Below, piece after piece: positions 1 to 64,000 of a stretch of DNA of 64,000 nucleotides (its first letter is position 1; each line of letters begins with the position of its first letter). Where the stretch lies: NCBI RefSeq assembly GCF_013002715.1, contig NZ_JABENB010000001.1, positions 2,294,001 through 2,358,000 of the forward strand, read 5' to 3'. Origin of the DNA: Flexivirga aerilata. Lineage in GTDB: Bacteria; Actinomycetota; Actinomycetes; Actinomycetales; Dermatophilaceae. The notes under the pieces were generated by a model. That model ran no database searches. It had not been told where the DNA came from and saw only the letters and a program-made list of their open reading frames with translations. The translations under genes were made by a program, and so were the position numbers.

Positions 1-967
1 AGGCCTGCATGCGCACGGGGGTCGCCGGCGCGGCGATCGTGCGGATCAGGCAGTCGGCGACCTGCTCGCCGAGCGCGAAGGTGTCACGCGACAGGGCGGT
101 CAGGGACGGGTGCATCAGCCGCGCCAGGACGGAGTCGTCAAAGGACACGATCGACACGTCGCGGGGGACCGACCGGCCCATCTCCATGGCGACGCCGAGG
201 CCGGCGACCGCCATGAGGTCGCTGTCGAAGATGAGGGCGGACGGTGTGGGCCGGACGGTCAGGGCAGCGCGGGTCGCCGCCGCGCCCTCGGTGTCGGAGA
301 AGTCGGTCGTGGTCGTCGCGACCTGCAGGCCGAGCGTCTCCGCGGCGGCCTTGAGCGCGGCGATCCGGCGGCGCGTGTGGCGCAGTGACGGGAGCCCGGC
401 GATGTGATGGATGCGAGTGTGGCCGAGGGCCGCGAGGTATTCGGCGATCGTGCGCATGGCAGCCCGGTCATCGGCTACGACCGTCGAAATCCGTTGTCCC
501 CGTGTGGGATCGCCGAGTGCCACCGCGGGCAGGTCGAGTCGTTCGAGCTCGGCGATGCGCGGATCGGGTGTCAGCAGGTCGAGCAGGACGACGCCGTCGA
601 CGCGGTCCTCCGCGGCCCAGCTGCGATAGACGTCGAGCTCGGCCGCGGTGTCCTCCACGACCATCAACTGCAGGCCGACCCCGTGCGCGGACAGGCCAGC
701 CTGCAGGCCGGAGATGAGCTGGGCGAAGAACGGCTCCACACCGAGGGTCCGGGCGGGGCGGGCCGAGACGAGTCCGACCAGGCCGGTGGTGGAGCGCCCG
801 AGTGCGCGCGCCGCGCTGTGCGGGCGCCACTGCCGGCGCTCGACGATCTCCAGGATGCGCTTGCGCGTCTCGTCGCTGACGCCGGGCCGGCCGTTCAGCG
901 CGAACGACACCGCTCCCTTCGACACGCCGGCCTCCCGTGCGATGTCGGCGATCGTCGGTCGTGCCAT
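1..967 (-). CDS. LacI-family transcriptional regulator (3' end outside window)
   Basis: DNA-binding repressor of the LacI/GalR family. Reading leftward from the ATG at 967-965, the protein begins MARPTIADIAREAGVSKGAV, the standard LacI helix-turn-helix (residues 3-25) followed by the hinge region ending in AARALG. The periplasmic-binding-protein-like effector domain follows (for example VDGVVLLD and SALIFDSDLMAVAG) and runs off the left edge, so about 320 residues are visible without a stop. It is divergent from the sugar ABC transporter, so it very likely controls that operon and perhaps the alpha-mannosidase; the inducer is probably a mannoside or mannose oligomer (inference). A perfect inverted repeat at 1065-1079 is its best candidate operator. 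Confidence 0.93.
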   Translation of the reverse strand, partial: MARPTIADIAREAGVSKGAVSFALNGRPGVSDETRKRILEIVERRQWRPHSAARALGRSTTGLVGLVSARPARTLGVEPFFAQLISGLQAGLSAHGVGLQLMVVEDTAAELDVYRSWAAEDRVDGVVLLDLLTPDPRIAELERLDLPAVALGDPTRGQRISTVVADDRAAMRTIAEYLAALGHTRIHHIAGLPSLRHTRRRIAALKAAAETLGLQVATTTTDFSDTEGAAATRAALTVRPTPSALIFDSDLMAVAGLGVAMEMGRSVPRDVSIVSFDDSVLARLMHPSLTALSRDTFALGEQVADCLIRTIAAPATPVRMQA

Positions 968-1039
968 GAGAACCCCTTCGTACTGCGCCGTGCGCACTTC
1001 GGGCCGGCAACTGATACCGACGGTTCTACCGGGATCTGC

Positions 1040-1079
1040 TTGACAGCACAATCTTCGCTCGCGATAGTTCGATGAACTA
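1040..1079 (+). promoter_or_regulatory. Promoter with overlapping palindromic operator for the sugar ABC operon
   Basis: A consensus -35 box TTGACA (1040-1045) is followed after 17 bp by GATAGT (1063-1068), a 4/6 match to the -10 consensus. Overlapping the -10 is the perfect inverted repeat TAGTTC-GAT-GAACTA (1065-1079). A repressor bound there would block RNA polymerase directly, which fits the divergent LacI gene. The assignment to that LacI protein is inferred from position. Confidence 0.7.
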
Positions 1080-1149
1080 GACCGGTTTTGTGGACTGCGT
1101 CACCCGAGACGCGGCGCGGGCCGATCTCGCTCGCGGAGGAGTGGACTCG

Positions 1150-2448
1150 ATGAAGCTTTTCAAGGTGGCAGCACTGGGATCCGTCGCGGTCGTCGCCCTG
1201 TCCGGTTGCGGCCTCGGCTCGGGAGGGTCGTCGGCGGCCAGCAGCAAGGTGCAGCAGTCGGTCGACAGCAGCGCGAAGCTGTCGGGCACGATCAGCTTCC
1301 AGACCTGGGCGCTGAAGAACGACAAGTTCACGCCCTACTTCACCAAGCTGATCGCCGACTTCGAGAAGCAGCACCCCGGCACCACGATCAACTGGATCGA
1401 CCAGCCGGGCGACGGCTACGCCGACAAGGTCTCGAGCGAGATCAGCAGCAACAGCCTGCCGGACGTGGTCAACCTGCCGCCGGACATCGCCTACGCCGCG
1501 GTGAAGGCCGGCGCGCTGCTCAACCTGGCCAAGAGCGACCCGAAGATCAACCAGACCTACGTGAAGTCCGGGCTGTCGGACTACACCTACAAGGGTGTCG
1601 ACGGCACGTACGCCTATCCCTGGTACCTCGGCACCGACGTCAGCTACTGGAACACCGACATCCTCAAGAAGGCCGGCATCGACCAGAGCAACCTGCCGAC
1701 GACGTTCGACGGGCTGGTCGCCGCGGCCAAGAAGGTGCACGACGCCACCGGCGGCAAACAGTTCCTGATGAGCCGGAAGCCGAACCTCTACGACATCATG
1801 TCGACCGGCGCGCCGATCATGAACTCCGACGGCACGAAGTTCACCTTCAACACCGATGCCGCGGCCGCGATGATCGGCAAGTATGCCGATGCCTACAAGG
1901 CCGGTTACATGCCGCGCGAGGTGCTGAGCAGCGACTACCAGGGCAACGACACGCTCTTCAAGAAGCAGCAGGTCGGCTGGACGACCAGCACCGGCTACTA
2001 CATCACCAGCCTCAAGACCGACAACCCGACGCTGGTGCCGAAGGTGATCGGGTCGCCCGCCATCGGCCTGGCGCCGCTCTACAGCCAGGGCATCTCGGTG
2101 TCCGCCAAGAGCAAGAACCCGGCCCTGGCGCTGGCCTTCGCCCAGTTCGTCACCAGCAACGCCAACCAGACCGCGTTCGTCGGCGTCGCCAAGGGCTTCC
2201 TGCCGGGCACCCAGGCAGCACAGTCGGATCCGCGGTTCACCACGTCCGACGGCACGCCCGCGGGCAACGCCGCGGTGCTCGGGGCGAAGACCCTGCCGAA
2301 GGCCAAGAGCCTCGGTGCGCCGCAGTGGGACCAGCAGGACTCGGACTACCTGGACCAGCAGATCGCCCTCGCCATGACCGGCAAGCAGACGCCGAAGCAG
2401 GCGCTGGACAACGCTGTCAACAAGGCGAATTCGCTGCTCAGCAAGTAA
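1150..2448 (+). CDS. Sugar ABC transporter substrate-binding lipoprotein
   Basis: Extracellular solute-binding protein (family 1, MalE/UgpB type) of 432 residues that captures a carbohydrate for import. The N-terminus is a lipoprotein signal: a short basic start, a hydrophobic stretch and lipobox LSGC with Cys20 as the lipidated residue. The mature part has typical family features, such as the ISFQTWAL opening and the ALALAFAQFVTSN helix near the C-terminus. The ATG at 1150 is preferred because GGAGGA (1135-1140) lies 9 nt upstream; a GTG at 1141 is too close to that site. It is the first gene of an operon with two permeases (12 nt to the next). No ATPase is encoded here, so a shared MsiK-like ATPase elsewhere is likely. 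The substrate is inferred to be an alpha-mannoside from the GH38 gene. Confidence 0.93.
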   Translation: MKLFKVAALGSVAVVALSGCGLGSGGSSAASSKVQQSVDSSAKLSGTISFQTWALKNDKFTPYFTKLIADFEKQHPGTTINWIDQPGDGYADKVSSEISSNSLPDVVNLPPDIAYAAVKAGALLNLAKSDPKINQTYVKSGLSDYTYKGVDGTYAYPWYLGTDVSYWNTDILKKAGIDQSNLPTTFDGLVAAAKKVHDATGGKQFLMSRKPNLYDIMSTGAPIMNSDGTKFTFNTDAAAAMIGKYADAYKAGYMPREVLSSDYQGNDTLFKKQQVGWTTSTGYYITSLKTDNPTLVPKVIGSPAIGLAPLYSQGISVSAKSKNPALALAFAQFVTSNANQTAFVGVAKGFLPGTQAAQSDPRFTTSDGTPAGNAAVLGAKTLPKAKSLGAPQWDQQDSDYLDQQIALAMTGKQTPKQALDNAVNKANSLLSK

Positions 2449-2460
2449 GGAAACCACTCG

Positions 2461-3339
2461 ATGGTCCGCACCCACCGCTGGTTCACGCCGTGGATCATGG
2501 TGCTGCCGGCCCTGGTCATCCTGTGCGTCTTCGCACTGTGGCCGGCCGTCAACACCTTCTTCCTGTCGTTCACCGACGTGCGCACGCTGAGTGGCGGCAC
2601 GATCGTCGGCCTGGACAACTACCGGAAGCTCGTCGACGACCCGCAGCTGCGTGCGGCGCTGGTCAACACGGTCGTCTACGTCGTGGTCTGCGTCCCGCTG
2701 CTGACCTTCCTGCCGCTGCTTCTCGCCATACTCGCCGAGAAGCCGCTGCGCGGGCTGGCGATCTTCCGGACGATCTTCTACTTCCCGGTGATCGCCTCGG
2801 CGGTGGCCGTGGCGGTGATCTGGAAGTTCCTGCTGGACGACCGCGGCCTGATCAACGGCTGGGCGACGCACGCCGGGATCATCCAGGACGCGGTGCCGTT
2901 CCTCTCCGGGCGTTGGCTGCTGCTCTTCTCGGCGATCTCGCTGACGGTGTGGAAGGGCCTCGGCTACTACATGGTCCTCTACCTGTCGGCGCTCGGGAAC
3001 GTCGATCCGCAACTGCACGAGGCGGCGGCGGTCGACGGGGCAGGGCCGATCCGGCGGTTCTGGAGCGTGACCGTGCCCGGCGTACGGCGCACGATGGTGC
3101 TGGTCGCGATCCTCGTCATGGTCTCGGCCATGCGCATCTTTACCGAGCTCTACATCCTCGGCGGCAAGACCGGCGGCGTCGGCGGTCAGGACGTGTCGGT
3201 GGTGTTCCTCATCCAGAGCTCGGCGTCGGGTGCCGACGGCCGGCTCGGCTACGCCTCGGCGCTCAGCGTGCTGCTCTTCGTGATGACCCTGCCGCCGATG
3301 GCGCTGCTCGCGCGGTTCAACCGGAAGGTCGACGAGTGA
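2461..3339 (+). CDS. Sugar ABC transporter permease (MalF-like)
   Basis: Membrane subunit of a carbohydrate ABC importer, 292 residues with about six hydrophobic segments. The EAA loop that contacts the ATPase is visible as EAAAVDGAGPIRRFWSVTVPG at about residues 188-208. The ATG at 2461 follows the binding-protein stop by 12 nt with AAGGAAA upstream. Its stop overlaps the GTG start of the next permease by four bases, implying translational coupling. The MalF-like assignment rests on order (binding protein, then permease 1, then permease 2) and length. Confidence 0.92.
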   Translation: MVRTHRWFTPWIMVLPALVILCVFALWPAVNTFFLSFTDVRTLSGGTIVGLDNYRKLVDDPQLRAALVNTVVYVVVCVPLLTFLPLLLAILAEKPLRGLAIFRTIFYFPVIASAVAVAVIWKFLLDDRGLINGWATHAGIIQDAVPFLSGRWLLLFSAISLTVWKGLGYYMVLYLSALGNVDPQLHEAAAVDGAGPIRRFWSVTVPGVRRTMVLVAILVMVSAMRIFTELYILGGKTGGVGGQDVSVVFLIQSSASGADGRLGYASALSVLLFVMTLPPMALLARFNRKVDE

Positions 3340-4199
3340 GCGCCGAACAGCACACGAACACCCCGTCCGTCCGGCGCAGCCGGAGCTGGGCGACGGCCGG
3401 TCGCTACTTCCTGCTACTGCTCGTCGCGGCGATCAGCGTCGGACCGATCCTCTGGGAGCTGTCGACGTCGCTGAAATCCAAGGCGGAGGACGTCTATTCG
3501 CAGACTCCGAGTCTGCTGCCGCAGCACCCGACGCTGGACAACTTCTCCGAGGTCGCGCGCGCGGTGCCGATCTACCACTTCGCCGGCAACTCGGTGACGG
3601 TGGCGGTGATGCAGATCGTCGGCAACCTGCTGGGCGCGACCGCAGCGGGATATGCGTTGGCAAAGCTGCAGTTTCGCGGTCGCAAGCTGATCTTCGGCCT
3701 CTTCCTGTCGACGCTCGTGCTGCCCGCCGAGGCGACGATCATCAGCCAGTTCCAGACCATCGTGAAGCTGGGTCTCGGCGACACCCTCGTCGGCGTCGCC
3801 CTGCCGGGGCTGATCGGCGCGATCAACGTGTTGCTCCTGCGCAACGCGTTCATGGCGATCCCCGAGGAGCTGGACCAGGCGGCGATCGTCGACGGCGCCA
3901 ACGTGTGGCAGCGCTTCCGCTACATCGCGCTGCCCAACGTGGTCGGGACCCTGGCGATCATCACCATCCTGACCTTCATCGGGGCATGGGACGACTTCCT
4001 GTGGCCGCTGCTGGTGCTGCAGAGCCCCGACAAGCTGACCCTCACCGTGGGCCTGGCCTACCTGCAGGGCACGTTCGTCAACGACCCGCGGCTCGTGGCC
4101 GCCGGCGCGATGATCGCGCTCGTGCCGATCCTCGTGATCTTCGCGGTGCTGCAGCGTTACTTCTTCCGCGGCGTCGGTGAGGGAGCGATCAAGGGCTGA
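3336..4199 (+). CDS. Sugar ABC transporter permease (MalG-like)
   Basis: Second transmembrane subunit of the importer, 287 residues starting at the GTG in the four-base GTGA overlap with the preceding gene. A short polar N-terminus is followed by a hydrophobic segment (YFLLLLVAAISVGPILW) and later segments typical of MalG-type permeases. The EAA motif is ELDQAAIVDGANVWQRFRYI in the second half. The C-terminus QRYFFRGVGEGAIKG matches the usual (R/K)YF..G...GA.KG ending of this family. It completes the operon; the next gene (alpha-mannosidase) converges from the other strand 40 nt downstream. Confidence 0.93.
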   Translation: MSAEQHTNTPSVRRSRSWATAGRYFLLLLVAAISVGPILWELSTSLKSKAEDVYSQTPSLLPQHPTLDNFSEVARAVPIYHFAGNSVTVAVMQIVGNLLGATAAGYALAKLQFRGRKLIFGLFLSTLVLPAEATIISQFQTIVKLGLGDTLVGVALPGLIGAINVLLLRNAFMAIPEELDQAAIVDGANVWQRFRYIALPNVVGTLAIITILTFIGAWDDFLWPLLVLQSPDKLTLTVGLAYLQGTFVNDPRLVAAGAMIALVPILVIFAVLQRYFFRGVGEGAIKG

Positions 4200-4239
4200 C
4201 CGCCCCCTCACTCCCTCACCGGCTCACCTGCTCACCGGC

Positions 4240-7200
4240 TCACCGGGACAGCCGCACCGTCACCAGCTGGAACGGCCGCAGCGACAACGTGATTCGGCCG
4301 TCCTCTACGGTCAGGCCGTCGGCTTCGACGTCGTCCTCGAGCAGGTTCACCTGACGTGCTCCGGTGTGCTCGAAACCGGGCTCCACGGTCACCCGGGTGC
4401 GTGCCCCGAGCGGCTCGTAGATGCGCACGATGACGTCGCCGCTGCCGTCCTCGGCGAGCTTCACCGCCTCGACCGCGGCCGTGCCCTCGCCGCCGATGCG
4501 GACCAGCGGCTCGACCGGCGAACCGGTGACCTGCCGGGCCGGCAGGTTGATGCGGTAGCCGGCCTCCACGGCGGCAGAGACATCCGGGGCGACGACGATC
4601 GCGTAGCTGCGAGCGTGCCGGCCCTGGTCGGTCTCCGGGTCGGGGAAGCGCGGTGCCCGCAGGAGCGACAGCCGCACGGTCGAGTAGGTGCCGCCGTCGG
4701 GGCTCTCGTGGCGGGTGACGTCGTGCCCGTAGGTGGCCGAATTGACAACAGCCGCACCGAAATCCCGCTCCGCGACGTGGACGAAGCGGTGCGCGCACAC
4801 CTCGAAGCGCGCGGCGTCCCAGCTGGTGTTGGTGTGGGTGGGTCGCACCAGGTGACCGAACTGCGTCTCGAACGCCGCCTCCTTGGCGTGTACGTCGATC
4901 GGCACCGCCGCCTTGAGCACCGTCTCGCGCTCGTGCCAGTCGACGTCGACCGAGCAGTCCAGCTGCCGGGCTCCCGGCTGCAGGACCATCGTCTGCACGA
5001 CCGAGGAGTCACCGAAGGTGCGCCGTACGGTCACCGCTGCCGCGCCGTTATCGGCGAGGTCGACCCGCAGGTCGTCGATCTCGGTGAGGTCGCGCACGGT
5101 GTTGCGATAGAACTCGTCGATATCCCAGGCGTCCCACATGTTCGGGAAATCCTGGTGCAGTTGCAGCAGATTGGCGCGTTCGCCCGCAGGCACGACATCG
5201 CGCCTGGTCGCCTGGTCGAGCAGCCCGGTGACGATGCCGGCGCGGTCGATGGTGACCGTGACGACGCCGTTGTCGAGCACGATCCCGTCGGCGGTCTCCT
5301 CCACCCGCACCGGGTCCCCGCCGCGCGCGGCCACCGCTCCCGACAGGGCCGGCACCGCGCCGTCGAACGGTGTCGCGTTGAAGGTCACCGGCTGGTCCCC
5401 GTCCCCGGCGAGCAGCGCGAGCCGGTCGGCGATGAGCTCCTCGAGTTCGGCCTCGACGGCGGCGTAGTTTTCGGCGGCCTCGCGGTGCACCCAGGCGATC
5501 GAACTGCCCGGCAGGATGTCGTGGAACTGCTGCAGCAGCACGACTTTCCAGAGTCGCTTGAGGTCCTCGGCGGGATAGTCGGCCAGGCCGCGGACGGCCG
5601 CCGTGGCGGCCCACAGCTCGGCCTCGCGCAGCAGGTGTTCGCTCCGCCGGTTGCCCGCCTTGGTCTTGGCCTGGCTGGTGTAGGTGCCGCGGTGCAGCTC
5701 GAGGTAGAGCTCGCCGGCCCAGACCGGTGCGTCCGGGTAGTCGGCCTCCGCCTTGGCGAAGAACGCCGACGGCGCCTCGACGGTGACCTGTGCGGACCCT
5801 TCCAGGTCCTGGGTGCGCGCCGCACGCTGCAGCATCTCGCGCGTGGGACCGCCGCCACCGTCACCCCAGCCGAACGGCGCCAAGGAGTATGACGCAGCGC
5901 CCTTGTCGCGGAAATTGGTTGCGGCATGGGCAAGTTCGCGACCCGACAGGTCGGAGTTGTAGGTGTCGACCGGCGGGAAGTGGGTGAAGACTCGGGTGCC
6001 GTCGATGCCCTCCCACTGGAAGGTGTGGTGCGGGAAGACGTTCTTCTGGTTCCAGCTGATCTTCTGCGTCAGGAAATGCGTCAGCCCCGCCTGCTTGACG
6101 ATCTGCGGGAGCCCGGCCGAATAGCCGAAGCTGTCCGGCAGCCACACCTCCGAGCAGGTGATCCCGAACTTCTCCCGGAAGTAGCCCTGACCCATCACGA
6201 ACTGCCGCGCCATCGCCTCGCCGCCGACCATGTTGGTGTCGGACTCCACCCACATGCCACCGGTCGGCACGAACCGGCCGCTCTTGACGTGCTCGACGAG
6301 CCGCGCGAAGACCTCCGGCCGTTCGCGCTCGATCCACTCGTACTGCTGCGCGGACGACATCGCGAACAGCAGGGAGTCGTCGGTGTCGAGCAGGTTGGTC
6401 ACGTTGGAGACGGTGCGCGCCACCTTGCGCACGGTCTCGCGCACCGGCCAGAGCCAGGCGGAGTCGATGTGGGCGTGGCCCACCGCGCTGATCTTGTGCG
6501 CACCCTGGCTCGCGGTCCGGGCCAGCAGCGGAGCCAGCACCTCCCGGGCCGCCGCGGCGGTGCCGGGCACGTCCTGCAGGTCGATCACGTCGAGCGCGTG
6601 GTCCAGGCCCAGTTGCAGCTCCATCCGCCAGCCGTCCTGCTCGGGCAGCGATCGCATCAGGCCGTCGAGCACCTCGATGTCGGCGACCAGCTCCCACACC
6701 TGCGTGTCCCGCACGCACACCTCGGCCCGTGCCAGCCGGTAGAGCGGCCGGTCGCCGGCGGTGGTCTTCTCGCCGAGCTTGGTCGGGCGGAACGGATCGA
6801 TCTCCAGGATCAGCGGGTTCGCGGCCGCCTCGACATACAGGTCGACGGCTTTGCCCGGTGGGACCGGGATCCACACGTTGCGCGGGTTGAGGCCCTTAAT
6901 CGTGGTGCCGTCGGGCCGGTAGACCAGCCCTTCGGCCTGGAAGCCGGGGGAGTGATCGGCCCAGCCGAGGTCGAAGACGATCTCCAGCGGCCCGGCGGGG
7001 TCGGGCGCGGGCGCGTTGCCGGTGACGTGGAACCACGTGGTGCCCCACGCCGGCCCCCACTGGTCGCCGACCGCGAAGGGCTCGTATGACGCGGCGAACG
7101 CCTCGCTCGGCGCGACGGGTTCGCCCTGGCCGCCGTCGACGTGCCAGGCCTGCACGGTGAGATCGCCGACCCGGCGGTGCACCGCCGGCTTGAGGCGTTC

Positions 7201-7251
7201 GTTCAGCACGCGCTCGATGCGGTGCTCGGTGAGGGATCGGCGGTCGTGCAC
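4240..7251 (-). CDS. Alpha-mannosidase, glycoside hydrolase family 38
   Basis: Retaining alpha-mannosidase of 1,003 residues, the usual length of bacterial GH38 enzymes, hydrolysing alpha-mannosides, probably in the cytoplasm because no signal peptide is seen. The metal-binding and active-site region reads VGHAHIDSAWLWP (about residues 257-269). The catalytic nucleophile is expected to be Asp373 in WLPDSFGYSAGLPQI. C-terminal beta-domains typical of the family follow. The start is the GTG at 7251, with AAGGAG about 7 nt upstream on that strand. It converges with the sugar transporter operon, so the two probably act together: oligomannoside import, then mannose release. No recognisable copy of the TAGTTC...GAACTA operator was seen in its short upstream region. 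Confidence 0.95.
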   Translation of the reverse strand: MHDRRSLTEHRIERVLNERLKPAVHRRVGDLTVQAWHVDGGQGEPVAPSEAFAASYEPFAVGDQWGPAWGTTWFHVTGNAPAPDPAGPLEIVFDLGWADHSPGFQAEGLVYRPDGTTIKGLNPRNVWIPVPPGKAVDLYVEAAANPLILEIDPFRPTKLGEKTTAGDRPLYRLARAEVCVRDTQVWELVADIEVLDGLMRSLPEQDGWRMELQLGLDHALDVIDLQDVPGTAAAAREVLAPLLARTASQGAHKISAVGHAHIDSAWLWPVRETVRKVARTVSNVTNLLDTDDSLLFAMSSAQQYEWIERERPEVFARLVEHVKSGRFVPTGGMWVESDTNMVGGEAMARQFVMGQGYFREKFGITCSEVWLPDSFGYSAGLPQIVKQAGLTHFLTQKISWNQKNVFPHHTFQWEGIDGTRVFTHFPPVDTYNSDLSGRELAHAATNFRDKGAASYSLAPFGWGDGGGGPTREMLQRAARTQDLEGSAQVTVEAPSAFFAKAEADYPDAPVWAGELYLELHRGTYTSQAKTKAGNRRSEHLLREAELWAATAAVRGLADYPAEDLKRLWKVVLLQQFHDILPGSSIAWVHREAAENYAAVEAELEELIADRLALLAGDGDQPVTFNATPFDGAVPALSGAVAARGGDPVRVEETADGIVLDNGVVTVTIDRAGIVTGLLDQATRRDVVPAGERANLLQLHQDFPNMWDAWDIDEFYRNTVRDLTEIDDLRVDLADNGAAAVTVRRTFGDSSVVQTMVLQPGARQLDCSVDVDWHERETVLKAAVPIDVHAKEAAFETQFGHLVRPTHTNTSWDAARFEVCAHRFVHVAERDFGAAVVNSATYGHDVTRHESPDGGTYSTVRLSLLRAPRFPDPETDQGRHARSYAIVVAPDVSAAVEAGYRINLPARQVTGSPVEPLVRIGGEGTAAVEAVKLAEDGSGDVIVRIYEPLGARTRVTVEPGFEHTGARQVNLLEDDVEADGLTVEDGRITLSLRPFQLVTVRLSR

Positions 7252-7275
7252 GAAGCGACTCCTTGGTCGGGGTGA

Positions 7276-7308
7276 GCGGGTGTGATGCGGGTGTGACGCG
7301 GGTATGAC
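7276..7308. repeat. Three tandem 11-bp repeats (GCGGGTRTGAY)
   Basis: Three adjacent 11-bp units occur at 7276-7286, 7287-7297 and 7298-7308, differing only at one or two positions. They lie between the divergent alpha-mannosidase and pyrH starts. They could be a multi-site binding region or a neutral tandem duplication; nothing in the sequence decides. Confidence 0.6.
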
Positions 7309-7449
7309 GGGACGAACCGCACCCGACGCTAATCCGGTTCAGTGCACGATGTCCACGGACACGCAGGTTCACCCTGTCCGGACCGCCCGACCGCGGTTGT
7401 GGCAGGATCTACCGACCGCTGCTCACGTCTGCCGCATCCGGAGGCCGCG

Positions 7450-8181
7450 ATGACCATCAGCCCAGCCCCGACCGAAACCCCGCAGCGAGTGCTTCTCAAA
7501 TTGTCCGGCGAGGTGTTCGGCGGCGGCCGGATCGGGCTCGACCCCGACGTCGTGCGCGGTGTCGCCGAGCAGATCGCCGAGGCCTCGCGCAGCGGGGTCG
7601 AGATCGCCGTCGTCGTCGGCGGTGGCAACTTCTTCCGCGGCGCCGAGCTGCAGCAGCGTGGCATGGACCGCACCCGGGCCGACTACATGGGCATGCTCGG
7701 CACGGTGATGAACTGCCTGGCCCTGCAGGACTTCCTCGAGAAGGAAGGCATCGACACCCGGGTGCAGACCGCGATCACCATGGGTCAGGTCGCCGAGCCC
7801 TACATCCCGCGTCGCGCGATGCGGCACCTCGAGAAGGGTCGGGTCGTCATCTTCGGCGCCGGAGCCGGGATGCCGTTCTTCTCCACCGACACGGTGAGCG
7901 CGCAGCGGGCGCTGGAGATCAAGTGCGACATCGTGCTGATCGCCAAGAGCGGGGTGGACGGGGTCTACACCGCCGACCCCAAGCAGGACCCCGACGCGAC
8001 CAAACTGGAGACGGTCACCTTCGCCGAGGCGCTCGCCCAGAACCTGCGCATCGTGGACGCCGCGGCGTTCAGCCTCTGCATGGACAACGACCTGCCGATG
8101 CGGGTGTTCGGCATGGAGGGCGCGGGCAACATCACCCGGGCGCTGCAAGGTGAGAAGATCGGGACGCTGGTCAGCGCCTGA
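7450..8181 (+). CDS. pyrH: UMP kinase
   Basis: Bacterial hexameric UMP kinase of the amino-acid kinase family, phosphorylating UMP to UDP in pyrimidine nucleotide synthesis. The 243-residue protein begins its fold with [12 protein letters not shown] (about residues 12-23), followed by the glycine-rich [14 protein letters not shown] phosphate-binding segment. The C-terminal region has the family elements [13 protein letters not shown] and [14 protein letters not shown]. The ATG at 7450 with GGAGG (7440-7444) is chosen over an in-frame start about 100 nt upstream, which would add an unconserved tail. frr follows after 98 nt. In many actinobacteria rpsB-tsf lies directly upstream; here the mannoside locus occupies that place. 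Confidence 0.97.
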
Positions 8182-8279
8182 TCGCGGGCCACGCCATACC
8201 GACGAAGAACCCACCAAGAACCCACCAAGAACCCAGCACGTTTCGACAAACCCACATCGACGGAGAAGGTCACCACACC

Positions 8280-8846
8280 ATGGACGGCAGCATCGACGAC
8301 AGCCTGCTCGAGGCCGAGGACAAGATGGAGAAGGCGGTCGAGGTCGCCAAGGAGGACTTCGCCTCGATCCGCACCGGCCGGGCCAACGCGGCGATGTTCA
8401 ACAAGCTGATGGTCGACTACTACGGTGCGCCGACCCCGCTGCAGCAGCTGGCGTCGTTCCAGACGCCGGAGGCGCGGACCGTGCTGATCCAGCCCTTCGA
8501 CAAGGGCTCGATGGCAAACATCGAGAAGGCCCTGCGCGAGAGCGACCTCGGCGTCAACCCGGGCAACGACGGCAACGTGATCCGCGTCGTCCTGCCCGCG
8601 CTCACCGAGGAGCGCCGCAAGGACTACATCAAGCTCGCCCGGCAGAAGGGTGAGGACGCCAAGGTGTCGATCCGCAACGTGCGCCGCAAGGCCAAGGAGG
8701 ACATCGACCGGGCGGTCAAGGACGGCGACATCGGCGAGGACGAGGGCTCCCGGCACGAGAAGGAGCTGGAGGCCACCACCAAGAAGCACGTCGACGCGGT
8801 CGACGACCTGCTCAAGGGCAAGGAGGCCGAGCTCCTCGAGGTCTGA
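8280..8846 (+). CDS. frr: Ribosome recycling factor
   Basis: Cytoplasmic factor that, with EF-G, splits post-termination ribosomes. The length of 188 residues is normal (about 185). Recognisable family stretches are [15 protein letters not shown] near residue 25, [21 protein letters not shown] mid-protein and [11 protein letters not shown] in the C-terminal part of the three-helix bundle. The ATG at 8280 has GGAGAAGG about 12 nt upstream. It lies between pyrH and cdsA, the order seen across actinobacteria. Confidence 0.97.
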
Positions 8847-8870
8847 GGTCGCTCCCCGCCGGTGACGTTG

Positions 8871-9773
8871 ATGTCCGAACCCAGCTCACGCCGCGCGGCA
8901 CGCGAGGCGCGTTCCGGCACGCCGGACGCGCCCGCCACCGCCCGTGACGAGCACAACCCCACGCCGCGCGCCGGTCGCAACCTCTATGCCGCGATCGGTG
9001 TCGGCGTGCTGCTCGGCGCGATCGTCATCGCCAGTCTCTTCATCCGCAAGGAGATCTTCGTCGGACTGGCGATGGCGGCCTCGGTCATCGGCACCCTCGA
9101 ACTGTTGCGGGCGATGGCGCACGGCCGCCTGCACCCGCCGGCGGTCCCGACGGTCGCCGCGGCCGCGGTGCTGCCGCTGGTGGCCTACCTCTGGGGTGCC
9201 CCGGCGCTGGCGTTCGCGGTCGTGGCGGCGGTGCTCGCCATACTCGTGTGGCGGTCGTTCGGCAGCCTGGAGGACATGCCGTCCGACGTCGCCGCCGGGG
9301 CGCTCGTCACGCTCTACGTGCCCGCTCTGGTCGGCTTCGCGATGCTGCTGCTGGACAACGCCGACGGCGCCGGCCGCATCTGCGTGTTCATCATCGTCAC
9401 GATCTGCAGTGACATCGGCGGGTATGTCGTGGGCGTCGTCGCCGGCAAGCACCCGATGGCACCGAGCGTCTCCCCGAAGAAGTCCTGGGAGGGCTTCGCC
9501 GGCTCGGTGACCGCCTGCGTGGTCGGCGGCGCGCTGACGGTCTGGCTGATCCTCGACGGTCGCTGGTGGGTCGGTGCGCTGCTCGGCGCGCTCGCGGTCG
9601 TCGCGGCGACCGTGGGTGATCTCTGCGAGTCGATGATCAAGCGCGACCTCGGGATCAAGGACATGAGCAACCTGATCCCCGGGCACGGCGGCCTGATGGA
9701 CCGGCTGGACTCGCTGCTGCTGGTGGTGCCGGTCGCCTGGGCGGTGCTGACCCCGCTCGTTGCCGTGAAGTAG
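8871..9773 (+). CDS. cdsA: Phosphatidate cytidylyltransferase (CDP-diacylglycerol synthase)
   Basis: Integral membrane enzyme making CDP-diacylglycerol from phosphatidic acid and CTP, the branch point for membrane phospholipids. The first 45 or so residues are charged and cytoplasmic; about seven hydrophobic segments follow. The CDP-diglyceride synthase signature is at the C-terminus, where DLGIKDMSNLIPGHGGLMDR contains the conserved D...K..S..iPGHGG..DR pattern. The start could be ATG 8871 or GTG 8862; neither has a clear ribosome site, and the ATG is preferred. rlmN begins 9 nt after its stop. Confidence 0.95.
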   Translation: MSEPSSRRAAREARSGTPDAPATARDEHNPTPRAGRNLYAAIGVGVLLGAIVIASLFIRKEIFVGLAMAASVIGTLELLRAMAHGRLHPPAVPTVAAAAVLPLVAYLWGAPALAFAVVAAVLAILVWRSFGSLEDMPSDVAAGALVTLYVPALVGFAMLLLDNADGAGRICVFIIVTICSDIGGYVVGVVAGKHPMAPSVSPKKSWEGFAGSVTACVVGGALTVWLILDGRWWVGALLGALAVVAATVGDLCESMIKRDLGIKDMSNLIPGHGGLMDRLDSLLLVVPVAWAVLTPLVAVK

Positions 9774-9782
9774 GAGCCCCCC

Positions 9783-10943
9783 GTGACCGATCTGCCCGAC
9801 CCCACGCGCCGCCCCAAACCGGGCGAGCTGACCTTCACCGCGCCGCGGCGCGGCAAGCCTCCGCAGCACCTCGCCGACTTCGACGAGGCCGGCCGCAAGG
9901 AGGCGGTGGAAGCGTTGGGGCACAAGGGGTTCCGCGCCAAGCAGCTGTCGACGCACTACTTCGAGCGCTTCGTCGACGACGCCGCCGAGATGACCGACCT
10001 GCCGGCCGCGGGCCGGGCCGAGCTGGTCTCGGCGATGCTGCCGCGGCTGATGACACCGGTGCGCGCGGTGCAGGCCGACGACGGCCGCACGATCAAGCAG
10101 GTGTGGCGGCTGTTCGACGGCGCGCTCGTGGAGTCGGTGCTGATGCGTTACCCGCACCGGGTGACCATGTGCATCTCCAGCCAGGCCGGCTGCGGGATGA
10201 ACTGCCCGTTCTGCGCCACCGGCCAGGAGGGGCTGACCCGCAACCTGACGACCGCGGAGATCGTCGAGCAGGTGGTGGCCGGCGCACGAATGCTGCGCGC
10301 CGGCGAACTCGCCGGCGGCGACGAGCAGTCCCGCGAGCAGCCGCTGCGGGTGTCGAACGTCGTCTTCATGGGCATGGGCGAGGCGCTCGCCAACTACCGC
10401 CAGGCGGTCAACGCGATTCGCCGGCTCACCGACCCCCCGCCGGCCGGTCTCGGTATGTCGGCCCGCGGCATCACCATGTCGACCGTCGGGCTGGTGCCGG
10501 CGATCGACAAGCTCGCCGCCGAAGGCATTCCGGTCACCCTGGCCCTGTCGCTGCACGCCCCGGACGACGAACTGCGCAACGAGCTGGTGCCGATCAACAC
10601 CCGGTGGACCGTCGACGAGGCGCTCGACGCGGCATACCGCTATTACGAGCAGACCGGCCGGCGGGTGTCGATCGAGTACGCCCTGATCCGCGACATCAAC
10701 GACCAGGCGTGGCGGGCGGACCTGCTGGGGGAGAAGCTCTCCGCGCGCGGCAAGGGCTGGGTGCACGTCAACCCGATCCCGCTCAACCCGACCCCGGGTT
10801 CGAAGTGGACGGCGTCCCGCAAGGGCGTCGAGCAGCAGTTCGTGGAGCGGCTGCGCGCGCACGGCATACCGACGACCATTCGCGACACCCGCGGCTCCGA
10901 CATCGACGGCGCCTGCGGTCAACTGGCCGCCTCGACGGCCTGA
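9783..10943 (+). CDS. rlmN: Dual-specificity 23S rRNA (A2503)/tRNA (A37) methyltransferase RlmN
   Basis: Radical-SAM methyltransferase that forms 2-methyladenosine at A2503 of 23S rRNA and A37 of some tRNAs. The 4Fe-4S cluster motif CxxxCxxC is visible as CGMNCPFC (about residues 139-146). Other family marks are [14 protein letters not shown] and the [11 protein letters not shown] ending, where the Cys near the C-terminus is the methyl-carrying residue. Length 386 is typical. The GTG at 9783 follows GGAGCCCCCC directly after the cdsA stop, so it is cotranscribed with cdsA. Confidence 0.96.
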
Positions 10944-10965
10944 CCCGACGCGTCCGAGGCCGTCC

Positions 10966-11790
10966 TTGAGCTCGTTGCCCAACCTCATGCTGACCTGGCG
11001 TCAGGCGCTGGTGGTCGGCTGCCTGCTCGCGGCGGTGTGGCTGCTGCTGCGACGACGCCGTCCGGGGCTCGCGACGTTCAGCCGGGAGGCGGCGATCGTG
11101 GCCTGGTTGTTCGCGATCTGGCAGGTGCTGCAGCAGGTGACCTCCGACGCCGGAGGCGACGCGATCGGCCGTGCCGAATGGATCGCGCGCGTGCAGTCCG
11201 ACCTCTTCCTGCCGAACGAGCGCACGGTGCAGGACCTGATCCTCGGGCACTCCGGACTGGTGCGGCTGGCGAACGTCTACTACGCCTCTATGCACTTCAC
11301 CGTGATGGGAATCTTCCTGGTGTGGCTGTATTTCCGGCATCACCGCCGCTACCCGGAGGTGCGCACCGTGCTGGCGCTGAGCACGCTCGGGTGCTTCGTC
11401 GTGCAGTTCTTCCCGGTGGCTCCGCCACGGCTGCTGCCCGGGTATGTCGACACCGCCGAGCTCTACGGCCAGTCGGTCTACAACGCGGGCTTCTCGGTCG
11501 ACAACTTCGGCGCGATGCCGTCGGTGCACGTGCTCTTCGCGGCGGTGGTCGGCTGGTATGCCTGGCAGGTGAGCACGTCGCCGTGGCGCGTGCTCGGGCC
11601 ACTGCACTTCGCGGTCACGGTCTTCGTCGTGGTGGCCACCGCGAACCACTGGTGGCTCGACGGCGTGGTCGCGATCGCGATCCTGATCGGCTGCGCCTGG
11701 TTGCGGCGTGCGGTGCTCGCGGCGTGGCGTCGCCGCCATCGCGGCACCGTCGTCGGCCCGGTGGCCGCCGACGCCTCACACGTCGCGTGA
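10966..11790 (+). CDS. PAP2-superfamily membrane protein (inositolphosphotransferase/phosphatase type)
   Basis: Polytopic membrane protein of 274 residues with about six hydrophobic segments, resembling the Aur1/Ipt1-like branch of PAP2 enzymes. Visible catalytic-type motifs are FGAMPSVHVLFA (PSxH, mid-C-terminal) and ANHWWLDGVVAI (H...D). The substrate is unknown; related proteins act on lipid-linked phosphates. The start taken is the TTG at 10966, with GAGG 7 nt before it; the ATG at 10987 is the alternative and lacks a ribosome site. It follows rlmN by 22 nt. Its end overlaps the convergent LuxR gene by 15 bp. Confidence 0.8.
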   Translation: MSSLPNLMLTWRQALVVGCLLAAVWLLLRRRRPGLATFSREAAIVAWLFAIWQVLQQVTSDAGGDAIGRAEWIARVQSDLFLPNERTVQDLILGHSGLVRLANVYYASMHFTVMGIFLVWLYFRHHRRYPEVRTVLALSTLGCFVVQFFPVAPPRLLPGYVDTAELYGQSVYNAGFSVDNFGAMPSVHVLFAAVVGWYAWQVSTSPWRVLGPLHFAVTVFVVVATANHWWLDGVVAIAILIGCAWLRRAVLAAWRRRHRGTVVGPVAADASHVA

Positions 11791-12759
11791 CGGGTGCACC
11801 TGGCGCAGCACGAACGGGATCGCCGAGCGCTGGGAGATGCCGAGCTTGCGCAGCACGTTGCCGACGTGCACCTTGACGGTCTTCTCCGAGATGAACAGCC
11901 GGGTCGCGAGCTGGCGATTGCTCAGCCCGTCGGCCGCGATCAGGGTGGCGATCTCGAGTTCGCGGGTGGTCAGCGCCGACTCCGGGTCGGCGACGGGGCG
12001 CTCGCCGGCACTCGCGCGGTGTCCGTCGACGAGGAGCAGGTGCAGGCGCTCGCCGGCCTCACGGGCGTCGTCGAGCACGCGACGTTGCTGGGCGAACTCC
12101 TCCGACTGCGGCAGCTCGAGCTGTTGCAGGCTGAGGCGAAGGCGCTCCAATTCCCCTGAGAGCAAACGGAACTGCTCGAGCTCGTTGCGGGGCTGCTTGC
12201 TGTCGAGCTCCGGGTAGAGCTCGTAGAGGCCTAGGTCCTCGGCAAACTCGCGGTCCTGGTTCATCTCCCACACCAGCGCACGCGCGAGCCACTCCATCGC
12301 GCGCGCGAAGTCGTCGTCGAAGGCCCCGGCCGTCGTGCTCTCGACGGCCATCATGCCGATCACCTCGTCGCGGTCGCTGCGGCGCAGCGGCACCACGAGG
12401 GCGTCCCGGACGGCGTGCTCGCCGACGTCCCAGCCGAGGCGCACCCGGTGGCCGTCGTCGACCGCCCAGCGGTAGACCTTGCCGGTGAGGATGTATGCCG
12501 ACATCCCGTGCGGCCCGAACTGCTGGACGTCGGCGCTGAGGAACTGCTTGTTGTCCACGCAGTAGGGGATCGACAGCGTCGTCGGCCCGAGGTAGTGCCC
12601 GATGTAGAAGGTGTCCACCGACGCCAGCGCGCAGAGGGCGGCGCGGCAGGCGGCGTAGCGCGTCATTGCGTCGCCACGCTCGCAGGCGCGGAGCCGCCGG
12701 TCGGCGGCGCGCAGCACCGTGGTGGTGAACGGACTGAACTCGGACACGGGACGCTGCAC
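11776..12759 (-). CDS. LuxR-family regulator with GAF-like sensor region
   Basis: Transcription factor of 327 residues. The N-terminal 160 or so residues look like a GAF-type sensor (for example VRDALVVPLRRSDRDEVIGMMAVEST). A charged, probably coiled-coil linker follows, rich in Glu, Leu and Gln (about residues 185-240). The C-terminal 65 residues are a LuxR helix-turn-helix: LTTRELEIATLIAADGLSNR then LFISEKTVKVHVGNVLRKLG. The start is a GTG at 12759, 9 nt after the upstream LOG-like gene, with AAGGTGA just before it, so the two are probably cotranscribed. It has no receiver domain, so it is not a response regulator. Confidence 0.85.
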   Translation of the reverse strand: MQRPVSEFSPFTTTVLRAADRRLRACERGDAMTRYAACRAALCALASVDTFYIGHYLGPTTLSIPYCVDNKQFLSADVQQFGPHGMSAYILTGKVYRWAVDDGHRVRLGWDVGEHAVRDALVVPLRRSDRDEVIGMMAVESTTAGAFDDDFARAMEWLARALVWEMNQDREFAEDLGLYELYPELDSKQPRNELEQFRLLSGELERLRLSLQQLELPQSEEFAQQRRVLDDAREAGERLHLLLVDGHRASAGERPVADPESALTTRELEIATLIAADGLSNRQLATRLFISEKTVKVHVGNVLRKLGISQRSAIPFVLRQVHPSRDV

Positions 12760-12768
12760 GGGATCACC

Positions 12769-13896
12769 TTAGGTAGTTGCGGCGAGCAGCGCGTCTCCTG
12801 CCTGCGAAATGTCGTCCACCAGGCTGACCGCCTCCGCCATCGGCCGGTCTCGGCCGAGGGCCTGCAGCGCGGGCCAGACCGGGATCGTCTCGGTCCAGTA
12901 GGTCCGGTCGACCAGCACCAGCGGCGGCAACGGCGTGCCGGGTGCGGCGTAGTAGAGCGGGGTGACGATCTGGAAGATCTCCTGCACGGTGCCGGCCGCT
13001 CCCGGCAGCACCACGATGCCGGAGCCGCAGACCCGCAGCAGCAGGTCCTCGCGCAGGGCGTTGCTGAAGTATTTCGCCACCCAGTCGACGAAGACGTTCG
13101 GCGGCTCGTGACCGTAGAACCACGTCGGTATGCCGAGACTGCGCAGCCGCGTCGGCGGAGCGGTGCCGACGAGTTGCTCCCGCACGGCCAGTGCGATCGT
13201 CGCCCAGTCGTCGATGCTCGGGCGGAAGGTCGGCACGGCCGCAAGCTCGGCGAGCGCATCGTCCAGCGCGGCCGAATCCTCAGTGAAGGCACCAAGATTC
13301 GCCGCTTCCATGGCTCCAGGGCCGCCGCCGGTGGTGACGACCCGGCCGGTCTGTGCGAGGCGGTGACCGAGGCGCGCGGCATCGGCATACGGGGTGGTGC
13401 CGCGCTCGAGCGCGTGGCCGCCCATCACGCCCACGACGGAGCGGCCGTCGACGAGTTCGAAGAGCGCGTCGGTGACGCTGTCGTCGTGCACCGCCCGCAG
13501 GAGTGTCGCGTAGGCGTCCCGCTGCGTCTCGGGAGCCAGTGCCCACTGGTAGGTGCGCGAGTCGGGGGTCTTCGGGTAGCCGCCTGCGCGCAGCCCGGCA
13601 TACAGCTCCACCGGGCGGTAGAGCCGCGCGCTCCACGGGTCGAACGGCACCTCGGGGTCGGTGGGGAAGACGAGCGCACCGTGCAGCCGCAGGCGCTGGT
13701 CGAGCCGGGACGACACCCGGCCGCCCATGACCACCAGCCCCGAGAAGGTCTCCACCTGCAGCAACTGGGGCTCGACCTCGGTCAGGTCGAGGTCCTGCAG
13801 CCGCACGTGATCGAGCGGCCGACCGGCCTGCAGCAGCGCGCGCAACTCCTCGACGGTTTTGATCTCCTTGGCGGGCATGTGCCGATTCAAGCCCAT
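12769..13896 (-). CDS. LOG-family (Rossmann-fold, lysine-decarboxylase-like) protein
   Basis: Protein of 375 residues whose second half carries the signatures of the LOG/TIGR00730 superfamily: a GGGPGAMEAAN nucleotide loop (about residue 190) and PGAAGTVQEIF in place of the classical PGGxGTxxE. Small LOG enzymes release cytokinin bases from their ribotides, but this longer form, with about 130 extra N-terminal residues, is uncharacterised, and the change in the PGGxGTxxE motif argues against assuming that activity. The start may be the ATG at 13896 or the ATG at 13878; neither has a clear ribosome site. It lies just upstream of the LuxR gene in the same direction. Confidence 0.75.
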   Translation of the reverse strand: MGLNRHMPAKEIKTVEELRALLQAGRPLDHVRLQDLDLTEVEPQLLQVETFSGLVVMGGRVSSRLDQRLRLHGALVFPTDPEVPFDPWSARLYRPVELYAGLRAGGYPKTPDSRTYQWALAPETQRDAYATLLRAVHDDSVTDALFELVDGRSVVGVMGGHALERGTTPYADAARLGHRLAQTGRVVTTGGGPGAMEAANLGAFTEDSAALDDALAELAAVPTFRPSIDDWATIALAVREQLVGTAPPTRLRSLGIPTWFYGHEPPNVFVDWVAKYFSNALREDLLLRVCGSGIVVLPGAAGTVQEIFQIVTPLYYAAPGTPLPPLVLVDRTYWTETIPVWPALQALGRDRPMAEAVSLVDDISQAGDALLAATT

Positions 13897-14038
13897 CTGC
13901 GGTCACGATCGGGTTACAGGGGGTTGATCGTGACAACCAGAGTCGTAGCTTGGCCGTCATGGACGTGTCGGGCGCAAACGCGTCCGGCGACACTCGGGGA
14001 TCGCGACCGACGAGGTCGCGGGAAGGATTGATTCGTTC

Positions 14039-14638
14039 ATGAAGCGCACAGCAATCGTCACCATCGCCACCTCCGCCGTGCTCGCAGCGGGTGCTGCCGC
14101 CGCGGTGGCGCCCGCCGAGGCGTCGGGTGCGCTCTCCCGATCGTCGGCGCCGAAGGTGGAAGTGCCGCAGGCCGTTGCGCTGCCGGCGGCTGCACAGGCT
14201 GCCCCGCAGCTGGCCGCGCCGAAGGTCGCTGCACCGCAGGTTGCTGCGCCCAAGGCTGCCGCACCCAAGGCTGCCGCCCCCAAGGCTGCCGCCCCCAAGG
14301 TTGCCGCACCCACAGTTGCTGCACCCAAGGTTGCCGCGCCGAAGGTCGCTGCACCCTCCACGAACCAGCAGATCACCGACGCGGTGCGCCGCAGCAGCCT
14401 GCTCGGTGCGGTGTCCGCCGACAACGTCACCGTCGGCGGCATCACCTTTGCCGCGAGCGACCCGAGCTGGGCGGCCGCGACGGTCACTCCCACGAACGGC
14501 CAGACCGACCCGGCGCAGGTCGTGCTGCACAAGACGGGCTCGACGTGGCAGGTCCGTGATCTCGGCACGTTCGGCGTCGGTTGCGGGTCGGCACCCGCCG
14601 CGGTGCGCACGCAGCTGGGCCTGCACGGCCCCTGCTGA
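14039..14638 (+). CDS. Exported protein with Ala-Pro-Lys repeats
   Basis: Small exported protein of 199 residues with no recognised enzymatic domain. A Sec signal peptide is clear (MKRT, hydrophobic run, cleavage near APAEAS at about residue 30). Residues about 58-105 are nine near-identical five-residue units of the form A-A-P-(K/Q/T)-(V/A), a flexible Ala/Pro/Lys segment like those that cross or bind the cell wall. The C-terminal 95 residues form a compact region with two cysteines near the end (GVGCGSAP and GPC) that could pair. GGAAGGA lies 11 nt upstream of the ATG. A strong hairpin terminator follows directly, so it is probably monocistronic. Confidence 0.75.
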   Translation: MKRTAIVTIATSAVLAAGAAAAVAPAEASGALSRSSAPKVEVPQAVALPAAAQAAPQLAAPKVAAPQVAAPKAAAPKAAAPKAAAPKVAAPTVAAPKVAAPKVAAPSTNQQITDAVRRSSLLGAVSADNVTVGGITFAASDPSWAAATVTPTNGQTDPAQVVLHKTGSTWQVRDLGTFGVGCGSAPAAVRTQLGLHGPC

Positions 14639-14661
14639 CCGATCGGCCGACGGATAGCCCC

Positions 14662-14696
14662 GAGGGCGTCACGGACCTGCTGTCCGTGACGCCCTC
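14662..14696 (+). terminator. Strong hairpin terminator
   Basis: A perfect 15-bp stem (14662-14676 with 14682-14696) with a 5-nt loop lies 24 nt after the exported-protein stop. There is no long T-run, as is usual in high-GC actinobacteria. The right arm ends at the TACGTT box that seems to be the -10 of the next gene. Confidence 0.8.
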
Positions 14697-14711
14697 TACG
14701 TTTACCGCATG
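14697..14711 (+). promoter_or_regulatory. Leaderless -10 box of the AAA ATPase gene
   Basis: TACGTT (14697-14702) is separated by 6 nt from the ATG at 14709, the spacing expected when transcription begins at the start codon. No Shine-Dalgarno sequence is present. The same TANNNT-N6/7-start layout recurs at many genes in this window. Confidence 0.5.
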
Positions 14712-15869
14712 ATCACCACGCTCGCGGTCAGTGGCTACCGGTCCCTTCGGGATGTGATCGTGCCGCTCGACCGGCTGACCGTCGTCACCGGCGCGAACGG
14801 CAGCGGCAAGTCGTCGCTCTACCGTGCGCTGCGGCTGCTGGCCGACTGCGGGCAGGGCCGGGTGATCGCCTCCCTGGCCCGGGAGGGTGGACTGCACTCG
14901 GCGTTGTGGGCCGGCCCGGAGTCGTTGTCCGGTGCGCGGCGTGGCGCACCGGTGCAGGGCACCGTCCGCAAAGGGCCGGTGAGTCTCCAACTCGGTTACG
15001 CCAGTGACGATTTCGGCTACCTGGTCGATCTCGGCCTGCCGCCGCCGACCGGTCTGCCGACGGCGTTCCAGCGTGACCCGCAGATCAAGCGGGAGCGGAT
15101 CTTCAGCGGGCCGGTGATGCGGCCCGCGACGGTGTCGGTGCGCCGCACCCGCGGGCTCGTCGAGGCGCGCGAGGGCCGGTCGTGGTCGGAGGTCACCGAC
15201 GGACTCGCGCCGTTCCGCAGTGTGTTGACCGAGTATGCCGATCCGCAGGTCGCGCCCGAGGTGTTCGCCGTACGCCGATCGATCCGGTCGTGGCGCTTCT
15301 ACGACGGCTTCCGGGCCGATGCCGAGGCTCCGGCGCGCCGGCCACAGGTGGGCACCCGCACCCCGGTGCTGGCCGACGACGGTGCCGACCTGGCCGCGGC
15401 CGTGCAGACGATCAACGAGAGCGGGTTCGACGACCTGCAGACGGCGATCGCCGACGCCTTCGACGGGGCGCGTCTCGACGTTGTCGTGCACGACGGGCTG
15501 TTCGACCTCGCGCTGCACCAGCCGGGGATGCTGCGTCCACTCCGTGCCGCCGAGCTCTCGGACGGCACGCTGCGTTACGTGCTGTGGGCCGCTGCGCTGC
15601 TCACCGTGGAGCCGCCGGATCTGATGGTGCTCAACGAACCCGAGACGTCATTGCACCCGGATCTGCTGCCGCCCCTTGGGCGGTTGATCAAGCGTGCGTC
15701 GGAGCGTTCGCAGGTGCTGGTGGTCACGCACGCCGGGCCGTTGCTGGAGGTGCTGGCGCCTGGCACGGACGGGACCTGCGAGGTCGTGCTCGCGAAGGAT
15801 CTCGGTGAGACGCGCGTCGAGGGTCAGGGACTGCTCAGCCGCCCCTCATGGGAGTGGGGGACGCGGTGA
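14709..15869 (+). CDS. AAA-family ATPase (RecF/OLD-like, AAA_21)
   Basis: Predicted ATPase of 386 residues. Walker A is GANGSGKSS (about residues 29-37), followed by a long variable middle. The ABC-like signature region is AELSDGTLRY, and the Walker B region is LMVLNEPETSLHPDLL (about residues 307-322). The NEPE form with SLHPDL is typical of the AAA_21 group, which includes OLD nucleases and defence-associated ATPases. No nuclease (TOPRIM) domain or partner gene is adjacent, so its role is unknown. It has no ribosome site and is probably leaderless. Confidence 0.82.
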   Translation: MITTLAVSGYRSLRDVIVPLDRLTVVTGANGSGKSSLYRALRLLADCGQGRVIASLAREGGLHSALWAGPESLSGARRGAPVQGTVRKGPVSLQLGYASDDFGYLVDLGLPPPTGLPTAFQRDPQIKRERIFSGPVMRPATVSVRRTRGLVEAREGRSWSEVTDGLAPFRSVLTEYADPQVAPEVFAVRRSIRSWRFYDGFRADAEAPARRPQVGTRTPVLADDGADLAAAVQTINESGFDDLQTAIADAFDGARLDVVVHDGLFDLALHQPGMLRPLRAAELSDGTLRYVLWAAALLTVEPPDLMVLNEPETSLHPDLLPPLGRLIKRASERSQVLVVTHAGPLLEVLAPGTDGTCEVVLAKDLGETRVEGQGLLSRPSWEWGTR

Positions 15870-15940
15870 GTTTCCCGCGTTCGCAAAGGATTTGCGGTGT
15901 CAGGAAGTTTCGGTCGCCACATCGGGTGCGGCGCTGAGGC

Positions 15941-16094
15941 CGAGCTGTTTCCTCACGCTGATCGAGTAGCCCGAGCCGCTTCCATGTTGATCGAGTAGGC
16001 CGAGCCGTTTCCTCACGCTGATCGAATAGCCCGAGCCGTTTTCTCACGCTGATCGAGTAGGCCGAGCCGCTAGGCGAGGCCGTATCGAGATCAG
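15941..16094. repeat. Four short direct repeats ending in a CTCGATACGG/CTACTCGA element
   Basis: ATCGAGTAG or ATCGAATAG followed by SCCGAGCCG occurs four times, starting at 15961, 15990, 16021 and 16052 (29, 31 and 31 bp apart). The last copy, read on the minus strand from 16094, starts TCTCGATACGG and ends CCTACTCGATC about 40 nt later. The same ends occur in the units at 18046 and 18169 beyond the HNH gene, in the opposite orientation. This is an intergenic repeat family, not CRISPR: the spacers are similar to each other and no cas gene is present. Confidence 0.75.
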
Positions 16095-16101
16095 CTGTCC
16101 T

Positions 16102-17909
16102 TCAGTCGGCGGGTCGGGTGGTGTAGACGTGCCCGGCGGGGCTGGTCCAGGTGCAGACGCCGTCGGCGCTCATGGTGACGGTCCAGCCGGCTTCGTGTTT
16201 GGCGCGGTGGTGGTGCCGGCACAGGCATTGCAGGTTGTGGGCTGCGGTGGGCCCGTCCGGATGCGGGGTGACGTGGTCGAGGTCGGTGAGCCTTGCGGGT
16301 CGGGTGCAGCCTGGGAACCTGCAGTGCTGGTCGCGGGCTCGCACGAACCGCGCCAACCGGGCGCCAGGCGTGTACGTCTGGTTGGCCGTTTCGGCCACCG
16401 TGCCGGTCTCCGCATTGACCAGGGCACGGGTGAACTTGGTGCCGAGCAGACTGGTGAGTTCACGGATCACGGTGGCGGGGATGACACCGACACCCGGGAC
16501 CTGGACGTCGCCGAGCCGGTAACGCACCGGGTCTGCTGCGGGCGCGGGAAGTTTGTCGGGCAGACGCGCTCGACCACCGGCTCGCCGGGGATCAGTGGGA
16601 TCAGTGGTGCGTACGGCACCCGCCGATAGCGCTGGATCGGGTGGTGGCCGGGTGTCAGTGCCTAGCGCGGCTTCGTACAACATCGCTTTGAGTTGGCGTT
16701 CGGCCTCACTGATCGGGCGGTAGCTGCCGAGGTCGAGGACCCTCCGGTTGACGGGGAGGATGACCTTCGGCGGACGGGGCGGTCGCACCTTCGCCGTCCA
16801 CGCGCCGACGGCCCCGGGTGCCGCGCCGGCTGCTGCTGGGTCGTTGATGGTGTTCGGCCGGTCGAGCACGCCGACCCCACCGCCCACGCCCGTGCCTGTC
16901 GTGTCGCCTGTGCCCGTCGCCCCGTCGCCCCGTGGCGGCCGTGCGGTTCGGTCCCGCTCACGCCAGTGCCGGTCCCCGGGCACGTGTTGGTGGACGGGGC
17001 GGTGTCCGGGTGGAACGGGACGTGCAGGACGAGCTCGGTGGTCACCCGCACATCGGACAGCACGAGGTCGGTGAGGGCGTCGATGCGGCATTCGCCGAGG
17101 GTCTTGCTGGTGGTGGTTGATTGGTGGAGCAGGCGGGCGTGGGTGTTCACCGCGGCCATGACTTTCGCCGCGTCCAACGACGGCAGGACGGCGGTGAGCA
17201 TGGACATGCCCGGCTCCCAATGGGGTTCGACGGTCACGTTGGTGCAGTCCCGCCGCCGCGCCGCGGACGCTTGGTCGGACGCGACGGGTGCGTGCTGCAC
17301 CAGCAGGCGCTGCGCGCGCCGGCGCAGCTTTGTCGAAGTGGATGCTTCCGGGGCACTGGCCAGGATCTCGGCCTCGACGGTCGCGGCGAGGTCGGCCGGA
17401 CAATCAGCCGTCTCTGCAGTGTTGGGTGCTCCGGGTGTGTCGGGTGCTGGGATTGCGTCGGCGAGGGCGTCGCTGACCGCGATCACTTTCCGCGACTCCA
17501 GTTCGCCGGTGCCGGCGTGGTGGAGCAGCAGCGGTGTGTGACGCACGCTCTCGACCGCTTGGGTCAGTCGCAGGCTGGTTTGCCGGTCGGTCCACCCCAG
17601 GCGGGCACCGACTTCTAACGGTGTCCATGTGTCGGGGCTTTCCGGGTGCTTGTCGTATTCACGCCGCGCGAGTTGCTCCAGGCGCACGGTTTGGGTGGCC
17701 CAGGCGGAGTTCTGCACCCGCTGCGTGGCCAGCACCTGGTCGAGGAGTTGGTCGTCTGAGAGACCCGACGCATCGCCTCGTGCGCTGGCGGTGTCGTCGC
17801 GGGTCTTGTCGAACGCTGCGCGCAGCAGCGTCTGTGCTGCCTCCAACACTTCGGTCGTGGTGGCAGCGGCGATCACCTGATCGGTGAGGGTCTGCTGCAG
17901 GTTCGACAT
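16102..17909 (-). pseudogene. DUF222/HNH endonuclease gene (13E12-repeat-like), broken by a frameshift
   Basis: The 5' part encodes a DUF222 domain (beginning MSNLQQTLTDQVIAAATTTE) and the 3' part an HNH nuclease: CRFPGCTRPARLTDLDHVTP then LCRHHHRAKHEAGW. This layout is typical of actinobacterial 13E12-type proteins. The two parts are in different frames. The switch lies at a tandem 8-bp duplication (plus strand GTCGCCCC at 16916-16923 and 16924-16931); removing one copy joins the frames exactly through a Gly/Thr-rich linker. The start could be ATG 17909 or GTG 17924. Intact, it would encode about 600 residues. It is flanked by inverted repeat clusters. A programmed frameshift or sequencing error is possible but less likely than slippage. 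Confidence 0.85.
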
Positions 17910-17916
17910 ACCAATA

Positions 17917-17932
17917 CCATACACCTGTTCGA
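17917..17932. promoter_or_regulatory. SOS-box-like sequence upstream of the HNH gene
   Basis: The 16-mer CCATACACCTGTTCGA matches the actinobacterial LexA consensus TCGAAC-N4-GTTCGA at 9 of 12 defined positions, with one half-site perfect. It overlaps the alternative GTG start of the DUF222-HNH gene. Some mycobacterial 13E12 genes are LexA-regulated (from memory), which makes this plausible. A second palindrome, TTCGAC-GG-GTCGAA, is at 17948-17961. Confidence 0.35.
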
Positions 17933-18045
17933 ATCATGTAGGAAGGGTTCGACGGGTCGAATATGCAGTGTTTCCAGTGTGATTCGTGGGATTCGGCAGG
18001 GTTGTCGGTGCCGGGTGGGATGGTGTTGCGTGGTGGAGTGGGTGG

Positions 18046-18213
18046 GTCTCGATACGGGCTCCCCCGCTTCGCTCCTCCGCCCTACTCGACCAGCAACAAG
18101 CAGCCCCAACGGCTTCGCTGTCCGTCGTACTCGACCAGCGCCAGGGCTGCATCCGGGTGGGCTGGGTGGTCTCGATACGGGCTCCCCCGCTTCGCTCCTC
18201 CACCCTACTCGAC
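18046..18213. repeat. Two 45-bp direct repeats (GTCTCGATACGG...CTACTCGAC) 123 bp apart
   Basis: Units at 18046-18090 and 18169-18213 differ at one base. Each begins GTCTCGATACGG and ends CCTACTCGAC, ends that can pair imperfectly into a hairpin. A partial third copy (GTACTCGACCAGC) lies between them near 18128. They are oriented opposite to the related unit at 16050-16094, so the HNH gene sits between inverted copies. The rest of 17910-18460 has no credible gene. Confidence 0.8.
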
Positions 18214-18269
18214 CATCACCACGGGAGTTTGCAGACGGAGCACGATCAGGTGAGTGGCGAGATCACTGA

Positions 18270-18365
18270 GCGGGGCGAGGGGCCGCGTGAGCGGCCCTAT
18301 GAAGCGAAGCGGAGCGCTAGCGGAGCGAAGCGGAGTGAGGCCGCGAGGGCGGTCCCTCGCCCCGC
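18270..18365. repeat. 12-bp inverted repeat enclosing AGCGAAGCGGAG repeats
   Basis: GCGGGGCGAGGG (18270-18281) and CCCTCGCCCCGC (18354-18365) are exact reverse complements. Between them GCGAAGCGGAG occurs twice around a GCGCTAGCG core. It lies in the non-coding stretch between the HNH-flanking repeats and the winged-helix gene and could form a large cruciform or RNA hairpin. The function is unknown. Confidence 0.55.
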
Positions 18366-18460
18366 GGCCATGGGCCGGCACGCCGCTCCGCGGTCGGCAC
18401 GTCGGCCAGCGGCGCACGCTGGCCTGTCCCGCGGCGTGGGCACTGCGACGTCACACCCAC

Positions 18461-19528
18461 TCACGCAAACGGATAGCGCCTGGTCAACCCGGGCAGCGCA
18501 CGCGTCGCGCGAGCGGTAAGCGGGCCACCGAGCGGCGAGACACTCACATCCCCAACGTCTTTCGCCGGTTTCTGCCAAGTCGCGACTGCCCGCCCGCCGT
18601 CGATCAGCACCGGCCGGAAGACGCCGTTGCCGCCCGGCACGACCTGGCCGGCGGCGGATGGCGGCAGGGTGGGGGAGCGGTCGGCATACCCGAGCAGGAT
18701 CTCGTCGAAGGCCGGCGTGAGCAGCGGCCGCTGAGTCGCCGCGCTGAGTGCGTCCCAGGCGTCGAGCGTCGCCGGGTCGAGAAAGTACGTCGTGTCGCGG
18801 GCGGTGACCTCGGCGAGCGTGGCACGCACCTCGTCCCACACCGGCGACAGGTCGCGCTGCAGCAGGCCGCTCCACCAGCGGAAGTCCGCAACCGTCGCCG
18901 GGCCGTGTGATCGGAAGTAGCGACCAGCCCACTCCGCGACGGCCTGCTCACGAGTCAGCTTGCGGCTCAACGGAATCCATTCGTCGAACAGCACGAAACA
19001 CTGCTGCTTGCCCGACATCGGCCCGAGCACGATGACGGCATCCAGCGCCAACGCCTGCACCAGATGTATGCCGCGCTGCCCGTCGGTCGCGATGCCATGC
19101 TGCTGCCAGAGTGCGAACAGCCCGGCCCGGTCCAGCCGACCGCCTCCCTGCAGCGCCGCGACGGCCACCTCCGTGGCGTGCGCAATGTCGCGTTGCCCGA
19201 TGTCGAGCTCCTCGTGACGCCGCCTGCGGACCCTCAGCATCGAGTCGCGATTGAGCGACAGCATCCACGCGAGGTCCTCCGCAGCGACGAGGTGCAGCGT
19301 CCCGCGCATGGGCCATGAACGCACGAGTTCGCCTGCGTTCACAGCGTGTTCGACCTCCGCGACCGAGGTGCCGGCGCGCAGGGCGACCGCCGAGCGGGCG
19401 GCACGGAAGTCCTGGGCCTGGGAGCAGGTCATCCACCGCATCGCATCCGCCGGTGTGTCGGCGGCGGGCCCGACGAGGCGCTGTGCGACCAGGCGCAGGC
19501 GGGCGATGAAGTCGCGCGGCGTCGTCAT
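18461..19528 (-). CDS. Winged-helix DNA-binding protein (HTH_42/YcaQ-like)
   Basis: Cytoplasmic protein of 355 residues with the fold seen in the HTH_42 family, which includes AlkX/AlkZ-type DNA glycosylases (YcaQ). Matching features are ELVRSWPMRGTLHLVAAEDL (about residues 67-86) and EWAGRYFRSHGPATVADFRWW in the middle; the latter resembles the winged-helix stretch R.F...GPAT..Df..W. The C-terminal half has the DPATLDAW and GYADRS elements common in the group. Glycosylase activity on alkylated or cross-linked DNA is possible but not shown by any residue here. The ATG at 19528 is preceded by TACGCT with 7 nt between, suggesting a leaderless transcript. Confidence 0.8.
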   Translation of the reverse strand: MTTPRDFIARLRLVAQRLVGPAADTPADAMRWMTCSQAQDFRAARSAVALRAGTSVAEVEHAVNAGELVRSWPMRGTLHLVAAEDLAWMLSLNRDSMLRVRRRRHEELDIGQRDIAHATEVAVAALQGGGRLDRAGLFALWQQHGIATDGQRGIHLVQALALDAVIVLGPMSGKQQCFVLFDEWIPLSRKLTREQAVAEWAGRYFRSHGPATVADFRWWSGLLQRDLSPVWDEVRATLAEVTARDTTYFLDPATLDAWDALSAATQRPLLTPAFDEILLGYADRSPTLPPSAAGQVVPGGNGVFRPVLIDGGRAVATWQKPAKDVGDVSVSPLGGPLTARATRALPGLTRRYPFA

Positions 19529-19574
19529 ACGGCCAAGCGTAGAGACTCGTGCGGACGAGAACTGTCCGCTGCGG

Positions 19575-20813
19575 TCAGGCCGATCTGCCGGCCTCGACGG
19601 TGAAGCCGCGCGCCCGGAGACGGTCGGCGAGCACGTTGCCGAGCGCTGTCGCCGGAGTGAGCACGCCGCCGTTCAGTCCCGGCGGGAGCGGGCACTCGTC
19701 GCGCTGCAGCGCGAGACTCAGGGCACTCTCGCCGAGCATGACAGCAGTCGCGGCATAGCCCGGATCGCCTTGCGCCGCAACGATGCTGCGGTATGGCGCG
19801 CCGGTCGTCGTCGTGCTGCGCACCTCTGCCTTGAACCACCCCGCGGCCCGGGCCTGTGCGTCCGGACCCTCGCCGGGGGACGGCACAACCCGCTCGACGA
19901 GGGGGCGGATCGGCTTGAGGTTCAAGGCGCCGAAGCCGATGCCGAGACCACCCGCGATGGCGATCGCCGCCAGACGGCCCGCGATCCCCTTGCCGGTGCG
20001 CTGCACCTCGCGGTAGCGGAAGCTCCTGCCGTAGGCGTGCCCGAGCAGCGCGTTGCTCCGGCGGACGATCCGCGTGTTGAACGTCGCCATCACGAAAGGC
20101 GCTGTCCACGCGTCGATTTCGGGGGAGTGCCGCACCGCGACCGAGTCCCGCCATTCGCCGCTGGGCTCGGCCGCGCGGTCCGGGCTGAGCGAGAACTTGT
20201 CGGTCGCGACCTTCCGCTTCGCCTTGTCGCCACGCACCTCGTCCAGCTGGTTGATCGCGGAGGCGACGGTGCCGCCACTCGCACCGCCCTTCATCGCCAT
20301 GTGCAGGGTGGTGTCACCGAGCTCACCGGCGTCGTCCGCGCGGGCGGCTTCGGCGAGCACCAGCACACCGAGATCGGAGGGCACCGAGTCGAATCCGCAC
20401 GAGTGCACGATGCGGGCGCCGGTGCGGTTGGCCTCGTCCTGGAACTTGTCGATCGACTCGCGCACGAAGAGCACCTCGCCGGTCAGGTCGACGTAGTCGG
20501 TGCCGGCGGTGGCGCAGGCGTCGACGAGCGGAAGGCCGTACTTGGCGTAGGGGCCGACCGTGCTGATCACCACGCGGGTGCTCTCCGCCAGTGCGCGCAG
20601 TGACGCCGGGTTGCTCGAGTCTGCAACAACGACAGGCCAGTCGGCCGCTGTGCCGGGAAGTGCGCCGCGCACGGCTTCGACCTTGGCGCGGTCCCGTCCG
20701 GCGAGGGCGATGCGGGTGCCCTCGGGTGCGAATTTCGCCAGGTGTTCGGCGGTCAGCCGGCCGACGAAGCCGGTGGCACCGAACATGACGATGTCGTAGT
20801 CACGCTCAGTCAT
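19575..20813 (-). CDS. Saccharopine dehydrogenase-like (trans-acting enoyl reductase family) protein
   Basis: NAD(P)-binding oxidoreductase of 412 residues. The N-terminus has a Rossmann loop, IVMFGATGFVGRLTAEHL (about residues 8-25), then GRDRAKVEAVR. The middle has VDLTGEVLFVRESIDKFQDEA and CGFDSVPSDLG, close to the mycobacterial trans-acting enoyl reductase (Rv2953/Rv2449c) family. The substrate is unknown: family members reduce polyketide-derived lipids in mycobacteria, but no polyketide synthase is nearby. The ATG at 20813 is preferred over in-frame codons further upstream; TACATT lies 7 nt before it, consistent with leaderless transcription. Confidence 0.82.
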   Translation of the reverse strand: MTERDYDIVMFGATGFVGRLTAEHLAKFAPEGTRIALAGRDRAKVEAVRGALPGTAADWPVVVADSSNPASLRALAESTRVVISTVGPYAKYGLPLVDACATAGTDYVDLTGEVLFVRESIDKFQDEANRTGARIVHSCGFDSVPSDLGVLVLAEAARADDAGELGDTTLHMAMKGGASGGTVASAINQLDEVRGDKAKRKVATDKFSLSPDRAAEPSGEWRDSVAVRHSPEIDAWTAPFVMATFNTRIVRRSNALLGHAYGRSFRYREVQRTGKGIAGRLAAIAIAGGLGIGFGALNLKPIRPLVERVVPSPGEGPDAQARAAGWFKAEVRSTTTTGAPYRSIVAAQGDPGYAATAVMLGESALSLALQRDECPLPPGLNGGVLTPATALGNVLADRLRARGFTVEAGRSA

Positions 20814-20842
20814 GTCTACGAATGTAGTAGCAGGACGGCCGC

Positions 20843-21673
20843 TCAGGCGAGAGGTAACGCGGTTTCGGCGGCTCGCGACACCCGGTCGTGCAGGTCGATC
20901 AGGCGTTGTTCGGCCGGGCGCGGCGGTGGGCCGAACGTCTCGACCAGGCGGCAGGTCGCGTAGCGCGCGGAGGCGCCCTGGTAGTCCCGCAGCCAGCCGA
21001 CCCACTGCTCTGCGGCGGACGCGTCCTCCGCTGGCCAGGCCGGCGCGGACGCACGCAATCCGGTGCGCCACGGCTTCGGCGTGAGCCGCGCCCGGCAGGT
21101 CTGATATTTCCGGCACAGCCGGGCGTACACCCGGTCGGTCGCCAGCTCCTCGAAGAGCGCGGCGGCGCCGGGGGAGTCGGGCGGCAGGCCCGTGCCGGTG
21201 AGGATCGCCCGGAAGCCTCCGAACGTCTCGTAGACCCGCACCCCGACCGACGGATGCGCTGACGCGAACTCACCAATCCGGTGCAGTGCCAACGCTTTCG
21301 GACCGTCAGCAGTCTCCTCGGCGCGCCCGAACGCACGCCGCAGCAGCCGGCGGCCGTGCTGTGCGACCGACTGCTGCACGTCGATGTCGGCCACCAGGAA
21401 ATGGTCGGTGTTGAGCACGTCGGCGCCGTAGCGGTTGCGCGACACCACGCCGATCAGCACGCCGGCCCCGTCGTACTCCTCGTGCAGGGTCAGCTCGCGC
21501 GGTGGCGCCCAGCCGTAGGAGCCCTTGATCGTGCCGTCGTGCACCGCGGCCAGGAGACGGGCCAGCCGGTCGTACCCGACGGCGCGAGCGTCGTCGAGCG
21601 ACCGGCTGGACCAGCCCCAGGCCGTCTGGCTGCCCTTGCGCGCGGCGATCCAGTATTTCGGAAGTGGCTCCAC
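20843..21673 (-). CDS. Uncharacterised conserved protein with DxD and CRARLTPKPWR motifs
   Basis: Function not recognised. The 276-residue protein starts with a compact beta-rich region (PKYWIAARKGSQTAWGWS), then HFLVADIDV with a D-x-D pair (Asp96, Asp98), then VGVRVYETFGGFRAILTG (about residues 143-160), then YARLCRKYQTCRARLTPKP (about residues 183-201). I recall similar RVYxTxxGxR and ARLTPKPWR blocks in uncharacterised proteins from other bacteria. The hhDhD plus following beta-hairpin is reminiscent of archaeo-eukaryotic primase folds, but that is speculation. The start is a GTG at 21673. It lies downstream of the class III aminotransferase gene in the same direction. Confidence 0.6.
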   Translation of the reverse strand: MEPLPKYWIAARKGSQTAWGWSSRSLDDARAVGYDRLARLLAAVHDGTIKGSYGWAPPRELTLHEEYDGAGVLIGVVSRNRYGADVLNTDHFLVADIDVQQSVAQHGRRLLRRAFGRAEETADGPKALALHRIGEFASAHPSVGVRVYETFGGFRAILTGTGLPPDSPGAAALFEELATDRVYARLCRKYQTCRARLTPKPWRTGLRASAPAWPAEDASAAEQWVGWLRDYQGASARYATCRLVETFGPPPRPAEQRLIDLHDRVSRAAETALPLA

Positions 21674-21741
21674 GCGGGTCAGTGAACCAGAGCGGCCGGC
21701 TCAGCGACCGATCAGAGCATCACCGATCAGAGCCCGACCGA

Positions 21742-23166
21742 TCAGAGCATCGACCACGCTTCGGTCAGCACGCCGCGCAGCTTCTGCTCGATCTCGTCGA
21801 ACTCCGGCTGGCCGATGATCAGCGGCGGCGCCAACTGGACGACAGGGTCGCCGCGATCGTCGGCGCGGCAGTAGAGGCCCGCGTCATACAACGCCTTGGA
21901 GAGGAAGCCGCGCAGCATGCGCTCGGACTCGTCGTCGTTGAACGTCTCGCGGGTCTCCTTGTCCTTGACCAGCTCGATGCCGTAGAAGTAGCCCTCGCCG
22001 CGGACGTCGCCGACGATCGGCAGGTCCTGCAGCTTCTCCAGCGACGCGCGGAACTTCGGGGCGTTCTCGTGCACGTGCTGCACCAGGCCCTCGCGCTCGA
22101 AGATGTCGAGGTTGGCCATCGCGACCGCGGCCGACACCGGGTGCCCGCCGAAGGTGTAGCCGTGCGGGAAGGACGTCGTGCCGTGCCGGAACGGCTCGAA
22201 CAGCCGGTCGCTCGCGATCATCGCGCCGATCGGGGAGTAGCCGGAGGTCATCCCCTTGGCGCAGGTGATGATGTCCGGGATGTAGCCGAAGTCGTTGCAG
22301 GCGAAGATCTCGCCGATGCGGCCGAACGCGCAGATCGTCTCGTCGGAGACCAGCAGCACGTCGTACTCGTCGCAGATCTCGCGCACCCGCTCGAAGTATC
22401 CGGGCGGCGGCGGGAAGCAGCCGCCGGCGTTCTGCACCGGCTCGAGGAAGACCGCGGCGACCGTGTCGGGGCCCTCGAACTCGATCGCCTCGGCGATGCG
22501 GTCAGCGGCCCAGCGGCCGAAAGCCTTGGGGTCGTCACGGAATTCGGGAGCCGCCCGGTAGATGTTGGTGTTGGGCACCTTGAACGCGCCCGGCACCAAC
22601 GGCTCGAACATCTCCTTGAGCGGCGGCAGCCCGGTGATCGACAGGGCGCCCTGCGGGGTGCCGTGGTAGGCGATCGCGCGGCTGATCACCTTGTGCTTGG
22701 TGGGCTTGCCGACCAGCTTGTAGTACTGCTTGGCGAGCTTCCACGCCGACTCGACGGCCTCGCCGCCGCCAGTGGTGAAGAAGACCCGGTTGAGGTCACC
22801 CGGGGCGTATGACGCGAGCCGCTCCGCGAGGTCGATCGCCGGCTTGTGGGCGTACGACCAGATGGGGAAGAACGCCAGCTCCTTGGCCTGCTTGGCGGCC
22901 GCCTCGGCGAGTTCCTCGCGCCCGTGACCGACCTGCACGGTGAACAGGCCGGAGAGGCCGTCGAGGTACTTCTTGCCGGCGTCGTCGAAGATGTAGGCAC
23001 CCTCGCCGCGGGTGATCAGCGGGATGTTGGCGCCGAGGCCTCCCTGGTCGACCGGCTCGTAGACCGACTGCCGGGTGAAGTGGCCCCAGAGGTGGTCCCG
23101 TGCGGCCTCCTGGCGCGGCGTGCCCGCGGGAGTCAGATCGGCGGATTGCGCTGTGGTTGTTGTCAT
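21742..23166 (-). CDS. Class III aminotransferase (aspartate aminotransferase family)
   Basis: PLP-dependent omega-aminotransferase of 474 residues, usual for the family, which transfers amino groups from omega-amino acids or diamines (such as beta-alanine, 4-aminobutyrate or putrescine) to pyruvate or a keto acid. Visible residues are TTGGGEAVESAWKLAKQYY for phosphate binding, Asp275 in LLVSDETICAFGR (pyridine nitrogen) and the PLP lysine Lys304 in ITCAKGMTSGYSPIGA. The ATG at 23166 overlaps the TGA of the Lrp/AsnC regulator gene in an ATGA, so regulator and enzyme are translated together, suggesting Lrp-type control by the substrate amino acid. The exact substrate cannot be told from the sequence. 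Confidence 0.9.
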   Translation of the reverse strand: MTTTTAQSADLTPAGTPRQEAARDHLWGHFTRQSVYEPVDQGGLGANIPLITRGEGAYIFDDAGKKYLDGLSGLFTVQVGHGREELAEAAAKQAKELAFFPIWSYAHKPAIDLAERLASYAPGDLNRVFFTTGGGEAVESAWKLAKQYYKLVGKPTKHKVISRAIAYHGTPQGALSITGLPPLKEMFEPLVPGAFKVPNTNIYRAAPEFRDDPKAFGRWAADRIAEAIEFEGPDTVAAVFLEPVQNAGGCFPPPPGYFERVREICDEYDVLLVSDETICAFGRIGEIFACNDFGYIPDIITCAKGMTSGYSPIGAMIASDRLFEPFRHGTTSFPHGYTFGGHPVSAAVAMANLDIFEREGLVQHVHENAPKFRASLEKLQDLPIVGDVRGEGYFYGIELVKDKETRETFNDDESERMLRGFLSKALYDAGLYCRADDRGDPVVQLAPPLIIGQPEFDEIEQKLRGVLTEAWSML

Positions 23167-23639
23167 CTCGTTCCCCAGTCGTAGCGTTGTTTGGCGAGTT
23201 TGAGGTAGACGAAGGTCTCGGTGTCGGCGACACCGGGGATCGCCCGGATCTTGGCGGTGAGCAGATCGAGCAGGTGGTCGTCGTCGACGCAGACGACCTC
23301 GACGAGGATGTCGAACCGGCCCGCGGTGAGCACGATGTAGGCGACCTCGGGCATCTCGTTGAGTGCCACCTGCACGCTGCCGAGATCGCCGTGCACGGTC
23401 AGGCCGATCATGGCCTGCCGGTCGAAGCCGACCTGTGCCGGATCGGTGACCGCGACGATCTGCAGCACGTCGGAGTCGAGCAACCGCTGCACCCGCTGGC
23501 GCACGGCCGCCTCGGACAGGCCGATCTCGCGGGCGATCGCCGAGTAGGCGGCGCGACCGTCGGACTGCAGGTGGCCGATGATCGCCTTGGAGACGTCGTC
23601 GAGCGCCGGGCGGGAAGAAGTGCGATTTTGCTCGGCCAT
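23163..23639 (-). CDS. Lrp/AsnC-family transcriptional regulator
   Basis: Amino-acid-responsive regulator of 158 residues. The N-terminal winged helix-turn-helix is LDDVSKAIIGHLQSDGRAAY then IGLSEAAVRQRVQRLLDSDV. The C-terminal alpha/beta sandwich (RAM domain) is recognised by the hydrophobic strand pattern ending in ETFVYLKLAKQRYDWG. The ATG at 23639 is chosen; an in-frame GTG at about 23678 would add 13 unconserved residues. It heads a two-gene operon with the class III aminotransferase (4-base overlap) and is divergent from sdaA, so it may act on both promoters in the 88-bp gap. Confidence 0.92.
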   Translation of the reverse strand: MAEQNRTSSRPALDDVSKAIIGHLQSDGRAAYSAIAREIGLSEAAVRQRVQRLLDSDVLQIVAVTDPAQVGFDRQAMIGLTVHGDLGSVQVALNEMPEVAYIVLTAGRFDILVEVVCVDDDHLLDLLTAKIRAIPGVADTETFVYLKLAKQRYDWGTR

Positions 23640-23715
23640 GTCTGCATATTGCCACGAGTTGTGACGGTAATCAACCATTCGACCACGGATTTCGTTGCTT
23701 GAGTGGGCCGGTGAT

Positions 23716-23730
23716 TATGCTTTGGGTATG
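23716..23730 (+). promoter_or_regulatory. Leaderless promoter of sdaA
   Basis: TATGCT (23716-23721) is a good actinobacterial -10 box and lies 6 nt before the sdaA ATG at 23728, placing the predicted transcription start on the A of the start codon. No ribosome-binding sequence precedes the ATG. Confidence 0.55.
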
Positions 23731-25101
23731 GCGTTGAGCGCGTTCGATCTGTATTCCGTCGGCATCGGGCCGTCGTCCTCCCACACCGTCGGTCCCATGC
23801 GGGCCGCCAAGACCTTCGTCGACGGCCTGACCGACGCCGGCAAGCTCGCTTCCGTGACCCGGGTGAAGGCACAGCTCTTCGGTTCGCTCGGCGCGACCGG
23901 CCACGGGCACGGCTCCGACAAGGCGGTCGTGCTCGGGCTGGAGGGCGAGCAGCCGGAGACCGTCGACACCGACGCCGCAGACGCGCGTGTCGCGGAGGCG
24001 CGCACCCGTCATACGTTGCGATTGGGCGGGACCCACGAGATCGCCTGGGACCCCGACGCCGACCTCGTGCTGCACCGGCGCAAGTCGTTGCCGGCGCACC
24101 CCAACGGCATGCAGTTCGATGCGTATGACGGGGGCGGCGACCTGGTCGCGAGCCACGTCTACTACTCGGTCGGCGGCGGCTTCGTCGTCGACGAGGAGGC
24201 GACCGGCGCCGACCGGGTGGTGCTCGACGACACCGAGGTGGAGTTCCCGTTCTCGACCGGGGCGCAACTGCTGGAGATCTGCCGGCGCGAGGGGCTGAGT
24301 GTCGGGCAGGTGATGCTGCGCAACGAACTCTCATGGCGCAGTGAGGAGCAGGTGCGGGCCGACCTGCTCGCGCTCTGGGAGGTCATGGCGCAGTGTGTGC
24401 GCAACGGCATCGGGCACGAAGGCGTGCTGCCGGGTGGTCTGCGGGTGCCGCGTCGTGCTCCCGAGCTTCACCGGGAGCTGACCAAGGGCGCACTGCGCGA
24501 CGACCCGCTGAAGGTGATGGATTGGGTCAACCTCTACGCCCTCGCGGTCAACGAGGAGAACGCCTCCGGCGGTCGCGTGGTCACCGCACCGACCAACGGC
24601 GCAGCCGGCATCATCCCGGCCGTGCTGCACTACTACGTCAACTTCGTCGAGGGCGCGAACGACGACGGCATCGTCCGATTCCTGTTGGCAGCAGCGGCAA
24701 TCGGCATCCTCTTCAAGGAGAACGCGTCGATCTCCGGCGCCGAGGTCGGCTGCCAGGGTGAAGTCGGATCGGCCTGCGCGATGGCCGCCGGCGGACTGGC
24801 CGAGGTGATGGGCGGCACCCCCACCCAGGTCGAGAACGCCGCGGAGATCGGCATCGAGCACAACCTCGGCCTGACCTGCGACCCGGTCGGCGGACTCGTG
24901 CAGATCCCGTGCATCGAGCGCAACGCGATCGCCAGCGTGAAGGCGATCAACGCCGCCCGCCTAGCGGTCGTCGGCAGCGGGGTGCACACGGTCAGCCTCG
25001 ACAAGGCGATCAAGACCATGCGCGACACCGGCCGCGACATGTCGGTGAAGTACAAGGAGACGGCCCGTGGCGGACTGGCGGTGAATGTGATCGAGTGCTG
25101 A
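23728..25101 (+). CDS. sdaA: L-serine ammonia-lyase (L-serine dehydratase)
   Basis: Iron-sulfur L-serine dehydratase converting L-serine to pyruvate and ammonia. This is the single-chain form (457 residues) with a beta domain ([20 protein letters not shown] at residues 6-25, with the conserved SSSHT) and an alpha domain containing [35 protein letters not shown] and [16 protein letters not shown]. The cysteines in the last two blocks are the expected 4Fe-4S ligands. It appears leaderless. lipB starts 36 nt downstream in the same direction. The neighbouring divergent Lrp gene suggests amino-acid control. Confidence 0.96.
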
Positions 25102-25137
25102 GTGCGAGGCGCCGGATCACCGGCGTACGGTGATTGC

Positions 25138-25767
25138 ATGCGCATCGAGCACGTCGGCTTCGACCCTGACTTCGTGGACTACCAGGCCGCGTGGGACCTG
25201 CAACGGCAGGTGCACGCGGCCGTGGTGGCGGGTGAGCGGCCGGACACGACCCTCCTGCTGGAGCACCAGCGGGTCTATACGGCGGGCAAGCGCACCGCGC
25301 CGCACGAGCGGCCGTTCGACGGCACCCCGGTCATCGACGTCGACCGCGGCGGCAAGATCACCTGGCACGGTCCGGGCCAGCTGACCGGTTATCCGATCGT
25401 GCACCTGCCCGACCCGGTCGACGTGGTCGGGCACGTGCGCCGGCTGGAACAGTTGATGATCGACGTCTGCGGCGACCTCGGGCTGGAGACGACCCGGGTC
25501 GAGGGGCGCAGCGGCGTCTGGCTGCCGGCCGGCGGCGGCAAGCAGGAGCGCAAGATCGGCGCGATCGGCATCCGGGTCAGCCGGGACGTGACGATGCACG
25601 GTTTCGCCCTCAACTGCGACTGCGATCTGTCGTGGTCGCAGGTGATCGTCCCGTGCGGCATCCCCGACGCGGGGGTCACGTCGCTGACCGAGGAGCTCGG
25701 CCGCGACGTGACCGTGCGCGAGGTGCTGCCGTTCGTCGAGAAGCGGCTGCCCGACATCCTCGCCTGA
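25138..25767 (+). CDS. lipB: Octanoyl-[acyl-carrier-protein]:protein N-octanoyltransferase
   Basis: First enzyme of lipoate synthesis, moving octanoate from ACP to lipoyl domains such as that of the E2 protein encoded at 38.8-40.7 kb. The 209-residue protein has [20 protein letters not shown] (about residues 62-81), the catalytic lysine in [12 protein letters not shown] and the catalytic cysteine in [13 protein letters not shown] (about residue 172). The ATG at 25138 is preferred over an in-frame GTG 36 nt earlier; TACGGT at 25126-25131 lies 6 nt before it, so translation is probably leaderless. lipA, its usual neighbour, is absent; a convergent AspRS gene follows after 23 nt. Confidence 0.95.
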
Positions 25768-25790
25768 CGCGCCTCCCGATCCTTACGGTC

Positions 25791-27083
25791 CTACGGCGTG
25801 ATCCGGTGCAGGTCGCGCGGGAAGAGCGTGACTTCCCGGACGTTCGCCGCGCCGGTGAGCCGCGCCACCCAGCGCTCCAGCCCGATCGCGAAGCCGCCGT
25901 GCGGCGGCATACCGTGGTCGAACGCCTCGAGGTATGCCGAAAACGCCTCTGCCGACTGGCCATTGGTCGCCAGCGCAGCGCGGTAGTCCGCCGGTCGATG
26001 CAGCCGCTGCCCGCCGGTGCTCAGCTCCAGCCCACGGAAGAGCACGTCGAAGCTGTTCGACCATCGTGGGTCGTCCGGTTGTGGATGGGTGTAGAACGGC
26101 CGCTTCGCCATCGGGTAACCCTCCACCACGAGAAAGTCCGACCCGTGCTCCTCCTTGGCCCACGCCCCGAGCGCGCGCTCGTGCGCGGGCTCCAGGTCGG
26201 GCTCGTCCTCCGCGGCCCCGACACGTCGCAACGCGTCCCGAAAATGTATGACGGGCAACGCTTCCGGCACCTGCGGGACGTCGACGCCGAGCAACTCCAC
26301 CGCGTCGGCGGCGCGCTCCCGGACAGACCTGAGCATGCCGGCGAGCACGGCCCGGAACATCGCGATCACGTCGTGGTGGTAGTCGATGAAGCCGAATTCG
26401 ACGTCGAGAGAGGTGTATTGGGCCAAGTGACGCACGGTGTCGTGCGGCTCGGCACGAAACACCGGGCCGACCTCGAAGACCCGCTCGAAGACACCCACGA
26501 GCATCTGTTTGTAGAGCTGCGGAGACTGCGCCAGGTAGGCCGCTCGACCGAAGTAGTCGAGCTCGAAGACGTTGGCGCCGGACTCGGTCGCCATGCCGAC
26601 CAGCTTCGGCGTGGCGATCTCGGTGAACCCCGCACTCTCGAGCGTGGTGCGGAAACCGTGGACCGACGCTGCCGCGAGCTGCCAGGATGCCCGGCTGCGG
26701 GGGTGGCGTAGGGCCACAGCGGCATGGTCGAGGCGGGTCGGCAGTCCTTCCTGCGGCGAGGGCCGCCAGAGCTGCACCGGCGGGGTGAGCGCGGGCTCGG
26801 TGATTGGTGCGAGCCGGGTGCCAACCACCTCGAGGCCGCCCGGCGCTGCCGGGCTGGCGGTCAGCATGCCGTGGACCGTGACGACCGACTCCTCACCCAG
26901 CGCCGCCACCGCCGCGCGGAGACCGCCGTCCTTCACCACGACTTGCGCGAGACCCGAACGGTCCCGCAACACAAGGAAACTCACGCCCGACAACTGTCTG
27001 CGACGATGCATCCACCCGGCGAGGGAGACCTCGGATCCGATGGGGGTCGCCGCCAGCTCTGCGGCCAGGATGCGTTGTTGCAC
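25791..27083 (-). CDS. Aspartyl-tRNA synthetase, archaeal/eukaryotic type (possibly non-discriminating)
   Basis: Class IIb aminoacyl-tRNA synthetase of 430 residues. The N-terminal OB-fold anticodon domain is seen in LAGWMHRRRQLSGVSFLVLR. The catalytic core has TPKLVGMATESGANVFEL (motif 1 region), AYLAQSPQLYKQM and a motif 3-like GGFAIGLERWVARL at the C-terminus. It lacks the GAD insertion of bacterial AspRS and has archaeal length. A His in GWMH, where discriminating archaeal enzymes have Trp (from memory), hints at a relaxed enzyme that also charges tRNA-Asn. The GTG at 27083 is chosen because GGAGGTG lies 6 nt upstream; a TTG at 27101 would overlap that site. The leader carries a T-box riboswitch. 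Whether a bacterial-type AspRS exists elsewhere is unknown. Confidence 0.9.
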   Translation of the reverse strand: MQQRILAAELAATPIGSEVSLAGWMHRRRQLSGVSFLVLRDRSGLAQVVVKDGGLRAAVAALGEESVVTVHGMLTASPAAPGGLEVVGTRLAPITEPALTPPVQLWRPSPQEGLPTRLDHAAVALRHPRSRASWQLAAASVHGFRTTLESAGFTEIATPKLVGMATESGANVFELDYFGRAAYLAQSPQLYKQMLVGVFERVFEVGPVFRAEPHDTVRHLAQYTSLDVEFGFIDYHHDVIAMFRAVLAGMLRSVRERAADAVELLGVDVPQVPEALPVIHFRDALRRVGAAEDEPDLEPAHERALGAWAKEEHGSDFLVVEGYPMAKRPFYTHPQPDDPRWSNSFDVLFRGLELSTGGQRLHRPADYRAALATNGQSAEAFSAYLEAFDHGMPPHGGFAIGLERWVARLTGAANVREVTLFPRDLHRITP

Positions 27084-27089
27084 TGCTTT

Positions 27090-27240
27090 CACCTCCGGCA
27101 AGAATCAACTCCCCGGCAGGTGTGGGCGATGGGGCCAACGTCGCGGTGCCACCACACCTTCGCCGCGGCGAATGCCGCGGCCTCTTGTCGTGCGATCGGC
27201 TCGGGGGCGTCACTCCCGTCATCGCCGTGCGGCGAGATTA
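27090..27240 (-). promoter_or_regulatory. Translational T-box riboswitch of the AspRS gene
   Basis: Read on the minus strand, this leader holds each part of a short-Stem-I T-box. A TAATCT -10 box (27240-27235), 18 bp after TTGCCG (27264-27259), predicts a start near 27228. A GGCG/CGCC hairpin (27226-27206) has GAC, an Asp codon, in its loop. A 7-bp hairpin (27180-27163) follows. The T-box sequence GUGGUGGCACCGCG (27155-27142) matches 11 of 13 defined consensus positions. It forms an antisequestrator: AGGUGUGG pairs with CCACACCU (27125-27118), the 7-nt bulge is UGGCACC, and GCG pairs with CGC. The alternative hairpin CACCU-G-CCGG/CCGG-AGGUG (27122-27090) buries the ribosome site. The variable base C suits tRNAs with G73, as tRNA-Asp has. 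Confidence 0.82.
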
Positions 27241-27304
27241 GGTCGGCCGGCGGACGCACGGCAACCGGATTTCGCGGGTGGCCTCGCGTCGGGTGTGACC
27301 ACGG

Positions 27305-27349
27305 CGGGTGTGCCGGGTAGGTCGGGTATGCCGGGTACGTCGGGTATGT
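27305..27349. repeat. Five tandem 9-bp repeats (CGGGTATGT-like)
   Basis: CGGGTN followed by three variable bases recurs at 27305, 27314, 27323, 27332 and 27341 with an exact 9-bp period. The array lies 50 bp upstream of the citrate synthase ATG and upstream of the predicted AspRS promoter on the other strand. It may be a binding array or a simple tandem expansion. Confidence 0.6.
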
Positions 27350-27399
27350 CGACACCGTCAAGATTGACCGGTCCCGGCGCACGGTCGCACGCTGCGGGC

Positions 27400-28563
27400 A
27401 TGACCACATCAGCAACCACCGAACCCATCGTCACGCCACCGGGATTGGCCGGCGTCATCGTCGCGCAGACCGAGATCGGCGACGTGCGCGGCGCCGAGGG
27501 GTTCTTCCACTACCGGCAGCACGACGCCACCGGCCTCGCGCGCGAGCGGACCTTCGAGGACGTCTGGCACCTGATGCTGCACGGGGAGCTTCCCGAGGGG
27601 GAGCGGCGCGCTGCGTGGGCGGCCGAGGTGGCCGAAGCTCTCGTCATACCAGCGCAATTGCGGGAGCGGTTGATCGCTGTCATGCGAGCGAGCGGGGGTG
27701 CCGATCCGCTGGTCACCCTGCGGACGGCGCTCTCGGCATACGGCGCGCTCACCGACGACCGGCCGCTCTGGGACAGCGACGAGCAGACCAAGCAGCGCGC
27801 CGCCCTGCGCACGGCAGCCGTGGTGCCGTGGCTGGTGACCGCGGCGCACGCGCTGGCGAACGGTCGCGAACCAGCCGCTCCGCGGCCCGAACTCGGTTAT
27901 GTCGGAAGCTATCTCGCGATGCTGACCGGCAGCACCCCGAGCGCGCGACACGTCGCCGCGCTCAGTCGCTATCTCGTGCTCACCATCGACCACGGCTTCA
28001 ACAACTCGACCTTCACCGCCCGGACGGTGGCGTCCACCGGCACCGACCTCACGTCGTGTCTCGTCGCGGGGGTGGGTGCGCTGGCCGGCCCGCTGCACGG
28101 CGGCGCCCCGAGCAGGGCTTTGGACGCCCTGGACGAGATCGGATCGGTGGAGCGCGCCGAGGGCTGGGCGCGCGCGCAGCTCGCCGCCGGTCAGCGCGTG
28201 ATGGGATTCGGTCACGCCATCTACCGTGGGGTCGATCCGCGCTCGGAACTGTTGAAGGAGACCGCGATTGAGCTCGGCGGTCCGACGGCGGAGCTCGCGG
28301 TCGCGGCCGAGTCCGAGGTGGTCAAGGTGCTGGACGAGGCGAAGCCGGATCGCCCGTTGCGGGCCAACGTCGAGTATTACGCCGGCGTCGTGATGGACGC
28401 GTGCGGTGTCCCGCGCGAGATGTTCACCCCGACTTTCGCTTGCAGCCGGGTCGTCGGGTGGACCGCGCACGTGCTGGAGCAGAGTCACGATCGCAAGATC
28501 ATCCGCCCGGGCTCGCGCTACGTCGGTCCGCTGCCCGACGCGGTCTCGGCCCGCCCGGTGTAG
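27400..28563 (+). CDS. Citrate synthase / 2-methylcitrate synthase family protein
   Basis: Condenses an acyl-CoA with oxaloacetate; 387 residues, the short form of the family. Active-site histidines are visible in LAGPLHGGAPSRA and MGFGHAIYRGVDPRSE. The third catalytic residue, normally Asp in NVD, is Glu here (ANVEYYAG), a variant seen in some paralogues, so whether it uses acetyl-CoA or propionyl-CoA is unclear. The ATG at 27400 is taken as the start; no strong ribosome site precedes it. The last 46 bp overlap the convergent HTH-citrate synthase gene, an unusual arrangement for two paralogues. Confidence 0.9.
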   Translation: MTTSATTEPIVTPPGLAGVIVAQTEIGDVRGAEGFFHYRQHDATGLARERTFEDVWHLMLHGELPEGERRAAWAAEVAEALVIPAQLRERLIAVMRASGGADPLVTLRTALSAYGALTDDRPLWDSDEQTKQRAALRTAAVVPWLVTAAHALANGREPAAPRPELGYVGSYLAMLTGSTPSARHVAALSRYLVLTIDHGFNNSTFTARTVASTGTDLTSCLVAGVGALAGPLHGGAPSRALDALDEIGSVERAEGWARAQLAAGQRVMGFGHAIYRGVDPRSELLKETAIELGGPTAELAVAAESEVVKVLDEAKPDRPLRANVEYYAGVVMDACGVPREMFTPTFACSRVVGWTAHVLEQSHDRKIIRPGSRYVGPLPDAVSARPV

Positions 28564-29678
28564 GTCGCACGCGGCCGGAAGCGCAGCGGGTGTCCCTGCT
28601 CCTCGATGCCGTGTGCGACGAACCCGGCGAGCCGGGAGATCAGGAAGATCACCGCACCGGCGTCCCGCGGCAGGCCGGCGCCGACGGTGAGTGCCGCCAG
28701 GCCGAGGTCGACGTTGGCGGCGCGTCCGTCGCGTCGCGCCACGCGCACGGCGAGTTCGTCGACCACCTCGACGACTTCCGGTGCGAAGCGGCCGACGGCG
28801 ACACGCAGCACGTCGAACCGCGGGTCGGTGCCGGTGTAGATGGAGTGCCCGAATCCCGCTGGACTGTCTGGGATTTCGGCTCCACCGTCGAGCGCGCCGA
28901 CCAGCAGGTCGTATGCCGCGGCCGACGCCTGCCCGTGACGCGGACCCTCGAAGGCCGACGCCCCGGCGAGCATCACCAGGTAGGGATCTGCCCCGGTGCT
29001 CGCCGCTGCTCGCGCCGCGAGGGTCGAGCTGGCGAGCTCGTGGTCGGCCATCAGCCCCAATGCCGTGTCGAGCGCCCGCAACTCGGCGTCGACCGGAGGT
29101 CGGTCGCTCAGCCCGGCCCAGAGGCCTGCGGCAACCGACGCGGCGGGGACGGCGGACGCTGCCAGCGTGGCGACCGCCGCGGCGATCGCCCGGCGCCCGG
29201 CCGTGCAGAAGTGGTGCGCGCAGAGGTCCGTTCGTTCGGGGTCGGTGGCCGCGGCGTGCTCGATCGCGAGGCGGATGCGGTCGGTGCGCGTTGCTGCGTC
29301 ATACGCGATCGGGGCGGGGGTGCCGGTGGGCCAGGTCTGCGGTGGATCCGTTGCACCCCAGACGATTTCGGCGACTTCTTCGAAGGTCGAGCACTCCGCG
29401 AGCTCGCCGGCGTCGTGTCCGCGGAAGAGCAGCCGCCCTGCGGGGTCGAGACTGGTCACGGCCGTCTCGACGGTGAGTTCGAAGACGCCGCGTCGGGGCC
29501 GGTGGTGCCGGGCCGCGAGCCGGGTCACCTGGTCGCGGGCGAAACGCGACCCGTCGTGGCGTGATCGCCCGTCGTCGACGCGGTCGAGGAGGCCGCGGCT
29601 GACGTAGGAGTAGACGGTGGCCACCCGCACCCCGAGCAGGTCGGCCGCCTGCTGGGTGGAGATGAGGTCGTCGCTCAC
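28518..29678 (-). CDS. Citrate synthase-like protein with N-terminal helix-turn-helix
   Basis: Fusion of a MerR/excisionase-like DNA-binding domain (STQQAADLLGVRVATVYSYV, then SRFARDQVTRL; residues about 8-55) to a citrate synthase fold (about residues 65-386). The enzyme part keeps FEGPRHGQASAA, GFGHSIYTGTDPRFD and NVDLGLAA, so all three catalytic positions (His, His, Asp) are present. Similar HTH-citrate synthases occur in other actinobacteria. It may be an enzyme that also binds DNA or a metabolite-sensing regulator. The start is taken as the GTG at 29678, with AGGGTGG upstream. It converges on its paralogue with a 46-bp overlap. Confidence 0.87.
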   Translation of the reverse strand: MSDDLISTQQAADLLGVRVATVYSYVSRGLLDRVDDGRSRHDGSRFARDQVTRLAARHHRPRRGVFELTVETAVTSLDPAGRLLFRGHDAGELAECSTFEEVAEIVWGATDPPQTWPTGTPAPIAYDAATRTDRIRLAIEHAAATDPERTDLCAHHFCTAGRRAIAAAVATLAASAVPAASVAAGLWAGLSDRPPVDAELRALDTALGLMADHELASSTLAARAAASTGADPYLVMLAGASAFEGPRHGQASAAAYDLLVGALDGGAEIPDSPAGFGHSIYTGTDPRFDVLRVAVGRFAPEVVEVVDELAVRVARRDGRAANVDLGLAALTVGAGLPRDAGAVIFLISRLAGFVAHGIEEQGHPLRFRPRATYTGRAETASGSGPT

Positions 29679-29752
29679 CCGCACCACCCTAATGACCGGG
29701 TGCCTGTGGACAACTTCTGCGGGCGCAGCCGTCGGGGTGCCACCGTGGAGCG

Positions 29753-31339
29753 GTGGATGTTTCCGGTGAATCCGACTGGGCCGCAAGGCTGTCCCAACCG
29801 ATCCTGCCCGGCTACGAGGTGGTCGGTCCGATCGGCCGTGGTGCGACGGGCACGGTCTGGACGGTGCGGTCCGGCGACGGGGTGCGCTTGGCGGCGAAGG
29901 TGCTCGCCGCCGACGCCGGGCAGCTCGACTACGAGATCGCGGTCCTGGAGTCGATCCGCCACGCGCACGTCGTGCGGCTCGTGGACGTCGTGCTCGACGC
30001 GGCCACCGAGCCACCGGGTCTCGGGCTGGTGATGGAGCTGGCCGAGGGCGGATCCCTGGCCGAGACGCTGGCCCGTCGTGGGGTGCTCACACCGGGCGAG
30101 CTCGTGACCGTGTTGTGCCCGGTCGCGCGCGCTCTGCACGACCTGCACGGGCTCGGGCTGGTGCACGGCGACCTCAGCCCGGGCAACATCCTGCTCACCG
30201 GCGAGGGCAAACCGCTCATCGGCGATCTCGGTATGTCGCGGCTCGCGGGACACACCGGTGACGAGGTGTGGGCGACCGAGGCATGGGCCGCTCCCGAGGT
30301 GCTCGCCGGCGGCGCGGTCACGCCGGCATCGGACGTCTACTCGCTCGGTGCGATCGCCTGGCGCGCCCTGACCGGCGCGCCGCCGGAGCCGGCGGCACTG
30401 CGGGCCGACCTCGCGACCCTGGCTCCCGAGGTGCCGGAGCAGTTGCGCGACCTGGTCAATGCCGCTCTGGCACATACGGATTCGGCCAGACCGTTGCCGG
30501 GGGAGTTCGCCCTGTCGCTGTGGGGGTGCGCCGACCCGGAGCCTGCTCCCGTGCACGGCTCGCCCGGCCGCCGCGCAGCCTCCGCGGGCGCCGATCAAGA
30601 CCCTGCGGAGTCACTCACCCGCCGGATCCGCGCGGAGGCGGCGCACGAGGAGGCCGCCGAGCACCCGCGCCGGGACCGGCGGCGCAGCAGCGGGCCCAGG
30701 CGCCGCACCGGCCGCCGCCTGCCGGGCGGGCGCTGGTCGCTCGCCGCGGCCGGGGTGCTCGGCGTGGCCGGTGCGGTGCTCTTCTTCGGGGTGCCGCGGA
30801 CGTCGAGCGCTCCGGACCGGATCGCCGGGCCGGGTCCGGCGACTGCGGCACCCTCGGCGGCCTCCTCGCGAAAGGTCTCGGGGCCGCTGTCGAAGTCGCC
30901 ACCGAAGTCGCCGTCGTCGCCTCGCACCACACCGTCACCCACGGCCGTGCCGGCAGGTCTCGGCGACGACCCGGTGGCGGTCGTGCAGGCCCTTGCCGAC
31001 GCCCGCGCGGCCGCGTGGGGGAGCGGTGACCAGGATCGGCTGGATGCTGCCCTCGTCCCGGGTTCGGTTGCCGCGCAACGTGATCGGACCGACCTGGGCA
31101 AGGCCGCCGCGGCCGGGGCGAAGTATTCGGGGCTGGCCTTCCGGGTGCGTTCGGCGACGGTGCGGCCGACCGGCGGCGACACCGCGCACGTGACGGCCGT
31201 GATCGACCGCAGCGCCTACCAGGTGCAACTGGCGACCGGTCGTCGCACGGTGCCCGCCGGTGCGGCGCAACGCACCGAGGTGTCGGTGCAGTTGACCAAG
31301 GACGGCTGGCGCATCGCCGACTGGCGGGCGCCCGGCTGA
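29753..31339 (+). CDS. Membrane-anchored serine/threonine protein kinase
   Basis: Hanks-type kinase of 528 residues. The N-terminal kinase domain (about 20-255) has a glycine loop GRGATGTVW, the ATP lysine Lys49 in LAAKV, the catalytic loop HGDLSPGN (Asp140) and a metal loop written GDLG instead of DFG (Asp158). A basic, disordered stretch (about 285-325) precedes one transmembrane helix (about 327-347), then a Ser/Pro/Lys-rich linker and an extracellular domain of about 140 residues. That ends in a fold resembling the NTF2-like or SnoaL-like tails of secreted proteins, not a PASTA domain. Substrates are unknown. The GTG at 29753 follows a weak GGAG. It is divergent from the HTH-citrate synthase gene. 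Confidence 0.88.
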   Translation: MDVSGESDWAARLSQPILPGYEVVGPIGRGATGTVWTVRSGDGVRLAAKVLAADAGQLDYEIAVLESIRHAHVVRLVDVVLDAATEPPGLGLVMELAEGGSLAETLARRGVLTPGELVTVLCPVARALHDLHGLGLVHGDLSPGNILLTGEGKPLIGDLGMSRLAGHTGDEVWATEAWAAPEVLAGGAVTPASDVYSLGAIAWRALTGAPPEPAALRADLATLAPEVPEQLRDLVNAALAHTDSARPLPGEFALSLWGCADPEPAPVHGSPGRRAASAGADQDPAESLTRRIRAEAAHEEAAEHPRRDRRRSSGPRRRTGRRLPGGRWSLAAAGVLGVAGAVLFFGVPRTSSAPDRIAGPGPATAAPSAASSRKVSGPLSKSPPKSPSSPRTTPSPTAVPAGLGDDPVAVVQALADARAAAWGSGDQDRLDAALVPGSVAAQRDRTDLGKAAAAGAKYSGLAFRVRSATVRPTGGDTAHVTAVIDRSAYQVQLATGRRTVPAGAAQRTEVSVQLTKDGWRIADWRAPG

Positions 31340-31341
31340 CC

Positions 31342-32154
31342 TCAGGTCAGCAGCAGCGCGTCGAGACGCCGGGCCACGATGCGGGTGCCGATCAGTCCCA
31401 TCACGACCAGGTAGACCACCGACACCGCCGACGCCCAGGAGACCTCGCCGGTCGTGAGCTCCCGGCAGAGCACGACGCCCCGGTAGAGCGGCGTGCACTC
31501 CACCACCCAGCGCAGCCAGTCGGGGAAGGTGCTGACCGGGAAGAACGTGCCGGAGAAGAGGAACAGCGGCATCACCCCGAGCGTGATGTATTCGAAGTCC
31601 TGCCAGGAGCGCATCCAGGTCGTGAGCGCCATGCAGATCCCGGCGAAGGCGAAGCCGATCAGCAACGTCGCCGGCAGCGCGAGCACCGCCCACCACGAAT
31701 GCACCATGCCGAGCGCCGCCATCACGAGGAGGAACGCCGCGGCGTAGATGCCCCCGCGCAGCAGCGCCCAGCTGATCTCGCCGCGTGCGACGTCCGCGGT
31801 CGTGCGCGGGGTCGCGAGGATCTGGTCGTACAGCTTGACGTACTTCAGCCGGAAGAAGACGTTGAACGTGGTGTCGAAGACCGCGCCGTTCATCGCCGAC
31901 GCGGCGAGCATGCCGGGCGCGACGTAGTCGGCATAGGGCACGGTGTGGCCGCCCACCTCGAAGCCGGTGACCAGCTTGCCGACGCCGACACCGATCGAGA
32001 GCAGGTAGAAGACCGGCTCCAGGAAGCCGGTGAGGAAGTAGACCCACCCGCGCCGGTAGACCAGGTAGTTGCGGTAGATCAGCACACCGGTCGCGCCGGC
32101 CCGGGACAGTTGCCGGCCGGTGTCGCGCGTGAGGGCGCCGGAGGCGACGGACAT
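31342..32154 (-). CDS. ABC-2 type exporter permease (second)
   Basis: Integral membrane permease of 270 residues with about six hydrophobic segments, of the NodJ/DrrB ABC-2 family. The conserved stretch GVMPLFLFSGTFFPVSTFPDWLRW (about residues 180-203) is characteristic. Its ATG at 32154 overlaps the stop of the preceding permease in TGATG, so translation is coupled. It is third in the ATPase-permease-permease operon and ends 3 nt from the convergent kinase gene. The exported substrate cannot be deduced. Confidence 0.9.
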   Translation of the reverse strand: MSVASGALTRDTGRQLSRAGATGVLIYRNYLVYRRGWVYFLTGFLEPVFYLLSIGVGVGKLVTGFEVGGHTVPYADYVAPGMLAASAMNGAVFDTTFNVFFRLKYVKLYDQILATPRTTADVARGEISWALLRGGIYAAAFLLVMAALGMVHSWWAVLALPATLLIGFAFAGICMALTTWMRSWQDFEYITLGVMPLFLFSGTFFPVSTFPDWLRWVVECTPLYRGVVLCRELTTGEVSWASAVSVVYLVVMGLIGTRIVARRLDALLLT

Positions 32155-32936
32155 CAGCGCACCAGCCTCCGCTCCAGGGCCCGTATGCCGAGCCAGGTCC
32201 CGCCGGCGGCACACACCCCGAGGTAGACCAGATGCGTGAGCGCCGCGGGCCACGACCACGTGCCGAGCGCGGCCATCCGGGTCAGGTCGACGCCCTGCCA
32301 GAGCGGGGTGACGCGGGCGATCCACTCCAGCACCGGCGGGAGGTTGCCGAGCGGGAAGAACGCGCCGGAGAAGAGGAACAGCGGCATCAGCAGCAGCCGG
32401 AACACCACGGTGAAGCCGCCCTCGTCATCGAGCGTGGCGGCGTAGGCGTAGACCGGCGCGGCGAAGGCGAGCCCGACGAGCAGCTGGATGAGGAAGACCC
32501 CGATCGCGCCCGGCACCGACGACCAGACCCCGAAGGGAGCCATCACCACCACGAAAACCGCTGCGCTGGAAGCGATCCGGACGACGGCGAAGGACAGGTG
32601 GGCGAGGGCGATGTCGGCGACCCGCAACGGGGTCGCGAGCATGCCGTAGTAGGTCTTGTTCCACTTGACCGCGCCCATCACCGGATAGGTCGTCTCCCCG
32701 AACGCCAGCTGCATGCTCTGACCGGCGAGCAGCCCCGGCACCACGAACTGCAGGTAGCTCCCCGCGCCGTCGAGCTGCGCGGGGTCGGCCTTGACGAAGC
32801 CGCCGAGCAGGACGCCCATCGCCAGCACATAGAGCAGCGGGGTCAGGAAACTGTTGATGACCGTGCCGCGCCAGGTGCGCTTGTAGACCGTCACCCAGTA
32901 GTCGAACAACCGGGCGGTGAGCGGCAGCGACGTCAT
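32154..32936 (-). CDS. ABC-2 type exporter permease (first)
   Basis: Integral membrane permease of 260 residues and a paralogue of the next gene. It shares the ABC-2 block MPLFLFSGAFFPLGNLPPVLEW and the ending LGIRALERRL. Its ATG at 32936 overlaps the ATPase stop as TGATG. Two different permeases suggest a heterodimeric channel. NodIJ/DrrAB-type systems export polysaccharides, lipids or drugs; the adjacent peptidoglycan-bridge gene is transcribed divergently, so a cell-envelope substrate is possible but unproven. Confidence 0.9.
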   Translation of the reverse strand: MTSLPLTARLFDYWVTVYKRTWRGTVINSFLTPLLYVLAMGVLLGGFVKADPAQLDGAGSYLQFVVPGLLAGQSMQLAFGETTYPVMGAVKWNKTYYGMLATPLRVADIALAHLSFAVVRIASSAAVFVVVMAPFGVWSSVPGAIGVFLIQLLVGLAFAAPVYAYAATLDDEGGFTVVFRLLLMPLFLFSGAFFPLGNLPPVLEWIARVTPLWQGVDLTRMAALGTWSWPAALTHLVYLGVCAAGGTWLGIRALERRLVR

Positions 32937-33874
32937 CAGTCGACCAGGCTTCGGCCCGTGAGCCGGAGGAAGACGTCCTCCAGGGTGGAGCGGCGGGTCA
33001 GCATGCCGAGCGGCACCAGCCCCCGGTCGTGCACGGCCGCCGTGGTCGCCTCGCCGTCGTCGGTGTAGAGCAGCAGCCGGTCCGGCAGCACCTCCACGCG
33101 GCGGGCAGCGTCGCCGAGGGTGTCGGCCAGCGCCTCGTGCTCGCCGACCCCGAAGCGCAACTCCACCACCTCCCGGGTCGAGTGCTGCGCGATCAGCTCC
33201 GCCGGTGAGCCCTCGGCGACGATCCGGCCCTTGTCCATCACGACCAGACGGTCGCAGAGCTGCTCGGCCTCGTCCATGTAATGCGTCGTCAGCACGAGGG
33301 TCACCCCCTGCTGTTTGAGCCGGAAAAGCTTGTCCCACAACACATGTCGCGCCTGCGGGTCCAGGCCGGTGGTGGGCTCGTCGAGCAGCAGCAGCTCGGG
33401 GTCGTTGATCAGCGAGCGGGCGATCGTGAGCCGGCGCTTCATGCCGCCGGACAGGTCCTCGACCCGGGCGTTCGCCTTCTCGGTGAGCTGGGCGAAGTCC
33501 AGCAGCTCGTCCGCGCGCGCCCGGACCGTGGCCCGCGTCATACCGAAATAACGGCCGTAGACGATGAGGTTGTCGCGCACCGACAGCTCCGGGTCCAGCG
33601 AGTCCTCCTGGGGACAGACGCCGAGCCGGGCCCGGATCCGCGAGCCGTCGTCGGCCGGGTCACGGCCGAGGATGCGTAGCTCACCGCCGCTGATCGGCGA
33701 CACCGCCGCCACCATCCGCATCGTCGAGGACTTGCCGGCGCCGTTGGGGCCGAGGAAGCCGAAGGACTCACCGCGCACGACCTCGACGTCGATGCCCCGC
33801 ACGGCCTCGAAGTCGCCGAACGACTTGCGCAGGTCGCGGGCGCGAATCATCACCTCGGGCGTCGACAGCTCCAT
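32936..33874 (-). CDS. ABC transporter ATP-binding protein (DrrA/NodI-like)
   Basis: ATPase of 312 residues driving the two ABC-2 permeases downstream. Walker A is GFLGPNGAGKSST (about residues 43-55), the Q-loop is VCPQEDSLDPELSVRDNL, the signature is LSGGMKRRL, Walker B is LLLLDEPTTGLDPQ and the H-loop is LTTHYMDEA. The C-terminal 90 residues are the regulatory extension common in DrrA-type proteins (PLGMLTRRSTLEDVFLRLTGR). The ATG at 33874 is preferred; an in-frame TTG at 33892 is possible. It is first in a three-gene operon with 1-nt overlaps. Confidence 0.93.
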   Translation of the reverse strand: MELSTPEVMIRARDLRKSFGDFEAVRGIDVEVVRGESFGFLGPNGAGKSSTMRMVAAVSPISGGELRILGRDPADDGSRIRARLGVCPQEDSLDPELSVRDNLIVYGRYFGMTRATVRARADELLDFAQLTEKANARVEDLSGGMKRRLTIARSLINDPELLLLDEPTTGLDPQARHVLWDKLFRLKQQGVTLVLTTHYMDEAEQLCDRLVVMDKGRIVAEGSPAELIAQHSTREVVELRFGVGEHEALADTLGDAARRVEVLPDRLLLYTDDGEATTAAVHDRGLVPLGMLTRRSTLEDVFLRLTGRSLVD

Positions 33875-33937
33875 GCCCACGGACGCTAGCAACGCACTGC
33901 GACATACTCGCAGGACACGCCCCGGCGCGGTTGCGCC

Positions 33938-33966
33938 TTGGTCAGGTCAGGCGACCAGCCTATGCT
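33938..33966 (+). promoter_or_regulatory. Promoter of the FemABX/ATP-grasp gene
   Basis: TTGGTC (33938-33943) and TATGCT (33961-33966) are separated by 17 bp, a good sigma-70-type promoter. The predicted transcript starts near 33973, leaving a leader of about 38 nt with GGACGGA (33994-34000) before the GTG at 34011. Confidence 0.6.
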
Positions 33967-34010
33967 GCGGGGCGCTCCCTGCCCCCCGACCCTGGACGGA
34001 ATCCCCACCC

Positions 34011-36368
34011 GTGACCTTCACCGTGCGTTCGTGCAGCCCCGAGGAGTTCCTCGCCGTCGTCCATGCGGCCGGTGGGCGCGTGCCGGTCGAGCAGTCACCC
34101 GAATGGGCGGCGTACGACGACTCGCTGCCCGGGCGCGAGCACTGGCGCTACCTCGTGGTCAGCGACGGCGACGAGCCGGTCGCCGCGCTCAGCCTGACGT
34201 CCTTCTCCGGCCGCTTCCTCGAGCAGCTCTGGGCCAAGCACGGGCCGGTCTGGCTGTCCGGTGAGCGGTCGGCGGAGCGCGAGCGTGCGGTGCGCGACGC
34301 CCTGACGTCGTACATCCGCCGGGAGCGGCCGTCGGCGGCGGTGCTGCGTCTGCACACCGAGCACCGCGGCGACGACCTCGTCGACCCGCTGATCGCGGTC
34401 TTCTACGACCGCACGGTGGTGCTCGACCTCACCAAGCCCGAGGAGCAGCTGCTCGCCGAGATGTCGCAGAGCGGGCGGCGCAACATCCGCAAGGCGCTGA
34501 AGAACGAGGACCTGGAGTTCTCCGACGACACCGGCATCGGCGAGGAGGAGTTCAGCAAGGTCATCTACCCGATCTTCGAGGAGACCGGGCAGCGCGGCGG
34601 ATTCGTGCTGCGCCCGGCGGCGTTCTACTACGAGATGCTGCGCCGGCTCGGCCCGCAGATCTGCCGGCTCTACACCGTGCGGCACCGCGGCGAGGTCGTC
34701 TCCTGGGCGCTCGTCACCGTGTATGACGGGGAGGCCGACTACTACTTCGCCGCCTCGTCGGCGCAGGCGCGCAAGCTGCTCGCCGCCTACCTCATGGCGT
34801 GGTGCACCATGCGCACGGTCAAGGCCGAGGGCGTGACGTTCTTCGACTTCCTCGGCAGCGGGTCGGACCGGGTGCCGGCGCTCAACACCCTCAACGAGTT
34901 CAAGACGTCGTTCGCCAAGAAGGGCGTCATCGACGCACCCGGACCGTGGGACGTCGTCCTCCGGCCGAACGTCATGCGCGCCTACCACGCGCAGCGGGCC
35001 GCACAGAGCGGCGCGGCCCGTGCGAAGGCGCTCGCGCGCGAGCTGACCCGCCGGGTGCCCCGCTCGAAGGCCGACCTGGTCGGCATCGTCGACGGGGCGA
35101 CGTCACGGGCAGCGGCGGCCGTCACCCGGGTGCCGCCGCCGCGCACCTCCGCGCCGGCCGCGCTGCCGGTGGTGCTCGACTTCACGCTGTCCGGCTATGC
35201 GCTCGCTCGGGCCTTCCACGAGCGCTACGGCCTGGCCAGTGTGGCGCTGGTGCCGTTCGCGACCGGTGCGATCGCCGACTCGTCGGTGATCCCGCAGGTG
35301 CGTGAGCTCGGGCGAGAGGCGGTGACCGACCACGAGATTGTGCTGCGGGCGCTCCGGGAGGTCGCCAAGGCCAATCCGGGCCTCACCGTCATACCGCTGA
35401 CCAACAACGACGCGCTGGTGCAATCGCTTGCGGCTGCACGGGATTCGCTGGGCAAGAACGTCGTCGTCCCGCACGAGACGCCCGAGATGCTGCACCGCGT
35501 GTCCGACAAGCACTCCTTCAACCAGCTCTGCGCGGCAGCGGGCGTGGCGACGCCGCGCACCGAGGTGCTTGACTTCGCGGCCGGCCGGCCGGACACCGCC
35601 GGCGTCGACCTGCCCTGGCCGCTGATCGTCAAACCCGCCGACTCCGGGCTGTTTGCCGCGCTGCGGCTGCCGGGCAAGAAGAAGCTCTACCGCATCGACG
35701 ACCGCGCCGGCCTCGACGCGCTGGTCGACCAGCTGGCCGAGGCAGGGTTCACGGGCGAGATGCTCGCGCAGGAGTTCATCCCCGGCGACGACCTGCTGTC
35801 GATCACGCTCTACCGGGCGCGCGACGGCCAGATCACCCTCGCCCGCGCCTCGGAGGTGCTCATGCAGGACCCGCGCGCGGCCTACCTCGGCATCCCGGAC
35901 GTGCAGGTCGTCACCGAGCTGGACGACGCGATCGAGCAGGGGGCGCGGATCCTCGCCGAGGCCGGCTACCACGGCTTCGCCAACCTCGACGCGATCCGCG
36001 ACCCGCGCGACGGCCGGGTCGTGTTCTTCGAGATCAACCCGCGCTACGGCCGCAACTGCCACTACGCGACCGCGACCGGGGCAAACGTCGCCGAGCAGCT
36101 GGTCGCCGACCTGATCGACGACGCGCCGGTGCAGGCGCCCCCACTGCAGGGGGAGCTCGTCTACACGACCGTGCCGCCGCGGTTCGTCGAGCGTTACCTC
36201 GGCGGCGAGGCGGGCGCGCGGGTCAAGGCGCTGGCCGCGGACGGGCGGGTCGCCGATCCGTTGGTGTATGACGGCGAACGCAACCCCAAGCACCGGGCGT
36301 ATGCCGCCATCGCCGCCCGTAACCACGCCCGCGCCTACCGCGGCCAGGCACCGACGCTGCGGGTATGA
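34011..36368 (+). CDS. FemABX aminoacyltransferase fused to ATP-grasp amino-acid ligase (peptidoglycan cross-bridge)
   Basis: A 785-residue two-domain protein. Residues 1-335 are a FemABX/GNAT-type tRNA-dependent aminoacyltransferase: VEQSPEWAAYDDS at the start, MSQSGRRNIRKALK at about 151-164, then GGFVLRPAAFYYEML and FFDFLGSGSDRVPALNTLNEFK, with the usual NxFK-like end. A charged linker (about 336-385) leads to an ATP-grasp domain (about 386-785): LDFTLSGYALARAFHERYG, VKPADSGLFAAL, LAQEFIPGDDLLS, and the metal site FFEINPRYGRN. The ATP-grasp part resembles D-aspartate ligases (Aslfm-type) that extend peptidoglycan side chains. I infer it adds an L-amino acid to the stem lysine, then a dicarboxylic D-amino acid. 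Cytoplasmic; no signal or membrane segment. Confidence 0.88.
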   Translation: MTFTVRSCSPEEFLAVVHAAGGRVPVEQSPEWAAYDDSLPGREHWRYLVVSDGDEPVAALSLTSFSGRFLEQLWAKHGPVWLSGERSAERERAVRDALTSYIRRERPSAAVLRLHTEHRGDDLVDPLIAVFYDRTVVLDLTKPEEQLLAEMSQSGRRNIRKALKNEDLEFSDDTGIGEEEFSKVIYPIFEETGQRGGFVLRPAAFYYEMLRRLGPQICRLYTVRHRGEVVSWALVTVYDGEADYYFAASSAQARKLLAAYLMAWCTMRTVKAEGVTFFDFLGSGSDRVPALNTLNEFKTSFAKKGVIDAPGPWDVVLRPNVMRAYHAQRAAQSGAARAKALARELTRRVPRSKADLVGIVDGATSRAAAAVTRVPPPRTSAPAALPVVLDFTLSGYALARAFHERYGLASVALVPFATGAIADSSVIPQVRELGREAVTDHEIVLRALREVAKANPGLTVIPLTNNDALVQSLAAARDSLGKNVVVPHETPEMLHRVSDKHSFNQLCAAAGVATPRTEVLDFAAGRPDTAGVDLPWPLIVKPADSGLFAALRLPGKKKLYRIDDRAGLDALVDQLAEAGFTGEMLAQEFIPGDDLLSITLYRARDGQITLARASEVLMQDPRAAYLGIPDVQVVTELDDAIEQGARILAEAGYHGFANLDAIRDPRDGRVVFFEINPRYGRNCHYATATGANVAEQLVADLIDDAPVQAPPLQGELVYTTVPPRFVERYLGGEAGARVKALAADGRVADPLVYDGERNPKHRAYAAIAARNHARAYRGQAPTLRV

Positions 36369-36414
36369 CGGTGCGCTTCTGACGCGTTGCGTCTGATCGG
36401 TTGCTGCTGACGGG

Positions 36415-37305
36415 TCAGGCCGCAGCGTAGCGCATGGCGTCCTCGATGCTGCGGTGCCGCCACTGGAAGTCGTTCTGCTGCAACACTTTCGGGCGCATCC
36501 GGGTGCTGGCGACGACGTCGTCCGCAAACTCGCCGAGCACGAGGCGCAGCCCGAATTTCGGCGCCGGGAAGACCGTCGGCCGGTGCAGCACCGAGCCGAG
36601 CGCCTTCATCGCGTCGCGCTGGCGGACCGCCGCCGGCGTCGACAGGTTGACCGGGCCGGTGATGTCGGCGTCGTCGACGAGGTGGGTGAGCGCGGCGATC
36701 TGGTCGGCCAGGGTGATCCACGACCACCACTCCCGGCCGTTGCCGAGCGGACCGCCCAGCCCGAGCTTGGCGAGCGGCAGGACGCGCTTCATCAGCCCGC
36801 CGCCATCGGGCGCGAGCACCAGGCCGGTGCGGGCGAACGCGACGGGCAGGCCGGCCGACACCGCGGGCGCCGCAGCCGCCTCCCACCGCTGCACCAGGTC
36901 GGGCAGGAAGCCGGTGCCGGGCGCCGAATCCTCGTCGACCTCCTCCTCGCCGCGGTCGCCGTAGTAGCCCATCGCGGAGCCGCTGACCAGCCGCACCGGC
37001 GTGTCCAGCCCGGCGAGCGCCTCGGTGAGCGTGCGGGTGCTGTCGACCCGGGAGTCGATCAGCGTCTGCTTGTAGGACGCAGTCCACCGGTGATCGCCGA
37101 TGCCCGCTCCCGCGAGATTGACCGCAGCCGAAATGCCTTGCAACGCTTCAGGATCCAGCTGTCCCGCGGCGGGATCCCAGCGGACCTCGCCGGGAGACTC
37201 CGGCGCTCGCCGCACCAGTTTGACGACCTGGTCGCCGCGGTCGGTGAGGGCACGGGAGAGCGCGGTGCCGATCAGCCCGGACGATCCGGTGATCGCTACT
37301 CGCAT
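36415..37305 (-). CDS. TIGR01777 family epimerase (SDR, SulA-like)
   Basis: Extended short-chain dehydrogenase-like protein of 296 residues, usual for the TIGR01777 family. It opens with the NAD(P) loop VAITGSSGLIGTALSRAL (residues 3-20) and contains NLAGAGIGDHRW, VSGSAMGYYGDRG (with YY at the catalytic position) and GREWWSWITLADQIAAL. The family also has a C-terminal DUF1731, visible from about residue 245 (PAPKFGLRLVLGEFADDVV). The biochemical role is unknown. GGAGGT lies 6 nt upstream of the ATG. In mycobacteria the orthologue sits between lipB and dlaT; here it lies between the inserted FemABX region and the E2 gene. Confidence 0.93.
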   Translation of the reverse strand: MRVAITGSSGLIGTALSRALTDRGDQVVKLVRRAPESPGEVRWDPAAGQLDPEALQGISAAVNLAGAGIGDHRWTASYKQTLIDSRVDSTRTLTEALAGLDTPVRLVSGSAMGYYGDRGEEEVDEDSAPGTGFLPDLVQRWEAAAAPAVSAGLPVAFARTGLVLAPDGGGLMKRVLPLAKLGLGGPLGNGREWWSWITLADQIAALTHLVDDADITGPVNLSTPAAVRQRDAMKALGSVLHRPTVFPAPKFGLRLVLGEFADDVVASTRMRPKVLQQNDFQWRHRSIEDAMRYAAA

Positions 37306-37384
37306 GGGGGACCTCCACTTGCGTCGGAACGGGTGAAGGACCAGTCCAGCACACTTGCCGGGGAATGCTGGCAGAGTCGGCCCC

Positions 37385-38083
37385 GTGAGCAGCGAGTGGT
37401 CGAGCAGCTACCGGGAGTGGGCCGCGGCGCCGGGCATCACCGCCTGGACGAGTGTCAGTGGGCCGCGTCCGGTGCGAGTGCTGCCCGACGGCTGTCTCGA
37501 CCTGATCTGGACCGACGGCGCCTTGAGCGTCGCGGGGCCGGACACCGCCGCAAGGCTCGTGCCGGACGAATCCGCGCGCCGGCGCGTGGGACTGCGCTTC
37601 GCGCCCGGCGTCGGGCCGGCCGTCCTCGGTCTGCCGGCGAGCGAGCTCACCGACCGGCACGTCGCGGCGGCCGATGCGCTGCCGTCCGGCCGGGGGCGGT
37701 CGCTCGAGCGCGGCCTGCGTCATACGGGCGGGATGGGGGAGGAGGTCGTCGCCGGGTTGCTGGCGTCACTCGACCCCGCGCCCGCCGATCGCGTCGTCCT
37801 CCGCCTGGCGTTGCTCGCCGCAGACGGCACCCCGCTGCCGCTGATCGGGCGAGAGCTCGGGCTGAGCCCGCGACAGGTGCACCGCCGGTCCGTTGCGGCG
37901 TTCGGTTACGGACCGAAGCGACTGCACCGGATCAGCCGCTTCCAGCGGGCGCTGCGCGAGTTGCGTGCAGGCGTCCCTGCCGCGGAATGCGCTGTGCGGA
38001 ACGGCTTTTCGGATCAGGCGCACCTCAGCCGGGAGGCACGGGCGCTCGCCGGCGTGCCGATCCGGGACCTGCTCACCGGCTGA
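37385..38083 (+). CDS. AraC-family transcriptional regulator
   Basis: Regulator of 232 residues. The N-terminal part (PVRVLPDGCLDLIWTDG, about residues 20-36) is the DUF6597-type sensor common in actinobacterial AraC proteins. The C-terminal 100 residues hold two helix-turn-helix units: LPLIGRELGLSPRQVHRRSV and ECAVRNGFSDQAHLSREARA, ending in an AraC-like ALAGVPIRDLL. The GTG at 37385 is the chosen start; a longer in-frame start at 37355 lacks a ribosome site. It is divergent from the epimerase gene by 79 bp; its target is unknown. Confidence 0.88.
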   Translation: MSSEWSSSYREWAAAPGITAWTSVSGPRPVRVLPDGCLDLIWTDGALSVAGPDTAARLVPDESARRRVGLRFAPGVGPAVLGLPASELTDRHVAAADALPSGRGRSLERGLRHTGGMGEEVVAGLLASLDPAPADRVVLRLALLAADGTPLPLIGRELGLSPRQVHRRSVAAFGYGPKRLHRISRFQRALRELRAGVPAAECAVRNGFSDQAHLSREARALAGVPIRDLLTG

Positions 38084-38093
38084 CGGGAGCGGG

Positions 38094-38579
38094 TCAGGGC
38101 AGCGGCGCGAAGATGTCGACGCCGTTGCCGTCCGGGTCGAGCACGGTCGCGTAGCGCTGCCCCCACGGCGCGTCGAAGGGCGCCAGCGAGCCCTCGTGGC
38201 CGGCGGCGGTGACCTGCTCGTAGACCGCGTCGACGTCCGCGGGGGAGTCGACCAGCAGGGCGAGCCCGATGCGGCCGCCGCGCACCGGCTGCCAGTCGGG
38301 ATGGAAGGACCGCACCGTCGACTCGGGGTCCCACGCGAGACGCATGCCGCCGTCGAGGGTGATCTCGACGTGCGGCGCGTCGTCGACGCCCTCCGGGATC
38401 GGCAGGCCGAGCAATCGGTAGAAACGCAAGGACGCGGGCAGGTCGGCGGTCACGATGCCGACGAGGTCGACGCGGGCGTTGCGGGCCGGTCCGGTGCTGG
38501 TGCCGGTGTGAGTGGGGGCGTCAGTGCCGGTGCCGGTGGCGTTGTCAGTGCCGGTGCTGGGGCTGGGTTGTGTCGTCAT
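38094..38579 (-). CDS. VOC-family (glyoxalase/bleomycin-resistance-like) protein
   Basis: Small vicinal-oxygen-chelate protein of 161 residues. The first 35 or so residues are a low-complexity Thr/Gly/Asp/Ser tail. The VOC fold begins at DLVGIVTADLPASLRFYRLL and ends with ATVLDPDGNGVDIFAPL, in which the metal-binding Glu expected near the end is Asp. The substrate is not evident; similar proteins often accompany AraC regulators and it converges with one here (10 nt apart). Start ATG 38579, with TACGTT 6 nt upstream on the minus strand, so probably leaderless. Confidence 0.85.
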   Translation of the reverse strand: MTTQPSPSTGTDNATGTGTDAPTHTGTSTGPARNARVDLVGIVTADLPASLRFYRLLGLPIPEGVDDAPHVEITLDGGMRLAWDPESTVRSFHPDWQPVRGGRIGLALLVDSPADVDAVYEQVTAAGHEGSLAPFDAPWGQRYATVLDPDGNGVDIFAPLP

Positions 38580-38661
38580 ACCGACAACGTATGGCGAGCG
38601 CGCGCCCCCGTCGTGAACGTTTCGGACACCGCCCGCCCGGGCCGACAGGCCCACGTACGCA

Positions 38662-38704
38662 CCGAGGGGCCCACGAAATCCAGCGGACTTGGTGGGCCCC
38701 TCGG
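38662..38704 (-). terminator. Hairpin after the E2 gene
   Basis: A perfect 13-bp GC-rich stem (38662-38674 with 38692-38704) and a 17-nt loop lie about 60 nt past the E2 stop in the direction of its transcription. There is no U-tract, as is usual for this genome, so termination is plausible but unproven. Confidence 0.5.
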
Positions 38705-38765
38705 GACCGTTGTGTGCCTCTCGATCAGGTGGTGCGAGCGATCGAGGTGGTGCGGGTGAAGGCGC

Positions 38766-40700
38766 TCAGACCTCGAACGCGCCCTCCTCGAGCCGCTCCT
38801 TCATCGCCGTGAGGAAGCGGGCCGCGTCGGCGCCGTCGACGATCCGGTGGTCGTAGGACAGCGCCAGGTAGACCATCGACCGGATCGCGATCGTCTCGCC
38901 GCCGTCGGCGTCGGTCACCACCACCGGTCGCTTGACGACCGAGCCGGTGCCGAGGATGCCGACCTGCGGCTGGTTGATGATCGGGGTGTCGAACAGCGCG
39001 CCGCGGCTGCCGGTGTTGGTCAGCGTGAAGGTGCCGCCGCCGAGCTCGTCCGGCGTCACCTTGTTGCTGCGGGTGCGCTCGGCCAGGTCCGCGGTCTTGC
39101 GCGCGAGGCCGGCGATGTTGAGGTCGCCGGCGTTCTTGATCACCGGGACGAACAGGCCCTTCTCGGTGTCGACCGCGATGCCGAGGTTCTCCTGCGGGTG
39201 GTAGACGATCGACTCGCCCTCGACGCTGGCGTTGAGCTGCGGGTAGGCCTTGAGCGCCTCGACCGCGGCCAGCGCGAAGAACGGCATGAAGCTGAGCTTG
39301 ACGCCCTCGCGCTGCTCGAACGCGGTCTTGTTGCGCGCGCGCAGGCGGGCGATCTTGGTGACGTCCACCTCGACCACCGTGGTCAGCTGCGCCGACACCT
39401 GCAGCGACTCGACCATCCGCTGCGCGATCAGCTTGCGCATGCGGGTCATCTTCTCGGTCGTGCCACGCTTGGCCGAAACCTCAGGCACCGCAGACGATTT
39501 CGACGATGCGGCTGCGGCGGGCGCGTCGCCTGCCGGTGCCGGGGACGCGGCAGCGGCCGGCTGCTCGGCCGGCTTGGCGGCGTCGAGCACGTCCTGCTTG
39601 CGGATGCGGCCACCGACGCCGGTGCCCTTGACCGTCGACAGGTCGACGTCGTGCTCCGCGGCCAGCTTGCGCACCAGCGGCGTGACGTATGACGCAGGCT
39701 CCTCCCGGTTGGAGCTCGCGGCGGGAGCCGGAGCACTGGCCGGCGCGCTCGCCGGGGCCGGTGCCTGCGGGCTCGGCGGCGGGGTCTGCGACGCGGCCGG
39801 TGCGGCCGGCTGCGCGGGCTGCTGAGGTGCCGACTGCTGGGGAGCTTCCTGCTTCGGCTGCTCCTGCTGCGGCGCCTCCTGCGGGGCGGCCTGCTGCTTC
39901 GGCTGCTCCTGCTGCGGCGCCTCCTGCGGGGCGGCCTGCTGCTTCGGCTGCTCCTGCTGCGGAGCCTCCTGCGCGGGCGCGGCCGCCGCGCCGCCGCCGG
40001 ATGCTTCGCCGCCGATGACCGCCAGGTCGGCGCCGACCGGCACGGTCTCGTCCTCCTGGACCAGGATCTTGCTCAGCTTGCCGGCGATCGGCGACGGCAC
40101 CTCGGTGTCGACCTTGTCGGTGGAGACCTCGAGCAGCGGCTCGTCGACCGCAACCTCTTCGCCCTCGGCCTTCAGCCACCGGGTGATGGTGCCCTCGGTG
40201 ACCGACTCGCCCAGGGCCGGCATGGTGATCTTCTCGCCGCCGCTGACCTCGCCACCGGTGTTCGCGACCGGCTGCTCGGCGGGCTGCTGCTGCTCGGTGG
40301 AGGGCGCCTCGGCCGGGGCGGCCTGCGACGCGGGCGCCGCCGACTGCTGCGGGGCGGCCTGCTCCTCCTGCTGCTGCGCCTGCTCCTGCGGGGCGGCCTG
40401 CTCCTGCTGCGCCTGCTCCTGCTGGGCGCCGCCCGACCCGGAGTCGCTCGCCGGGGCGGCGGCACCGTCACCGATGACCGCGAGGTCGGCGCCGACCGGC
40501 ACCGTCTCGTCCTCCTCGACGAGCACCTCCTGCAGGGTGCCGGCGACCGGAGACGGGATCTCGGTGTCGACCTTGTCGGTGGAGACCTCGAGCAGCGGCT
40601 CGTCGACCGCAACCTCTTCGCCCACCTGCTTGAGCCAGCGAGTCACGGTGCCCTCGGTCACCGACTCGCCGAGTGCTGGCATTGTCACGCGTTCAGACAT
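38766..40700 (-). CDS. sucB: 2-oxoglutarate/2-oxoacid dehydrogenase E2 (dihydrolipoamide acyltransferase)
   Basis: E2 core of a 2-oxoacid dehydrogenase complex, 644 residues. Two near-identical lipoyl domains (residues about 3-77 and about 160-236) each have ESVTEGT and VSTDKVDTE, where Lys is the lipoylated residue. They are separated by Gln/Ala/Pro-rich linkers, the second containing three copies of a 15-residue block. A peripheral subunit-binding domain follows ([17 protein letters not shown]). The catalytic domain ends with the active-site block [19 protein letters not shown] (His and Asp). It resembles mycobacterial DlaT, which serves both pyruvate and peroxide-defence complexes, so acetyl- or succinyl-transfer is not settled. 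Start ATG 40700. It is 44 nt downstream of lpdA in the same operon. Confidence 0.93.
39852..39970. repeat. 45-bp tandem repeat in the E2 linker
   Basis: The minus-strand code for [15 protein letters not shown] is repeated almost exactly, with two full and one partial 45-bp copy between 39852 and 39970. The copies are nearly identical at DNA level, implying recent duplication. They lengthen the flexible arm after the second lipoyl domain. Confidence 0.8.
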
Positions 40701-40744
40701 GGATGACAGTCTCCTTGATTCTGTATGCAATCTGCAGGCGGGTC

Positions 40745-42124
40745 TCACGCATGGGCGTGGAGCGGCTTTCCGGCGAGCGCGAGGTGGGCCTCGCCGAGCG
40801 ATTCGTTCTGGGTCGGGTGCGCGTGGATCAGACCGGCCACGTCGTCCGGCAGCGCCTCCCAGCCGACGATGAGCTGGGCCTCGCCGACCTGCTCACCCAT
40901 GCGGGCGCCGATCATGTGGACGCCGACGACGGCCCCGGTGTCGGCGGCGCGCACGACCTTCACGAAGCCCTGGGTGGCGAGGATCTGGCTCTTGCCGTTG
41001 CCGCCGAGGTTGTACTCGTAGCTGCTGACCTCGCCGTGCCGTTCGTGCGCGGCCTCCTCGGTCAGGCCGACCGACGCGATCTCGGGCTCGCAGTAGGTGA
41101 CCCGCGGGATTCCGCTCTCCTCGATGACCGCCGGCTGCTTGCCGGCGATCTCCTCGGCCACGAAGATCCCCTGCGCGAATCCGCGGTGCGCCAGCTGCAG
41201 GCCGGGCACGATGTCGCCGACGGCGTAGACGCCCGGCACCCCGGTGCGCAGGCGCTCGTCGGTGATCACGTAGCCGCGGTCCAGCGTGACGCCGGCCTCG
41301 GCATACCCGAGGTCGTCGGTGACCGGGCCGCGACCGACGGCCACGAGCAGCAGGTCGGAGGTCACGGTCTCCCCGGACTCCAGGGTGACCGTCACGACGT
41401 CACCGTCCTGGCTTGCGTCGGTCAGCTTCGCGCCGGTGAGCGCCGTGATCTTGCGCTTCTTGAAGGCGCGCTCGAGCTGCTTGGAGATCGCCGGGTCCTC
41501 GGCGGCGACCAGCCGGGGGAGTGCCTCGACGATCGTGACCTCGGAGCCGAACGAGTTGAAGACAGAGGCGAATTCGACGCCGATGACGCCGCCGCCGAGC
41601 ACGGTCACCCGCGACGGCACGTGGTCCAGGCTGAGCGCCTGGTCGCTGGTCATGATCCGGCCGCCGAGCTCGACGCCGGGCAGGGTCTTGGCGTAGGAGC
41701 CGGTCGCCAGCACGATGTTCTTGCCGGTGAGCACGCGGTCTCCGACGGTGACCGTGGTGGGTGAGGTGAGGCGTCCGGTGCCCTCGACATACGTGATGCC
41801 GTGCGACTTCACCAGGCCCTGCAGACCCTTGTAGAGGCGGCCGATGACGCCGTCCTTGTAGCTGTGCACGCCCGACATGTCGACCGACTCGAACGTTGTC
41901 TTGACGCCGAACTTCTCACCCTCGCGGGCGGTGTCGGCGACCTCGGCCGCGTGCAGAAGCGCCTTGGTCGGGATGCAACCGCGATGGAGGCAGGTGCCCC
42001 CGACCTTGTCCTTCTCGACGAGCGCGACGCTCAGGCCGAGCTCCGCGGCGCGGAAGGCGCAGGCGTAACCGCCGCTGCCGCCACCCAGGATCACGATGTC
42101 GTACGAATCGGCTTCTGCCGTCAT
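40745..42124 (-). CDS. lpdA: Dihydrolipoyl dehydrogenase (E3)
   Basis: FAD-dependent E3 subunit that reoxidises lipoyl groups with NAD+; 459 residues. FAD loop [20 protein letters not shown] (residues 9-28); redox-active disulfide [16 protein letters not shown] (about 41-56); NAD loop [17 protein letters not shown]; and the C-terminal His-Glu catalytic pair in [17 protein letters not shown]. The ATG at 42124 is preferred over upstream in-frame codons. It precedes the E2 gene on the same strand, so the two form an E3-E2 operon; the E1 genes are elsewhere. Confidence 0.96.
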
Positions 42125-42307
42125 TGCTCGAAGCGCTCCCTTGCGTCTCGTCGCCGATGAGGTGTGGTGCATCGCCATCTTGGCACTGTCGGTCACGTCA
42201 CGCGGCGGCGGCACCGATACCGATGGCGTCGATCACCGGCTAATCACTGGTTGGGGCGGTGCCCGCCGTGCGAGAGTGGCCGGACCGCAACAACGAGGAG
42301 GTCGACC

Positions 42308-42487
42308 GTGACGGACAAGAACGGGCCCAGCGACGAGGTCAAACGCAAGTTCCGCGAGGCCCTGGACAAGAAGCACGCGCACGGCGGCAAGGACGTTTCC
42401 GACAACTCCGAGCACTCCAAGGTGCACGGCACCCACGGCGCGGAGACCAGCGGCGCGCAGCAGATGTTCCGCCGTAAGTCGGGCTGA
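42308..42487 (+). CDS. DUF5302-like small actinobacterial protein
   Basis: Short, very polar protein of 59 residues, rich in Lys, Asp and His (for example DEVKRKFREALDKKHAHGGK), with a Met-Phe-Arg-Arg-Lys end; no domain of known function. It resembles the DUF5302 family of small actinobacterial proteins. The GTG at 42308 has AGGAGG 6 nt upstream, the clearest ribosome site in this part of the window, which supports real translation. A strong bidirectional terminator follows. Confidence 0.75.
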   Translation: MTDKNGPSDEVKRKFREALDKKHAHGGKDVSDNSEHSKVHGTHGAETSGAQQMFRRKSG

Positions 42488-42505
42488 CCGGACTGCTCTC
42501 GAGAC

Positions 42506-42545
42506 AAGGACAACCCGCACCGAGTGTTCGGTGCGGGTTGTCCTT
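42506..42545. terminator. Bidirectional hairpin terminator
   Basis: A perfect 18-bp stem (42506-42523 with 42528-42545) with loop GTGT lies between the convergent small-protein gene and pepA. The arms begin and end AAGG/CCTT, giving a short U-run on the plus strand and serving both directions. Confidence 0.88.
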
Positions 42546-42580
42546 TGTGTCGCGTATGCCGGGTCAGGCGCGTCGCGGGA

Positions 42581-44080
42581 TCAGGCGCGGCCCTCCGCGA
42601 GCTGCACGAGCGTGCGCACCGCGAAACCGGAGGCGCCGGTGTCGATGTAGCCGTACTTCTCGTCGGTGGAGTATGCCGGGGCCGCGATGTCCAGGTGCAC
42701 CCACGGCAGCTGGTTGCCGTCCTTGTCGTCGCCGACGAAGTCCTGCAGGAACAGCGCGGCCACGATCATCCCGCCCATCCGCGGGCCGGTGTGCTTGGTG
42801 TCGGCGACGAGCGACTTCATCCCCGAGCGCAGGTGCTGCAGCAGCGGCATCGGCCAGAAGTCCTCGCCGGCGGCGGTGGCCGCGGCGACGACCTCGTCCC
42901 GGGTGGCGTCGTCGTTGCCGAGGGCGGCGGCGGTGCGCGAGCCGAGGGACAGCACGGCCGCGCCGGTGAGGGTCGCGACGTCGACGATCAGGTCGGGCTT
43001 CTCGCGGGAGGCGAAGCAGAGGCCGTCGGCCATCACCAGGCGTCCCTCGGCGTCGGTGTTGATGACCTCCACGGTCTTGCCGTTCGGCATGGTGACGACG
43101 TCGCCGGGTCGCTGCGCGTCGGCGCCGGTGAGGTTCTCGGCCAGGCAGAGGTATGCCGTGACGGCGACCGGCAGGCCGAGCTCTGCGATGGCGGCGATGC
43201 CGGCGGCCACCGCGGCGGCGCCCGCCATGTCGCACTTCATCGTGATCATGCCCTCGGCGGGCTTGATGCAGAGGCCGCCGGAGTCGAAGGTGATGCCCTT
43301 GCCGACGAACGCCAGGTGCTGCTTGGCCTTCGCGGGCCGGTAGCTGAGCGTCACCAGGCGCGGGGGCCGGGCCGAGCCGCGCCCGACGCCGACCAGGCCG
43401 CCGGCGTTCGCCTTGGCGAGGGCCTTCTCGTCCTGCACCTTGACCTTGACGTTGCTGCCGGCGAAGTGCTCCTTCACCTGCTCGGCGAAGGACGCGGGGT
43501 AGAGGTCGAGCGGCGGGGTGTTGACCAGGTCCTGCGCCCATGCGCGCTGCTCCGCCACGACGCCCGCCCGCTTCACGCCGGCGCGGACTGCCTTGTCCTT
43601 GGCCAGCGGGGAGAGCACGGTGACCTTGGCGATCGGGGTGGCGGTCTTCGTCGACCGGTAGGCGTCGAACTCGTAGGCACCGAACAACGCGCCCTCGCCG
43701 GTCGCGACGACCAGCTCGGTGGTCTCGGCCGGGAACGCGAAGGCGACCGCCTTGGCCTTGCCCCGCAGCGCCCGGGTCGCCGCCCCGGCGGCGCGTCGTA
43801 CGGCCTCCACGTCATCGGTGGTGGGCGCCGAGTCCAGCCCGGACCCGCTCACCACGACCAGCCCGTCGACACCGGGAACGCCTGGCAGACGGACGATTTC
43901 GTCGGCCGCGCCGGTCGCGGACAGCGCCTCGAGCGCGTTGTCGACGTGTTCCTGCGCGGCCCGGTCGAGCGCGGTCGCCGGCGCGACCCTCGCCTGTCCG
44001 TCCTGCTGCACGGCGAGGACGACGACCGCGTCGGCCTTGCTCTTGCTGGCGGATGTGTCTGTCACGGTCAACGTCGGCAC
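42581..44080 (-). CDS. pepA: Leucyl aminopeptidase (M17)
   Basis: Manganese/zinc-dependent cytosolic leucine aminopeptidase, 499 residues, family M17. The catalytic C-terminal domain shows GKGITFDSGGLCIKPAEGM (metal Lys and Asp), MKCDMAGAAAVAA and the family signature NTDAEGRLVMADGL with the catalytic Arg. The N-terminal macro-like domain is the first 170 or so residues. The start is the GTG at 44080 with GAAGGAG upstream; longer in-frame starts would run into the divergent gcvT promoter. Orthologous to mycobacterial PepB and divergent from gcvT, as in that genus. Confidence 0.95.
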   Translation of the reverse strand: MPTLTVTDTSASKSKADAVVVLAVQQDGQARVAPATALDRAAQEHVDNALEALSATGAADEIVRLPGVPGVDGLVVVSGSGLDSAPTTDDVEAVRRAAGAATRALRGKAKAVAFAFPAETTELVVATGEGALFGAYEFDAYRSTKTATPIAKVTVLSPLAKDKAVRAGVKRAGVVAEQRAWAQDLVNTPPLDLYPASFAEQVKEHFAGSNVKVKVQDEKALAKANAGGLVGVGRGSARPPRLVTLSYRPAKAKQHLAFVGKGITFDSGGLCIKPAEGMITMKCDMAGAAAVAAGIAAIAELGLPVAVTAYLCLAENLTGADAQRPGDVVTMPNGKTVEVINTDAEGRLVMADGLCFASREKPDLIVDVATLTGAAVLSLGSRTAAALGNDDATRDEVVAAATAAGEDFWPMPLLQHLRSGMKSLVADTKHTGPRMGGMIVAALFLQDFVGDDKDGNQLPWVHLDIAAPAYSTDEKYGYIDTGASGFAVRTLVQLAEGRA

Positions 44081-44185
44081 GACGCGGGGCTCCTTCTGAT
44101 TCGAAATTCGGTCGACGCGGACGATACGCCGCGACGGTGAGAGTCGCCGCACGGTGTCGCCGGTGCCCCGGCTACGGTGCGGTGC

Positions 44186-45289
44186 ATGACTGCGGAGCCG
44201 AAGACGTCCCCCTTGCACGACCGCCATGTGGCCCTCGGTGCCAAGCTAGCCGATTTCGGCGGATGGCAGATGCCCATCGAGTATCCGGGTGGCGGGGTGC
44301 TGCGCGAGCACACCGCGGTGCGCGAGCGCGTCGGCATCTTCGACGTCTCGCACCTCGGCAAGGCGCTGGTCAGCGGGCCGGGCGCGGCCGACTTCGTCAA
44401 CTCCTGCTTCACCAACGACCTGCGCAAGGTGGCACCGCCGAAGGCGCAGTACACGATGTGCCTCGACGACGCGACCGCCGGCGTCGTCGACGACCTGATC
44501 CAATACTTCACCTCCGAGGACGAGATCTTCGTCGTGCCCAACGCGGCCAACACCGCCGAGGTGGTGCGGTTGCTGCAGGCCGCGGCGCCCGAGGGCATCG
44601 AGATCACCGACCAGCACACCGAGTACGGCATCATCGCGGTGCAGGGCCCGAAGGCGCCCGAGGTGGTCGCGGCGCTGGGGCTGCCGACCGACCTCGACTA
44701 CATGTCCTTCCGGGTCGCGCAGTGGGAAGGCCGCGAGGTCATCGTGCTGCGGTCGGGCTACACCGGAGAGAAGGGCTTCGAACTCGTCCCGCGCTGGGAC
44801 GACACCCCGGCGCTGTGGGACGCACTGGTCGAGGCGATGGCGCCGTATGACGGCCTGCCGTGCGGACTCGGCGCTCGCGACACCCTGCGCACGGAGATGG
44901 GCTATCCGTTGCACGGCAACGACCTGTCGCTCGACATCACCCCCAACATGGCGCGCGCCGGGTGGGCGGTCGGCCGCGGCAAGGACGCGTTCTGGGGCAA
45001 GGAGGCGCTGCAGCGGCAGAAGGACGCCGGCGGCTACCGGCTGACGTGGGGCCTGCTCGCGACCGGGCGCGGCATACCGCGCACGCACTGCGCGGTGAAG
45101 GACGCCTCGGGTGCGGTGATCGGCGAGGTCACCTCGGGCACCATGTCGCCGACCCTGAAGCAGGGCATCGCGCTGGCGTTGCTCGACCGTGGCGTGGCCG
45201 AGGGCGACGAGGTCGTCATCGACGTGCGCGGTCGCGACCTGCCGGCGAAGGTGGTCAAGCCGCCGTTCGTGCAGGTCGAAACCGCCTGA
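44186..45289 (+). CDS. gcvT: Aminomethyltransferase (glycine cleavage T protein)
   Basis: T protein of the glycine cleavage system: releases ammonia from the aminomethyl-lipoyl H protein and passes the one-carbon unit to tetrahydrofolate. 367 residues, normal length. Typical blocks are ADFGGWQMPIEYPGG (about residues 21-35), GIFDVSHLGKALVSG, SRDxx-type GYTGEKGFELV and GLGARDTLRTEMGYPLHGND. The ATG at 44186 is 7 nt after TACGGT, consistent with a leaderless transcript. The H and P proteins are not in the window. Confidence 0.96.
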   Translation: MTAEPKTSPLHDRHVALGAKLADFGGWQMPIEYPGGGVLREHTAVRERVGIFDVSHLGKALVSGPGAADFVNSCFTNDLRKVAPPKAQYTMCLDDATAGVVDDLIQYFTSEDEIFVVPNAANTAEVVRLLQAAAPEGIEITDQHTEYGIIAVQGPKAPEVVAALGLPTDLDYMSFRVAQWEGREVIVLRSGYTGEKGFELVPRWDDTPALWDALVEAMAPYDGLPCGLGARDTLRTEMGYPLHGNDLSLDITPNMARAGWAVGRGKDAFWGKEALQRQKDAGGYRLTWGLLATGRGIPRTHCAVKDASGAVIGEVTSGTMSPTLKQGIALALLDRGVAEGDEVVIDVRGRDLPAKVVKPPFVQVETA

Positions 45290-45330
45290 GCGACAACAGT
45301 TTCGGGCCGACCTGTTCGGTGGACTCGGGG

Positions 45331-45867
45331 TCAGTGGACGCGGGGGCTGTCGCTGAGGTCGAGCGCGCGGCCGCCGACGACGAGCACGACGTGGGGGAGC
45401 GCCGCGCCGATGAGTCGGTTGGCCTGCGCCACGGCCAGGTGCAGCGTGCGGCCTTCGTCGGTGCCGGCATCCGGCGCCCCGCCGGCGTCGGTGCTCACCA
45501 GCACCACGTCGAACGGCACGCCGAGACAGAGCGTGACCAGCTCGTCGGCGGCGCCCGCGACCGTGTGCAGCGCGCGGCCGGTGTCCGACGACGCGTCGGC
45601 CCGCTCGAGCAACTGCCGCACCCACGCGGTCAGGTCGGGCACCAGCACCGCGTTGCGGGCACGCAGGATGGTCCGGGCGAGGTCGTCGGTGGGGGTGGGC
45701 GACCAGTGGTCCGGCCACGCGGCGGTGTCGTTGCCCGGTGCGGGCTCCTCCTCGCCGAGGGTGGCGACCGTTGCCGCGTCCTGCCCCGCCAGGAGGCTCA
45801 CGGCATACCTGCCGTGCCCACTGCCCTGACCCCCGAGCACCAGAGTCGCCGGCACCAAGCTCACCAT
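45331..45867 (-). CDS. CobU-like nucleotide-binding protein with altered P-loop
   Basis: Protein of 178 residues whose order of motifs resembles adenosylcobinamide kinase/guanylyltransferase (CobU): an N-terminal P-loop-like LVLGGQGSGHGRYA and a C-terminal VAQANRLIGAALPHVVLVVGG. In active CobU the loop is G(G/A)xxSGKSxxA; here the essential Lys is His and the next Ser is Gly. Either a degenerate CobU or a repurposed paralogue. The ATG at 45867 is used; a GTG at 45876 is equally possible. It converges with gcvT and is divergent from the malic enzyme gene. No other cobalamin gene is near. Confidence 0.65.
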   Translation of the reverse strand: MVSLVPATLVLGGQGSGHGRYAVSLLAGQDAATVATLGEEEPAPGNDTAAWPDHWSPTPTDDLARTILRARNAVLVPDLTAWVRQLLERADASSDTGRALHTVAGAADELVTLCLGVPFDVVLVSTDAGGAPDAGTDEGRTLHLAVAQANRLIGAALPHVVLVVGGRALDLSDSPRVH

Positions 45868-46015
45868 CCTCGTCACTGTCGTTCGTCACACGCATCACAC
45901 GCGTCGAAGCGAGCGTAGCCATCGAACGTCGGTTCGGGGAGAGGGGTGAGCCCCGCCGCCGTCTCGTGAGAAGCGGTCGCCCGAGCGCAGCCCGATGTGC
46001 TTGTCTGATGCCGCC

Positions 46016-47167
46016 ATGAGTGAGAGCAGCCCCACACCCGATGTCAGCGGACCGGTTTTCGTCGCCCACGAGGGCGGCAAGCTCGAGTCGGTACCGACTA
46101 AACCGCTTCGTGACCGGGACGACCTGTCACTGCTCTACACCCCCGGTGTCGCCGACGTGTGCCGCGCGATCGCGGCCGACCCCGAGCTGTCCTTCCGCTA
46201 CACCACCCGCCACAACACCGTCGCGGTCGTCACCGACGGCACGGCCGTCCTGGGCCTTGGCGACATCGGCCCCGAGGCCGCGCTGCCGGTGATGGAGGGA
46301 AAGGCGGTGCTGTTCAAGCACTTCGGCGGGGTCGACTCGGTGCCGGTGTGCCTGGAGACCGGCCCGGTGGAGGAACTCGTCGACGCCATCGCGCGCATCG
46401 CGCCGACCTACGGCGGCATCAACCTGGAGGACATCTCCGCGCCGCGCTGCTTCGACATCGAGGATGCGCTCAAGGAGCGCCTCGACATCCCGGTCTTCCA
46501 CGACGACCAGCACGGCACGGCGATCGTCACGCTCGCCGCGCTGCTCAACGCGGCCACGGTGGTCGGTCGGGAGCTTCCCTCGCTCCGGGTCGTCATCGCC
46601 GGGGCGGGTGCGGCCGGTGTCGCGATCGCGAACATCTTCGAGCGTGCCGGCATACCCAATGTGGTCGTGGCTGACTCGCGAGGCGTGATCTCCCGGTCCC
46701 GCGAGGACCTCGGACCGCACAAGCGCAAGCTCGCCGAGAGCACCAACCCGCGCCAGGTGACCGGCTCACTGGCCGACGCACTCGACGGCGCCGATGTCTT
46801 CGTCGGGGTGTCCGGTGGGTCGGTGCCGGAGGACGCGATCGCCCGAATGGCAGACGGCGCAATCATTTTCGCGTTGGCCAACCCCGACCCCGAAGTGCAC
46901 CCCGAGGTCGCCGCACGGCACGCCGCGGTGGTCGCCACCGGGCGGTCGGACTTTCCCAACCAGATCAACAACGTGCTGGCGTTCCCGGGGCTGTTCCGCG
47001 GTGCGCTCGACTCCGGCGCCAAGGCCATCACCGAGCAGATGAAGCTCGCCGCCGCCGAGGCGATCGCGGCCCTGATCGAAACGCCGACCGCCGACGAGAT
47101 CGTGCCGTCGGTGTTCGACGAGCGCGTCGCGCCGGCGGTCGCGGAGGCGGTCCGGGCACACGCCTGA
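46016..47167 (+). CDS. NAD(P)-dependent malic enzyme
   Basis: Oxidative decarboxylation of L-malate to pyruvate; short bacterial form, 383 residues, without a phosphotransacetylase tail. [18 protein letters not shown] (about residues 38-55), the metal site in [20 protein letters not shown] and the nucleotide-binding [21 protein letters not shown] are visible, followed by [12 protein letters not shown] and [20 protein letters not shown] or NADP preference cannot be told. Start ATG 46016. It lies alone between the divergent CobU-like gene and the convergent DUF937 gene. Confidence 0.95.
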
Positions 47168-47212
47168 GCCCGGCCCGCGGTCTGCGGCCGGACCTGCGTC
47201 GCGGGCCCGGGC
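47168..47212 (+). terminator. Possible GC-rich terminator hairpin
   Basis: GCCCGGCCCGCG (47168-47179) can pair with CGCGGGCCCGGGC (47200-47212) with one bulged base across a 20-nt loop. It lies right after the malic enzyme stop and beside the convergent DUF937 stop. There is no T-run. Confidence 0.4.
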
Positions 47213-47842
47213 CTACTGCTTGCGGCCGCCGCCGAGCAGTCCGCCGAGGATCTCGCCGAGTCCACCGGGCAGGGCACCGGCCTGACCCTGCGACGCGCCG
47301 CCCTGGCCGCCACCGCCCAGGATGCTGCCGAGGATGTCGCCGAGGCCGCCGCCGCCACCGGTCTGCTGACCGCCGGTGGGTGCCTGCTGCTGACCGGCCG
47401 GCTCCTGGCCGCCCGCGGGAGGCTGCGCACCGGTGTTGCTCCCGGTCGGCTGCGGCGCCTGCTTGCCGCCGAGCACCCGGTCGGCGAGGTACTTCAGGAC
47501 GATCGGGGCGAGGATCGGCAGCAGTTTGCGGACCAGGTCGTTGCCGCCGCCGAGGCCGCCGAGTTGCTGCACCACCTGGTCGGTGTTGCCGCCGAAGACG
47601 TTGCCGACGATCTTGTCCGCCTCCTCCGGCTGGACGGTCGAGGGGTCGCGGTCCTGGTGCTGGCTGAGCGCCTCGGTGAGCGACGCCGCGCCGCCCGCGT
47701 CCGCCGCATTGGCCTGCATGCCGCCGAGCAGCGCCGGCACGACCTGCTCGGCCGCGGCCTGCACCTGCTGCGGGTCGGAGCCGACCTGCGCGGCGATCTG
47801 GTCGATCGGGAGCTGACCGAGGATGTCCGATGATGCGCTCAT
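47213..47842 (-). CDS. DUF937 domain protein with Gly/Gln-rich tail
   Basis: Protein of 209 residues. Residues 1-115 match the DUF937 fold (for example VVPALLGGMQANAADAG and KLLPILAPIVLKYLADRVLG). The remainder is a low-complexity Gln/Pro/Gly segment that ends with repeated GGLGDILGSILGGG-like units. No signal peptide. The function of DUF937 is unknown. A weak ribosome site (AAGGACGA) precedes the ATG at 47842. Confidence 0.82.
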   Translation of the reverse strand: MSASSDILGQLPIDQIAAQVGSDPQQVQAAAEQVVPALLGGMQANAADAGGAASLTEALSQHQDRDPSTVQPEEADKIVGNVFGGNTDQVVQQLGGLGGGNDLVRKLLPILAPIVLKYLADRVLGGKQAPQPTGSNTGAQPPAGGQEPAGQQQAPTGGQQTGGGGGLGDILGSILGGGGQGGASQGQAGALPGGLGEILGGLLGGGRKQ

Positions 47843-47897
47843 TGCTCGTCCTTGTCGTGAGTGACGGATGACGCGGTGAGCGTAGCGGCCCGAGGGC

Positions 47898-48593
47898 TCA
47901 GTCGGAACGGCTCGATTCGTGCACGAGGATCGCGACCTGCACCCGGTTGTCGGCGGCGAGCTTGGTCAGCACCCGCGACACGTGCGCCTTCACGGTCGGC
48001 ACGCTCATGTAGAGCTGGCGCGCGATGTCGGCGTTGGACAGGCCCTCGCCGATCAGAGCGGCGACCTCGCGCTCGCGGTCGGTGAGCACGGTGAGCTTGT
48101 CGCGCGCGGCCTGACGATCGCGGTCCGGTCCGGCCGTCACCCGGTCCACCAGCTGCCGGGTCACCGACGGCGACAGGATCGGGTCGCCGGCGGCGACCGC
48201 CCGGACGGCGTCCACCAGACGCTCGGGCGGGGTGTCCTTGAGCAGGAAGCCGCTCGCGCCGGCGCGCAGCGCCTGGACGATCAGGTCGTCGGAGTCGAAC
48301 GTCGTCAGCACGATCACCTGAGGCGGATCTGGTTGCGCCAGAATCCGTTTCGTCGCCTCGATGCCGTCCATGACCGGCATCCGGATGTCCATCAGGACCA
48401 CGTCGGGCCGCTCGGTCGCCACCGTCTGCGCACCTGCCGCCCCGTCGGCCGGGTCGGCGGCCAGCACCTCGATGTCGGCGGCGCCGCGCAGGATGATGCG
48501 CAGGCCCGCGCGCACCAGGGCGTCGTCATCGACGAGCAGCACCCGGATGGGCGTCGACGTGGTGGACGGGTCCTCAGGAGTCGGCGAGCTCAC
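47898..48593 (-). CDS. NarL/LuxR-family response regulator
   Basis: Response regulator of 231 residues. The receiver domain has VLLVDDDALVRAG (acidic pair), the phosphorylation Asp in DVVLMDIRMPVMDG and the Lys in GFLLKDTPPERL. The C-terminal LuxR helix-turn-helix is LTDREREVAALIGEGLSN then LYMSVPTVKAHVSRVLTKL. The GTG at 48593 is the likely start, inside the last 20 bp of the histidine kinase gene, so the pair is translationally coupled. It probably controls the divergent ABC transporter genes. Confidence 0.93.
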   Translation of the reverse strand: MSSPTPEDPSTTSTPIRVLLVDDDALVRAGLRIILRGAADIEVLAADPADGAAGAQTVATERPDVVLMDIRMPVMDGIEATKRILAQPDPPQVIVLTTFDSDDLIVQALRAGASGFLLKDTPPERLVDAVRAVAAGDPILSPSVTRQLVDRVTAGPDRDRQAARDKLTVLTDREREVAALIGEGLSNADIARQLYMSVPTVKAHVSRVLTKLAADNRVQVAILVHESSRSD

Positions 48594-49776
48594 CGGGCCA
48601 CGGTAGCCGGGCACGGACCACGAAGTCGCCCGCCCGGTCGCGTCCCGAGGTCAGCTCGCCGCCGACCAGGACCGCCCGCTCGGTCGCCCCGACCAGACCG
48701 AGGCCGGCACCGGGCAGCCCACCGTCGGCGTCCGACGCAGGCGGCAACGGGTTCCACATCCGCAGCCGCAGACTGTCCCCGTCGTGGCGCAGTTCGATGT
48801 GGATCTTCTTGCCCGGAGCGTGTTTTCGGCGGTTGGTCAGGCCCTCCTGGACGATGCGGTAGGCGTTGCGCGACACCAGGTCGCTCAGCCCGCTGAGGTC
48901 CGACGGCATGTCGAGCTCGGCCGGCCCGTCGGTGCTCTCCGCGGTCGACACCAGTGACGGCAGATCGGCCAGCGTCGGCTGCGGCGCGTCCGGCGCGGCT
49001 TCCTCACCGGCCGGCGGGTCACGCAGCACGCCCAGCACCTCGCGCAGCTCGCTGAGCGCGGCGTGGGCGTTGTCGCGGATGATCGCCGACGACTCCTGCA
49101 ACTCCTCCTGGCTGAGGTTCGTGCGGTAGGCGAGGGCACCGGAATGCATGGCCACCAACGAGATGCGGTGAGCCAGCACGTCGTGCATCTCCCGCGCGAT
49201 GCGGGATCGTTCGGCGACCCGGGCCTGCTCGACCCGCAGCTGCTGGCGGCTCTCGGCGTCGAGCAGGCGGTCGTGCAGACCGGCGATCAGCAACCGGCGC
49301 GCCCCGATCGCCAGGCCGGTCGCGATGCAGAAGCCGAGCGCGAGGAACCCGAAGACGTAGGCGGCGATCCAGTCGCCCTCGGTCTCCTCCGGGGAGTGGA
49401 AGAACCACTGGTAGACGACCCCGCCCGCCAGGTAGACCACCGACGCGACGATCACCGGACGCCATCTGCGGTGGGTGGTGAGCGAGATCAGCGCGATCGC
49501 CGCAGCGCCGTTCGCAGCCGTCGACAGCGCGCACACCGCACCCAGTGTCAGCGCGATCGCGAGCGGCCACCGGCGCCGAAACAGCAACAGCACCAAGGAA
49601 ATCAGCCCGAGCAGGATGTCGAGCAGGATCCAGTTCTCACCGTCCCGATAGCCGCGCACATCGTTGGCGGCCTGGGTGATCACCAGCAGCGCGCCGACGG
49701 CGACGGCCAGCAACTCCCGCCACGTCTCACCCCAGATGTGCCGGCGACGGCTGACACCGGGAAGCGCGAGATTCAC
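48574..49776 (-). CDS. Two-component sensor histidine kinase (HisKA_3 type)
   Basis: Membrane sensor kinase of 400 residues. About five to six hydrophobic segments fill residues 20-175, with no large extracellular loop, typical of DesK/LiaS-like kinases that sense the membrane. The phospho-acceptor is His in IAREMHDVLAHRIS; the HATPase region has RIVQEGLTNRRKHAPG (N box) and GAGLGLVGATERA (G box). The start is the GTG at 49776; TACGCT lies 7 nt before it, suggesting a leaderless message. It is divergent from an ABC transporter operon 111 bp away, a common arrangement for antibiotic- or envelope-stress systems. Confidence 0.92.
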   Translation of the reverse strand: MNLALPGVSRRRHIWGETWRELLAVAVGALLVITQAANDVRGYRDGENWILLDILLGLISLVLLLFRRRWPLAIALTLGAVCALSTAANGAAAIALISLTTHRRWRPVIVASVVYLAGGVVYQWFFHSPEETEGDWIAAYVFGFLALGFCIATGLAIGARRLLIAGLHDRLLDAESRQQLRVEQARVAERSRIAREMHDVLAHRISLVAMHSGALAYRTNLSQEELQESSAIIRDNAHAALSELREVLGVLRDPPAGEEAAPDAPQPTLADLPSLVSTAESTDGPAELDMPSDLSGLSDLVSRNAYRIVQEGLTNRRKHAPGKKIHIELRHDGDSLRLRMWNPLPPASDADGGLPGAGLGLVGATERAVLVGGELTSGRDRAGDFVVRARLPWPGELADS

Positions 49777-49887
49777 GCCGACCAGCGTATGCGTCCGCGG
49801 GCGCAGCACCACGTCATACCAAAGTCGGGGTCGGATCCAGCCCCGCGGCCGATGTGCGACCGACCTTCGGATTGCCAGGCTGGAGCC

Positions 49888-50787
49888 ATGATCAAAGTCG
49901 AGGACCTGACCCGCCGCTACGGTTCGTATGCCGCGGTCGACTCGGTGTCGTTCGAGGTGCAGCCCGGCACGGTGACCGGCTTCCTCGGACCGAACGGCGC
50001 CGGCAAGTCGACCTGCATGCGGATGATCTGCGGCCTGACCCCACCCACCTCCGGCACCGCGACCGTGCTCGGCAAGCCCTATGCCGAACTGCCCAACCCG
50101 GGCCGGCACGTCGGCGTGCTGCTCGACGCGGCCGCCCAGCACAACGGCCGCACCGGCCGGGAGATCCTGACGCTCGGGGCGATCATGATGGGTCTGGAGC
50201 GGCGACGCGTCGACGAGATGCTCGAACTGGTCGGCCTCAACAAGGAGGAGTCCCGGCGCCGCCTGCGTGACTACTCGCTCGGTATGCGGCAGCGGCTCGG
50301 CATCGCCCACGCGTTGCTCGGCGACCCCAAGGTGCTGATCCTCGACGAGCCGGCCAACGGCCTGGACCCCGCGGGCATCCGCTGGATGCGCGGCCTGCTG
50401 CGCGGCTTCGCCGACGAGGGCGGGACCGTCCTGCTGTCGTCGCACCTGCTGCACGAGGTCGAGGTCGTCGCCGACGACCTCGTCGTCATCGGCCGCGGCA
50501 AGATCGTGGCCGAGGGCGCGAAGTCGGCGCTGCTGTCCGCGGCCGGCACCACGGTGCGCACCACCGACGACCAGCGGCTGGCGAACGCGCTGGAAAGCGC
50601 CGGTTTCGGGGCAAACCCGGCCACCGGCGGCGGCATACACACCGACGCACTGCCCGAGCAGGTCGGCCGCATCGCACTGGAGCACCAGGTCGTGCTGACC
50701 GAGCTGCGCCAGGCGGGCACCGCCGGCCTGGAGGAGATGTTCCTGCAACTGACCGCGGCCGACGCACGTGAAGGAGTGGCGGCATGA
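49888..50787 (+). CDS. ABC transporter ATP-binding protein
   Basis: ATPase of 299 residues of the bacitracin/lantibiotic-type (BcrA/CcmA-like) family. Walker A GFLGPNGAGKSTC (about residues 33-45), signature region YSLGMRQRLGIAHALL (the usual LSGG is YSLG, normal for this group), Walker B VLILDEPANGLDP and H-loop LLSSHLLHEVE. GGAGCC sits just before the ATG. Its stop overlaps the permease ATG as ATGA. Divergent from the two-component system that probably regulates it. Confidence 0.94.
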   Translation: MIKVEDLTRRYGSYAAVDSVSFEVQPGTVTGFLGPNGAGKSTCMRMICGLTPPTSGTATVLGKPYAELPNPGRHVGVLLDAAAQHNGRTGREILTLGAIMMGLERRRVDEMLELVGLNKEESRRRLRDYSLGMRQRLGIAHALLGDPKVLILDEPANGLDPAGIRWMRGLLRGFADEGGTVLLSSHLLHEVEVVADDLVVIGRGKIVAEGAKSALLSAAGTTVRTTDDQRLANALESAGFGANPATGGGIHTDALPEQVGRIALEHQVVLTELRQAGTAGLEEMFLQLTAADAREGVAA

Positions 50788-51587
50788 CCACACAACTGAT
50801 GGCGGACGAGCGGATGCCGTCCCGCATCGCCGACGAGACCATCACCGGGGTGCCGTTCGCGCGCCTGGTGAAGCTCGAGCTGCGCAAGCTCGTCGACACG
50901 CGCGCCGGACGGGTGCTGCTTGCGGTCGTGGTGGCGCTCCTGGTCGGCATCTCGCTGATCCCGATGCTCGCCGGCAAGCCGACCGAGGACAAGAACTTCA
51001 ACGACTTCCTGCAGATCGGCTCGATCGTCCTGCAGTTGCTGCTGCCGATCATCGGCATCCTCGCGGTGACCAGTGAGTGGTCGCAGCGCACGGGTCTGGT
51101 GACGTTCACGCTGGAACCGCGTCGCACCCGCGTAGCGCTCTCCAAGTGGGCGGCGTCGGCGATCATGGGCCTGCTCGGTGTCGCCACCGGCTTCGCCGTG
51201 GCCGCGGTGTTCACCCTGCTGACCGACATCGTGCGGGGCAGCGACCCGTCGTGGAGCATCAGCTGGGAGGTGGTGCTCGGCATCGTCGTCGGGCAGCTGC
51301 TCTACATCTCGATCGGCGTGGCCTTCGGCATGCTGATCCAGAACACCCCCGGCGCGATCGTGGCCTACCTGCTCATTCCGAGCCTGTGGTCGATGGTCGG
51401 CAGCTTCTCGTGGATGGCGAACATCTCCGCGTGGGCCGACACCACCAAGACGATGGGGCCGTTGCTGGACGCCAGCATGCAGGGCGACGACTGGGCCAAG
51501 CTCGGGGTGTCCTTGCTCATCTGGCTCGTCATCCCGATGGTCGCGGGCATCTGGCGGATGACCCACAGCGAGGTGAAGTCCGGCTGA
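50784..51587 (+). CDS. ABC transporter permease (ABC-2 type)
   Basis: Membrane partner of the preceding ATPase, 267 residues with about six hydrophobic segments. The pattern EWSQRTGLVTFTLEPRRTRV (about residues 95-114) is the cytoplasmic loop characteristic of BcrB-like permeases (TTE/SEW..RT...). A 4-base overlap with the ATPase gene couples translation. A hairpin terminator follows 17 nt after the stop. The exported or sensed compound is unknown. Confidence 0.9.
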   Translation: MTTQLMADERMPSRIADETITGVPFARLVKLELRKLVDTRAGRVLLAVVVALLVGISLIPMLAGKPTEDKNFNDFLQIGSIVLQLLLPIIGILAVTSEWSQRTGLVTFTLEPRRTRVALSKWAASAIMGLLGVATGFAVAAVFTLLTDIVRGSDPSWSISWEVVLGIVVGQLLYISIGVAFGMLIQNTPGAIVAYLLIPSLWSMVGSFSWMANISAWADTTKTMGPLLDASMQGDDWAKLGVSLLIWLVIPMVAGIWRMTHSEVKSG

Positions 51588-51604
51588 TCGGCCGCTTCAC
51601 CGAC

Positions 51605-51650
51605 GACGAAACCCACTGGGCCCATCGGGGGAGTCCAGTGGGTTTTCGTC
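51605..51650 (+). terminator. Terminator after the ABC transporter operon
   Basis: GACGAAACCCACTGG (51605-51619) pairs with CCAGTGGGTTTTCGTC (51635-51650) with a single bulged T and a 15-nt loop. The right arm contains TTTT. It is placed directly downstream of the permease stop. Confidence 0.82.
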
Positions 51651-51672
51651 TGCCCTCACTAAGGTTGCCCGC

Positions 51673-51885
51673 ATGAGCGGATGGACCTGGACCTACGAAG
51701 ACACCGCTGGCGCCGCGCTCCGTGCGCCCGAACTCGTCACCACGGTCTTCCCGACCCAGAACGACGCGGAGAGCTGGCTGGGCGAGCACTGGCGGTCGCT
51801 GGCCGACGCCGGGGTGGCGGCGGTGACGCTGCACGAGGACGACGCCGTCGTCTACGGGCCGATGCCGCTGTCCGACGGCTCCTGA
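51673..51885 (+). CDS. Small conserved hypothetical protein
   Basis: Protein of 70 residues, acidic, starting MSGWTWTYEDTAGAALR and containing TVFPTQNDAESWLGEHWRS. No domain is recognised, but similar short proteins with the F(P/D)TQ.DAE.WLGE pattern occur in actinobacteria (from memory). TAAGGT lies 7 nt before the ATG, a leaderless layout. It stands alone between a terminator and the convergent DUF3043 gene. Confidence 0.7.
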   Translation: MSGWTWTYEDTAGAALRAPELVTTVFPTQNDAESWLGEHWRSLADAGVAAVTLHEDDAVVYGPMPLSDGS

Positions 51886-51967
51886 CGGGTCTTGACGGGG
51901 GCTGAGCGCTCCTGACCTGGGGCGTGATCGGCGCCCCGTGGTCAGCGCGTCAGATGTCGAGGGCGCG

Positions 51968-52573
51968 TCAGATCTTGTCGCCGCGCTTGACGCGGGGCAT
52001 CGGACGGCGGCCCATCCGCAGCTGGAAGGCCCGCATGATCGTGTATGACGTGGTGCCGCGCGGCGGTTCGGTGTGGAAGCGCTCGCGGATCTGCTTCTTG
52101 ATGCGGCGCAGCACCAGCACCGAGTCGACGATGCCGACCAGCACGACCAGCCACAGGAAGAAGAACGCGGCCATCTGCAGGCTGCGGTTGGGCAGCACGG
52201 TCAGCACCAGGACGACCAGCATCAGCGGCAGCAGGATCTCGCCGAAGTTCCAGCGCGAGTCGATGTAGTCGCGGATGAACGCCTTGACCGGGCCCTTGTC
52301 CCGCGGCGGCAGCGCCTTCTCGTCGCCCCGCGCGAACGCCTCGCGCTGCTCGAGGCGCGCCTTGCGAGCCTCCTCGCGGGACTGCTTCTTGGCGGCCTTG
52401 CGGTCGACCGGCACGAGCGGCTTGCGGCGGGCGGCCTCCGCCTCGCGGCGGCTCGGGGTCGGTCGGCCCTTCTTCGGGGTCACTCCCGCCTTCGCGGCGT
52501 CCTTGTCGAGGTCGACGGCGATCGCCTCGGTGGGGGCTTGCGAGGTCTCAGGGGTCTTGTTGCGGCCGAACAC
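51968..52573 (-). CDS. DUF3043 membrane protein
   Basis: Protein of 201 residues with a long charged N-terminus (about 95 residues rich in Lys, Arg, Glu and Ala, containing RRKPLVPVDRKAAKKQSREE). Then DKGPVKAFIRDYIDSRWNFGE, two hydrophobic helices (LLPLMLVVLVLTVLP and FFFLWLVVLVGIVDSVLV) and a basic tail. This is the DUF3043 layout of actinobacteria; function unknown. The start is the GTG at 52573; TAGACT is 7 nt upstream, so it is probably leaderless. Divergent from the M20 peptidase gene. Confidence 0.87.
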   Translation of the reverse strand: MFGRNKTPETSQAPTEAIAVDLDKDAAKAGVTPKKGRPTPSRREAEAARRKPLVPVDRKAAKKQSREEARKARLEQREAFARGDEKALPPRDKGPVKAFIRDYIDSRWNFGEILLPLMLVVLVLTVLPNRSLQMAAFFFLWLVVLVGIVDSVLVLRRIKKQIRERFHTEPPRGTTSYTIMRAFQLRMGRRPMPRVKRGDKI

Positions 52574-52651
52574 GTGCCCCAGTCTACGGTCTGTGCCGGA
52601 TCGCTCCGGCCACGACGACCGGCGCCCGCCATACGGTCTAGCGTGGCCCCC

Positions 52652-54043
52652 GTGACTGACGACACCGCCGCCTCCGTTGCTCCTGATGCCTCTGATGCTG
52701 CTGACGCCTCTGATGCCCTGCGCACCAAGGTCCACGCACTCATGGACGGTGTCCGCGCCGATCTCGAGGCGCTGACCCGCATCCCCAGCGTCTCGCTCGA
52801 CTCGTTCGACCAGACCCAGGTCGACCGCAGCGCCGACGCGGTGGCCGACCTGCTGCGCGCCGAAGGACTCGAGGTCCAGATCGTCCGCGAGGGTGGCCGC
52901 CCGGCGGTGATCGGACGCCTGCCGGCGCCGGAGGGCGCGCCGACCATCACCCTCTACGCCCATCACGACGTGCAGCCGCCCGGCGAGGACGCCGACTGGG
53001 ACACCCCGCCCTTCGAGCCGACCGAACGCGGCGGGCGGCTCTACGGCCGAGGCGCGGCCGATGACAAGGCGGGCGTGATGGCCCACGTGGCCGCATTGCG
53101 CGCACACGACGGCAAGCCGCCGGTCGGCGTCAACATCTTCGTCGAGGGCGAGGAGGAGGTCGGCTCGGACTCGCTCGCCACCATCCTCGACAAGCACGGC
53201 GACAAGCTGGCCGCCGACGCGATCGTGCTGGCCGACTCCACCAACTGGAAGGTCGGCGTCCCGGCGCTCACCACCACGCTGCGCGGGATGATCCGGGTCG
53301 TGGTGACCGTCCGCACGCTCGACCACGGCATCCACTCCGGCATGTTCGGCGGCGCCGTCCCCGACGCGATCAGCACGCTCATCCGGCTGCTCGCCACCCT
53401 CCACGACGACGCCGGCGACGTCGCCGTCGCGGGACTGAAGTCGGGGGAGGCCGCCGACCTCGACTTCGACGAGGCGCGGTTGCGCGAGGAGAGCGGCCTG
53501 CTCGACGGCGTGCAGGCGATCGGCACCGGCTCGCTGCTCTCTAGGTTGTGGACCAAGCCGGCCATCACCACGATCGGCATCGACGCCCCGGCGGTCGACG
53601 TCGCGTCCAACACGCTCGTGCCGTCCGCGCGGGCCAAGGTGTCGATGCGGATCGCGCCGGACGAGGACCCGCGCGCGGCATACGACGCGCTGCGCAAGCA
53701 CCTGGCCGACCACGCGCCCTGGGGCGCACAGGTCGAGGTGAGCCTGGACGACGAGGGTGCCGGTTTCGACGCCGACGCCCAGGGGCCGGTGTATGACGTG
53801 GCGCGCGGCTCGTTCACCGACGCGTGGGATGGCACGGAGCCGGTCGACATCGGCGTCGGCGGTTCGATCCCGTTCGTCGCGGCGTTCGCCGAGAAGTTCC
53901 CCGATGCCGCGATCCTCGTGACCGGCGTCGAGGACCCCGACTCCCGCGCCCACGGCGCCAACGAGAGCCTGCACCTCGGCGAGTTCGAGAAGGTCTGCCT
54001 GGCCGAGGCGCTGCTGCTGGCCCGGCTGCCGCAGGCGAAGTGA
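52652..54043 (+). CDS. M20-family dipeptidase/deacylase
   Basis: Zinc-dependent M20 metallopeptidase, 463 residues. The metal-binding core is LYAHHDVQPPGED (about residues 95-107, His and Asp), YGRGAADDKAGVMAHVAAL (bridging Asp), FVEGEEEVGS (Glu-Glu) and later ESLHLGEFE (His). The dimerisation domain lies between (about residues 210-350). Probably hydrolyses dipeptides, perhaps mycothiol- or carnosine-like substrates; specificity is not evident. The start is the GTG at 52652, with TAGCGT 7 nt upstream. The next gene begins 6 nt after its stop. Confidence 0.93.
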   Translation: MTDDTAASVAPDASDAADASDALRTKVHALMDGVRADLEALTRIPSVSLDSFDQTQVDRSADAVADLLRAEGLEVQIVREGGRPAVIGRLPAPEGAPTITLYAHHDVQPPGEDADWDTPPFEPTERGGRLYGRGAADDKAGVMAHVAALRAHDGKPPVGVNIFVEGEEEVGSDSLATILDKHGDKLAADAIVLADSTNWKVGVPALTTTLRGMIRVVVTVRTLDHGIHSGMFGGAVPDAISTLIRLLATLHDDAGDVAVAGLKSGEAADLDFDEARLREESGLLDGVQAIGTGSLLSRLWTKPAITTIGIDAPAVDVASNTLVPSARAKVSMRIAPDEDPRAAYDALRKHLADHAPWGAQVEVSLDDEGAGFDADAQGPVYDVARGSFTDAWDGTEPVDIGVGGSIPFVAAFAEKFPDAAILVTGVEDPDSRAHGANESLHLGEFEKVCLAEALLLARLPQAK

Positions 54044-54049
54044 GGACCG

Positions 54050-55084
54050 ATGGCACAGGGCAGTTACGTCGAACCGTCGTTCACGCGCGACACCAACTAC
54101 ATCCCCGATCGCATCACGCGTGACGCGCGGGACGGCTGGCCGGTGGAGCCGGGTCGCTACCGGTTGATCGCCGCGCGCGCCTGTCCGTGGGCGAGTCGCG
54201 CCATCATCGTGCGACGGCTGCTCGGCCTCGAGGACGCCATCTCGATGGGGCTGGCCGGACCGACCCACGACGCGAACAGCTGGACCTTCGATCTGGACCC
54301 GGGCGGCCTGGACCCGGTGCTGCAGATCCCACGGCTGAAAGACGCCTACGACGGGCGGTTTCCGGACTACCCGCGCGGCATCACCGTGCCGGCGATCGTC
54401 GACGTGCCGACCGGCGGCGTGGTCACCAACGACTTCGCGCCGATGATCACCGACCTCGCCACGCAGTGGACCGAGCACTTCCGCGACGGCGCGCCCGATC
54501 TCTACCCGGAGCCACTGCGGGCCGAGATGGAGGAGGTGATGCGGCGCGTCTACACCGAGGTCAACAACGGCGTCTACCGCTGCGGCTTCGCCGGCAGTCA
54601 GGAGGCGTATGACGAGGCGTACGGCCGGCTGTTCACGGCCCTCGACTGGCTGGAGGAGCGCCTCGCCGGGCAGCGTTACCTCATGGGCGACGCGATCACG
54701 ATGGCGGACGTCAACCTCTTCACCACGCTGGTCCGCTTCGATCCGGTCTACCACGGGCACTTCAAGTGCAATCGCGGCAAGCTGATCGAGCTGCCCGCGC
54801 TGTGGGGCTACGCCCGTGACCTGTTCCAGACGCCCGGCTTCGGCGACACCGTCGACTTCACCCAGATCAAGCAGCACTACTACGTCGTGCACCGCGACAT
54901 CAACCCGACCGGCATCGTCCCGATGGGCCCGGACCTCAGCAACTGGATGACCCCGCACGGCCGGGAATCCTTGGGCGGCAAGGCATTCGGTGACGGCACG
55001 GCCCCGGGGGAGATCGCCGTCGCCGAGCGGGTGCCCTCCGCCGACAACCCCGTGCTCGGGCCGGACGGGCTGCTGCTGACGTGA
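54050..55084 (+). CDS. Glutathionyl-hydroquinone reductase-like (Omega GST fold) protein
   Basis: Xi-class GST-like protein of 344 residues. The N-terminal thioredoxin-like domain has the active-site cysteine in ARACPWASRAIIVRRLLGL (about residues 43-61), the CPWA motif of S-glutathionyl-hydroquinone reductases. The helical C-terminal domain has GDAITMADVNLFTTLVRFD. Actinobacteria usually make mycothiol, not glutathione, so the natural co-substrate may be mycothiol (inference). It is 6 nt from the M20 peptidase gene and its stop overlaps the nucleoside hydrolase GTG. Confidence 0.9.
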   Translation: MAQGSYVEPSFTRDTNYIPDRITRDARDGWPVEPGRYRLIAARACPWASRAIIVRRLLGLEDAISMGLAGPTHDANSWTFDLDPGGLDPVLQIPRLKDAYDGRFPDYPRGITVPAIVDVPTGGVVTNDFAPMITDLATQWTEHFRDGAPDLYPEPLRAEMEEVMRRVYTEVNNGVYRCGFAGSQEAYDEAYGRLFTALDWLEERLAGQRYLMGDAITMADVNLFTTLVRFDPVYHGHFKCNRGKLIELPALWGYARDLFQTPGFGDTVDFTQIKQHYYVVHRDINPTGIVPMGPDLSNWMTPHGRESLGGKAFGDGTAPGEIAVAERVPSADNPVLGPDGLLLT

Positions 55085-56043
55085 CCACTCCGGTCGTGAT
55101 GGACGTCGACACCGGGGTCGACGACGCGTGCGCGCTGCTGCTCGCCGCGCTGCACCCGGCCCTCGATCTGCGGGCGGTGACGTGCGTCGGTGGCAACACC
55201 GATGCCGCCCAGGTCACCCGTAACACGTTGGCAGTGCTGCAGATCGCCGGTCGTGATGACGTGCCGGTTGCGATGGGGGCGGAGCGGCCGCTGCTGGAGG
55301 AGCCGGTGCACGCCCGCCATGTGCACGGCGAGGACGGGATGGGCGACCTCGGCTGGGCGGCAACGGACCGCGCTCCCGACCGGCGGCACGCCGTCGAGCT
55401 GCTGCGCGACGTGTTGCTCGACTCGACGGACGACCCGGTCACCCTGGTGCCGACCGCCCCGATGACCAACATCGCGCTGCTGTTGCGGACCTATCCCGAG
55501 GCAGCACAAGGGATTTCACGCATCGTCTTCATGGGAGGCGCGGCGCGTCACGGCAACGCGACCGCCTCGGCCGAGTTCAACGTCTTCCACGACCCGGAGG
55601 CCACGGCGATCGTGCTCGACGCCGCGGCCGGGCTCGGCATACCCGTGACGATGTATGGCCTGGACGTGTTCTACGGGCCGGCGGTGACGCGTGAGCAGGC
55701 TGCGTCGTTGGCGGCCGTCGGCGGCCACGGCCCGGCTCAGCTGGCCGGTGAGCTCGTCGCATTCCAGTGCGACCGCTTCGGATCCGACTCGGCCACCATC
55801 GGCGACGCCGGTGCGGTCTGCGCCGTGATCGACCCCGACGGCATCCGCACCACCCCGCTTCCGGTGCGCGTCGAACTCGCCGGACGCTGGTCCCGCGGCC
55901 AGACGATCGTCGACCCCCGCGACTGGAGCGGCGACCTCGACCACGACCCGCACGGCCGCTCCCGCGCCGTCGTGGACGTCGCCCTCGAGGTGGACGCGCA
56001 GCGCTACGCGGACCTCTGGCTCCGCACGGTCGGCGGCAGCTGA
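55081..56043 (+). CDS. Nucleoside hydrolase (IunH family)
   Basis: Inosine/uridine-preferring nucleoside ribohydrolase-like enzyme of 320 residues that would cleave ribonucleosides to base and ribose. The calcium-binding N-terminal motif VVMDVDTGVDDACALL (residues 4-19) is intact. LVPTAPMTNIALLLR and the FMGGAA block precede the ASAEFNVFHDPEA motif (binding the ribose). The C-terminal Asp is in SRAVVDVA. The GTG at 55081 overlaps the previous stop (GTGA). It is the last gene of a three-gene run before the HicAB module. Confidence 0.92.
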   Translation: MTTPVVMDVDTGVDDACALLLAALHPALDLRAVTCVGGNTDAAQVTRNTLAVLQIAGRDDVPVAMGAERPLLEEPVHARHVHGEDGMGDLGWAATDRAPDRRHAVELLRDVLLDSTDDPVTLVPTAPMTNIALLLRTYPEAAQGISRIVFMGGAARHGNATASAEFNVFHDPEATAIVLDAAAGLGIPVTMYGLDVFYGPAVTREQAASLAAVGGHGPAQLAGELVAFQCDRFGSDSATIGDAGAVCAVIDPDGIRTTPLPVRVELAGRWSRGQTIVDPRDWSGDLDHDPHGRSRAVVDVALEVDAQRYADLWLRTVGGS

Positions 56044-56058
56044 GCGCGGCACCCGTTC

Positions 56059-56115
56059 ACACTAAAGTGTCTATCTCTCTTGACTTGTTTGCGTCTATAG
56101 CGCTTGACTAAACTG
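56059..56115. repeat. Palindrome and two 24-bp direct repeats before hicA
   Basis: The palindrome ACACT-AA-AGTGT (56059-56070) is followed by two 24-bp direct repeats sharing GTCTAT-N5-CTTGACT (56069-56092 and 56093-56116). The stretch is much more AT-rich than its surroundings. A plausible operator for the HicB antitoxin, which normally autoregulates its operon. Confidence 0.55.
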
Positions 56116-56322
56116 GTGATTGCGGGGAAGCCGAGCCGCGAAGTCCAGAAGATGCTGCGCGACGCGGGCTGGGTCGTCGTTCGCAGGCGTGGTTCGCACA
56201 CGCATTGGACCTGCCCGACGGCTCGCCACTCGTTCAGCCTCCCGGATGGGCACAAGTCGATCAGTCCTGGAGTCCTGCGGAAGCTGCAGAAGGCCATGAG
56301 CGAGTGCAAGGAGAGCGCGTGA
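56104..56322 (+). CDS. hicA: HicA-family mRNA interferase toxin
   Basis: Toxin of a type II HicAB module, about 72 residues. The double-stranded-RNA-binding-like fold is clear: REVQKMLRDAGWVVVRRRGSH with the catalytic His in GSHTHW, then PDGHKSISPGVLRKLQKAM. It cleaves mRNA when free of antitoxin (family knowledge). The start is either TTG 56104 or GTG 56116; no good ribosome site is seen. Its TGA overlaps the hicB ATG as TGATG. Lower GC upstream suggests recent acquisition. Confidence 0.88.
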   Translation: MTKLVIAGKPSREVQKMLRDAGWVVVRRRGSHTHWTCPTARHSFSLPDGHKSISPGVLRKLQKAMSECKESA

Positions 56323-56702
56323 TGGAGTATGAGATTCACGCCCGCCATGAGGACGGCTGGTGGATGATCGACATCCCTGCCATCGACGGTCTGACTCAGG
56401 CACGTCGCCTGGCGGACGTGGAAGCCGAGGCTGCCGACTACATCATGGTTGATCAAGATGTGCCGCCCTCGGCCGTCTCGGTGAAGGTGACGTCAATCGT
56501 GGCGGGCGGACATGAATTCGGCGGCGTGCTAGGTGATCTCGTCCTGGTCAGAGCGAAGGCTCGGGAAGCGGAGGCCGAGGCGATGTCACAAGCGCGGCGG
56601 GTGGCCCTCGAGTTGGCTGACTCCGACGTTCCGGTGCGGGACATCGGTGCGGCGATCGGAGTGTCATATCAAAGAGCGCACCAGTTGGTGTCGGGGAAGT
56701 AG
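56322..56702 (+). CDS. hicB: HicB-family antitoxin
   Basis: Antitoxin of 126 residues. The N-terminal half (EYEIHARHEDGWWMIDIPAI then QARRLADVEAEAADYI) is the HicB partial RNase H-like fold that covers HicA. The C-terminal part (VALELADSDVPVRDIGAAIG then VSYQRAHQLVSGK) is a helix-turn-helix that would bind the operator upstream of hicA. The ATG at 56322 overlaps the hicA stop; an in-frame GTG lies one codon before. Confidence 0.87.
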   Translation: MEYEIHARHEDGWWMIDIPAIDGLTQARRLADVEAEAADYIMVDQDVPPSAVSVKVTSIVAGGHEFGGVLGDLVLVRAKAREAEAEAMSQARRVALELADSDVPVRDIGAAIGVSYQRAHQLVSGK

Positions 56703-56828
56703 AGCTCCGGCCGCCGCAAGACGAAGGTAGCTGCCGCCGTTGGCGACCACGTCTGCCGCGCAACGGATTTCGTTCGGCACAGCGATTTCATAGCGGAACA
56801 CCGCGGCCGCGCCGCCCGTTGCGATGGC

Positions 56829-57524
56829 GTGGACCAGTGGTGGCAGCGCGCGACGGCGACGAACGCGCCGCTGGACGCGCGGGTGACCGCGGCTCTCGCC
56901 CTCGTGGCCGCCGCCTGCATCCTCTGGGCTCCTGCGTGGCGCGCGAGCCGGCACGTGGTGACGGTCGCTCACGAGGGTGCGCACGGCGTCGTGGCACTGC
57001 TCGCCGGGCGTAGCCTGTCCGGGATACGGCTGCACTCGGACAGCTCAGGCCTCACGGTCTCTCGCGGCCGAGCTCGCGGATTTGGCATGGTCGCAACGCT
57101 TTTCGCCGGGTATGTCGGTCCCGGCGTGCTCGGCCTGCTGCTCGCGTCGGTGCTGCACAGCGGTCACGCGGTTGCCGCCCTCTGGTTGCTGCTCGGCGCG
57201 CTGACGTTGCTGTTGCTGCAGATTCGCAACCTCTACGGGCTCTGGGTGGTGCTGGTCAGCGGGATCGCGCTCTTCGCGGTCACCTGGTGGCTCTCCGACG
57301 ACGTGCAGGTCGGTGTGGCGCAGACGATCACCTGGTTCCTGCTCCTTGCCTGCCCGTGGTCAATCATCGACCTGCAACGCACCCGGCGCGCCGGACGCGG
57401 GCGCGGCTCCGACCCCGACCAGCTCGCACGCATCACCCCGATCCCGGCCGGGCTGTGGGTCACACTGATGCTCCTTGTCGCGCTCGCCTGCCTGGGTCTC
57501 GGCGGATGGCTGATGCTCGCCTGA
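56829..57524 (+). CDS. M50-like membrane metalloprotease
   Basis: Polytopic membrane protein of 231 residues with the zinc-site motif HEGAH (HExxH type) at about residue 48 in VVTVAHEGAHGVVALL, followed by LFAGYVGPGVLGLLLASVL. Five to six hydrophobic segments. It fits the M50B-like family of actinobacterial site-2-protease relatives; no PDZ domain is present and the substrate is unknown. The start is taken as the GTG at 56829. The 126 bp between hicB and this gene show no recognised feature. Confidence 0.82.
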   Translation: MDQWWQRATATNAPLDARVTAALALVAAACILWAPAWRASRHVVTVAHEGAHGVVALLAGRSLSGIRLHSDSSGLTVSRGRARGFGMVATLFAGYVGPGVLGLLLASVLHSGHAVAALWLLLGALTLLLLQIRNLYGLWVVLVSGIALFAVTWWLSDDVQVGVAQTITWFLLLACPWSIIDLQRTRRAGRGRGSDPDQLARITPIPAGLWVTLMLLVALACLGLGGWLMLA

Positions 57525-57545
57525 TTCCCGGCATACGCTGGGTTG

Positions 57546-57662
57546 ATGGACCTGGAGGACGTCGACGCCTTCACCCGCACCCTCGCCGGCTGCACGCGGA
57601 AGGGCCATCCGGGGCGGCTCGCCTGGTATGGGTCGGCGTGGGACATGCAGCGGCGGCACTGA
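57546..57662 (+). CDS. Short 38-residue open frame with a leaderless-type promoter
   Basis: ATG at 57546 follows TACGCT (57534-57539) by 6 nt, the recurrent start layout in this window, and opens a frame of 38 codons starting MDLEDVDAFTRTLAGCTRKG and ending at TGA 57660. The start is similar to YjbR/MmcQ-type small DNA-binding proteins, so this may be a truncated remnant. It could also be chance. Not recognised otherwise. Confidence 0.3.
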   Translation: MDLEDVDAFTRTLAGCTRKGHPGRLAWYGSAWDMQRRH

Positions 57663-57686
57663 GCGACCGACCCGCACAATGGAGCG

Positions 57687-58715
57687 GTGCGCGTCCTCAT
57701 CTGCAGTGACCACTGGGCCGACCTGTCCGCCGACGCGGTGACCGCCGCGATCGCCGAGGGCTGGCAGCAGCGGCAGCCCGACGTCGAGGTCGAGGCGGTG
57801 CCGTTCTCCGCCGGCGGCGTCGGCTTCGTCGACGCGGTGGAGCGGGCACTCGGGGGAGCGGTCGGCGCGGCCGGCCACCTCGACCACGACGGCGTGACCT
57901 ACCTCGATGCCGCCGAACTCAGCCCGGGCGGCGACTCCACCCGGCTCGGTCACGCCATCGGAGCGGCCCTCGACCAGGGCGCCGGCCGCGTGGTCGTCGG
58001 CGTCGGCGAGGTCGCCGGGGTCGACGGAGGGCACGGGCTGATCACCGCACTCGGCGGGCACCCCGACCTCGCTGTCGCGCTGCCGGCGGCCCGTGAGCGG
58101 CTCACCGGCATACGGCTGACCGCAGCCTGCGACACCGACATCCCGTTGCTGGGCCTGCAGGGCGCGGCCGCGGCGGCCGTCGAGGGGCTCGGCTGGAGCA
58201 AGCAGCAGGCGCAGGACCGCGAGCGATCGATGGGCGCGTATGCCGATCAGGTGCGCCGGCTGATCCCGGCCCGCAAGGACCTGCTCACCGGCAAGGAGCA
58301 CCGTGCCGACCGCGAGGCAGGAGCCGGAGCGGGCGGCGGCATCGGTTTCGCGCTCGCCGCCCTGGGCGGGCGCCTGCGTCCCGGCCCGGAGCTCTTCGCC
58401 GAGACTGTGGGGCTCGCCGACCGCGTCGCCGCGAGCGACCTGGTCGTGGTCGGCACCCGTGTCTTCGACTGGCGCAGCCTGGAGCACGCGGTCGTCGCGA
58501 CCGTCGTCGGCGCGGCCGGCGACGCCGCCCGACCGTCGCTGGTGCTCGCCGAGCAGGTCGAGGTCGGCCGCCGCGAGACCATGTCGCTCGGGGCGTCCGC
58601 GGCATACGCCCTCGTCGACCCGATGAGCCGTCGCCCCGCGCCGGCTCGCGCCGATCTGCCGCAGGCGTTGCAGGCCATGGCGCGCCGACTGGCAGGCACC
58701 TGGCGCGGAGTCTGA
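57687..58715 (+). CDS. Glycerate kinase family protein
   Basis: Family-I glycerate 2-kinase-like protein, 342 residues, phosphorylating D-glycerate. Matching blocks are LICSDHWADLSADAVTAAIA near the N-terminus, VVVGVGEVAGVDGGHGLITAL in place of the usual GGSATNDGGxG, GAGAGGGIGFALAALGG and a late TRVFDWRSLEHAVVATV. The glycine-rich substrate loop is altered (VAGVDGGHG), so activity is not certain. The orthologue in mycobacteria lies next to the HesB gene as here. GTG 57687 has TGGAG 7 nt upstream. Confidence 0.85.
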   Translation: MRVLICSDHWADLSADAVTAAIAEGWQQRQPDVEVEAVPFSAGGVGFVDAVERALGGAVGAAGHLDHDGVTYLDAAELSPGGDSTRLGHAIGAALDQGAGRVVVGVGEVAGVDGGHGLITALGGHPDLAVALPAARERLTGIRLTAACDTDIPLLGLQGAAAAAVEGLGWSKQQAQDRERSMGAYADQVRRLIPARKDLLTGKEHRADREAGAGAGGGIGFALAALGGRLRPGPELFAETVGLADRVAASDLVVVGTRVFDWRSLEHAVVATVVGAAGDAARPSLVLAEQVEVGRRETMSLGASAAYALVDPMSRRPAPARADLPQALQAMARRLAGTWRGV

Positions 58716-58725
58716 GCCGGCGACG

Positions 58726-58731
58726 TACGCT
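58726..58731 (+). promoter_or_regulatory. Candidate -10 box of the ErpA/HesB gene
   Basis: TACGCT (58726-58731), a good TANNNT -10 box, lies 97 nt upstream of the ErpA-like ATG, within the gap after the glycerate kinase stop. This gene has a clear ribosome site and is not leaderless. The assignment is by position only. Confidence 0.4.
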
Positions 58732-58822
58732 GGTGGGACAGACGCGGGAATGATCGACCGGCACCCACTGTTGGACCTGCTGACCGTGACCCCGTTCATC
58801 CGTGCGAGAAGGAATTGATGCA

Positions 58823-59188
58823 ATGAGCGTCGACACCAACGCCACCCAGGCCACCACCGACACCCACGGTGTCGTTCTCACCGACGTCGCCGCCGGCAAG
58901 GTCAAGAGCCTGCTCGAGCAGGAGGGTCGCGATGACCTGCGCCTGCGCGTCGGCGTGCAGCCGGGCGGCTGCTCCGGCCTGATCTACCAGCTCTACTTCG
59001 ACGAGCGCACCCTCGACGGTGACCTCGTGCGTGACTTCGGCGGTGTGGAGGTCGTCGTCGACCGGATGAGCTCCCCCTACCTCGAGGGCGCCACCATCGA
59101 CTTCGCCGACACCATCGAGAAGCAGGGCTTCACCATCGACAACCCCAACGCGGGCAGCTCCTGCGCCTGCGGCGACAGCTTCAGCTGA
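58823..59188 (+). CDS. Iron-sulfur cluster insertion protein (HesB/ErpA-type)
   Basis: A-type carrier that delivers iron-sulfur clusters to apoproteins, 121 residues. The three conserved cysteines are visible: one in GVQPGGCSGLIYQL and two in SSCACGDSF at the C-terminus. The ATG at 58823 has AGAAGGA (58807-58813) 9 nt before it. It precedes the adenosine kinase gene, as in mycobacteria, and is closed by a strong terminator. Likely clients in this window include RlmN and SdaA (inference). Confidence 0.95.
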   Translation: MSVDTNATQATTDTHGVVLTDVAAGKVKSLLEQEGRDDLRLRVGVQPGGCSGLIYQLYFDERTLDGDLVRDFGGVEVVVDRMSSPYLEGATIDFADTIEKQGFTIDNPNAGSSCACGDSFS

Positions 59189-59251
59189 GTCTTGGGTCGC
59201 TGAGCCCGGGTCCCGGCAGACCAGCACCCGGCCAGCACCCGAAGCAGCACG

Positions 59252-59288
59252 AAGGGCGGCACCGAACTGTGGGTTCGGTGCCGCCCTT
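59252..59288 (+). terminator. Strong hairpin terminator after the ErpA gene
   Basis: A perfect 16-bp stem (59252-59267 with 59273-59288) with a 5-nt loop, extendable outward through AGCAC/GTGCT. A TTT follows the right arm. It isolates the ErpA gene from the kinase gene downstream. Confidence 0.9.
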
Positions 59289-59320
59289 TGTGCTGTCGGC
59301 GTGGAGGATAGGTTGTCGGC

Positions 59321-60307
59321 ATGAAGATCGCCGTCACCGGTTCCATCGCGACCGACCATCTGATGACCTTCAAGGGACGCTTCGCCGACTCGCTCGTCGT
59401 CGAGCAGCTGGACAAGCTGTCGCTGTCCTTCCTCGCCGAGGACCTGCAGATCCGCCGCGGCGGAGTCGCGGCCAACATCTGTTTCGGGATGGGCAACCTC
59501 GGTCTCTCGCCGATCCTGGTCGACGCGGTCGGTGAGGACTTCGCCGACTACCGCTCCTGGCTGGAGCGGCACGGCGTCGACTGCGAGTCGGTCTACGTCT
59601 CGCAGACCAAGCACACCGCCCGCTTCGTGTGCACCACCGACGACGACATGGCGCAGATCGCCACCTTCTACGCCGGTGCGATGAGCGAGTCCCGCGAGAT
59701 CGAGCTCGCCCCGGTCGCGCAGCGCGTGGGCGGCCTCGACCTGGTCATGGTCGGCCCGTCCGACCCGGAGGGCATGCGCCGTCATACGGTCGAGTGTCGG
59801 CAGCGGGGCATCCCGTTCATCGCCGACCCGAGTCAGCAACTCGCCTTCGCCGACGGCCCGTTCATCCGTGACCTGATCACCGGCGCCGACTACCTGTTCA
59901 CCAACGAGTACGAAGCCCACATGACCGAGCAGAAGACCGGCTGGTCGGCCGACGACGTCCTCGGCGAGGTCGGCACCCGGGTGATCACCAAGGGCAAGGA
60001 CGGCGCGGTGATCCTGCGCAAGGGGGAGGACCCGATCGAGGTGCCGGTGGCCGGCGAGGTCCGGCGGGTCGACCCGACCGGCGTCGGCGACGCGTTCCGC
60101 GCGGGCTTCCTCGCCGGGCTCACCTGGCAACTGCCGCTGCGCACCTGCGCCGAGGTCGGCTCGATGCTCGCGACCTACGTGCTGGAGACCGTCGGCACCC
60201 AGGAGTACGTGCTGCGCCAGGGCGAGTTCCTGCGCCGGCTCGGGGAGGCGTACGGCGACGACACCGTCGCGGCCGTGGAGCCGCATCTGCAGTGCCCGCG
60301 CGCCTGA
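59321..60307 (+). CDS. adoK: Adenosine kinase (PfkB family)
   Basis: PfkB carbohydrate kinase, 328 residues, very like mycobacterial AdoK, which phosphorylates adenosine to AMP in purine salvage. DLQIRRGGVAANICFGMGNL (the glycine-rich substrate region) and the C-terminal PfkB signature DPTGVGDAFRAGFLAGL with its catalytic Asp are present; GPSDPEGM and ITKGKDGAVIL fit the fold. TAGGTT is 6 nt before the ATG, so the gene is probably leaderless. Position between ErpA and the cytochrome oxidase genes matches mycobacterial order. Confidence 0.92.
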   Translation: MKIAVTGSIATDHLMTFKGRFADSLVVEQLDKLSLSFLAEDLQIRRGGVAANICFGMGNLGLSPILVDAVGEDFADYRSWLERHGVDCESVYVSQTKHTARFVCTTDDDMAQIATFYAGAMSESREIELAPVAQRVGGLDLVMVGPSDPEGMRRHTVECRQRGIPFIADPSQQLAFADGPFIRDLITGADYLFTNEYEAHMTEQKTGWSADDVLGEVGTRVITKGKDGAVILRKGEDPIEVPVAGEVRRVDPTGVGDAFRAGFLAGLTWQLPLRTCAEVGSMLATYVLETVGTQEYVLRQGEFLRRLGEAYGDDTVAAVEPHLQCPRA

Positions 60308-60323
60308 ACCTCAACTCGAGGTT
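60307..60323. promoter_or_regulatory. Inverted repeat before aat
   Basis: AACCTC-AACTC-GAGGTT (60307-60323) is a perfect 6-bp inverted repeat with a 5-nt spacer, right after the adenosine kinase stop. Similar CCTCAAC/GTTGAGG sites bind MerR-family regulators. It may be an operator or part of a terminator; evidence is positional only. Confidence 0.35.
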
Positions 60324-60335
60324 GAATCCCTGACC

Positions 60336-61085
60336 ATGCCGGTCGAGCCGCCGCCCACCGAGTGGAACCTCGGTGACCAGGATCAGCACCTCCCGCAGGA
60401 TCTGATCGCGGTCGGCGCCGACCTCGCGCCCGGCACCCTGCTCGCCGCCTACCGCAGCGGGCTGTTCCCGATGGGGATCGGCGACGACGGGCGGCCGCCG
60501 ATCGGCTGGTGGTCGCCGGTCCGCCGCGGCGTATTGCTGCCCGGGGACCACCGGGTCCCGCGGTCGTTGCGACGGTCGCGCCGGCGGTTCCGCGTCAGCA
60601 CCGACGAGGCCTTCGACGAGGTCGTCGCGGGCTGCGCCGACCCCGGCCGGGACGGCCGCTGGATCACCCGCGACGTCGCGCGGGCCTACGCCCGGCTGCA
60701 CGACCTCGGCTGGGCGCACTCGATCGAGGTGTGGGACGAGGGAGAGGGGACCGGCGAAACCGGCGAGACGCGCGGGACAGGTGAGCTCGTCGGCGGGCTC
60801 TACGGCGTCTGCACCGGCGGGTTGTTCGCGGGGGAGTCGATGTTCCACCGCGCCACCGACGCCAGCAAGGTCGCGCTCTGGGCGCTGGTGGAGTTGTTCT
60901 TCGCCGACGGCGACCCGCGGCGGCTGATCGACGTGCAGTGGCAGACCGACCATCTGCGCACGCTGGGGGTCCGGGAGATCGGCCGGCGCGACTATCTGCA
61001 GCGGCTGTCCGCCGCGCAGCCCCTCGCCATACCGCCCGTATGGCGCGACGAACCCGCCCGAGGGGTGGGCCCCGCTCCGGCATAA
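60336..61085 (+). CDS. aat: Leucyl/phenylalanyl-tRNA--protein transferase
   Basis: Bacterial N-end-rule enzyme that attaches Leu or Phe to proteins with N-terminal Arg or Lys, marking them for ClpS/ClpAP. 249 residues. Key blocks are LIAVGADLAPGTLLAAYRSGLFPM, WWSPVRRGVLLP and GELVGGLYGVCTGGLFAGESMF. An unusual 15-residue Gly/Thr/Glu-rich insertion (about residues 132-147) sits before the last block. Start ATG 60336. In mycobacteria asnB is at this position, so aat is a local substitution. Confidence 0.94.
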   Translation: MPVEPPPTEWNLGDQDQHLPQDLIAVGADLAPGTLLAAYRSGLFPMGIGDDGRPPIGWWSPVRRGVLLPGDHRVPRSLRRSRRRFRVSTDEAFDEVVAGCADPGRDGRWITRDVARAYARLHDLGWAHSIEVWDEGEGTGETGETRGTGELVGGLYGVCTGGLFAGESMFHRATDASKVALWALVELFFADGDPRRLIDVQWQTDHLRTLGVREIGRRDYLQRLSAAQPLAIPPVWRDEPARGVGPAPA

Positions 61086-61154
61086 GGCAATTGGGCGCGA
61101 CGCGGGGCACCGCCCTGGCGACGTGAACGAACGGGCCTGGGATAGGGTTTCCCC

Positions 61155-62108
61155 GTGCCCGGATCAGACAATCGCCACGTGAAATCCACACGTCGCTCAC
61201 AGCCCCCGCGGGGCCGTCGGCGTGCAAGGGTCGGCTTCGCCGGCCTGATCGGTCTCAGCGCGCTCGTGCTGACGGGGTGCACCCCCGTGGAGAAGCGCGG
61301 CTACCTGCCCGACGGGGTCACCAACCTGTCGAAGCAAATCGAGGATTTCTGGGTGTCCAGCTGGGTCTGGGCGCTGGCCGTCGGTGTGCTGGTCTGGGGC
61401 CTGATCCTCTACTGCGTGGTGCGCTACCGTCGCAAGAAGACCGACGTGGGCCTGCCGCCGCAGCTTGCCTACAACGTGCCGATCGAGATCCTCTACACCG
61501 TGGTGCCGGTCTTCATGGTCGCCGTGCTCTTCGGCAAGACCGTCGAGCTCGAGAACAAGATGCTCGACACCAGCCAGAAGCCGGACGTCACCGTCAACGT
61601 GGTCGGCAAGCAGTGGTCCTGGGACTTCAACTACGTCAACGCCAAGGTGTATGACGCGGGCGTCCAGGCCGACATGACCGCGCCGGACCCGGAGGAGACC
61701 ATCCCGACGCTCTACCTGCCGGTCAACAAGCGGGTCGAGTTCGTGCTCACCTCCCGCGACGTCATCCACTCCTTCTGGGTCATCCAGTTCCTGCAGAAGA
61801 TGGACATGATCCCGGGCAAGGTCAACAAGTTCGCGGTGACGCCGACGCAGATCGGCACCTACCAGGGCAAGTGCGCGGAGCTCTGCGGCGCCTACCACTC
61901 GCAGATGCTGTTCAACGTCAAGGTCGTCAGCGAGGCCAACTACAACGCCAAGATGGCGCAGCTGCGTCAGCGCGGCAACGTGGGCTTCCTGTCCAACGCA
62001 CTCGACCGCAACGGTTCGGAGATCGAGTCCAAGGACGCCGGCAAGCTGCAGCAGTACCTGCCGCAGGGCGTCGACAACTCCGAGATCGTCACTGAAGGAG
62101 CGAAGTAG
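61155..62108 (+). CDS. ctaC: Cytochrome c oxidase subunit II
   Basis: CuA-bearing subunit of the aa3-type cytochrome c oxidase, 317 residues. The N-terminus has a basic stretch, a hydrophobic helix and a lipobox (LTGC, Cys42), then two membrane helices ([41 protein letters not shown]). The extracellular domain has the CuA site [14 protein letters not shown] with its two Cys, a His and a Met, plus an earlier His in DVIHSFW. The start is the GTG at 61155, with TAGGGT 6 nt upstream, so it is leaderless. ctaD follows after 2 nt. Confidence 0.96.
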
Positions 62109-62110
62109 CA

Positions 62111-63886
62111 ATGGCGAGCATCGCAACTCCTCGGGTCGGTGACTCCGGCGACACCGGTGACGCGCGCTCGGCGGCGCGCACCCGCACCCGCCACCCCGGG
62201 CGCACGATCGTCAAGTGGATCACCGCCACCGACCACAAGGTCATCGGCAACCTCTACTTCATCACCTCGTTCGCGTTCTTCCTGATCGGTGGTGTGCTGG
62301 CGCTGCTCATCCGCGCCGAGCTGGTCGCGCCCGGTCTGCAGGTCGTCGACAACCCCGAGCAGTTCAACCAGCTGTTCACCATGCACGGCACGATCATGCT
62401 GTTGCTCTTTGCGACACCGCTGTTCGCAGGCTTTGCCAACGCGATCATGCCGCTGCATATCGGTTCGCCCGACGTGGCGTTCCCGCGGCTGAACATGTTC
62501 GCCTACTGGCTCTACCTGTTCGGTGCGTGCATCACCACCGCCGGCTTCCTCACCCCGCAGGGTGCGGCCGCCTTCGGCTGGTTCGCCTACGCGCCGCTGT
62601 CCAACGCGACCTACAGCCCCGGCCTCGGCGGCAACCTGTGGGTGTTCGGCCTCGCCCTCGCCGGCTTCGGCACCATCCTCGGGTCGGTCAACTTCATCAC
62701 CACGATCATCTGCATGCGCGCGCCCGGCATGACGATGTTCCGGATGCCGATCTTCACCTGGGGTATCCTCATCACCTCGATCCTCGCGCTGGTCGTCTTC
62801 CCGGTGCTCGCCGCGGCGATGTTCGGCCTGGGCGCCGACCGGGTGATGAACGCGCACGTCTTCGATCCGGCGACCGGCGGCGCGATGCTCTGGGAGCACA
62901 TGTTCTGGTTCTTCGGGCACCCGGAGGTCTACATCATCGCCCTGCCGTTCTTCGGCATCATCTCCGAGGTCCTGCCGGTCTTCTCGCGCAAGCCGATCTT
63001 CGGGTACAAGACCCTGGTCTTCGCCACGATCGCCATCGCCGCCCTGTCGGTGAGCGTCTGGGCGCACCACATGTACGCCACCGGCCAGGTGCTGCTGCCG
63101 TTCTTCGCCGTCATGACGATGCTCATCGCGGTGCCGACCGGTGTGAAGTTCTTCAACTGGATCGGCACGATGTGGGGCGGCTCGCTCACCTTCGAGACGC
63201 CGATGCTGTGGGCGATCGGCTTCCTGGTCACCTTCCTGTTCGGTGGTCTGACCGGCGTGATCCTCGCCAGCCCGGCCCTCGACTTCAACCTGACCGACTC
63301 CTACTTCGTGGTGGCGCACTTCCACTACGTGGTGTTCGGCACGGTCGTCTTCGCGATGTTCGCCGGCTGGTACTTCTGGTGGCCCAAGCTGACCGGCCGG
63401 ATGCTCGACGAGAAGCTCGGCAAGCTGCACTTCTGGCTGCTGTTCATCGGCTTCCACACCACCTTCCTGATCCAGCACTGGCTGGGTGTGAAGGGCATGC
63501 CGCGTCGCTACGCCGACTACCTGCCGGCCGACGACTTCCAGTGGATGAACGACATCTCCTCGGTGGGCGCCTTCATCCTCGGCATCTCGATGCTGCCGTT
63601 CATGTACAACGTCTGGAAGACCTGGCGCACCGCGCCGATGGTCAACACCGACGACCCGTGGGGTTACGGTGCGTCGCTGGAGTGGGCGACGTCCTGCCCG
63701 CCGCCGCGGCACAACTTCGACTCCATCCCGCGGATCCGTTCGGAGCGTCCGGCGTTCGACCTGCACCACCCGGAGGCCGCCGCCTGGTCGGTCAAGGCCG
63801 CACCGGACACGCTCTCCCAGCTGGTCGGCTCGGCCGACCACGGTGCCCAGAGTTTCGCCGGCGAGTCCAGCCCCAAGGAGAAGTGA
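62111..63886 (+). CDS. ctaD: Cytochrome c oxidase subunit I
   Basis: Catalytic subunit of aa3 oxidase, 591 residues with about 12 membrane segments. The haem a ligand region [17 protein letters not shown], the CuB and cross-linked His-Tyr site [18 protein letters not shown], the HHMYATG block (CuB His pair) and the haem ligands in [11 protein letters not shown] are all visible. Subunit I ends in a charged C-terminal tail of about 50 residues. It overlaps no neighbour, and ctaF begins 8 nt after the stop. A proton-pumping terminal oxidase is expected. Confidence 0.98.
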
Positions 63887-63893
63887 CGCTGCC

Positions 63894-64000
63894 GTGAAGG
63901 TCGAATTCAAGCTGTTCACCCTGCTGTTCGCGTTCAGCGCGATCATGGGGGTCATCTACGGCATCTTCTCCAAGTGGGAGGAGCCGGTCGGCACTGTGGC
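63894..64000 (+). CDS. ctaF: Cytochrome c oxidase subunit IV (partial, runs off the window)
   Basis: The frame from the GTG at 63894 begins MKVEFKLFTLLFAFSAIMGV, then YGIFSKWEEPVGTVA, the start of the actinobacterial subunit IV (CtaF) with its first membrane helix. 107 bp are visible. Position directly after ctaD supports the call. qcrCAB would be expected further downstream. Confidence 0.9.
   Translation, partial: MKVEFKLFTLLFAFSAIMGVIYGIFSKWEEPVGTV

Follow-up and report, generated by a model that had tools for sequence, protein, structure and literature searches.

A putative translational T-box riboswitch of reduced architecture for tRNA-Asp upstream of a second, archaeal-type aspartyl-tRNA synthetase gene in Flexivirga aerilata

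The window analyzed here is a 64,000-nt stretch of the Flexivirga aerilata genome (GCF_013002715.1, contig NZ_JABENB010000001.1, positions 2,294,001-2,358,000), and all features described below lie on its minus strand and are given in window coordinates. An aspartyl-tRNA synthetase (AspRS) gene occupies 25791..27083, starts with GTG at 27083 and encodes a 430-aa enzyme of the archaeal type (aspartate--tRNA(Asn) ligase type), which in a family scan matched NF003483 at 533 bits (cut-off 353) and reached 357.7 bits against TIGR00458, just under the cut-off of 368.4. The nearest named relative in a protein search was from Flexivirga meconopsidis (87%). An AspRS gene at this place had been recognized in the initial sequence-only reading, which missed both its archaeal type and its status as a second AspRS. 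A different contig of the genome carries a housekeeping bacterial-type aspS, which has no T-box; gatB is present too, and the gene in the window is a second, extra AspRS beside aspS. Such genes are rare: protein searches stopped at E 1e-120, with more distant AspRS outside their counts, found the archaeal-type gene in 17 of 396 genomes of the order and in 2 of 396 genomes of the phylum (own genome counted in both). Bacterial-type aspS was also found in 22 of the 25 genomes with the archaeal-type gene, the other three being genomes that are just 81, 58 and 88% complete. One genome (G152) contains two archaeal-type copies (L105 and L117) with nearly identical leaders, one with an in-frame TAG.

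The leader in front of the gene runs from Stem I through the start-codon region (27228-27081). A candidate promoter (27235..27264), TTGCCG at 27264-27259 and TAATCT at 27240-27235 with 18 nt between them, lies exactly where it had been reported and would place the transcript start near 27229. Measured against E. coli promoters, both hexamers are weak, and a generic promoter scan found none; in 16 of the 19 short-Stem-I leaders tested, several of which are near twins, a TAnnnT box nevertheless starts 12-15 nt ahead of Stem I, as against 0 of 228 overlapping control windows. If this box is the promoter, there is no space for a longer 5' domain. Stem I itself (27196..27228) is ultrashort at 33 nt and consists of a lower helix CGGC/GCCG, a K-turn signature (3-nt bulge, GA opposite GA), a GGG/CCC helix and an 8-nt loop, AGUGACGC. 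The GAC triplet at 27209..27211, read as an Asp specifier complementary to the anticodon GUC and recovered by pattern match in orthologues, sits in this hairpin as first described. Among the 19 short-Stem-I leaders with a K-turn (12 distinct), the GA/GA signature and UGAC are invariant, and compensatory changes occur in one lower pair (GC/AU/CG) and one upper pair (GC/AU). Stem I has no elbow-binding upper part (IDTM), and neither Stem II nor a IIA/B element was found in the window form; their site in other classes is taken by a single-stranded linker with the purine string AAGAG (27182..27195), which leaves 11 nt from Stem I to the GAG preceding Stem III. Nine relatives share this minimal layout, with about 9-11 nt between Stem I and GAG/GAGG (the spacing of L011 was computed as 16, counted to a later GAGG, and is 10 by eye), giving ten minimal leaders in all. 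AAGAG and GAA in the window fit the purine string by Stem III (RRRxG, AA), the 5' part of which varies in other groups. Thirteen further leaders (L025, L106, L107, L109, L110, L115, L116 and six in front of bacterial-type aspS) have a short Stem I without an evident K-turn and share a conserved middle segment like CGCGCGU..CGGCGUACCGACGAGAGG.

Downstream of the linker, Stem III (27162..27181) forms the hairpin GCCGCGGC-AUUC-GCCGCGGC, whose stem, initially counted as 7 bp, has 8 bp and is supported by covariation. It is followed by the antisequestrator, in which the 8-bp helix A1, AGGUGUGG/CCACACCU (27159-27152 with 27125-27118), and the 7-nt bulge UGGCACC (27151-27145) agree with the sequence-only reading, while the upper helix A2 is the 4-bp GCGA/UCGC (27144-27141 with 27129-27126) and not the 3-bp helix proposed there. 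The T-box sequence, given earlier as 11 of 13 positions at 27155-27142, is indeed present; its core, GGTGGCACCGCG at 27153-27142, fits all 11 defined positions of GGTGGNACCGCG. The window holds a single copy of this core, where 0.16 would be expected in a shuffled window, and a single copy of the full antisequestrator pattern (as taken from the window itself), which appears in 0 of 100 shuffles. A core covariance model (33 rows, window included) gives the leader 74.3 bits, while its second-best site in the window reaches 23 bits. A 9-bp sequestrator with one bulged G, CACCU-g-CCGG paired to CCGGAGGUG (27122-27113 with 27098-27090), buries the ribosome site GGAGGUG (27096-27090), which ends 6 nt before the GTG at 27083; this hairpin stands as originally drawn. 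Positions 27122-27118 are common to the 3' strand of A1 and to the sequestrator, and the two folds are mutually exclusive. A terminator search of 26900-27500 found none, and transcription attenuation was therefore set aside for the window. The leader is thus in keeping with the translational T-box first proposed here, but not with a complete one, as the elbow-binding part of Stem I and Stem II are both lacking, an absence that had gone unnoticed in the initial reading. A suggested scan with the Rfam T-box model (RF00230) gave no match in the window, even at E 10, and sub-threshold sRNA and CRISPR-repeat matches, reaching at most about half of their cut-offs, were dropped.

Orthologue leaders were assembled from a first protein search (11), searches of the order and phylum (15) and named loci (9), giving 35 in total. 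The leader is present in 26 of 26 loci from the protein searches (window included). Out of 80 named loci, 15 were read upstream and ten have a T-box, one of which (L021) comes from the same genome as L005, so that the nine kept were chosen for having the element; no such leader stands upstream of the five more distant loci L091, L096, L097, L098 and L100. One GGTGGCAC(C/A) motif occurs at the expected place in each of the 35 leaders, and all 35 keep the A1/A2 fold along with GAC in Stem I (by pattern) and the UGGCAC bulge, letters that the search pattern fixed but that matched in every locus tried. The last bulge base is A instead of C in 13 of the 35, the window not being among them.

Covariation of the antisequestrator and sequestrator helices across orthologues had been put forward as a check, and it was assessed on 34 of the 35 leaders (33 distinct; L112 omitted as a twin of L024). 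For Stem III, A1 and A2 together, 97.4% of cells pair, compared with 92.0 (sd 0.4) after shuffling and only 33.7-49.7% when partners are slid by 1-3 columns, and changes on both sides occur in 9 of 15 pairs (2.2 in shuffles). Stem III alone has 96.2% of cells paired, and three of its four outer pairs changed on both sides. The A2 pair next to the bulge (27144 with 27126 in the window) is G-C in 31 of 33 and A-U in two, and never G-U. A G-U wobble at the base of A2, a feature of the glyQS type, has been described as the sensor of 3'-aminoacyl tRNA and is called conserved in PMC7583486; in our judgement it is not family-defining for T-boxes. The antisequestrator thus bore out the proposal, whereas covariation of the sequestrator is weak: both-sided change was seen in one of seven pairs, and 51 of 500 shuffles reach its paired percentage and 24 of 500 its score. 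Its 3' arm is the ribosome site, and we relied instead on how well the Shine-Dalgarno (SD) sequence is buried relative to shuffled arms.

In the segment after A2, the SD sequence has an unpaired probability of no more than 0.01 in 29 of the 35 leaders, among them every one of the 26 that have a short Stem I. Shuffling the upstream arm gives means of 0.12-0.50 across leaders; for the 29 SD-burying leaders, values this low turn up in 0 to 15 of 100 arm shuffles. The SD sequence is not buried in the computed fold of the remaining six (L007, L026, L027, L028, L029 and L075), all with a long Stem I; by eye, L075 has a terminator-like hairpin with a U-run. The 160-nt leader of the window folds with the sequestrator formed, and in all ten minimal leaders the antisequestrator lies 4.5-7.9 kcal/mol above the free fold, so a ligand must pay the difference. 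According to these computed folds, the leader can take two exclusive states with OFF as the default. A further contact may act on this balance, as the A2 loop and the strand immediately downstream of A1 are complementary (in the window CCCC 27134-27131 with GGGG 27114-27111, a possible pseudoknot within 27111..27134 suggested by covariation between groups) and the two strings change together (CCCC/GGGG, CCCG/CGGG, GCCC/GGGC, CCCUU/AAGGG). The mean loop-flank score of 52 distinct leaders is 12.62, against 11.87 (sd 0.28; 2 of 500 reach it) with swapped flanks and 9.08 (0 of 500) with shuffled flanks. Since part of the flank G-run is paired in the OFF hairpin in many short-Stem-I folds, we infer that the loop-flank pseudoknot serves as a clamp of the ON state.

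Relatives of the window leader connect it to T-boxes of the full kind. Among 20 loci scanned, only the orthologue leader L075, from an Anaerolineae genome, matches RF00230 (104 bits; gathering threshold 93). Of eight further long leaders, six have matches that fall short of the cut-off (72.8 to 36.6 bits, E 8e-14 to 2e-4) and the other two, L006 and L007, have none at E 0.1; the Rfam alignments of L027, L028 and L026 place GAC in the specifier loop. With long orthologue leaders matching the Rfam T-box, the series therefore runs from full T-boxes through intermediates to the form in the window. In a protein tree of 51 rows (L117 and L224, with short or missing proteins, left out; architecture labels assigned by eye; L233 on a very long branch), the ten minimal leaders fall into two groups, each beside a relative with a long Stem I: the first, made up of the window and L005, has L006 as its sister (99/97), and the second, with the other eight, has L007 (94/81, not starred). 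Given the starred branches, the minimal label has to change twice, and the two groups differ in their Stem I loops, AGUGACGC and CCUGACGA. If a long Stem I, once lost, cannot come back, parallel truncation is the simplest interpretation; if it can, the two truncations are not independent. Short forms are also present in the nearest outer groups of the tree, which by itself therefore gives no direction.

Truncation could also mean decay, i.e., a T-box that, having lost Stem II and the upper part of Stem I, no longer binds tRNA and instead sets constant low expression through its buried ribosome site. The sequestrator state favored in all ten computed minimal leaders would fit this, as would accounts of ileS T-boxes, in which a truncated Stem I without Stem II hardly binds tRNA (available text of PMC10482949 and PMC7583486). 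Decay should, however, release GAC and UGGC first, whereas UGAC, the K-turn GA/GA, UGGCAC and the A1/A2 pairing are intact in ten of ten minimal leaders, Stem III changes by compensation across leaders and the minimal form occurs in two separated groups. We consider decay improbable compared with a working T-box that responds to tRNA-Asp.

The specificity of such a T-box was approached through the genes that follow it. ARAGORN, run on 36 of the genome's 46 tRNA matches, found one tRNA-Asp, whose anticodon GUC and G73-CCA end are complementary to GAC and UGGC; the bulge base C fits G73, as had been predicted. A model of the ten minimal leaders (window included), searched against 396 genomes of the order, found 24 places at E <=1.5e-6, all before AspRS (18 archaeal-type, 6 bacterial-type) and including all 17 carriers from the protein search. 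At E <=0.01 it gave 30 matches, the six beyond these being weak ones elsewhere (L179-L183, L185), which do not precede AspRS and were taken as chance after one look, as were the matches L236, L238, L239 and L240 of the core model (E 2.5e-4 to 0.0084 for all of these). L237 (E 0.003) does stand before AspRS; its short Stem I carries GAC, and an apparent Stem II comes next. GAC is present in six of six leaders of bacterial-type aspS, an enzyme non-orthologous to archaeal-type AspRS; in these cases (L171, L173, L174, L175, L176 and L178) no archaeal-type gene was found, and the start codon is further downstream than in archaeal-type cases. When the core model was applied to 28 housekeeping aspS loci, the T-box was found in these six (61.7-70.1 bits) and in none of the 22 from archaeal-type carriers, where the best score, 25.8 bits, lies inside the gene. 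In 22 of 22 genomes where both enzymes were found, the T-box is thus on the second AspRS and not on housekeeping aspS; the switch goes with the reserve enzyme.

Across 394 genomes of the class, the core model gave 23 matches at E <=6.8e-5, of which 20 precede archaeal-type AspRS (most identified by translated N-terminus, not by family scan), two precede bacterial-type AspRS and one, L234, precedes a seryl-tRNA synthetase (TIGR00414, 362.6 bits; cut-off 301.65) and has the specifier UCC and the bulge UGGC. The L234 leader has a long Stem I by eye. Actinobacterial T-boxes therefore stand before two non-orthologous kinds of AspRS and a SerRS, and with GAC before both AspRS types and UCC before SerRS, the triplet follows the enzyme. 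A leader whose SD hairpin alone responds to a signal other than tRNA, such as temperature or the AspRS protein, would account for neither this pattern nor the Rfam-matching long T-box leaders of orthologues, and it leaves GAC, UGGC and Stem III unexplained. Although an SD-burying hairpin by itself is common, we regard such sensing as highly improbable.

Taken together, the element is very probably a translational T-box riboswitch for tRNA-Asp of reduced architecture, placed before a spare AspRS, with tRNA binding and regulation deduced from the leader and its relatives. Evidence on the other side comprises the failure of the window to match RF00230, the lack of a G-U pair at the base of A2, the A-ending bulges of 13 leaders, the weak sequestrator covariation, the five distant loci without such a leader and the reported binding behavior of ileS T-boxes. 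By default, the 3' strand of A1 would pair with the SD sequence and keep the gene off. Uncharged tRNA-Asp would use its anticodon GUC to pair with the Stem I triplet GAC and its GCCA 3' end to pair with UGGC of the bulge, and these two contacts would hold the antisequestrator, free the ribosome site and turn the spare AspRS on; the 3' end of charged tRNA-Asp could not be seated and the gene would remain off. Because Stem I has no elbow-binding part and Stem II is missing, only the two end contacts would hold the tRNA, perhaps aided by the K-turn and by the ON-favoring loop-flank pseudoknot. In a variant of this T-box reading, the switch works only with a helper replacing Stem II, for example a K-turn-binding protein. 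The invariance of the K-turn signature in 19 leaders would suit such a helper and K-turn proteins are discussed for T-boxes in the available part of PMC7583486, yet nothing in the sequence demands one, and we consider the variant rather unlikely. A conserved natural form with neither anchor allows the minimal needs for holding and interrogating a tRNA to be tested directly with an RNA of ~150 nt, and a minimal T-box may also suit engineering.

The reduced architecture matches no T-box class that we found described. In the portions available of the T-box literature, including PMC7778990, PMC7583486, PMC10651847, PMC10482949, PMC1262725 and PMC2494555, we found neither an actinobacterial AspRS T-box, though single sequences may be in TBDB, nor a T-box without both anchors (elbow motif and Stem II). 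"At least four" classes are distinguished in the accessible text of PMC10482949: class I with a long Stem I and Stem II; class II with a long Stem I and no Stem II, glycine-specific and generally acting on transcription; class III with a short Stem I and a required Stem II; and class IV with an intermediate Stem I, otherwise like class III. The codon-anticodon contact is described as reinforced by the Stem I elbow motif, Stem II or both (same text and that of PMC7583486). The predicted form in the window fits none of classes I-IV and may be the smallest natural form of the T-box class. On balance we lean towards a fifth class, in which a short Stem I without elbow motif or Stem II would have arisen by at least two truncations of a long-Stem-I ancestor, charged and uncharged tRNA-Asp would be told apart by codon-anticodon and 3'-end pairing alone, and a loop-flank clamp would assist; we would then know of no smaller natural T-box.

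The described classes resemble the window leader in different parts. Orthologue leaders L075, L027, L028 and L026 are of the full class I kind (RF00230) and carry GAC, whereas the window leader has no upper Stem I, Stem II or IIA/B and does not match RF00230. The class II T-box of Bacillus subtilis glyQS likewise has a single-stranded linker in place of Stem II, but its Stem I is long with an IDTM and it is glycine-specific, in contrast to the 33-nt Stem I and GAC of the window. By eye, L006, L007 and L023 combine GAC with a long Stem I and no Stem II, i.e., the class II shape for another amino acid. SD-sequestering like that in the window is a feature of the actinobacterial T-boxes of Seliverstov et al. 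2005 (PMC1262725), which the available text reports upstream of ileS. The class III ileS T-boxes of Nocardia farcinica and Mycobacterium tuberculosis share with the window a short Stem I with a K-turn and an apical-loop specifier, Stem III, a UGGN bulge, an antisequestrator competing with an SD sequestrator and an actinobacterial host. They differ in amino acid (Ile vs Asp) and loop size (5-6 nt vs 8 nt), and class III requires Stem II with an S-turn and the IIA/B pseudoknot, both of which the window leader dispenses with.
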